Assembly: GCA_025361735.1 (NCBI GenBank)
Contig: JANYKD010000417.1
Location: 1 to 33,062 of the forward strand
Length of the DNA stretch: 33,062 nt
Source of the DNA: Phycisphaerales bacterium
GTDB lineage: Bacteria > Planctomycetota > Phycisphaerae > Tepidisphaerales > Tepidisphaeraceae
Reading direction: 5' to 3'
Part shown: one piece after another, positions 1 to 33,062 of the stretch
Numbering within the stretch: the first letter of the stretch is position 1
How the letters are laid out: each line of letters opens with the position of its first letter
The notes under the pieces: generated by a model
Databases searched by the model: none
The model's input: only the letters and a program-made list of their open reading frames with translations
What the model was told of the DNA's origin: nothing
Position numbers and translations under genes: made by a program

Positions 1-17
1 CCAAAGACCGCACCGCC

Positions 18-80
18 ATCAACTATCAACTATCAACTATCAACCATCAACTCTCAACTACCCACTATCCACTACCGACT
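18..80. repeat. Degenerate heptamer tandem array
   Basis: Nine consecutive 7-bp units start at 18, 25, 32, 39, 46, 53, 60, 67 and 74. The first three are ATCAACT; later units drift to ATCAACC, CTCAACT, ACCCACT, ATCCACT and ACCGACT. The array stops 13 bases before the -35 box of the aldolase promoter. A shorter array of similar units lies at 26954-26981, upstream of the sulfite reductase gene. The unit has no spacers, so this is not CRISPR. Confidence 0.85.
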
Positions 81-93
81 ACCTCGAACCCGT

Positions 94-122
94 TTGACAC
101 CCCCGTACCCACCCTGCATAAT
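94..122 (+). promoter_or_regulatory. Sigma70-type promoter of the aldolase gene
   Basis: TTGACA at 94-99 and CATAAT at 117-122 are separated by 17 bases, giving 11 of 12 consensus positions with the ideal spacer. Transcription would start near 129, leaving a leader of about 47 bases before the ATG at 176. Inferred from sequence only. Confidence 0.7.
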
Positions 123-175
123 CCCGCCCTTCTGGCTGACGGACACGCTGGTTTGGCTAACAAATTGAGGCCCAC

Positions 176-1132
176 ATGAAAGCGCCCTGGATTACGTATC
201 GCCCGGAAATCCGCGTTCTCGACTGCACCATTCGCGACGGCGGACTCATCAATGATCACTGCTTCGACGACGCCATCGTCAAGGCCGTCTACGACACCTG
301 CGTGGCGGCCGGCGTGGATTACATGGAAATCGGCTACCGGGCCTCGCGCAAGCTTTTCACCGGCGGTAAGAACGGCGACTGGCGATTTTGCGAGGAAGAT
401 GCCCTCCGCCGCATCGTCGGCGACAACCCCACTCCGCTCAAGATTGCGGTCATGGCCGACGCCGGCAAGTGCGATTGGCGCAATGATATCGGACCCAAAA
501 AGGACAGCGTCATCGACCTCGTCCGCGTCGCCTGCTACGTCACCCAGATCCCCGAGGCGGCCGACATGATCCGTCATGCCGCCGACCAGGGCTACGAAGT
601 CTCGGCCAATCTCATGGCCGTCTCGACCGTGCAGGAAGCCGAACTCGACCAGGCGCTCGAAGTACTCGGCAAAACCCCGGCCGGCGTCATCTGTGTGGTC
701 GACTCCAACGGCGCGCTCTACGCCGAGCAGGTGGAGATCCTCGTCAAGAAATACGCCGCCACGGGCAAGGAAGTCGGCATCCATGCCCACAACAATCTGC
801 AGCTTGCCTTCGCCAATACCATCGAGGCGATCATTCACGGCGCCAACCGCATTGACGCCACCATGTCCGGCCTCGGCCGCGGCGCCGGCAACTGCCCGAT
901 GGAACTGCTGCTGGGTTTCCTGCGGAATCCCAAGTTCAAACTCCGCCCCGTGCTCAAGCTCCTGCAGGACCATTTCGTGGCCCTGCGGCAGAAGATGGAT
1001 TGGGGTCCGTCGGTGCCGTACAACATCGGCGGCATGCTCAACCAGCACCCCCGCGCCGCCATGGCCGCCCGCGCCGGTGCCGACAAGGACAACTACGTCG
1101 ACTTCTACGACAAGTGCGTTTCGGACATCTGA
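176..1132 (+). CDS. DRE-TIM aldolase (HMGL-like / 4-hydroxy-2-oxovalerate aldolase-like)
   Basis: A 318-residue cytoplasmic TIM-barrel protein of the HMG-CoA lyase-like metallolyase superfamily. The signature strand is at residues 15-23 (LDCTIRDGG), which supplies the metal-binding Asp and the catalytic Arg. The HAHNN motif places the two metal-binding histidines at residues 203 and 205. Family members cleave or condense 2-oxo acids or acyl-CoA using a divalent metal. The length suits the stand-alone aldolase branch, since isopropylmalate synthases are longer. The start at 176 is preceded by TTGAGG about six bases upstream and by a good promoter at 94-122. No meta-cleavage partners lie nearby, so the substrate is unknown. 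It converges on the propeller gene that ends at 1292. Confidence 0.85.
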   Translation: MKAPWITYRPEIRVLDCTIRDGGLINDHCFDDAIVKAVYDTCVAAGVDYMEIGYRASRKLFTGGKNGDWRFCEEDALRRIVGDNPTPLKIAVMADAGKCDWRNDIGPKKDSVIDLVRVACYVTQIPEAADMIRHAADQGYEVSANLMAVSTVQEAELDQALEVLGKTPAGVICVVDSNGALYAEQVEILVKKYAATGKEVGIHAHNNLQLAFANTIEAIIHGANRIDATMSGLGRGAGNCPMELLLGFLRNPKFKLRPVLKLLQDHFVALRQKMDWGPSVPYNIGGMLNQHPRAAMAARAGADKDNYVDFYDKCVSDI

Positions 1133-1179
1133 TATTCATTTTCACAACGCTACACGCTGCACACGCTGTCCCCAAGCGG

Positions 1180-1193
1180 GCGTTCGCGAACGC
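1180..1193. other. 14-bp perfect palindrome between convergent genes
   Basis: GCGTTCGCGAACGC is self-complementary. It sits in the 159-bp gap between two genes that end facing each other. It could be a termination hairpin for either strand or a protein site, but there is no T-tract. Nothing else is seen in this gap. Confidence 0.35.
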
Positions 1194-1291
1194 GGAGGAC
1201 GCCCAGCACTTCTATCAATACGCGGCCGCGCTCCATGCCGCCGCGATGTCCAGCGTGGCGTGAGCGGACATGTGCGGAGGCGGCCTGTGGG

Positions 1292-2311
1292 TCAATCCGC
1301 ATGCAGCCGGACGATGGATTGCTTGTCCATGTTCTTGTTGTCGGACAAATGCCAGGCGTAGAAGCATTTGCCCTTTTCGCTGTAGATGATGCCGTTGGGC
1401 TTGAACGGGGCCGGCGGGCCGAGTTTGGACCAGGTTACGCCTCCGTCGGCCGACACGAGAATCTGGCTGTCGCTCAGCGCTGCCAGGCGCTTGCCCGGCA
1501 GTTCGATCGGGTTCGATTTCGCGGCCTTGGAGATTTCGCCCCAGGTCTTGCCCTGGTCCGTGCTCTTGAGCAGGCCGCCGCCCCAGAGGCGCATCCAATA
1601 GATCGCGCCGTCGGAGGCGACCAGCGGCTGGCCGGCGGGGCCAAGAGTGGAAACCTGCGCCCAGGTCTCCCCGGCGTCGATGGAGCGGTAAATTCCCAAT
1701 GTGGCTTTTTGTTTCCAGCCGGCCGTATTGATAAGGAAGATCTTGGAGTCGAGGATGATCGGGTCGGTGCTGTGGTTGCTGTCGGCCGGGAGTTTGTCGC
1801 CGATCTTCTTCCATGATTCACCGCCGTCGATCGACAGTTGCAGGCTCTGGGACTGCTCGTGCAGGCCGAGCAGGAGTGTTTTCCGCTGGGGATCGGAGAA
1901 GTCCACGGCGACGCCGTCGGCGTGCGCGAGTTTGCCGAGCCGCTTGAACGTCTTGCCGCCGTCGGTTGTCTGGAACGGAGCATCGCCGTAGCTCCCGCTG
2001 ACCCAGAAGATGGCGGGATTCTGCGGATCAAAGACAATCCGGCCGGGCCGGCTTTTGATTTCATCGCCGCCGAGTTTTCGCCAGGTGGCGCCGGCGTCGG
2101 TGGTGGCCCAGAGGCCGCATTCGCTGACTCCGGCGATGACCTCGTTGCTCCCGGGGACGGCCGCCATGTAGGTGACGCCATAGGCGCCCCATTTTTCCCC
2201 ACCGACATTGGAGGTGACATTGACCCAGGCCGGCTGAGGCGAGTCTGCAGCAAAGGAGGTAAAGGCGAAGAGAACGAGCAGGGGGGTGATGGCACGATTG
2301 GCATTGAGCAT
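1292..2311 (-). CDS. Secreted Asp-box (BNR) beta-propeller protein
   Basis: A 339-residue exported protein with six evenly spaced Asp-box motifs of the S/T-x-D-x-G-x-T/S-W type, at about residues 70, 115, 160, 210, 250 and 287. This marks a sialidase-like or Ycf48-like beta-propeller. The N-terminus has a hydrophobic signal peptide ending near AFTSFAADS. No sialidase catalytic arginine triad is evident, so a binding or scaffold role is as likely as glycosidase activity. The ATG at 2311 is chosen because AGGAG lies four bases upstream. An alternative ATG at 2338 overlaps the stop of the upstream gene as ATGA, but its only purine-rich site is too close. It is the second gene of a two-gene operon with 2335-2847. 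Confidence 0.8.
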   Translation of the reverse strand: MLNANRAITPLLVLFAFTSFAADSPQPAWVNVTSNVGGEKWGAYGVTYMAAVPGSNEVIAGVSECGLWATTDAGATWRKLGGDEIKSRPGRIVFDPQNPAIFWVSGSYGDAPFQTTDGGKTFKRLGKLAHADGVAVDFSDPQRKTLLLGLHEQSQSLQLSIDGGESWKKIGDKLPADSNHSTDPIILDSKIFLINTAGWKQKATLGIYRSIDAGETWAQVSTLGPAGQPLVASDGAIYWMRLWGGGLLKSTDQGKTWGEISKAAKSNPIELPGKRLAALSDSQILVSADGGVTWSKLGPPAPFKPNGIIYSEKGKCFYAWHLSDNKNMDKQSIVRLHAD

Positions 2312-2334
2312 GGGGCTCCTCTGTTTGTCGGTAA

Positions 2335-2847
2335 TCATGCCTTGACGTACTTGTGGACGAAGTCGAGGTAGCCGCGCTGGCCGGAGGATTTGGTGTGGCG
2401 TTCGACGGACTTGAGGATCTTGCGGATGGCCTGTTTGGCATCCTGTCGCGAATAGTCGTTGAGGCTCAGTGCGATGCGCAGCGCCAACTGGATGTGCAGC
2501 GCGAAGGGGTTGGCTTCGACGTTGGCGTCGGGGCTCATGGCCAGGCTGGACAAGGCGATGGCCACGGTGCCATCCGTCGTCCGGTATCTGGACGCGGTGT
2601 CCCAGCGGGCAATCTCACCCTCGATGGCCAGAAAGAGCGGCATGTAGTGCTCGTTCTGGGGGTCGATGTTATCGTGGCCGGGGCCTTTGCCGTAAAGCTC
2701 GTTGAGCGGTTTGACCAGATACTTCACGGCGGCTTCGCCGGAGCCGATGGTCAACGCGCCGAAGGTGGTTCCGCTGTTGATTACAATTTCCGCACGGCCT
2801 TCGGCATCGCTCAGGCGATCAATGATGTCTATGAGTTGTTGATCCAT
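2335..2847 (-). CDS. Uncharacterised protein, 170 aa
   Basis: The protein is not recognised. The product starts MDQQLIDIIDRLSDAEGRAE and is predicted soluble, with no signal peptide or membrane segment. The C-terminal half looks helical and ends in a basic stretch (KSSGQRGYLDFVHKYVKA). The ATG at 2847 follows AAAGGA with a nine-base gap. The reading frame stays open further upstream, but that part overlaps the divergent phosphoesterase region and has an unnatural Pro/Arg-rich composition. Only 23 bases separate its stop from the propeller start at 2311, so the two are probably cotranscribed. Confidence 0.7.
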   Translation of the reverse strand: MDQQLIDIIDRLSDAEGRAEIVINSGTTFGALTIGSGEAAVKYLVKPLNELYGKGPGHDNIDPQNEHYMPLFLAIEGEIARWDTASRYRTTDGTVAIALSSLAMSPDANVEANPFALHIQLALRIALSLNDYSRQDAKQAIRKILKSVERHTKSSGQRGYLDFVHKYVKA

Positions 2848-3002
2848 AACGCGTGGTCCTTTGCAGTTCGGGGAGCATGTCGTCAGGTCGGGATGATGAT
2901 ACTGCGGGAGGTGTTTGTGGGGAAAGCCCGTGCCACCAAAGTCAGGCGGCGATCTGCGGCGGGGTGATTGTGAAAACGGCCGACTGCCCGGACAATGCGG
3001 TG

Positions 3003-4043
3003 ATGCGTACTGGCAGCAGGCAATCTGCATTCTCGCGGCGGACGTTTCTGGGGGTCGTGGCCGGGGCGTGCGCAGTGCCGTGGGACGTGCTGGCGCAGGA
3101 AGCGCAGGCGGCCTATCCGGATCGATTCCAGATCGATGGCGGACTGGTGGTGGTGCCGAGCAAAGGGAAGATGTATGTGTCAAACGATTTCCATTCGCGC
3201 TGGAGGCACTTCCAGGAGTGGATGGCGAAGACCGACCTGGTTGCCCGACTCAAGGGCGATGCGGACACCTATGGGCTGATCCTGGGCGATGCGGTGGATT
3301 TCAAGCAGGGCGATCGCGAGGCCGATGCGGATGGGGATTCGAAGATCATCGACCGGATCCGGGAACTGCAGGGGACCCTTGGCGAAGCGGGCAAGCGGCT
3401 GATCTACATCCTGGGCAATCACGATCACGAGGCAACCAAATACTACGAAGTGATGAAGACGCGGATGGCGGCCGGGCGGACGCGGATGCAGGCGCTGGAG
3501 GACATGTACGCCGCGGGGATCAATGTGCCGCAGTACAACTTCCTGGCGCGGATCACCGAGGAGCAGCAGCAGTATCTGCTGAAGGTGCCGGTGGCGGTGC
3601 TCTGCAAGAATGGGGTCTTCGGGGTGCATGCCGGACCGGCGACGAATCTCAAGAGCATTCAGGACATCGTGCAGCGCCGGCCGGAGGTTGTGGAGCGGCT
3701 GGTCTGGGGCCGGCCGCTGATGGAATCGACAAAGGATCTCGCCGGCAACGCGGCCACGCTGCCGGCCATGGCGTGGAACGGGCTGTACGAACAGGCGGAC
3801 GTCGAGCCGTTTCTGAAGCTCGTGGAGAAATCCGGCGTGATGGTCTGCGGGCACAATCCGCATGGGTTGTTTCCCAAGGAAATGATGCGTGATGGCGTTG
3901 CGGAATACGGCAAGCATCAACTGATTCTGGCCACCAGCATGGGGGCGCTGGCCGACGGGCGGCGGTATCTGGTGGTGGATCTGGCTCGGCGGTACGAGAG
4001 CTCGAAGGATCTGGTGATGGGGCAGGAGATACAGAGGTTGTGA
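3003..4043 (+). CDS. Tat-exported calcineurin-like metallophosphoesterase
   Basis: A 346-residue protein with a Tat signal (SRRTFLG at residues 11-17, then a hydrophobic stretch and an AQEAQA cleavage region). The dimetal phosphoesterase motifs run in order: D62-x-H64, GD at 95-96, GNHDHE at 138-143, H209 in FGVHAGP, and the closing GH at 283-284. This set defines the calcineurin-like phosphatase fold and implies periplasmic hydrolysis of a phosphate ester. The substrate is not readable from sequence. The start at 3003 puts the twin arginines at a normal distance from the N-terminus. The frame is open back to 2853, and a GTG at 2964 is an alternative. No strong ribosome site decides between them. 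Confidence 0.85.
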   Translation: MRTGSRQSAFSRRTFLGVVAGACAVPWDVLAQEAQAAYPDRFQIDGGLVVVPSKGKMYVSNDFHSRWRHFQEWMAKTDLVARLKGDADTYGLILGDAVDFKQGDREADADGDSKIIDRIRELQGTLGEAGKRLIYILGNHDHEATKYYEVMKTRMAAGRTRMQALEDMYAAGINVPQYNFLARITEEQQQYLLKVPVAVLCKNGVFGVHAGPATNLKSIQDIVQRRPEVVERLVWGRPLMESTKDLAGNAATLPAMAWNGLYEQADVEPFLKLVEKSGVMVCGHNPHGLFPKEMMRDGVAEYGKHQLILATSMGALADGRRYLVVDLARRYESSKDLVMGQEIQRL

Positions 4044-4065
4044 GGGTTCGTTCGCAACCAAAGAA

Positions 4066-4210
4066 GATTAAACACGAAGGCACGAAGCCACGAAGCGGTT
4101 TTCGGAGTGGGATGACGAGTTGGCAGATCATTCATCCAAAGACCAATACTTGGTTCGTCGCTTTCGTCTACCAAACACCGCTTCGTGTCTTCGCACCTTC
4201 GTGTTTAATC
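4066..4210. repeat. Imperfect 38-bp inverted repeat (CACGAAG-type)
   Basis: The left arm (4066-4103) starts GATTAAACACGAAGG and continues with repeated CACGAAG units. The right arm (4173-4210) is its reverse complement with a few mismatches. About 70 bases lie between the arms. It fills the gap between the phosphoesterase and the DUF4954 gene, which converge, so a transcript from either side could fold into a long hairpin. No target duplication was seen at its edges. This accounts for the whole 207-base gap. Confidence 0.75.
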
Positions 4211-4250
4211 CGATTTGATGGTAGCCGAGCCGCGTTTGGATCATGGTGTT

Positions 4251-6506
4251 TCACACGGCGACCCGAGCGGCGTTGGCGGCCGATCGAAACGCTTCGGTTT
4301 CCTGGCGCACCTGGGCGACGAAGCTGTTGTCTTCGGGGGTGCCGACGACGGCGCGCATCTCCTCGGGGTTGCGGAATGTGGTCTGGCGGAAGGGATCGTC
4401 GTAGTCCTTCTTGCGGCTGAGATAGACGCGGTCGCGGATGAGTTCCTGGATGGCGATGGCCTCGTCGAGGGCGGCGTTCCAGTCGGCCGGGGTCAGAGAC
4501 TGCGTTCCCAGCAGCGCCTGCAGCGTGGCCAGGGCGTGTTGCTGCTTACGAAGGGGATATTCCTGCCAGAGTCGGTCGTAGGCCTGGTGGATTTCAGTCC
4601 AGCCGGCGAGCGCGCCGGACTTGATGCTCGCGAGCAACCGATGGACATCCGGCGCGGGCACAAGCTGGCCGCCGAGATTGACCCATGCCTCCTGGCGCGG
4701 GCCGGCAAGCGCTTTGGCCATGGAGGGCACAGTCGTGCCCGGGTTTGCTTTCCAGTACGCGAGCAGGTTCTTCACTGCGTAGTGGTGCAGCATCTGCCGG
4801 TAGGCGGCATAGGCCTCGCGGACCTTGAGGATGACAACTTCGCGCCGGGAGTTCTCCATGCCCTCGCCAAGGATCTTCAGGCCGGCGATCCTGGCGGGCG
4901 AGTCCAGCAACAGCGCCCGGCCCGCGGCCGCCAATTGCGGATCCAGTGCCGCCGGTGTCCCCACCGGCGGATTCGGCGGCGTGATGCTGCAAGTGACGCC
5001 GCCGGCGGCGCTCTCGCCGGTCTGGCGTTGATCGGCCTTGGCGGTCCAGGTCTCCAGCAGGCGCATGGCCGCGAAGATTTCCTCGACGGTGTCGGGCGCG
5101 AGCGAGTCGGCTTCGATGTGTTGGGTCTTGGTGATGCGCTTGTCGCGGGCCTGGAACTTCCAGGTGTTGCGCGCCAGGGCATACATATTGTAGAGCCACC
5201 AGTATGCGGGCATCACCACCAGCCGGTCGGCGGCGGCATCGTTGCTCAGCAGCGAAAACGGTAGCGGGATGTTCATCTCGGCCGGGTAGTCGGCCTTGGT
5301 CAGCAGGACGAACGACGCGAAGCGGCAGTAGTGCCGCAGCGTGGTACACAGTCCCGGCCAGAAACCGCGGCCGGCCTGGAGCTCGCCGTCGTTCGCCCGG
5401 CTGTTGTGGTTGGACCCCAGCGTGGCGCCGGCGGCGATGTTGCTCTGTCCCATCAGCAGGGCGGCCACGAGGAACGAGTTGTTGTGGTGCTGCTCGTGGC
5501 AGGGAAAGATCAGGTTGTTGAGCAACTCACAGCAGGAAACCGTGGAGTTTTCGCCCAGGAACGAGTGAATCAGGCGGGCGCCGTATTTCAAGTTGGAATT
5601 GCCACCCATCACAAATCGCACCGCCTTACAGCCGTAGAAGATGTGGCAGTTGAGCCCGACGATGCCGTTGACCAGCTCGACGCCTTCGCCGATCTGCGTA
5701 GGCTCCTCGGCGCTGGACTGGATGGTCAGATTCTTGAGCTTGTTAGCGCCCTTAATGTAGCAGTGCGGGCCTATTTTGACATCTTTGATGATCTGCGAGT
5801 TCTTGATAACGCAACTGTCGCCGACCGTACCGTAGAAGCCGCGGCGCGGGTCGAACTGTTTCTGGGTGATCTCGCGGAACTTCGCCTGCAGGGCGGCGTC
5901 CTCGCGGTATCGGGCCCAGAGGTAGGCGTCGGCCGGGATCATCCCCTCAAACGGCATGACCGAGCGGCCGCCGGCTTCGTTCATGAGGTCGAGCCAGATG
6001 CGGACATCCTCGGCTTCGCCGTCCTTGACGATGCCGTTGCCGAACTTGGCATGGTTGCTCGTCTGCATCTCGTCGATGTTGAGCAGGATGGCGTTGGTTC
6101 CGATGATGTAATGGGCCAGGTGGCGGACGTTGTGAACGGCGGCGTTGTCGCCGATATCGCAGGAGATGATGCGGCTGTTGGTGATGCCGGCGGGGACCTG
6201 AAGTTCGTGGTGTTCGAGGATGACGTTGTCGAGCCGGCCGATGCGGACCAGGCCATAGAATTCGGAATTCTTCACGAGGTTCGGGGTGAAGACACTGCTG
6301 ACGAAGAAGCTGTCCCAGTCGTCGCAGGTGTTGGCGTTTTTGACCAGGGCCTCGATCTCATCGGCCCGGAGCCTGCGCCAGTAGCCGGCCGGGCGGCCGA
6401 CCTGCTGGTCGCGCAGGTAATATTCGTCTTTGCCCTGGGGCAGGTATTGGCCGGGGATGAACTCGCGGCCGAATTTCTCCGATCCGAGGATTTTGACTTC
6501 GCTCAT
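4251..6506 (-). CDS. DUF4954 family protein (left-handed beta-helix, hexapeptide-type)
   Basis: A 751-residue cytoplasmic protein. The central part carries repeats typical of left-handed parallel beta-helix acyl/nucleotidyl-transferase folds, with stretches such as IGDNAAVHNV, VGDSCVIKNSQI and IGPHCYIKGA. The conserved block GSNHNSRANDGELQAGRGFW is characteristic of DUF4954 as I know the family, which occurs in Bacteroidota, spirochaetes and planctomycetes. The C-terminal third is helical. The fold suggests sugar-nucleotide or acyl-transfer chemistry, but no activity is established. The ATG at 6506 is chosen because AGAGGA lies five bases upstream; the frame is open to 6548. A terminator at 6572-6601 separates it from the gene upstream, so it probably has its own promoter. 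Confidence 0.85.
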   Translation of the reverse strand: MSEVKILGSEKFGREFIPGQYLPQGKDEYYLRDQQVGRPAGYWRRLRADEIEALVKNANTCDDWDSFFVSSVFTPNLVKNSEFYGLVRIGRLDNVILEHHELQVPAGITNSRIISCDIGDNAAVHNVRHLAHYIIGTNAILLNIDEMQTSNHAKFGNGIVKDGEAEDVRIWLDLMNEAGGRSVMPFEGMIPADAYLWARYREDAALQAKFREITQKQFDPRRGFYGTVGDSCVIKNSQIIKDVKIGPHCYIKGANKLKNLTIQSSAEEPTQIGEGVELVNGIVGLNCHIFYGCKAVRFVMGGNSNLKYGARLIHSFLGENSTVSCCELLNNLIFPCHEQHHNNSFLVAALLMGQSNIAAGATLGSNHNSRANDGELQAGRGFWPGLCTTLRHYCRFASFVLLTKADYPAEMNIPLPFSLLSNDAAADRLVVMPAYWWLYNMYALARNTWKFQARDKRITKTQHIEADSLAPDTVEEIFAAMRLLETWTAKADQRQTGESAAGGVTCSITPPNPPVGTPAALDPQLAAAGRALLLDSPARIAGLKILGEGMENSRREVVILKVREAYAAYRQMLHHYAVKNLLAYWKANPGTTVPSMAKALAGPRQEAWVNLGGQLVPAPDVHRLLASIKSGALAGWTEIHQAYDRLWQEYPLRKQQHALATLQALLGTQSLTPADWNAALDEAIAIQELIRDRVYLSRKKDYDDPFRQTTFRNPEEMRAVVGTPEDNSFVAQVRQETEAFRSAANAARVAV

Positions 6507-6571
6507 GGATTCCTCTGGGACAATGTGAAGGGTGTTGAATATCCCCAAGTGCGGCGGGCGTCAATCCAACG

Positions 6572-6601
6572 AAAAAAGCACGAGCGGAATGCTCGTGCTT
6601 T
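6572..6601 (-). terminator. Rho-independent terminator of the 6630-7103 gene
   Basis: On the minus strand an 11-bp perfect stem (AAAGCACGAGC paired across a five-base loop) runs directly into TTTTTT. It starts 28 bases after the stop codon at 6630. It should insulate the small gene from the DUF4954 gene. Confidence 0.85.
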
Positions 6602-6629
6602 GGGATTGCTGGGATTTGTCGGGTGGGAA

Positions 6630-7103
6630 TTATTCGCCGTCTTCCTCTTCTTCGACTTCCTTCTTCACTTTTTTGCGCGGCGGAAGGGTGCGGGGCTTGG
6701 CCTGGCTCTTGCAGATCGAGAGCCAGAAGTCGCGGGCCGAAAGGGTCAGTCCGGAAACCTTGTTGAACTCGGCCAGTGCGGAGTCGAACTCGGAGCTGTA
6801 GGGCAGAACCTTGCCCGCCTTGCCGTGCTTGCGGACAGTGGTCTTGAGAATCTTGGAGAGGTCGACCGTGACGCTGGCGTGAGCGACCTGGTTGGCCTGG
6901 AACGAGCCGGCGCGGCCGTATTTCAGCAGCGCGCCGAAAACCTGCTCGGGGACCGCGTTCTTGAAGACGCGGTCCTGGAAATCCTGGCAAAGCTTGGTGA
7001 AGGCTTCGGAGTAGGGCAGTTCTTCACGCGGGATACCGGTGGCGTTGTATACGTCCTGAAGATGCTCTTGCTCTATGTCGTTGAGTTTCAGCGCGGACAG
7101 CAT
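6630..7103 (-). CDS. Uncharacterised 157-aa protein with charged C-terminal tail
   Basis: The protein is not recognised. It is soluble and mostly helical, with a conserved-looking core (SEAFTKLCQDFQDRVFKNAV, then KYGRAGSFQANQVAHASV). The tail is strongly charged, with a basic KPRTLPPRKKVKKE stretch followed by an acidic EEEEDGE end. Such tails suit nucleic-acid or protein contacts, but no function is claimed. The ATG at 7103 follows AAAGGAG at a six-base gap, the strongest ribosome site nearby; the frame is open to 7175. A terminator follows the stop. Divergent from the glycosidase gene, with a MITE in between. Confidence 0.75.
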   Translation of the reverse strand: MLSALKLNDIEQEHLQDVYNATGIPREELPYSEAFTKLCQDFQDRVFKNAVPEQVFGALLKYGRAGSFQANQVAHASVTVDLSKILKTTVRKHGKAGKVLPYSSEFDSALAEFNKVSGLTLSARDFWLSICKSQAKPRTLPPRKKVKKEVEEEEDGE

Positions 7104-7201
7104 TCGAGGCTCCTTTGGGGCCCGCAGGGGGCTTCTGCAAAACGCTAATTCTAACGGGGCTGGTGGGGGACACAAGGCGGGGGGACGCTAATTTGCGATT
7201 C

Positions 7202-7334
7202 CGGCGCGGCAATTTTTTCGGGAGCAGATGGAGTAGCACAGGCGTCTCGCCTGTGTCAAAGTGCTCGGACACAGCCGAGACGGCTGTGCTACTTTCGTCG
7301 GCCCTGGCGTTCTCCCGGAAAAATTGCCGCGCCG
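7202..7334. mobile_element. MITE-like element, copy 1 (133 bp, perfect 8-bp target duplication)
   Basis: Terminal inverted repeats of 23 bp (7202-7224 and 7312-7334) match at 22 of 23 positions; the outer end reads CGGCGCGGCAA and the inner end CGGGAG. The element is flanked by a perfect 8-bp direct repeat TGCGATTC (7194-7201 and 7335-7342), the mark of transposition. The core holds two hairpins in opposite orientation within a 25-bp inner inverted repeat and has no coding capacity. It lies between the divergent genes at 7103 and 7390. A transposase in trans is inferred; 8-bp duplications are known from several IS families, including IS66, ISL3, IS256, IS6 and IS1595. Confidence 0.9.
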
Positions 7335-7389
7335 TGCGATTCGTCTGCCTGGCAACGCAATGCCCTCCCGGCGATTATGGACTTCCAGC

Positions 7390-9603
7390 ATGAGATCAAT
7401 CATTCTTTTCGCGTGCATCCTGGCGGCCGTATGGACCTTGACGGCGAGGGGCGAGGTCGCTGTCGCTCCGCGGACCACCGGGCCGGCGGCCGTGTATGAG
7501 CCGTACGAATGGACCATCAAGCTGGATCAAACGTATCAGAACCCGTTCGATCCGGCCGAAGTAGCCGTGGATGTCGTGTTCACCTCGCCAGCGGGCAAGG
7601 CTCTGCGCATGCCGGCATTCTGGTATCAGCCGTTTGGCCAGCAGCCCGATGGGCGGGGCAACAGCAGGCTCACGCCGGCTGGCGAGCCGATGTGGCTGGT
7701 GCGGTTCTCGCCGACCGTCGGCGGGCAGTGGAAGCTGTCCGCGATCGTAAAGGACAAGGCCGGTGAGAAGACGTCGGCACCGGTGAGTTTCACCGTGGAA
7801 GCGGGCAAACGGCCGGGGCTCGTGAGGAAATCGTCATCGTCGCCACGATACTTCCAGTTTGATTCCGGGCAGTCGTATTTCATGGTGGGCCTCAACGTCG
7901 GCTGGCCGGGACGTCGCGGACTGGCGGACTACGAAGACTGGTTTGGCAAACTGCACGCGGCCGGCGGCAACTTCGCCCGCGTCTGGCTGGCCGCCCCCAA
8001 CCGGATGGTGGAGACGAAGGACACCGGGCTGGGACGATACGACCTGGCCGCACTGGCGCACTACGACCGCATCTTCGAGCTGGCGGAGAAGAATAACATC
8101 TACATCATGCTGGCCCTGGCGAATCACCGCGAGTTGCTGGCGAGCGACGCCTGGGGCACGGGCGGCTGGGCGATCAATCCGTACAACGCCGTCAACAAAG
8201 GCCCGGCGACCCGGCCGGTCGATTACGTGACCGATCCGCTGGCCCGCGAGCTTCAGCACCGGCGGCTGCGCTATCTGGTGGCGCGGTACGCGGCATACAC
8301 ATCACTGGGCTTTTGGGAACTGTGGAACGAGCAGGATCTCGTGCGGTTTGAGATCCCGCCGGCGTGGACGCAGGATATGGCGCAGTTCCTCAAGGCGACC
8401 GACCCCTATGGCCGGCTGGTGACCACGTCATACGCCGGCAAACATCAGGCCGCGGTGTGGAAGATGGACTGCATCGACCTGGTGCAGACGCACCTGTACG
8501 GCGACGGCGGCTCGATCGTGGATTTCCCGCAGAAAATAGGGACGGAGCTGCACAAGTGGGATGTGTTGCCCAAGCCGCACCTGCTGGCGGAGTTTGGGAT
8601 CGACTGGCGCGGACCCGACGGCAAGTACGACCCGCAGGGCAAGGCGATCAACCTCCACAACGGTCTCTGGTCGGCGGTCTTCGACGGGGCGGCCGGCAGC
8701 GGCTTCATCTGGTGGTGGGACAACTACGTCGGGCCGAAGAATCTCTGGGGACAGTTCACGCCGCTGGCGAAGTTCGTGGAGACGGTTGACTGGGCGAAGC
8801 GGGATTTCCGCAGTGTGGAGGCGCCTGTGTGCGAGCTTGCACCCGGCCAGCCGGCCACGTTTGATGATCTCACGCTGTACCCGACGGCGGCGTGGGAGAA
8901 GAGCAAGCCCGACCCCATGGTCCTGGGCGCCGACGGCCGGCTCAGCGGCAAGCTGCCGCTGTTCTTCTTCGGGCCGGCCAAGAAGGATATGGCGGCGAAG
9001 CTGACGATGACCGTGAACATGACGGGCAGCAGCAAGCTGACGGTGCGCGTGGCCGAGGTATCCGATTCGGCGCGGCTACAGGTGTGGGTGGACGGCAAGC
9101 CCGTCGCCGACTGGCCGTTCAGCGCCGCCCCGGGTGGACCGGACCAGAAGTCGAACCGGACGACCGACCCGAACCAGCAGCATCACTTTGCGACGTACGA
9201 CGTTGATCGTTCCGTCGAGATTCCCGCCGGCCGGCACACCATCGCGATCGACAACATCGCGGGCGACTGGCTCAAGATCGGCTCGATTTCGCTCGCCGGG
9301 GCGATGCCGTCGCACGCCCGCATCCGGCGGCATGTGCTGGCCGATGCCGCCAGCGGCCAGGTGATCGCGTGGTTGCACGATGTCGAATCGAACTGGAAGA
9401 ATGTCGATCAGGCCCCGCGGACGTTTACCGGCCTGATGCTGCGTCTGCCAGTGTCCCGCGGCGGGACGTACAAGGTGCAGTGGTGGGATACGGCCACGGG
9501 CCAGGTGATTCGCACCGACAATGCCGCGGCCGATGGTGGATTCCTGCGGCTCAATGTCCCCGCGCTGACGCGGGATCTGGCGATATCGGCAAGCGAGAAA
9601 TAA
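7390..9603 (+). CDS. Secreted DUF5060-domain glycoside hydrolase
   Basis: A 737-residue exported enzyme. A signal peptide (about residues 1-21) precedes a DUF5060 beta-sandwich (about 35-135, ending near APVSFTVEAG). A TIM barrel follows (about 160-460), with the clan GH-A pattern: acid/base Glu314 in WELWNEQD and a nucleophile candidate Glu401 in LLAEFGIDW. Aromatic GFIWWWDNY residues line the end of the barrel. The C-terminal 250 residues look like beta-sandwich carbohydrate-binding modules, including RHTIAIDNIAGDWLKIGSIS. It probably cleaves a plant- or algal-type polysaccharide outside the cytoplasm; the bond is unknown. The ATG at 7390 gives a normal signal peptide. The frame is open to 7261, inside the MITE. 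The ribosome site is weak. Confidence 0.82.
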   Translation: MRSIILFACILAAVWTLTARGEVAVAPRTTGPAAVYEPYEWTIKLDQTYQNPFDPAEVAVDVVFTSPAGKALRMPAFWYQPFGQQPDGRGNSRLTPAGEPMWLVRFSPTVGGQWKLSAIVKDKAGEKTSAPVSFTVEAGKRPGLVRKSSSSPRYFQFDSGQSYFMVGLNVGWPGRRGLADYEDWFGKLHAAGGNFARVWLAAPNRMVETKDTGLGRYDLAALAHYDRIFELAEKNNIYIMLALANHRELLASDAWGTGGWAINPYNAVNKGPATRPVDYVTDPLARELQHRRLRYLVARYAAYTSLGFWELWNEQDLVRFEIPPAWTQDMAQFLKATDPYGRLVTTSYAGKHQAAVWKMDCIDLVQTHLYGDGGSIVDFPQKIGTELHKWDVLPKPHLLAEFGIDWRGPDGKYDPQGKAINLHNGLWSAVFDGAAGSGFIWWWDNYVGPKNLWGQFTPLAKFVETVDWAKRDFRSVEAPVCELAPGQPATFDDLTLYPTAAWEKSKPDPMVLGADGRLSGKLPLFFFGPAKKDMAAKLTMTVNMTGSSKLTVRVAEVSDSARLQVWVDGKPVADWPFSAAPGGPDQKSNRTTDPNQQHHFATYDVDRSVEIPAGRHTIAIDNIAGDWLKIGSISLAGAMPSHARIRRHVLADAASGQVIAWLHDVESNWKNVDQAPRTFTGLMLRLPVSRGGTYKVQWWDTATGQVIRTDNAAADGGFLRLNVPALTRDLAISASEK

Positions 9604-9667
9604 CGATGAACAACAACGGAAATGCCTCGTGTGCTCCGCGACAGTTGACTTGATGGGTAAACAGCAG

Positions 9668-9736
9668 GACAGACATTCTTGTCTGTCATCGCGCATGGCC
9701 GTCCTTCCCGTCGTACGACAGACATTCTTGTCTGTC
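9668..9736. repeat. Two direct copies of a 20-bp hairpin
   Basis: GACAGACATTCTTGTCTGTC occurs at 9668-9687 and again at 9717-9736. Each folds as an 8-bp perfect stem with a TTCT loop. They occupy the 170-base gap between two converging genes, where they could end transcription on both strands, though no T-tract follows. Neither copy occurs elsewhere in the window. Confidence 0.85.
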
Positions 9737-9773
9737 GATTCATCCATCGCTCGGCGTGTGACGGAACACCTGA

Positions 9774-10892
9774 TCATCGTTCATTGCTGATGTTCCCGGC
9801 TCCCGCTAGTTCCACGAGTGCCCGTGTCATGGCGGCGGCGTAGTGGGGCCGGTCGGTCACTTCGAACTTGAATCGCGCTGGCCGGGATTCGCCCTCGGTC
9901 CACTGGGTTCCTCCGGCATCGTCGCATTCCACCTTCACCGGGGCGAACCGATACACGTCGTTGCCCATCTTCAGTCCGGCCAGATGCAGGAATCCGGCCG
10001 TACACCACATGTTCCGCACCTGCTTGCCCCAGTGCTCGAGCCGCGCCGGGTCGACGGGACGGTTGAGCGATTCCAGCCAGCGCGTCCCCGTTTCCTTCTC
10101 GAGCATGCTCAGGAAATATCGCTGCATGGGCGGCGAGAGCTTTGCGAACAGTTCGCCCATGATGAATGTGTAGTACGTTCCGTGCCGCTCGCCCACGAAT
10201 TTCCCGGCCGCCAGACGCTCGAAACAGGGCATCCAGTAGACCGGGCAGGGGATGTCAAACACACCCGCGTACGAGCCCGGGTCCAGCTCCACGTTGTATT
10301 CCACACCGTCGCCAGGCCGGCGATCCGGGGCGCCCGTGCCGGCGTTCAGATAGATTGCCCGGCACTTCCTGGCGAACAGTTCCGGCTCGCGCCGCCCGGC
10401 CAAGGCCGCATCCCGGCACGATCCCACGATGGTGATCACGGCCGGCTCGGGCGATTCGCGGAGCGTCTGGATCAGCCAGTTGACGCCGTGCAGATCGCGC
10501 GGCGAGGCGCCTTCGAGCTTGTCACGCCGCGAGGCCGGCTTCTGCGATGAGCCCGTCACCAGCGGCACGGCCAGCCCCGTGAGCCGGTTGAGCATCGCCA
10601 CGGCCGAGATGTCCGGATCGGCCGGGTGTCGCGGCGGCGGATAGTCGCAGAGCACGCCCAGCAACTTCACTTTCCCCATGCGCGCCAGTCCGTAGACGCA
10701 CGCCAGGTCAAAATGGTCGTCCGGGTCCATGTGCGGCCGGAAGAGATCGGTCTGATGAATGAGCGGTACGGCGCGGGCGGGTTCCTGTGCCCAGGAGAGT
10801 GGCGTGGCGTTGAGGACCGCCGCGGCTCCGCAGAGGCCGGCCAGGAGCTGACGACGATCAATCCCGCGTTTGCCCATGTCGATGTGTCTCAT
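9774..10892 (-). CDS. Tat-exported inosine-uridine nucleoside hydrolase-like protein
   Basis: A 372-residue protein with a Tat signal (DRRQLLAGL at about residues 12-20) and a signal end near SWAQEPARA. The calcium-binding motif of the nucleoside hydrolase fold appears as DPDDHFD at residues 56-62. The fold cleaves N-ribosidic bonds to release a base and a sugar. The later body (VITIVGSCRDAALA, YLNAGTG) suits the fold, but the family includes members with altered substrates, so nucleosides are not certain. The ATG at 10892 is chosen over the one at 10877; neither has a good ribosome site. The MITE copy at 10908-11015 lies just upstream and could have displaced or supplied the promoter. The DUF5060 glycosidase gene converges on it. 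Confidence 0.78.
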   Translation of the reverse strand: MRHIDMGKRGIDRRQLLAGLCGAAAVLNATPLSWAQEPARAVPLIHQTDLFRPHMDPDDHFDLACVYGLARMGKVKLLGVLCDYPPPRHPADPDISAVAMLNRLTGLAVPLVTGSSQKPASRRDKLEGASPRDLHGVNWLIQTLRESPEPAVITIVGSCRDAALAGRREPELFARKCRAIYLNAGTGAPDRRPGDGVEYNVELDPGSYAGVFDIPCPVYWMPCFERLAAGKFVGERHGTYYTFIMGELFAKLSPPMQRYFLSMLEKETGTRWLESLNRPVDPARLEHWGKQVRNMWCTAGFLHLAGLKMGNDVYRFAPVKVECDDAGGTQWTEGESRPARFKFEVTDRPHYAAAMTRALVELAGAGNISNER

Positions 10893-10907
10893 GCGGGCAT
10901 TGTACCT

Positions 10908-11015
10908 CGGCGCGGCGATTTTTCCGGGAGCGCGGGCGTCCCCGCCCGCATCAACATGGGCGGCCAAGGACGGCCGCACTCCCAGAAACCGTCTCCCGGA
11001 AAGCTTGCCGCGCCG
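10908..11015. mobile_element. MITE-like element, copy 2 (108 bp, different core)
   Basis: Terminal inverted repeats at 10908-10930 and 10993-11015 match those of copy 1 apart from a few bases. The flanking 8-bp repeats are TTGTACCT (10900-10907) and TTGTACTT (11016-11023), 7 of 8 identical. The core differs from copies 1 and 3. It holds GCGGGCG-TCCC-CGCCCGC and a second hairpin GCGGCC-N6-GGCCGC. It lies between the divergent genes at 10892 and 11126. Confidence 0.88.
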
Positions 11016-11125
11016 TTGTACTTGCTATGCCCATTTCCTCACTTGTGCTGCGGGTTGCTCCTTGCCACAATTCATGCGCGTCGCGATTTGCCTGCGGGCG
11101 TAGCTCGCGCTGCGGAACAAACCCT

Positions 11126-12772
11126 ATGAACGCTCCCCAATTTCTGCGTCCAATCGTTATCGCCGTTCTCGTCTCGTTCGCACTCGCAGCCACGCCGCCG
11201 GCGGCGGATAACGCCATCCCACACCTGCAGAAGCAGGGCACGGCGACGCAGTTGATCGTGGAAGGGAAGCCGTTTGTGATGCTGGCTGGGGAACTGCACA
11301 ATTCCTCGGCGTCAGGGGTGGAGTACATCAAATCGCTGTGGCCGAAGCTGGAGGAACTGGGTCTGAACACGGTGTTGGCGCCGGTGTCGTGGGAACTGCT
11401 CGAGCCGCGCGAGGGCGAGTTTGACTTCACGCTGGTCGATGCCCTGCTCGAACAGGTGCGAGCTCACAAACAGCATCTGGCGCTGCTCTGGTTCGGTAGT
11501 TGGAAGAATGGCGTGTCCAGCTACGCGCCGCGTTGGGTGCTGCAGGATACCAAGCGATTTCGCCGAGCTCAGGGGTCGTCAAACCACAACACCAAGGACA
11601 TTCTTACGCCGCTCAGTGAAACCAACCGCAAGGCCGACGCGGCCGCTTTCGTGCAACTGATGCGACACATCAAGCAGGTGGATGCCCGTGACCACACGGT
11701 GGTCATGATCCAGGTGCAGAACGAGGTCGGCATCAAACCGGAGCCGCGTGATCTGTCGCCCGAGGGCGATGCCGCATTCGCCGCGCCTGTTCCGCCGGAA
11801 CTGATGGCGTATCTGGCGAAGCACGAGAAGGAGTTGCATCCGGAGTTGCTGCGTCGCTGGACGGCGGCCGGGGCGAAACAGACGGGGACCTGGGCCGAGG
11901 TGTTCGGCGCTGGGCCGGAAGGCGCCGAAGCCTTCTCGGTCTGGCACTACGCGAAGTACATCGACGCCGTGGCCGAGGCGGGCAAGGCCGAGTATCCGCT
12001 GCCAATGTTCGCTAACGCCTGGCTGGACGGCGGCGGCAAGATTGGCACGTATCCATCCGGCGGGCCGGTGGCGCACATGCATGACATCTGGCACGCTGCC
12101 GCGCCGCATATTGATGTGCTGTCACCGGATATCTACGGCGAGTTCAAGCAGGTGGTGGAGAACTTCACCCGCAACGGCAACCCGCTGCTGATCCCCGAGG
12201 TCAGCCCCTCGCCCGAGGCCGCCGCCCGCGTGTTCTGGGCCATCGGCCATCACGACGCCATCGGGTTCTCGCCGTTTGGCATCGAGAGCATGGAGACGAC
12301 TCACCCGCTGGTCGCCAGCTACCGCATGCTCACCCAGCTCATGCCGGCGATCACTGCCGCCCAGGGCACCGGCCGGATGATCGCGGTATACAAGCAGGAT
12401 GGCGATGCCAAGCTGGCACCGCAGCCCATCGGCACCTACAAAGCGAACATCAGCTACCTCGAGCGCCTGCCCGAGCGCCACCCGGCGGTGGGCGGGCTGA
12501 TCATCCAAACGGGCGACGAGGAATTTCTCATGGCCGGCTACGGCTTCGGTGTGCGATTCGATTCCACCACGCCCGGGCCAAGGTCAACCCAGATCAGCAA
12601 GATCGAGCTCGGCCATTTTGACGCCGCCGGCAAGTGGGTCCACGAGCTTCGCCTCAACGGCGATGAATCCGGCGCCAATTATCAGCCGCATATCCCGCCG
12701 TTCATGGCCAACAAATTCCTGGGTGTTGATCGGCCGATGATTCTGAAGATCACGGTCTATCGGCATGACTGA
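11126..12772 (+). CDS. GH35/GH42-like beta-galactosidase with DUF5597-type C-terminus
   Basis: A 548-residue exported enzyme. A signal peptide (VIAVLVSFALAATPPA, residues 11-26) precedes a TIM barrel. The opening strand FVMLAGELHNS and APVSWELLEPREGEFDF near residue 86 are typical of beta-galactosidases of clan GH-A. The acid/base is probably Glu200 in QVQNEVG and the nucleophile Glu358 in LIPEVS. Residues after about 400 resemble the C-terminal beta-domain DUF5597. The enzyme probably removes galactosyl residues from oligosaccharides. The start at 11126 gives a normal signal peptide; the frame is open to 11027. GGAA lies about nine bases upstream. It probably acts in the same scavenging route as the neighbouring glycosidases. 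Confidence 0.83.
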   Translation: MNAPQFLRPIVIAVLVSFALAATPPAADNAIPHLQKQGTATQLIVEGKPFVMLAGELHNSSASGVEYIKSLWPKLEELGLNTVLAPVSWELLEPREGEFDFTLVDALLEQVRAHKQHLALLWFGSWKNGVSSYAPRWVLQDTKRFRRAQGSSNHNTKDILTPLSETNRKADAAAFVQLMRHIKQVDARDHTVVMIQVQNEVGIKPEPRDLSPEGDAAFAAPVPPELMAYLAKHEKELHPELLRRWTAAGAKQTGTWAEVFGAGPEGAEAFSVWHYAKYIDAVAEAGKAEYPLPMFANAWLDGGGKIGTYPSGGPVAHMHDIWHAAAPHIDVLSPDIYGEFKQVVENFTRNGNPLLIPEVSPSPEAAARVFWAIGHHDAIGFSPFGIESMETTHPLVASYRMLTQLMPAITAAQGTGRMIAVYKQDGDAKLAPQPIGTYKANISYLERLPERHPAVGGLIIQTGDEEFLMAGYGFGVRFDSTTPGPRSTQISKIELGHFDAAGKWVHELRLNGDESGANYQPHIPPFMANKFLGVDRPMILKITVYRHD

Positions 12773-12949
12773 AGTGTGCCCCGGGCGTCGACCAGGTCAA
12801 CAACAGCCATGCCTTGGTCAATCTTGGGCATTGGTCGCGGGTTCTGCACGGGTATCCTTCGGCCATGATCACTCTGCGGCAATAGTGGAATGCTGTTCCC
12901 GAGCTGGCAATGTGATTCGTGGCGACTGCCCTATACCGAAGGAACATCC

Positions 12950-14020
12950 ATGATCCCCAGACACCTGACAATACTGTGTGCGATGATCGTATCTGCGATG
13001 GGTGCCTCGGCGTTCGCGGCCGAAAAGACGCTGATCAACTATTTTCTCCCGATGCCCATCCAGAGCCCGCTGGTGTCCAACGTCTGGGGCGCGCCGGGAG
13101 TTTTCCCGCGCGATCCGCAGAACGGGCTGGAAGACACCACCATGAAACAGTGGTGTTACTGGGATGGGCAGATCATCAAGGCCACCGATGGCAAATTTCA
13201 CATGTTCGCCAGCCGCTGGGATCAGGCCAAGGGCCACGGCGGCTGGGGCGGCTCGTCGGCCGTGCATGCGGTCAGCGACAAGGTGATCGGCCCGTACATT
13301 GACAAGGGTCTTTGCTGGCCTGAGAACCAAAAGGGCAAAGGCCACAACGTGACGGCACTGGTGCTTCCCGATGGGCGCTACGCCGTTCTCGTCAGCGAGA
13401 CCCGGCCGGGCGATGTGTTTGTTTCCAAGTCGTTGGACGGCCCATGGGGATACCTCGGTTCGATCAAGGTGGCCGAAAACGAGTTCAGCCGTTTCGGACG
13501 GATGTCCAATGTCAGCATCATGGTTCGTCCCGATGGCGATTTCATGATCGTGGCTCGATCCGGAGCTATCTGGATCAGCAAGACCGGCATCCTCGGACCC
13601 TACACCGTCCAGGGTCCCAGTGTCTATCCCAAGGTCACCGGCCTGCCGCTGCGCAACTTGGAAGATCCGGTGGTATGGTTCAGCGGCGGATTGTATCACA
13701 TTGTGGTCAACGGCTGGAGCGATCGCAAGGCGTGGCACATCACCTCCGTCGATGGCATCAACAACTGGACGCTACGCGGACTGGCTTACGATCCGACCAA
13801 GGACTTTGTGCGCTACACGGATGGGACCGTAAACCATTGGGAAAAGATCGAGCGCCCCGGCGTACACCTGGAAGATGGGCACGTCACTCATTTCACATTC
13901 GCGGTGCTCGATGTCCCCAAGAATGAGGAACGCGGCAACGACACGCACGGCAGCAAGGTCATCGTGGTTCCCTTCGACGGCGTGGCCTTCGATCGCGACA
14001 TGCAGAAGCTTGCCAAGTAG
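12950..14020 (+). CDS. Secreted GH43-like five-bladed propeller protein
   Basis: A 356-residue exported protein. A signal peptide (MIPRHLTILCAMIVSAMGAS) is followed by a beta-propeller with GH43/GH32-style blades. WDGQIIKATDGKFHMFASRW, HNVTALVLPDGRYAVLVS and RNLEDPVVWFSGGLYHIVVN place conserved acidic residues where GH43 enzymes carry theirs. Arabinan or xylan side-chain hydrolysis is possible, but the exact catalytic triad cannot be fixed by eye. The ATG at 12950 follows AAGGA with a seven-base gap; the frame is open to 12890. It follows the GH35/42-like gene in the same direction after 177 bases, in which no terminator is visible, so cotranscription is possible. Confidence 0.78.
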   Translation: MIPRHLTILCAMIVSAMGASAFAAEKTLINYFLPMPIQSPLVSNVWGAPGVFPRDPQNGLEDTTMKQWCYWDGQIIKATDGKFHMFASRWDQAKGHGGWGGSSAVHAVSDKVIGPYIDKGLCWPENQKGKGHNVTALVLPDGRYAVLVSETRPGDVFVSKSLDGPWGYLGSIKVAENEFSRFGRMSNVSIMVRPDGDFMIVARSGAIWISKTGILGPYTVQGPSVYPKVTGLPLRNLEDPVVWFSGGLYHIVVNGWSDRKAWHITSVDGINNWTLRGLAYDPTKDFVRYTDGTVNHWEKIERPGVHLEDGHVTHFTFAVLDVPKNEERGNDTHGSKVIVVPFDGVAFDRDMQKLAK

Positions 14021-14320
14021 GCGATGGGAACGATGTCACCGTCGATCGCGATGGCAGGTGTCGAGTTCGACGGCCCGACGGTTCGGTGTATTGCGTTGCT
14101 TTTGTTGGATACTGCCGTGTTGTAAAATTGAAGTCTTATGGCCGACACCCTCCAATCCGTGAGTTGGTGTATCGAGTATGCCTGCCCATTCCGGCAGGGC
14201 TTGGCCATCGACGACGTGGCTGCGGCGCACGGAGGCGTGGGACTGCTTACTGTGATCAACGTCGCCACTCGCAATAATGACGTCTATGGGGACTATTGCG
14301 TAACAGGAGAAAGCGGCTAT

Positions 14321-15709
14321 ATGAACACCCGATCGCCTTGGATCGGTGGCCGGATCAGCGAGATAGCTGCGCCTGTGGGCAGCCTCGATGAAGCGCGTCG
14401 CATCTGTGCGCAATGTCCGGCTAATGCCCTGGCGATTTCCGGTCAACTGGCGGGCTGTTGCGGCGGATTGCGCGTCAAACCCGAAGATCGGGAGGTGGAC
14501 CGGCAGATTGCCAGCGGCATCTCCGCCCAGGGTCTTGCGATGGCGGTCGCCGAATCCTTCCTGAAGACGACGCCGAGATGGTACGGCTTGTGGGCGCGTT
14601 CACCGCTCGACGGATCGCAAACCGACCTCCTTCGCCGCATCGTCCCGGACCTTGGATCTGAGAAGGATGACGTTTTTCAGTTTCGCACCGCGTGTGAACT
14701 GGCAATCCGCCATGGACTGCGGCTGCATGCGTCAATGGCACCGCCCGGCCACACGGATTTCGGAGACTACACGGTGTTTCCTCACTGCCCGCGATGCATG
14801 AAGGCGACCGGGGAACAATGGTGCAAGGCATCGATCGAGGCCACAACGTGCAAGGCCTGCGGTCAGATCTTCATCCCCGCCGACACCGCCAGCCAATCAC
14901 CGGACCCATACGAGCCCGACCTGACAGAGACACTCGAATCGGGGGCGTACGATGCTCTGCGCGAAGAGTGGAAGCGGCGTCACGGCGGAGATGCGACATG
15001 GGATCCGCTCATCGGGCCGCCCAACACACCCGCGCTGGAACGCATGGAGCGGGCAGAGGCTCGCGAATTGAAGGTTGCATGTGTGGCGTTCGTTACTGTG
15101 TTTCTGGCGATGATCGCGGTGACTGTGGTGCTGCTGGTCCGCTACACGAGCACCTCGGATAGTTGGTTCATCCCCGAATTGTTAGTCGCTGTGCTCGCAG
15201 GAGGTGTCGTTTCACTCTTGCTTGCGCTGTTTGCCTTCATTGCTGCGCATTGGGTTACCAAGCAGATTCACGGCCTGCGCGGCATGTATATATGCAGGTA
15301 TTGCCACGGCACGCTCTCTTCTGCAAACGCCCTGTGTGACTGTCTCCAATCCAGCGGATGGCGCCAAATCGAGTTGAACTACCGATTGAGGAAACGCAGG
15401 CGGAGGTGGTGGCGCCACTATCACATGTTCGCGAAGCGCGTGCTGCCGATCTACGCGTTGGCTGCGTGCATCGCTCTGCCCTTCGCGTTGCGGCATCAAC
15501 GCGTCAACCCCTGGTGGATGGATTTCATTGTGGGCCACGTCGCGATCTCATCGTTTGTCGGTCTGCTTCTGACGCTGGGGGCCGATGGGATGAAGTGGCT
15601 TGGGTGGCATAAGCGTCGCTATGTACGAATGAGAATTCTGGGCGAGGCCAGCTTGATCTGGCCGTTGTGCGTCGCGGTGCTTTGGGTGATTGCAATGTGC
15701 ATTCGGTGA
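14321..15709 (+). CDS. Cysteine-rich five-helix membrane protein with two zinc-ribbon-like motifs
   Basis: Not recognised by name. The product is 462 residues from this start. The N-terminal part has C29-AQ-C32 and Cys46-Cys47 in a segment resembling an uncharacterised planctomycete module (CAQCPAN then KTTPRWYGLWA). Zinc-ribbon-like pairs follow at 156/159 and 177/180, two membrane helices (about 252-274 and 287-310), another CxxC (325/328) with CDC (339-341), then three more helices (about 373-390, 401-421, 442-461). The start is uncertain. ATG 14321 has AGGAGA ten bases upstream and begins at the recognisable module. An in-frame ATG at 14138 would add 61 residues. It has no clear ribosome site, but a TAAAAT box lies just before it. 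Apart from these signals, 14021-14320 shows nothing else. It converges on the helicase gene. Confidence 0.7.
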   Translation: MNTRSPWIGGRISEIAAPVGSLDEARRICAQCPANALAISGQLAGCCGGLRVKPEDREVDRQIASGISAQGLAMAVAESFLKTTPRWYGLWARSPLDGSQTDLLRRIVPDLGSEKDDVFQFRTACELAIRHGLRLHASMAPPGHTDFGDYTVFPHCPRCMKATGEQWCKASIEATTCKACGQIFIPADTASQSPDPYEPDLTETLESGAYDALREEWKRRHGGDATWDPLIGPPNTPALERMERAEARELKVACVAFVTVFLAMIAVTVVLLVRYTSTSDSWFIPELLVAVLAGGVVSLLLALFAFIAAHWVTKQIHGLRGMYICRYCHGTLSSANALCDCLQSSGWRQIELNYRLRKRRRRWWRHYHMFAKRVLPIYALAACIALPFALRHQRVNPWWMDFIVGHVAISSFVGLLLTLGADGMKWLGWHKRRYVRMRILGEASLIWPLCVAVLWVIAMCIR

Positions 15710-15798
15710 TCAGGAATCCCGCGTCCAAAACAAGCGGAGATGTTACGGTGTGGGCGAGTCGATACGCATCGTCGGGTCCAGATGTATCGCGATGATCC

Positions 15799-18597
15799 TC
15801 ATCTGTGGTGCGAGAGCGTCCGCAGAACTGCATCGAGAACCGCGTCCAGATGCTTGCCGATGTCCTCGGCCAGGAAACGGAGCACAAAGTAACCGTTCTC
15901 CTGAAGGAGTTGATCCTTCCGCCGATCGCGCCGATAAGCATCCGCGTCGGCAAGGTGCTGAGCGCCGTCGAGTTCGATGGCCAGGCGCGCGTCGGCACAG
16001 AGCAGGTCCACTTCCATCTTGCCCTCTCCGTCGAAGGGGATCGGCAGATATGCGTTCAGCCGGAATCGGCCGGCCGTTTGCGGCAGTGTCTCCAGCCGAC
16101 GATAGAGGAATGCCTCGCTGGCGCTTCGCGCCCGATCCGCTCCTTCGGCTTCCGCCGCCACGGTTCGCACCGCGAACACAAACAGATTGGCCAATGGCGA
16201 ATCGACTCCATCACGCACCAGCCGTTGGACGCTGGCGGCGTAGTCGGTTCGCCACTGGGGATCGACCGGCAGCGGCACGTCGGCCGGCCAGCCGGGGACG
16301 GCGCTGGCTGGGAGCAGGATCGAGTAGCCAACGGCCTCGTATCCACGACAACGCCGGTCGAACATTCGGGCGAGCATGGGCACGTTGAGGTCGGCGTAGT
16401 CGTAAACGCGGACTTCACGTTTGCCTGCGTGCAGCCGGTGCAGGCGGCCGACGTATTGGGCGATGGTGCCGTGCCAGGAGACGGGCAGCGTCAGGAAGAG
16501 CGTGTCGAGTCGGGAATCGTCAAAGCCTTCGCCGATGTACCGACCGGTGGCCAGCAACACGCGCGCCTCGTTCTGCGGGATAGCGGCGAGTCTCGCGGCG
16601 ATCGCGTTGAGCTGCTTCTTACCCATGCCGCCGCGAAGCACGATCAGATGCTGGATTTCCGGCGACAGCCGGGCGGCCAGTTTGTCGAGATGCTCATTCC
16701 GCTCGGTCAGTACCACGGGCGAGCGGCCGTCGCGGGTTGCCTGGATCACTTCGCTGCAAATGAGCTGGTTGCGAGCCTCATCGGCGATCAATTCACCGTA
16801 CAGGCTTTGAAACTGCAGCCGCACGTCGGGATCGGGCGCCTTCAGCGGCCGGAAGTTCGTCGGGCGCACCAGCACGATGTGCTCGAACGGCCGGGCGGCG
16901 GCCTGTGCCTTGGCATCCACGCGATAGCGCACGGGTCCACACTGCATGAAGATGATCGGATGGTGGCCGTCCTTGCGGGTGACGGTGGCGGAAAGGCCCA
17001 AGACGAACTTCGCCTTGGTCCGTCGGGCCACCTGCTCAAAACTCTGAGCCGACAAATGGTGACACTCATCCACGATGAGTTGTCCGTATCGGCCGACTTG
17101 GTCGTCGACGACACCCTTGCGTACCAGGCTTTGAATGAGCGCCACATCCAGCGTGCCCGTCGGTTTCTTCCGCCCGCCACCAATCCGGCCGATCTCCTTC
17201 GCCGGCAACGCCAGAAACGACGAGAGGCGCTCGATCCACTGTTCGAGTAGTTGCCGCCGATGCACAAGGATGAGCGTATTGACGCCGCGCTGGGCGATGA
17301 GCCACGCGGCGATCACCGTCTTGCCGAATGCGGTCGTGGCCGCCAGCACGCCCGTGTCGTTGGCGAGCATGGCCTCGGCGGCGGGAATCTGGTCCGCCCG
17401 CAGCTCGCCCTGAAACGCCACTGGCAACGCGATGCCGGCGTATCGCTCGTCGCGAATCACCGGTTTGATCCCGAGCTCCTTCAGCAATGAAATCAAGTCG
17501 TCCAGACAGCCGCGAGGCAGACCGATGTGTTGCGGGTGATCCTCGGCACAGCCAATGATCCGCGGCTTGTCGTAGGTCGGCAGACGCATGGCCTGCGCCT
17601 TGTAGAACTCCGGGTTCTGAAATGCCGCGAGTCGCACCAGCCGGTTGCGCAGGCCCGGCGGCAAACCCGCTTTGGCGATGTAGATGTCATTCCCAAGAAC
17701 CACTTCCAGCGTCTCCGGCAGCGGCCCGGCGATCGGAGGTTCCCGGCGACGCCGCGAAGGCGGTGCGGTCCACGGCGCAGCCTCGTCTTCTTCCGCCAGA
17801 GCCAGACTCACTCCCACAACGCGGCCTTTCGCCTCCGCGTCGCGGACGATCTCCTCGGCCTGCCGAAGGCTGATCTTGCTGATGGTCGCAAGAAATGCCC
17901 ACTGGTCCGGATACGCAACAAACTGCTCATCGAGAAACGCGCTGTTGCCGCGTTCCCGTGGCCGCTTTTGCAATGGCAGCGCGATGAGATTCCCAAACCC
18001 GCCCTGCGGCAGCGTATCCTGATTCGGAAAGAACCGATCATACGAATCCAACCCAATATCCGGCCGGCGCTCCATCGTCTCCGTCAGAATATGCGCCCCT
18101 AGCCTGCGTGCGAGTCCCGCTGGAATCGCCTGCTCGAAAAACAGCCACACATGTCCACCATTGCCCGAGCGCGATCGTTCCAACGCGGCCGCCAGGTTCA
18201 GTTTGCGGCATGTTTCCAGAAACGCCGCGGCATCCTCTCGCCAGTGTTCCTTATCGAAATCGGCCGCCAGGAAGAAACATGTCTCATCCAGGAGCATCGG
18301 ATAGACGCCCATCGTGAAATCGCGTCCCGTTTCATCCTGCCCCGATAGATGCCAGCGAATGACTTCATCCGTCACCGGCAGAAACCGGCGGTGCGGACAA
18401 TCCAGGCATCGGACCTTGGGCTTCTCGCACACCCCGCGGACCCATTCGTTAGCGCAAGTCGGCGAATAACCCGACTTACCCGTCTTGCGGCTCTCGAATC
18501 GCCGCGGGTAGACATCCTCGCGACCGCGAAAGAGCAAGCGGAACAAGGCGATCTTGGCCGCGGGCGTGGAGTGGTGGTTGACCGGGGCGGCGGGCAT
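15799..18597 (-). CDS. TOTE-type primase-helicase-nuclease fusion protein
   Basis: A 932-residue single protein with three parts. Residues 15-250 form an archaeo-eukaryotic primase domain of the TOTE conflict-system type: a Cys cluster (48, 57, 64, 67), the catalytic DFD at 113-115, SGNGGH at 144-149 and DRFFPNQD at 187-194. Residues about 395-760 form a superfamily 2 helicase: Walker A ATTAFGKT at 420-427, DECH box at 510-513, SAT at 536-538 and motif VI QYVGRLHR at 714-721. Residues about 845-932 resemble DUF559/Vsr-like endonucleases (EVDLL at 862-866, AIELDGAQH at 873-881). The combination suggests a DNA-targeting defence or conflict protein. The ATG at 18597 begins the recognisable sequence; the upstream frame to 19668 is antisense to the oxidoreductase. 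No dedicated partner gene is visible. Confidence 0.88.
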   Translation of the reverse strand: MPAAPVNHHSTPAAKIALFRLLFRGREDVYPRRFESRKTGKSGYSPTCANEWVRGVCEKPKVRCLDCPHRRFLPVTDEVIRWHLSGQDETGRDFTMGVYPMLLDETCFFLAADFDKEHWREDAAAFLETCRKLNLAAALERSRSGNGGHVWLFFEQAIPAGLARRLGAHILTETMERRPDIGLDSYDRFFPNQDTLPQGGFGNLIALPLQKRPRERGNSAFLDEQFVAYPDQWAFLATISKISLRQAEEIVRDAEAKGRVVGVSLALAEEDEAAPWTAPPSRRRREPPIAGPLPETLEVVLGNDIYIAKAGLPPGLRNRLVRLAAFQNPEFYKAQAMRLPTYDKPRIIGCAEDHPQHIGLPRGCLDDLISLLKELGIKPVIRDERYAGIALPVAFQGELRADQIPAAEAMLANDTGVLAATTAFGKTVIAAWLIAQRGVNTLILVHRRQLLEQWIERLSSFLALPAKEIGRIGGGRKKPTGTLDVALIQSLVRKGVVDDQVGRYGQLIVDECHHLSAQSFEQVARRTKAKFVLGLSATVTRKDGHHPIIFMQCGPVRYRVDAKAQAAARPFEHIVLVRPTNFRPLKAPDPDVRLQFQSLYGELIADEARNQLICSEVIQATRDGRSPVVLTERNEHLDKLAARLSPEIQHLIVLRGGMGKKQLNAIAARLAAIPQNEARVLLATGRYIGEGFDDSRLDTLFLTLPVSWHGTIAQYVGRLHRLHAGKREVRVYDYADLNVPMLARMFDRRCRGYEAVGYSILLPASAVPGWPADVPLPVDPQWRTDYAASVQRLVRDGVDSPLANLFVFAVRTVAAEAEGADRARSASEAFLYRRLETLPQTAGRFRLNAYLPIPFDGEGKMEVDLLCADARLAIELDGAQHLADADAYRRDRRKDQLLQENGYFVLRFLAEDIGKHLDAVLDAVLRTLSHHR

Positions 18598-18606
18598 CGC
18601 CCGTAT

Positions 18607-18624
18607 CGTACCATCAACGGTACG
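18607..18624. promoter_or_regulatory. Palindrome between divergent helicase and oxidoreductase genes
   Basis: CGTACC and GGTACG form a perfect inverted repeat with a six-base spacer. It begins ten bases upstream of the helicase start, in an 87-bp divergent region. The spacing suits a regulator site controlling the helicase gene, or a hairpin in its leader. No regulator gene lies nearby. Confidence 0.4.
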
Positions 18625-18684
18625 CGCTGTCGGTGTATCTATGTTGTGTGGCTCGTTTGTCGCCCCTGGTCCACGAGGTAACGC

Positions 18685-20202
18685 ATGACACCCAAACTCA
18701 ACCGTCGCAAATTTCTGGCCGCTTCCACCGCCGTCGCCGCGGTAACCATCATTCCCCGGCATGTGCTCGGCGGCGCCGGCAATGTCGCGCCGAGCGAGAA
18801 ACTGACCATGGCCCTGATCGGCTGCGGCACGCAGGGACTGACGGAGCTGGTGCGGATGCTCCCGGTCCCGGATATCCAACTCGTCGCCGTCTGCGATCCC
18901 AACAAGGACAGCGACGACTACATCGAATGGGGCAAGGGGAGCGTACGGCGGACCATCGCCACGGGCCTGGGCAAACCCCAATGGCGGGAAAGCACCAAGG
19001 GCGCGCCGGGCGGCCGCGATGTCGGCCGCGAGATCATCGAACTCTATTACGGCGACAAAAGCCCGGCCGGCACGTTCAAAGGCTGCGCCGCCTATACCGA
19101 CTTCCGCGAACTGCTGGAGAAGGCCAATGGCATCGACGCGGTAAAGATCATGACCCCGGATCATCTCCACGCCACCGTCGCCATTGCCGCCATGAAGAAG
19201 GGCAAGCATGTACTGCTGCACAAGCCGCTGGCCAACCGCGTGCAGGAGGCCCGGCTGGTCATCGAGACCGCCCGCAAGACCAAGGTCGCCACGCATTTCA
19301 TCCCGGCCGATTCCGGGGCGCAGGTCGGCGTGGCCGCCAAGTGGATCCGCGATGGCGCCATCGGCACGCTGCGCGAAGTCCACAACTGGTCCAATCGCCC
19401 CGTCTGGCCGCAATATGCCACGATCCCCACCGACACACCGCCGGTGCCCAAGGATTTCGGCTGGGATCTGTGGCTCGGCCCGTCGCTGGATCGGCCATAT
19501 CACCCGCACTACACGCACGCGGTCTTCCGCGGCTGGTACGAGTTCGGCGGCGGCCCCGTCGCCGACATGGGCCACTACAGTCTTTGGCGCGTCTTCGCCG
19601 AACTCGGCCTGGATGCCCCGTTCGCGGTCCAGTCGACGCCCAGCCACGTCTGCACGATCGTGGATCATGTCAGTACGAAGATCAAGAATGACTATTCCTT
19701 CCCGATGGCCTGCACGATCCGTTTCAAATTCGCCGCCAAGGCCGACCGGCCGGCCGTCGACCTTTTCTGGTACGACGGTGGCATGAAACCGCCCACACCG
19801 CCGGAGGTGGAAGAAGACAACAGTGAACTGGCGGCCGAGGGCATGATGTTCGTCGGCGACAAAGGCAAGATCCTGGCCGGTTTCCTGTGTGATAATCCGC
19901 GCCTGATCCCCGAGCGCAAGAACCGCGAGTTCCAGACCACCCCGGCCGCCGCCGCCCCGGCTCGCGCCGCCGCTGCCAGCACCCCGGATTGGGTCAAGGC
20001 CTTCAAGGGCGGCCAGCCGACCAGCGGCAATTTCCTGCTGGCCGGCCCGATCTCGGAGGCTTTCAACCTCGGCGCCATCTCCCTGCGCCTGGGCGGTCGC
20101 AAACTGCTCTGGGACGCGGCCAATATGAAGGTGACCAATTTGCCAGCGGCGAATCAGTATCTGGCCCGCGAATATCGCAAGGGATGGGAGCTGACGCTCT
20201 AA
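18685..20202 (+). CDS. Tat-exported Gfo/Idh/MocA family oxidoreductase
   Basis: A 505-residue NAD(P)-dependent oxidoreductase. The Tat signal NRRKFLAAS starts at residue 6 and ends near PRHVLGGAGN, a pattern common in planctomycetes. The Rossmann motif is GCGTQG at 46-51. The central stretch DHLHATVAIAAMKKGKHVL followed by HKPLANRVQEAR corresponds to the EKP region of the family, with His in place of the usual Glu. The C-terminal domain (GGGPVADMGHYSLWRVF) completes the substrate pocket. Family members oxidise or reduce sugar hydroxyls. GAGG lies seven bases before the ATG. A low-complexity Ala/Pro stretch (AAAAPARAAAAS) lies near residue 420. It converges on the next gene with a single base between stop codons. 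Confidence 0.88.
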   Translation: MTPKLNRRKFLAASTAVAAVTIIPRHVLGGAGNVAPSEKLTMALIGCGTQGLTELVRMLPVPDIQLVAVCDPNKDSDDYIEWGKGSVRRTIATGLGKPQWRESTKGAPGGRDVGREIIELYYGDKSPAGTFKGCAAYTDFRELLEKANGIDAVKIMTPDHLHATVAIAAMKKGKHVLLHKPLANRVQEARLVIETARKTKVATHFIPADSGAQVGVAAKWIRDGAIGTLREVHNWSNRPVWPQYATIPTDTPPVPKDFGWDLWLGPSLDRPYHPHYTHAVFRGWYEFGGGPVADMGHYSLWRVFAELGLDAPFAVQSTPSHVCTIVDHVSTKIKNDYSFPMACTIRFKFAAKADRPAVDLFWYDGGMKPPTPPEVEEDNSELAAEGMMFVGDKGKILAGFLCDNPRLIPERKNREFQTTPAAAAPARAAAASTPDWVKAFKGGQPTSGNFLLAGPISEAFNLGAISLRLGGRKLLWDAANMKVTNLPAANQYLAREYRKGWELTL

Positions 20203-20203
20203 C

Positions 20204-21340
20204 CTACATTCCCACCTTCACCGCAAATTCAATGCGATTGCTCAACAACGGCGCTGAGAGCGCCCCGGTCTCACCGGCCGCCCGGTGCAGCGCCATCCCC
20301 AGTTCATCCGTGATCGGAGTCGTGCCGTCCGGACAGTACAGAACCTGCAATCCCACTTTGTCCCCAAGGCGAAGCTTGCCCAGCGTCTGCGGCAGGCCGA
20401 AGACGATCGTCATCTGGTCCGTCTCTCCCACTCGTCGTCCGGCCATGCGCATCGACGGTCTTCCCGGCGGTGGAACGATCGGCTTGCCGTTGACCCACCA
20501 TCGCGCCAGCAGATACTCATCCGCCCAATCAACCATTTTTCCCACCTTCGAGCGAACGATGATCTCGCCGTCTTTCAACGACAACTCCAACGCCACGTTT
20601 TCCGCGCCCAACTTCACGCCTGGGAACAGCGGACTCCACCATTCCTCGCACATCGGAATTGCGCCCGGCAACAGGCTCGCCGTAGCCGGATACCCGGCGG
20701 GGTCGATCTTCGGGGCAGCGTCAATCGGCATTCTCCGCATCCCGCCATACTCAGGCCGGTGCTCCATTGTCGTGTCGAGCATCCGATATCGAAAGCGCGT
20801 ATCGCCGGCCACGTCCGTGTACCGTTCCAGAGCCGCCAGAGAATGCCACAGACGCGTCCGCGGTTCTTTCACCTCAACATCTCTCGCCAGCAACAACGCA
20901 TCATTCGCACGCCGGATACTGATATGGCAAATCCCCGCGTGGTTCAGCACCACCGCCGTGCAGAACAGCAGTTCCACCCCGCGCTTCACTTCCATCCTTG
21001 GCACATCCCGCCGCGTCGCATCCATCATCCGCTCCTGCTTGTCCCAGGCGACCTCCAGTTTCACCGGGCCCAGCGGCTCGACCGCATCCCGGATGAACGG
21101 AAAGACCGATCGTTCCTCCTGCCCCAGATGCCGAGCCAGACAGTAAACCAGAGTCCAAGGTCCGGAATCATTCCCGCCATCACCAAGCCCCACGCGGATC
21201 TCCCAACTCTTGTCCACCGATACGCCCTTGAGCCCGCGCAAATCGTCCAGACTGCGAACGTCCGCTATCCGCTCCTGTGCATGAATCCCCACCGCCGTCC
21301 CGAGCACGCACAGCGCCCACATCAACATGCCACCACGCAT
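20204..21340 (-). CDS. Secreted uncharacterised protein, 378 aa
   Basis: The protein is not recognised. A signal peptide (MRGGMLMWALCVLGTAVGIHA) is followed by a soluble, probably beta-rich protein. The middle holds a segment with paired Arg/Asp and aromatic residues (LFCTAVVLNHAGICHISIRR). The later half (VDWADEYLLARWWVNGKPIV) resembles a carbohydrate-binding-type sandwich, but weakly. The start at 21340 has a strong AAGGAGG six bases upstream. The stop lies one base from the stop of the convergent oxidoreductase gene, so no terminator fits between them and transcripts must overlap. Its upstream region carries the repeats at 21431-21627. Confidence 0.78.
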   Translation of the reverse strand: MRGGMLMWALCVLGTAVGIHAQERIADVRSLDDLRGLKGVSVDKSWEIRVGLGDGGNDSGPWTLVYCLARHLGQEERSVFPFIRDAVEPLGPVKLEVAWDKQERMMDATRRDVPRMEVKRGVELLFCTAVVLNHAGICHISIRRANDALLLARDVEVKEPRTRLWHSLAALERYTDVAGDTRFRYRMLDTTMEHRPEYGGMRRMPIDAAPKIDPAGYPATASLLPGAIPMCEEWWSPLFPGVKLGAENVALELSLKDGEIIVRSKVGKMVDWADEYLLARWWVNGKPIVPPPGRPSMRMAGRRVGETDQMTIVFGLPQTLGKLRLGDKVGLQVLYCPDGTTPITDELGMALHRAAGETGALSAPLLSNRIEFAVKVGM

Positions 21341-21430
21341 TTCCGGCCTCCTTCATCAACTGCATCGCTATCCCATCGGACGCGCGCACAACCGCGAAGT
21401 TGCATGTTGCCCGTGCTGGTTCCGAATGTA

Positions 21431-21506
21431 GAGCCCGCACTGCGGACCATCTTGTTGGCGAGCCCGTTTCGCCGCCGCATACAAGAACGGTCCGCAGTGC
21501 GGACCC
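21431..21506. repeat. Inverted pair built on the GGTCCGCACTGCGGACC palindrome
   Basis: The left arm (21431-21448, CCGCACTGCGGACC end) and right arm (21489-21506) are near-exact reverse complements, and the match continues inward (ATCTTGT against ACAAGAAC). Each arm is itself nearly palindromic. The same 17-base palindrome stands alone at 30344-30360. It sits in the divergent region between 21340 and 21643. Confidence 0.8.
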
Positions 21507-21596
21507 GACGGGGTTGTTCCCTCATTTGCTCCATAAAAGCCCCATCGCCGCGCAACAATCACTCGGTTGGGGCGTAGTGCTCATTGCAGGGCTCCG

Positions 21597-21627
21597 CTTT
21601 CGTAGCGGCCCCTCGCCGCCACGAAAG
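21597..21627 (+). repeat. Stem-loop just upstream of the HzsA-like gene
   Basis: CTTTCGTAGCGG pairs with CCGCCACGAAAG across a seven-base loop, with one A/C mismatch. It ends 15 bases before the ATG at 21643. It may be one more palindromic repeat or may act on translation start. Confidence 0.6.
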
Positions 21628-21642
21628 GCTTGGTGATCCATC

Positions 21643-24240
21643 ATGCTCCAATGCAGGCGATACGATCTCAATAAGCGTGCGATGCCTCCATCCGCTGGTG
21701 GCACGGGCTTCCAGCCCGTGGTGTCGGTATCCCGACACATCCGGAGCGGTGCACCGCGAAACACGGGCTGGAAGCCAGTGCCACCAATACTGGTTCAAGT
21801 CCTCGCATTTGTTTCGCTGGTGTTGTCCCTACAGTTCGCTCAAGCCGCCCAGCCGGCCGCTCCCACAACGCGCCCGCTCCTCCAGCGTGCCCTCGCCGGT
21901 CCGCTTCACGGCACCGACGACATCGTCTTCTGCTCCCGCTCGGCCTACGACGACCCCCACTGGTACGCCAACATCGGCTACTACTGCGACGACGCCAACC
22001 ACAAGGCCTACGCCGGCAACGGCAAGCCCGACGCGGGCAAACTCTACAAACTCAACCTTCGCACGGGCCAGACCTCCATCCTGCTCGATCCCCAGGGCGG
22101 CTCCGTCCGCGATCCGCAGGTCCACTATGACGGCAAGAAGATCATCTTCGCCTACCGCCCCGCCAACACCGACTACTACCACCTTCATGAGATCAACTCC
22201 GACGGCACCGGCCTGCGCCAGCTCACCAGCGGCGACTTCGACGACATCGAACCCACCTATCTCCCCGATGGCGATATCGTCTTCATCTCCACACGTTGCA
22301 AAAGGTGGGTCAACTGCTGGATGACCCAGGTCGCCGTCATGTATCGCTGCGACCCAACCGGTGGCCACATCACGCAGATCTCCGCCAACACCGAACACGA
22401 CAACACCCCCTGGGTCATGCCCGATGGCCGCCTGCTTTACACCCGCTGGGAATACGTCGACCGCAGCCAGGTTGAATACCACCACCTCTGGACCATGAAC
22501 CCCGACGGCACCGGCCAGCAGGTCTTCTACGGCAACATGCGCTCCTGGACCGTCATGATCGACGCCAAGCCCATCCCCGGCACTCAGAAGGTGCTGGCGA
22601 ACTTCTCGCCCGGCCACGGCGTCAACGAACACGCTGGCATCGCCACCCTCATCACCGGCGACAACGGACCCGACGATGCTTCCGCCCCTAAACCACTACA
22701 CAAAGGTGCAAGAATCCGCGACCCGTATCCACTCTCCGAGAATCTCTTCCTGATGGCCCGTGGCAACCAGCTCGTCCTCATGGACGACCAGAACCACGAG
22801 GAAATCCTCTACACCGATCCAACCAAGATCGCCCTCAACGAGCCGCGTCCCATTCAGTCTCGCCCGCGCGAGCCCGTCATCCCCAGCCGGCTCGATCCCA
22901 AGGAACCCACCGGCCGGATGGTGCTGGCCGATGTCTACATGGGCCGGAATATGCCCGGGGTCGAGCGCGGCCAGATCAAGAAACTGCTCATCCTCGAATC
23001 GCTCCCCAAACCCGTGAACTTCAGCGGCGGCCCGGACCTGCTCACCTGGCTCGGTACCTTCACGCTCGAACGCGTCCTGGGCACTGTCCCCGTCGAACCG
23101 GACGGCTCGGCGTATTTCGAAGTCCCCGCACGCCGCCAGGTCTTCTTCGTCGCCCTCGACGAGCATGACATGTCCGTCAAGCGCATGCAGAGTTTCACGA
23201 CCGTCATGCCGGGCGAAGTTCTCAGTTGCGTCGGCTGCCACGAGGAGCGCAACCTCGCCCCGGGCCACACCTCGGCCGGCACGCTCATGGCCATGCGCCG
23301 GCCGGCCAGCCGCATCGAACCCTTCGCCGGCTATCCCGACGTCATGGATTTCCAGCGTGACATTCAGCCAATCCTCGATCGCTATTGCGTCCAGTGCCAC
23401 AACCCGCAGAAGCGCGAAGGCCACATGCTGCTGACCGGCGACCGCGGGGCAGTGTACTCGCACGCCTACGTCTCGCTGCTGGCCCATCGGCTCGTCGCCG
23501 ACGGCCGCAACGGCCTGGGCAACCAGCCCCCGCGCAGCATCGGCAGCTCGGCCAGCCCGCTGCTCACGCAACTCCGCAAACACAAGGCCACCGATCAGGA
23601 TTTGCGCACGGTCTGGTTGTGGATCGAATCCGGTGCGCCGTACGCCGGAAGCTACGCCGGCCTACGCAACAAAGTGCAGCAGGAAGCCGGCGGCCAGGCC
23701 AACTGGATCGTCTTCGGCCCGCACAACCAGCTTCTGCAAAAGCGCTGCGCCAGTTGCCACGAAGTCACCCCCAACGTGAAAAAGAACGAGCGCCCGATCC
23801 CCTTCAACGACGAACTGCGCCACAAGCAGCCGCAACTCGCCGGCCATCCCACGGGCTCGTACGAACGCATCATTATCCCCAACGACCCCATCGGCCGGTA
23901 TGCCGACGACATCATCCAGAACTTCACCCGCCCCGAACTCTCCGCCCTGCTTCTGGCCCCCCTCGCCAAATCGGCCGGCGGCTGGGGAAGTTGCGGCGAT
24001 GTCTTCAAGGACCGCAACGATCCCGACTACAAGACCATTCTCGCCGCCCTGCAGCACGGCAAGGAAATTCTCGACCGCGAGCCGCGCTTCGGCGCTCCCG
24101 GCTTCCAGCCCAACCCTCAGTACATCCGCGAAATGAAGAAATACGCCGTTCTCCCCCCTGATTTTGACGCCGCCAAGGAACGCCTCAACGTCTTCGACCT
24201 CGACCAGAAATACTGGCGCTCGACGTGGTACACGCCGTAG
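21643..24240 (+). CDS. HzsA-related beta-propeller multihaem cytochrome c-like protein
   Basis: An 865-residue ORF. After an N-terminal hydrophobic export segment (about residues 50-69), a WD40/TolB-like propeller occupies about 90-440, with repeats such as VHYDGKKIIFAYRP. A segment related to the hydrazine synthase alpha subunit follows. Three haem c motifs are visible: CVGCH at 529, CVQCH at 582 and CASCH at 702. Such proteins are frequent in planctomycetes that do not perform anammox, so hydrazine synthesis is not implied; periplasmic electron transfer is the safe reading. The start is doubtful. ATG 21643 has GGTGATCC upstream, but residues 19-48 are translated from a palindromic repeat. 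A GTG at 21778 would begin directly before the signal peptide. Confidence 0.8.
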   Translation: MLQCRRYDLNKRAMPPSAGGTGFQPVVSVSRHIRSGAPRNTGWKPVPPILVQVLAFVSLVLSLQFAQAAQPAAPTTRPLLQRALAGPLHGTDDIVFCSRSAYDDPHWYANIGYYCDDANHKAYAGNGKPDAGKLYKLNLRTGQTSILLDPQGGSVRDPQVHYDGKKIIFAYRPANTDYYHLHEINSDGTGLRQLTSGDFDDIEPTYLPDGDIVFISTRCKRWVNCWMTQVAVMYRCDPTGGHITQISANTEHDNTPWVMPDGRLLYTRWEYVDRSQVEYHHLWTMNPDGTGQQVFYGNMRSWTVMIDAKPIPGTQKVLANFSPGHGVNEHAGIATLITGDNGPDDASAPKPLHKGARIRDPYPLSENLFLMARGNQLVLMDDQNHEEILYTDPTKIALNEPRPIQSRPREPVIPSRLDPKEPTGRMVLADVYMGRNMPGVERGQIKKLLILESLPKPVNFSGGPDLLTWLGTFTLERVLGTVPVEPDGSAYFEVPARRQVFFVALDEHDMSVKRMQSFTTVMPGEVLSCVGCHEERNLAPGHTSAGTLMAMRRPASRIEPFAGYPDVMDFQRDIQPILDRYCVQCHNPQKREGHMLLTGDRGAVYSHAYVSLLAHRLVADGRNGLGNQPPRSIGSSASPLLTQLRKHKATDQDLRTVWLWIESGAPYAGSYAGLRNKVQQEAGGQANWIVFGPHNQLLQKRCASCHEVTPNVKKNERPIPFNDELRHKQPQLAGHPTGSYERIIIPNDPIGRYADDIIQNFTRPELSALLLAPLAKSAGGWGSCGDVFKDRNDPDYKTILAALQHGKEILDREPRFGAPGFQPNPQYIREMKKYAVLPPDFDAAKERLNVFDLDQKYWRSTWYTP
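21697..21785. repeat. Hairpin-pair repeat overlapping the start of the HzsA-like gene
   Basis: A 24-bp inverted repeat with one mismatch (21697-21720 and 21762-21785) encloses TGTCGG-TATC-CCGACA and the perfect palindrome GCGGTGCACCGC. Each arm contains a hairpin ACGGGC-TTCCA-GCCCGT or near match. The order (stem hairpin, GTGTC/GACAC hairpin, inverted stem hairpin) is that of the core of the MITE at 7202. No flanking duplication was found. Confidence 0.8.
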
Positions 24241-24254
24241 GTTTGCTTGTTCGT

Positions 24255-24312
24255 AGTCCCGGCTTCAGCCGGTCTTCCAAAATCTTGGAGTGCGGCTGCT
24301 CGACATCGCTTT
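24255..24312. repeat. Possible planctomycete-type intergenic repeat
   Basis: The stretch holds the hairpin CCGGC-TTCA-GCCGG (24259-24272), followed by TTGGAGTGCGGCTGCTCGAC. These strings resemble short repeats I know from other planctomycete genomes, but no second copy occurs here. The rest of the 193-base gap 24241-24433 shows nothing recognisable. Confidence 0.35.
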
Positions 24313-24433
24313 CGCGTCGGCGTCACCACCCGGGTCAGGGAGACAGTGACACTATGCGGCGACTAATCGCCCGCGTGCCGTCGCACCCCAGCGCGACAGG
24401 TTAATCCAGGACGTTATCGCGCGCCTGCTTTAA

Positions 24434-25849
24434 TCACCTCAACACACGCCGGAAGATTCGGAAGATTGCCACCAGACTCATGCCTAGAAGCAACCCACAC
24501 GCAGCGCCGACGCTCGAAATGAACGACCGATGGTCCTTGAGAACCGGCCGATCACCCAGGGACATAATCGTCACACGAGGAGTCGCTTTGCTCTCGGTTC
24601 GAAAGGTCTCGAGACGAGCCACGACCTCGGCAAGTTGCCTGTCCTTCTCGCGTTCCTCTGATCGCAGTCGTTCGATCTCCAGCATCGGCAAGCCAATTTC
24701 CTTGATCTGCTTCTCAAGAGCCAGGATTTCCTCATCATATTCCTGCTTGGCCTCTTTGAGTTGCTGGACGAACGTGGCGACAGGATCCGCACCGACTTCA
24801 TCCCCACCGAACCACGTATTGGCAGACGTCTGACGCCACTGCTCGGCATAACGTTCCATCGCCTGCCAGCGGGCTCGTTGGCTGCTTCGGGATTCCCTGA
24901 CTAGGGGGTGGCTCTCTCCCTTACCATCAAGGAGATCATTTATCCGCATGTCGGCGTCCTGATACTCGTCATGCAGTTGGCGCATCCTCTGGTCGACCAG
25001 AGCGATATCCCTGACCGTCATGTCCCTGCCCAATTTCCTGGCGGCCACCGGTTCTCCAGCCACAGTTTTCCCTTGAATGCCCAGCCGCGTGGAGGGCATT
25101 GTGGCAGACATCGCCCTTGGAGCAGACGACATGGCACTTCGATCCGCGAGTTTGAGTTTATATACAATCCGGTCACGTTCAGATCGCTTCTGATTGAGGC
25201 GTATCTGCATGTCCTGATGGATGGGCCGCAGATCGTCGGTGCCATGGAGGAGGGCGATTTGGTGAATTCGCGTGCGCTTGTCATTCCGCTCTCTCTCGAA
25301 CGTATCGCGGAAATCCTCCAGCGTATGCTGGTTCCTTTCCTGATCGGCCCTTTCCTTGTCGAGATAACGCTCGTTGTATGCTTTAATAACCCCTGTGACC
25401 GCGGCGACGCAGGCGACCTTATCGGGGTCGGTGAAAGTCACCCTCACCATTTCATCGCCCGAAAAGGAGGCATGGAGACTACCCAGAAAGTCCTGCCAAG
25501 CCTCGTCGCTTTCAACAGGACGTTTGCATTTAACCCATTCCGGAGACTTCAGAGCGGCGTCAATGACGTCCTGCGACCTTAGCACTGCCATCTGCGCCGA
25601 TACATACGACTGGTAGGATCGCAGCTCTCCGGTCAATTCGGAAGGACGAACCACCGGACTCGTCCAGGGACGAATATGGATTATCCCGGTGGATGACCAC
25701 GTGGGCCGTACCAGCGTGTACCCCAAGACCCCGCCCAGGCCCCCAAGGACAATCCCCACAACAACGGCCAGCCATACTCCGCGCCATCGCCTCCGACCCG
25801 TCGAAACAGCACTTTCGTTCGCGCCCACAGTGGTCGTCTCAGCATTCAT
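24434..25849 (-). CDS. Wzz/GumC-like polysaccharide chain-length determinant
   Basis: A 471-residue inner-membrane protein of the polysaccharide co-polymerase type. It has an N-terminal helix (about 25-47, VWLAVVVGIVLGGLGGVLGY) and a Wzz-like start after it (VRPTWSSTGIIHI). A long periplasmic part with coiled-coil segments spans about 150-430, and a C-terminal helix lies near 445-465 (AACGLLLGMSLVAIFRIF). Such proteins set the length of exported polysaccharide chains. There is no cytoplasmic tyrosine-kinase domain. The ATG at 25849 follows AAAAGGAG with a six-base gap. No polymerase or flippase gene is in the window. A degraded tandem copy of its C-terminal part lies 67 bases upstream. Confidence 0.8.
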   Translation of the reverse strand: MNAETTTVGANESAVSTGRRRWRGVWLAVVVGIVLGGLGGVLGYTLVRPTWSSTGIIHIRPWTSPVVRPSELTGELRSYQSYVSAQMAVLRSQDVIDAALKSPEWVKCKRPVESDEAWQDFLGSLHASFSGDEMVRVTFTDPDKVACVAAVTGVIKAYNERYLDKERADQERNQHTLEDFRDTFERERNDKRTRIHQIALLHGTDDLRPIHQDMQIRLNQKRSERDRIVYKLKLADRSAMSSAPRAMSATMPSTRLGIQGKTVAGEPVAARKLGRDMTVRDIALVDQRMRQLHDEYQDADMRINDLLDGKGESHPLVRESRSSQRARWQAMERYAEQWRQTSANTWFGGDEVGADPVATFVQQLKEAKQEYDEEILALEKQIKEIGLPMLEIERLRSEEREKDRQLAEVVARLETFRTESKATPRVTIMSLGDRPVLKDHRSFISSVGAACGLLLGMSLVAIFRIFRRVLR

Positions 25850-25916
25850 CCCAAGCTCCTTTTGGTTTCGCGTCGGCTGAATTCTACCAACGGGGCCATG
25901 CCAAAGACACCACAAA

Positions 25917-26291
25917 TCAGACAAGTGATTGCGCGACTGTTGTCCGATTCGATGCGCGCCGAAAGATGATCATAATCGCCACCCACAATAGCAGCCCGCT
26001 GTGAGCGCCCAACGCCGCACAAAGAGGCCGCGATTCTTTCGTACATACCGGCTCCTCACCCCAGGAAGCTATATCCACACGCGTGCCCAACAGGTCTTCG
26101 ACCTGGAGTGTCTCCAGACGATCGGTGACCGCGGCCAGGGCGATATCTTTTTCGCGTTCGTCGATGCGCAGATTCTCAATGTCGAGCATCTTAGCGCCGA
26201 TATTGCTGAGTTCGCTCTGTGCCGTCTGGAGACGCTTCTGCGTTGTCGTTCGTAGTGCCTCCCTGCCTCCATCCCTCTGGCATCCGCTCAC
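25917..26291 (-). pseudogene. Remnant of a second chain-length determinant (C-terminal part)
   Basis: A 124-codon frame from a GTG. It aligns with the C-terminus of the adjacent Wzz-like protein: MLDIENLRIDEREKDIALA against MLEIERLRSEEREKDRQLA, then DRLETL against ARLETF, and SGLLLW against CGLLLG with a similar terminal helix. About 18 of 28 residues match in the best block. The N-terminal membrane helix and most of the coiled coil are missing, and the frame has no good ribosome site. A truncated tandem duplicate is the simplest reading. A short functional membrane protein is less likely. Confidence 0.7.
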
Positions 26292-26315
26292 CTCGAAAAT
26301 TTCCCAGATGTTCTC

Positions 26316-26345
26316 TTGACATCATGCCTAACTCATATATATAAT
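26316..26345 (+). promoter_or_regulatory. Perfect-consensus sigma70-type promoter
   Basis: TTGACA (26316-26321) and TATAAT (26340-26345) are both exact consensus hexamers, 18 bases apart. Transcription would start near 26352 and run into a 345-base stretch without a convincing gene. It is the strongest promoter-like string seen in the window. Confidence 0.65.
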
Positions 26346-26351
26346 GCGAGA

Positions 26352-26696
26352 TTGGATTGACGCTCCGACTGCCCTTCGGCTGTCAGGCGTCTTCGGGGTG
26401 GGACAAGGTCTCCTGCCCTGGCTCTTTCTCAATCGGATGGCCCCCTCCCAGCGCTGGGGATGCGGCACTTCCGCCACGGTGGCAACCAACAACTGGCAAG
26501 TTGGGACCTGACAGGACTGATCGGGACGGCTTTTGGACGTGGAAAGGACGCGGTTCTTCTTCCTTCAGTCCGTGCCCACACTGACGCAACATCCATGCGC
26601 TACATTACTTACGCCTCAGCCCCACTCCTCGGACACCCTAACAAACAACTTTGTCCACTCCTCTCTGGCATCTCTGGACCGATGTCCCGTCGCAGG
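26352..26696 (+). other. Non-coding stretch downstream of a consensus promoter; possible small RNA
   Basis: Open frames here are short, lack ribosome sites and resemble nothing known. The strand has several local hairpins, among them TCCCAGCGCTGGGGA and CCAAC-N9-GTTGG. An 8-base complement CTGTCAGG near 26380 and CCTGACAG near 26509 could close a longer fold. GGGACGGCTTTT near 26530 might mark a 3' end. It does not match tmRNA, RNase P RNA or SRP RNA signatures that I can recognise. An RNA gene is a guess, not a call. Confidence 0.3.
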
Positions 26697-26828
26697 CGGC
26701 GCCGTGATTTTTTCGGGAGAACGCCAAGGCCAGCGAGCGCAGCACAGCCGTCTCGGCTGTATCCGAACACTTTGACACAGGCCAGACGCCTGCGCTACTC
26801 TATGTGCTCCCGAAAAATTACCGCGCCG
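26697..26828. mobile_element. MITE-like element, copy 3 (132 bp, inverted orientation)
   Basis: Terminal inverted repeats at 26697-26719 and 26807-26828 match the family, with one base missing on the right. The flanking 8-bp repeats are GTCGCAGG (26689-26696) and GTTGCAGG (26829-26836), 7 of 8 identical. The core read on the minus strand matches the core of copy 1 closely (for example TGTGTCAAAGTG and CAGCCGAGACGGCTGTGCT), so this copy is inserted in reverse. It lies between the divergent chain-length remnant and sulfite reductase gene. Confidence 0.9.
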
Positions 26829-26888
26829 GTTGCAGGGGGCGAAAACGGGAAGGTTTCGGGGGCGCAAAACGAACCCAACTCCAACTCC

Positions 26889-26919
26889 GACTCGCCGCGC
26901 CCATGACTCGCCGCGCCCA
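26889..26919. repeat. 15-bp direct repeat
   Basis: GACTCGCCGCGCCCA occurs at 26889-26903 and again at 26905-26919. It lies in the region upstream of the sulfite reductase gene. No role is apparent. Confidence 0.8.
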
Positions 26920-26953
26920 GCTTCCATGCCCGGCACGCCCGACCTATACTCCT

Positions 26954-26981
26954 ACTGACTACTGACCACGGACCACGGACT
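26954..26981. repeat. Short heptamer tandem array
   Basis: Four 7-bp units, ACTGACT, ACTGACC, ACGGACC and ACGGACT, share the period and the ACnnAC(T/C) pattern of the array at 18-80. It lies 72 bases before the sulfite reductase start. Between it and the gene only a weak TAGACA/TAAGAT promoter-like pair (18-base spacer) is visible. Confidence 0.65.
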
Positions 26982-27053
26982 CGCCAATACGCGAAATGAA
27001 AGAAACAGGTAGCGAAGTAGACAACTCCTATAGGGAAGTAGTAAGATTAACCC

Positions 27054-29351
<2,298 letters not shown>

Positions 29352-29367
29352 ACTCAAATACAAAATG

Positions 29368-29731
29368 AAACACAGAGAGCACAGAGGACACAGAGAAGAG
29401 AGGAGCACGGACGAGACGCCCGTGCCACAAGGTCTCTGGTTCGTCTCAAACACCACTCATTCGCCACGGATGTCACGGATTACACGGATAAGACAAGGCA
29501 TTGATCGTCTTGGGCGTGCTCAGGTTTTCGGGACCAGCATGTGGCCACCAGAAGCTCGTGGCATGGGCGTCTCGCCCATGGTGTCGGTACTCCGACACAT
29601 CTTCGTTGTCTGCAACCATGCTCTCATCCGTGTCATCCGTGAAATCCGTGGCTATTCCTCTTCCCGTTTGAATCGCAATCCGGTCTCGTGCCTTCAACTC
29701 GTCTCTGTGTCCTCCGTGCTCTCGGTGTTCA
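29368..29731. repeat. Composite of inverted repeats filling a gene gap
   Basis: The 404-base gap between the reductase and the next gene holds no gene. The outer arms are CACAGAG-type (29368-29397 and about 29701-29731). The inner arms are 31-bp CACGGAT-type (29463-29493 and 29622-29652, about 28 of 31 matching). Inside the inner pair lies a GTCTC-loop hairpin followed by GTGTCGG/CCGACAC (29558-29600). A single GTCTC-loop hairpin in reverse orientation lies at 29405-29428. Such CACAGAG and CACGGAT repeats are known to me from several bacterial phyla. Confidence 0.85.
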
Positions 29732-29755
29732 ATAATCCGTATTATTCGTACTAAT

Positions 29756-30343
29756 ATGTCTACCACTCCCCACAAGCTCTCCGTCAAGCTCTTCCTGCAG
29801 AACCCCCTGGCCCTGGAGGAGATCGTCCCCGTCTTCCACGGCTGGATCCAGCGCCAGGCCGTGCCCAGCCACCTGCTCGTCGATGTCGCCAACTACGCCC
29901 ACGTCGAAGGCGGCCCCGGCGTGGCCCTGGTCGCCCACGAGGCCAACTTCTACCTCGACCTCTTCGCCGGCCATCCCGGCCTGACCTACCAGCGCAAACA
30001 ACCCGCGCCCGGCTCCTTCGCCGACCGTCTTCACCAGGCCTTCGCCGAGGCGGCCTCCGCCGCCGCCCGCCTCGAAGAGGAACCGCTGCTGAACGGCAAA
30101 ACCAAGTTCCGCACCGACCAGTTCACGCTGAAGATCGCCGATCGCCTGTTGGCCCCCAACACCGACGCAACCCTGGCCGCCCTGCGCCCCGACATCGAAT
30201 CCTTCGTCACCCATCTCTTCGGCCCCGGTACAACTCTCACTCGCCGCGGCGAAGCCCGCGATCTCTTCGAGCTCGAAATCAGCCCGGCCAATTCCGTCCC
30301 TCTTTCCGCTCTTCGTTCCCGCCTTGCACTCGTTTCAGTGTAG
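29756..30343 (+). CDS. Conserved protein next to sulfite reductase
   Basis: The 195-residue soluble protein has no known function. It contains HKLSVKLFLQNPLALEEIVP and FHGWIQRQAVPSHLLVDVAN, then GPGVALVAHEANFYLD, a pattern I associate with uncharacterised proteins found in PVC bacteria. The later FRTDQFTLKIADRLLAPNTD block also looks conserved. No signal peptide, membrane helix or metal motif is visible. It follows the reductase gene in the same direction but after a 404-base repeat composite. Whether they remain cotranscribed is unclear. The start has no strong ribosome site. The stop is followed at once by a terminator-like palindrome. Confidence 0.72.
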   Translation: MSTTPHKLSVKLFLQNPLALEEIVPVFHGWIQRQAVPSHLLVDVANYAHVEGGPGVALVAHEANFYLDLFAGHPGLTYQRKQPAPGSFADRLHQAFAEAASAAARLEEEPLLNGKTKFRTDQFTLKIADRLLAPNTDATLAALRPDIESFVTHLFGPGTTLTRRGEARDLFELEISPANSVPLSALRSRLALVSV

Positions 30344-30364
30344 GGTCCGCACTGCGGACCTTTT
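30344..30364 (+). terminator. Terminator-like palindrome after the 29756-30343 gene
   Basis: GGTCCGCACTGCGGACC begins on the base after the TAG stop and is followed by TTTT. The 17-base palindrome is GC-rich and folds with an 8-bp stem or a 6-bp stem and 5-base loop. The same palindrome forms the repeat at 21431-21506, so a mobile or repeated sequence may serve as terminator here. Confidence 0.6.
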
Positions 30365-30560
30365 GGTGCCAGCGAGGGCATCGCACCTCCTGGCGCGGAA
30401 CAGCGATCGCGGTCATGATTCGATCCGTGGACACCCACCTTGAGGCGATCGACGCCGCACGTATTTACATGCCGGGAGAACCACGGACAATGGCCGGTTG
30501 AGTGCAATCCGCGCTCCGCGCCCTTTGTGGAATGCGCGACGACTGGAAGTTGAAGTGATC

Positions 30561-30944
30561 ATGGCTGAGAATTCGAAGCCTATCCCCGAAGAACGATCGC
30601 TCACCGCGGAAGAGCGGGACTTGTTGCGCTGGCTCCTGGAGCACGGGATCCCCGGATGCGATTCGGCACCGTTCCTCGTGCAACTGGAATAGGCCCGCGT
30701 TGTCTCACGCTGTTACTGCGGCTGCGCCAGTATCGACTTCGCCATCGCCGGACAATCATCGCCGGCCGGCTTACCACTGCAAGTACTGTCGGACTATGAA
30801 TGGAACAACGATGCGGGGGCGAAGTTCGGTGTATTTGTTTTCGCCAAGGCAGATCTCCTTGCCGGACTGGAAGTCTACTCCAGAGATGGGGCGGCAGTAG
30901 CCGATCGATTACCACGCATCGAGGAACTTGACCCGATTGCGTAG
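30561..30944 (+). pseudogene. Uncharacterised gene interrupted by one in-frame amber codon
   Basis: The frame from ATG 30561 runs 43 codons to a TAG at 30690-30692, then continues open for 83 codons to a second TAG at 30942-30944. Both parts read as one protein of about 126 residues: LTAEERDLLRWLLEHGIPG before the stop, then ARVVSRCYCGCASIDFAI and LSDYEWNNDAGAKFGVFVFA after it. The CYCGCASIDF motif and the surrounding pattern resemble a conserved uncharacterised bacterial family. A single C-to-T change in a CAG codon would explain the stop. Other genes here end in TAG, so amber decoding is unlikely. The 217 bases upstream hold no supported gene. Confidence 0.75.
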
Positions 30945-31027
30945 TGCCAGGTGCATTCGACGCGGGGAGCTGTAAATCAAATGGAGAGGGCTGTCACACG
31001 ACCGGCACGCCATGAGGTTTGCACAAG

Positions 31028-31435
31028 TCACGCAAACGGATCCACAAGCTTCACGCCAGCCTTCTTGAAATCACTGACGTTACGCGTGGCAACAACCAGC
31101 CCGTGAACCAGCGCCGTGGCCGCGATCAGGCTGTCCTTGACGGGCATGGCGCGGCCGGAGATGCGCAGGTCGGCGAGGAGTTTGGCCCAGCGCAAGGCGG
31201 TGGCCGCGTCGCAGGGAAGGCAGGTGATCTTCGCCATTCCTTCATTGAACCACTGTTCCAATCGCTGGCGGCGACGGCCGGCAGGCAGAAGGTGGATGCC
31301 AAAGCGGATTTCGCCCAGGATGATGGGGTCCACAACCAGATCCCGCTCGTTGCTTCGCAGCCACTGGACGACCTTCGGGTCAGGATGGGGGCGGGTGGCC
31401 TCGCTGAGCACGTTGGCATCGACGAGGTACGTCAC
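31028..31435 (-). CDS. vapC: VapC-type PIN-domain ribonuclease toxin
   Basis: A 135-residue PIN-domain protein, a Mg-dependent ribonuclease fold. The acidic catalytic residues are visible: Asp6 in YLVDANVLSE, Glu42 in ILGEIRFG, Asp101 in VKDSLIAATA and Asp122 in RNVSDF. VapC toxins cleave tRNA or rRNA when freed from their antitoxin. The start is taken as GTG 31435, whose GTGA overlaps the antitoxin stop, a usual arrangement in toxin-antitoxin pairs. The ATG-started frame from 31489 would lack this coupling. All catalytic residues are intact, so the toxin is probably active. Confidence 0.88.
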   Translation of the reverse strand: MTYLVDANVLSEATRPHPDPKVVQWLRSNERDLVVDPIILGEIRFGIHLLPAGRRRQRLEQWFNEGMAKITCLPCDAATALRWAKLLADLRISGRAMPVKDSLIAATALVHGLVVATRNVSDFKKAGVKLVDPFA

Positions 31436-31662
31436 AGCGTCTCCGTGGATTCGGATTCGATCGGTGTGAAGAAGTCCTTCTCGGGGCACGCCAGCAGCCA
31501 GTCCACGAGGCCTTCATTGGGCCGGGGCGATTGCCGCACCAGCCGGTACTCGCCGCGGTCGATACGCTCAATATCGAACTTCTGACCCGCATCGATCCCG
31601 TCACGCTGGCGAATCTCGGCCGGGAGCACGATCTGGCCCTTGGAAGATACCGTGGTCGTCAT
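31432..31662 (-). CDS. vapB: AbrB/SpoVT-type antitoxin (VapB)
   Basis: A 76-residue protein with an N-terminal swapped-hairpin DNA-binding domain (TVSSKGQIVLPAEIR at about residues 4-18, the AbrB signature). A C-terminal tail (about 45-76) would wrap the toxin. It neutralises VapC and usually represses its own promoter. The gene precedes vapC and overlaps it by four bases (GTGA). A 17-bp inverted repeat lies six bases upstream of the ATG and is the probable operator. No strong ribosome site is seen. Confidence 0.88.
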   Translation of the reverse strand: MTTTVSSKGQIVLPAEIRQRDGIDAGQKFDIERIDRGEYRLVRQSPRPNEGLVDWLLACPEKDFFTPIESESTETL

Positions 31663-31667
31663 GCCGC

Positions 31668-31684
31668 GTAAGATATCGTCTTAC
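31668..31684 (-). promoter_or_regulatory. Probable VapB operator
   Basis: GTAAGA and TCTTAC form a perfect inverted repeat with a five-base spacer, ending six bases before the vapB start. Autoregulation through such a palindrome is the rule for VapBC modules, so binding by VapB or the VapBC complex is inferred. Confidence 0.6.
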
Positions 31685-31793
31685 TTGGCGTGATTCAAGA
31701 GCTTTTGCGGCACCGTGATCGCGGCTCGAAGCATCGGATCCAGGGAATGGAGTGTCCTCGCTGCTCACTGGCGGAAAGCTGATGGCCGGGACT

Positions 31794-31815
31794 CTGCCGG
31801 TGAGGGCACCGGCAG
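31794..31815 (-). terminator. Hairpin after the squalene-cyclase-like gene
   Basis: CTGCCGGTG pairs perfectly with CACCGGCAG across a four-base loop, two bases after the stop at 31818. No T-tract follows, so termination is possible but not certain. It would shield the vapBC operon, which is transcribed in the same direction downstream. Confidence 0.45.
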
Positions 31816-31817
31816 CA

Positions 31818-32936
31818 CTAAGTTCGGTGGCCCTGATCGTGGCCCTCGATGCCAGGCGCTCGAGATGGTCCGCTCGCGTCCGGGCGCCAATGCCGCAGAC
31901 ACCGCAGCGCCCTCAGCGTGTTCCAGCGGCTTGGCCGGCCGGTCGGCTCCATTTGGAAGAATACCTTGCCTGGGTGCCTGTTCTGCAGCGGCCACAACCC
32001 GTCCTGGCGTCGCCGGGAAAGCAGCAGGTCGTACGCATCCTTCAGCCGCCGGTCATGCGACACGCCGGCCGACATCAGGTAGTCCAGTCCGCGCAGCACA
32101 TCGTAGTGCCAGCGCGGCGGAAAGGAGAACTGCGTAAATGCCTCATCGATGACCCGCCCGGTCCGGTCCGAAAGGTAGAGGCGGTGCATGAGGATGAACT
32201 CGATGGCTCGCGCCTGGGCGGACCGGAGTCGCGAGGCCGGGCCGATGCCGCGGGCCAGGACATTGCGAACGGCGTCCAGCACATTGAGCGTGGTGTGCAA
32301 CGAGCTATGCACGGCCCCGGCCTTGCGCCGGCAGTTCCATCCGCCATCGCTCATCTGCTCGTCGAGCAAGTACTCGACCATCGCTTCGAGCTTGGGATCA
32401 TCCAAGCCGAAATACGCACCCAGTGACAGCCACATGCCGACGACGCAGGTGTCGGTGCGTTGCAGGCTCTGGAGCATTTTGGACTTGCCTCGTGCCGTCA
32501 GGCCATCCTCGATGCCGCGGTCCAGGAGCACGCGGCATCCACGGGCGGCCGCGACACAGGCGTTTGCCAATCCCATGTCGCGGAGCAACAGGAGCGTGTA
32601 CGTCGTGCAGGTCCATCGGGGGCACCCATACAGTGACTGGCCCCAGGTTCCTTCCGGGTCCTGTTGCTCAAGTAGGTGCGCTCCCCAGCCCACCGTCTGC
32701 ACTTGCCGGCGTTCGGCCTCCCACACCTTTCGTGGTGCATCGGCCAGATCGCGCAGCACCTGCCAGCGGATCGACGGATCACCTTCGAGCAGCCATGCCA
32801 TGATGGCATCGTTGCCAATTGTATCTATCAGGGGAACTCTTCTATTAGTTGCCACTTCGCTCAGATCATCGCACGACGCGCCATTCGTCGCAACGATCAC
32901 TGTCTCCAGCCCCACCGACTCCCAGGGCCATCGCAT
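31818..32936 (-). CDS. Squalene-cyclase-like alpha-toroid protein
   Basis: A 372-residue protein of the terpenoid-cyclase/prenyltransferase (alpha-alpha toroid) fold. Repeat-like segments are WLLEGDPSIRWQVLRDL (near residue 48), DPEGTWGQSLYGCPRWTCTT, MSDGGWNCRRKAG and RRRQDGLWPLQNRHPGKVFF. The GGWNCR string is typical of uncharacterised bacterial relatives. The acidic DXDD motif of true squalene-hopene cyclases is not seen and the protein is shorter than those enzymes (over 600 residues), so cyclase activity is doubtful. The start is uncertain. The first in-frame ATG is 32936; ATG 32801 begins right at the conserved WLLEGDP and is also possible. Neither has a good ribosome site. Confidence 0.72.
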   Translation of the reverse strand: MRWPWESVGLETVIVATNGASCDDLSEVATNRRVPLIDTIGNDAIMAWLLEGDPSIRWQVLRDLADAPRKVWEAERRQVQTVGWGAHLLEQQDPEGTWGQSLYGCPRWTCTTYTLLLLRDMGLANACVAAARGCRVLLDRGIEDGLTARGKSKMLQSLQRTDTCVVGMWLSLGAYFGLDDPKLEAMVEYLLDEQMSDGGWNCRRKAGAVHSSLHTTLNVLDAVRNVLARGIGPASRLRSAQARAIEFILMHRLYLSDRTGRVIDEAFTQFSFPPRWHYDVLRGLDYLMSAGVSHDRRLKDAYDLLLSRRRQDGLWPLQNRHPGKVFFQMEPTGRPSRWNTLRALRCLRHWRPDASGPSRAPGIEGHDQGHRT

Positions 32937-33051
32937 TTGAGAGTTCGGCGCAGGTTAGGATTGCGCTACGGCGTCAGGCGCGATAAGTTATGGACGTGTA
33001 GTCGCGAAGCTTCGCAGCAGAACCGTTTTCCACTTTGAAAGGAGCTTGCGC

Positions 33052-33062
33052 ATGGACGCCCA
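33052..33062 (+). CDS. Start of a gene cut by the window edge
   Basis: An ATG at 33052 is preceded by AAAGGAG with a seven-base gap. Only three codons and part of a fourth are in the window (Met-Asp-Ala), so the product is unknown. It diverges from the cyclase-like gene. Confidence 0.5.

Follow-up and report, generated by a model that had tools for sequence, protein, structure and literature searches.

Insertion sequences (ISs) of the p-MULT group, which includes ISKra4 and ISMich2, carry inverted repeats of 18-39 bp and are bounded by direct repeats of 8 or 9 bp, and in the ISMich2 group two ORFs are linked by a -1 frameshift (PMC3942029). REPINs, and GTAG-tagged REP sequences with RAYTs, have also been described (PMC3116915, PMC3733652). 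Here, we analyzed a 33,062-bp stretch of DNA (hereafter, the window) from a Phycisphaerales bacterium of the phylum Planctomycetota (contig JANYKD010000417.1, assembly GCA_025361735.1). It contains three copies of a MITE family in which REPINs are enclosed by ends resembling those of ISKra4-type ISs.

Copy 1, a type a MITE, occupies positions 7202-7334. Its left terminal inverted repeat (TIR; 7202-7224, plus strand, CGGCGCGGCAATTTTTTCGGGAG) and right TIR (7312-7334, minus strand) are complementary at 22 of 23 positions, and the 8-bp target duplication TGCGATTC lies on the left at 7194-7201 and on the right at 7335-7342, identical at 8/8 positions. The type-a REPIN inside it (7233-7292) consists of a GTAG-tagged hairpin, GTAGCACAGGCGTCTCGCCTGTG, a loop and the inverted hairpin CACAGCCGAGACGGCTGTGCTAC. 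Copy 2, a type b MITE of 108 bp (10908-11015, plus strand) with ends as in copy 1, encloses a GGAG-tagged REPIN (10926-10985), and its left and right target duplications, TTGTACCT (10900-10907) and TTGTACTT (11016-11023), agree at 7/8 positions. Copy 3, a type a MITE of 132 bp (26697-26828, minus strand), lies in the opposite orientation to copy 1 and has more decayed ends; its duplications, GTCGCAGG on the left (26689-26696) and GTTGCAGG on the right (26829-26836), agree at 7/8 positions if the right end is set one base shorter. The interiors of copies 1 and 3 are unrelated to that of copy 2, whereas the ends are identical in kind. The preliminary description of this DNA, which reported the 22/23 ends and perfect duplication of copy 1 and two further copies with 7-of-8 flanks, was accurate on all of these points.

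Other repeats are also present in the window. REP-like inverted hairpins of other kinds (GTGGCACGGGCTTCCAGCCCGTG; GTGGCACGGGCGTCTCGTCCGTG) lie in larger nested inverted repeats at 21696-21786 and 29369-29729, and contig C262 has a RAYT-type gene whose flanking hairpins are related to them. A 47-bp inverted repeat with a 65-bp spacer (AAACACGAAGGCACGAAGCCACGAAGC) is located between converging long ORFs at 4059-4217, and a short tandem array of the seven-base unit CAACTAT, with drifting copies, occupies the contig edge (2-85).

The host genome (G000) is a 7.53-Mb draft of 571 contigs, with 83.9% completeness and 6.25% contamination. The 23-bp end gave 61 matches in this genome at ≤3 mismatches, compared with none for the reversed control, and searching at the nucleotide level with the complete element recovered approximately 30 full or partial copies; several contigs terminate within MITE copies. 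In total, 28 paired copies, each 107-139 bp long, were resolved. Across these 28 pairs, flank identity peaked at exactly 8 bp (mean 0.69, compared with 0.14-0.35 at other lengths from 3 to 13), and duplication lengths other than 8 gave no signal. Flanks matched at ≥7/8 positions in 11 of the 28 copies (mean 0.43 and maximum 4 when the pairing was shuffled 5,000 times) and at ≥6/8 positions in 17 (shuffled mean 0.97, maximum 6). Five copies, on C8, C240, C368, C539 and C557, have perfect 8-bp duplications at unrelated sites, and some others (e.g., C117 and C442) have no recognizable duplication, which was either lost or never present. Most full copies are 86-95% identical to copy 1, and the lost or imperfect duplications, which fit this range, suggest that many copies are old.

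With inverted ends, a fixed 8-bp duplication, multiple copies and a length too short for a transposase gene, these elements have the properties of MITEs. The preliminary description had argued from the window alone that a non-autonomous element had really transposed, and had named copies without 8-bp duplications, or ends alike merely through hairpin composition, as findings that would speak against it. Transposition is instead confirmed genome-wide by the excess of ends over the control, the 28 pairs and the signal at 8 bp only, with far more copies at ≥7/8 than shuffling yields. The lack of control matches and the duplication statistics together rule out chance or hairpin composition as the source of the ends.

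When 61 genomes were searched with the end sequence alone, two inverted copies bounding 1,566 bp were found in a relative, G055, on the Planctomycetota MAG contig JAKAEB010000007.1. They delimit a complete IS (C66:62248-63813) with perfect 23-bp TIRs (GGGCGTGGCAATTTTTTCGGGCG) and a perfect flanking 8-bp duplication (TTTTTGAA); 20 of the 23 end positions equal those of the MITEs and three differ. The best NCBIfam match of its transposase was ISKra4 (NF033572, E = 1.3e-42), at a score of 146 bits that lies below the curated equivalog cut-off of 205, and the protein also matched Pfam UPF0236. Its DDE triad is D151, D268 and E361, of which the latter two are kept in all 11 aligned transposases and D151 in 10.

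Further ISKra4-type ISs with similar ends were found in the host's own family, namely L136 (1,389 bp) and L142 (1,546 bp), with the perfect 8-bp duplications TGCGAGGG and GAAAATGC, respectively, and an ISKra4-type IS in another family of the class, L145, has a 9-bp duplication. The end layout GGGYGYGSC...TTTTTCNGG is common to independent ISKra4-type ISs of the same family and class, and the 23-bp ends and 8-bp duplications of the MITEs fall within the p-MULT ranges given above. Most of the relatives' ISs have two ORFs that meet at a run of T and C, mostly T5C5 (TTTTTCCCCC), where the frameshift is -1 in L142 and +1 (or -2) in the G055 IS. An intact ISKra4 transposase was not found in the 84% complete draft of G000. 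The ISKra4-related gene on C105 was rejected as the partner in this genome because it is only a broken fragment without matching ends. The preliminary description had suggested looking for a complete IS that combines these ends with a transposase; one is present in G055 and none was found in the host. The ends, which that description had assigned to no named family, are of the ISKra4 type, as in G055, L136 and L142. Judging from these sequence comparisons, the family is a genuine non-autonomous one, probably of the ISKra4 type (prokaryotic Mutator-like, DDE).

Of 397 genomes sampled from the class, 30 contain the ends when the search pattern is relaxed slightly. One other family (f5) accounts for 25 of these 30 genomes, and forward and reverse matches together number up to 46 per genome. 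End pairs in these genomes lie 109-198 bp apart, many with duplications matching at 7-8 of 8 positions. Named relatives belong to uncultured Planctomycetota, one of which is labelled Phycisphaerales. Almost the same solo end, CGGCGCGGCAATTTTTTCGGGAGNGGGGATTCCGG, is present in two MAGs, one of Planctomycetota and one of Candidatus Hydrogenedentes (L059, L215); it may be the end of an IS that was not assembled, with the exact terminus seen in the window.

The common ends of the host's copies enclose three subfamilies, each formed around a different REPIN (GTAGCAC, GGAGCGC or GTAGTACC). Type a, with the hairpin of copy 1 and its inverted partner inside, accounts for 21 of the 28 pairs, and type b, with GGGAGCGCGGGCGTCCNCGCCCGC and its inverted partner, for five, plus at least two more, on C550 and C526; type c, with GTAGTACCGCCTTCAGGCGGT and its inverted partner, has copies on C557 and C260. 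The type a, b and c hairpins gave 165, 60 and 74 matches in G000, compared with 5, 2 and 0 in the control, respectively. All three also occur there without MITE ends, many as inverted pairs, and the 60-bp type-a REPIN of copy 1 recurs without TIRs at C225:3988-4047. Nine Y1/RAYT-type genes were identified in G000, of which four to five are flanked by similar GTAG/GTGG hairpins of the same build (for example GTAGGACAGACATTCCTGTCTGTC, GTAGGGCCGGCGTGTCGCCGGCC and GTGGCACGGGCGTCCCGCCCGTG, of which GTGGCACGGGCGTCCCGCCCGTG differs from type a by 3-4 mismatches); no exact type a, b or c hairpin was found in the flanks of these genes. Because the hairpins form standalone inverted pairs and RAYT genes have flanking hairpins of like build, we regard the interiors as REPINs in the published sense (PMC3116915, PMC3733652). 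The reading of a MITE family in the preliminary description was borne out, but these interiors, REPINs of several kinds, had been overlooked.

Outside the host genome, GTAG-like hairpins form an inverted pair inside a MITE of G035 (L211). Among 15 representative interiors from other genomes, only four have a hairpin that beats shuffled sequence at p<0.05. A strong small hairpin is therefore not supported as a rule for all such MITEs, and REPIN cargo is not general across the superfamily. Two arrangements in G000 were recorded separately. At C408:34876-35449 (L003/L069), the gene for a Y1/RAYT-type transposase has a type-a MITE upstream, at a distance of about 100 bp. At C169:11404-11709 (positions 1290-1595 of L029), a type-a MITE is broken in its first REP hairpin by an element of about 160 bp, which has CACCCTTATAC ends and encloses a GTGG-tagged hairpin pair; this nested element proved local, its ends being found outside this site chiefly on C169 itself.

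Genes were called with a simple method based on codon usage; all 28 copies fell outside the called genes, and 20 have genes called on both sides. The neighboring genes of these 20 are divergent in eight cases, tandem in 12 and convergent in none, about two convergent sites being expected from intergenic length. Each of the 20 is upstream of at least one gene, a pattern that is suggestive only. The preference for sites between divergent genes that had been hinted at from the window is unsupported genome-wide, and within the window itself only copies 1 and 2 are clearly in a divergent setting, since a weak plus-strand ORF was called to the left of copy 3.

We consider it highly probable (roughly 0.87) that these MITEs were moved by an ISKra4-family transposase in trans, and that REPINs were captured at least three times before the resulting package was copied. 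In this model, the DDE transposase would recognize the inverted ends of about 23 bp and move the MITE, whose insertion would produce the 8-bp target duplication. A different REPIN (type a, b or c) would have been captured between the ends in each of at least three separate events, after which the ISKra4 machinery would copy the whole package, with the REPINs as amplified passengers. That an ISKra4-type transposase did the moving in G000 is what we infer from the sequence of the ends and the duplication length, and the likelier order appears to be that REPINs came into MITEs, and not that MITE ends were built around REPINs. The tag GGGAG closes the MITE end on its inner side and also opens the type-b REPIN, and this short shared homology may have helped capture. 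At C164:4042-4107, a type-b interior with its outer spacer AGGAGCCG is found without ends, stopping where the MITE ends would start; this sequence could be a donor or a remnant.

Several IS families give 8-bp duplications (e.g., IS256, IS66, ISL3 or IS1595 types), and a matching intact IS was not found in G000. Another such DDE family might have moved the MITEs, the likeness to ISKra4 ends being convergence. This is very unlikely, given that 20 of 23 positions equal those of an ISKra4-type IS found by the end sequence alone, and that the shared end layout recurs in independent ISKra4-type ISs of the same family and class. Elsewhere, REPIN hairpin pairs are attributed to RAYT tyrosine transposases, and the elements could be viewed as long REPIN/BIME structures moved by RAYT through a single-strand mechanism, the outer 23-bp repeats being an extra REP-like arm. 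Every copy does enclose tagged hairpin pairs, the whole element self-folds, and RAYT genes exist in G000. However, IS200/IS605-type transposition is not known to make 8-bp target duplications, and their presence at many sites largely refutes this explanation. The same ends, moreover, terminate complete DDE ISs and are found, identical, around unrelated interiors, and we consider a RAYT origin even less probable than convergence.

The least probable of the alternatives is that the repeats persist because they function as RNA or as transcription-control hairpins, with selection on structure, not transposition, conserving the ends. The strong folds (z = -4.9 to -12.6), the intergenic position of all 28 copies and the upstream position of all 20 scorable copies would suit such a role, but target duplications are present and an Rfam search of the window gave no match. 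Covariation across the 21 copies of type a is confined to the two ends, with nine double compensatory changes (shuffled mean 2.2, maximum 7), whereas the inner stems have none (shuffled mean 1.5). This difference fits pressure on, or homogenization of, transposon ends and not RNA selection; structured-RNA selection was rejected on the absence of an Rfam match and of compensatory changes in the inner stems. Under the preferred reading of ISKra4-driven movement, the MITE ends may tentatively represent a second, RAYT-independent route of REPIN spread, in which different REPINs are repeatedly enclosed by the same DDE ends and then copied, so that two unrelated transposition systems share one non-coding passenger, though we think the odds are against this extension.

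These results provide a class-wide MITE superfamily of Planctomycetota with an identifiable partner transposase family. In one genome, REPINs have been enclosed in DDE-transposon ends on at least three occasions, with an apparent further case in the relative G035. The enclosed REPINs suggest spread without a RAYT of their own, which bears on how REP sequences are dispersed. The family is ordinary in kind, as a MITE family, and new as a family; what is unusual is that one kind of end encloses three different REPINs. The open-access literature that was searched yielded no description of REPINs within ISKra4-type MITE ends.

Like other bacterial MITEs (e.g., ERIC, NEMIS, RUP and Nezha), the elements are short, non-coding, multicopy and intergenic, with inverted ends and a target duplication, but they differ in having ISKra4-type ends and a REPIN interior that varies by subfamily. 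ISKra4-family ISs (p-MULT 4 Mutator-like; ISMich2/ISKra4/ISAzba1 groups; PMC3942029), of which complete relatives occur in the same class and family as the host, share the 23-bp end layout and the 8-bp duplication, whereas the MITEs have no transposase gene and are far shorter (107-139 bp, compared with about 1.4-1.6 kb); their outermost base is usually C, compared with G in the G055 IS. With the REPINs and GTAG-tagged REPs described together with RAYTs (PMC3116915, PMC3733652), they share an inverted pair of tagged hairpins that also stands alone in the genome, but these REPINs of G000 sit between DDE-transposon ends bounded by 8-bp target duplications.
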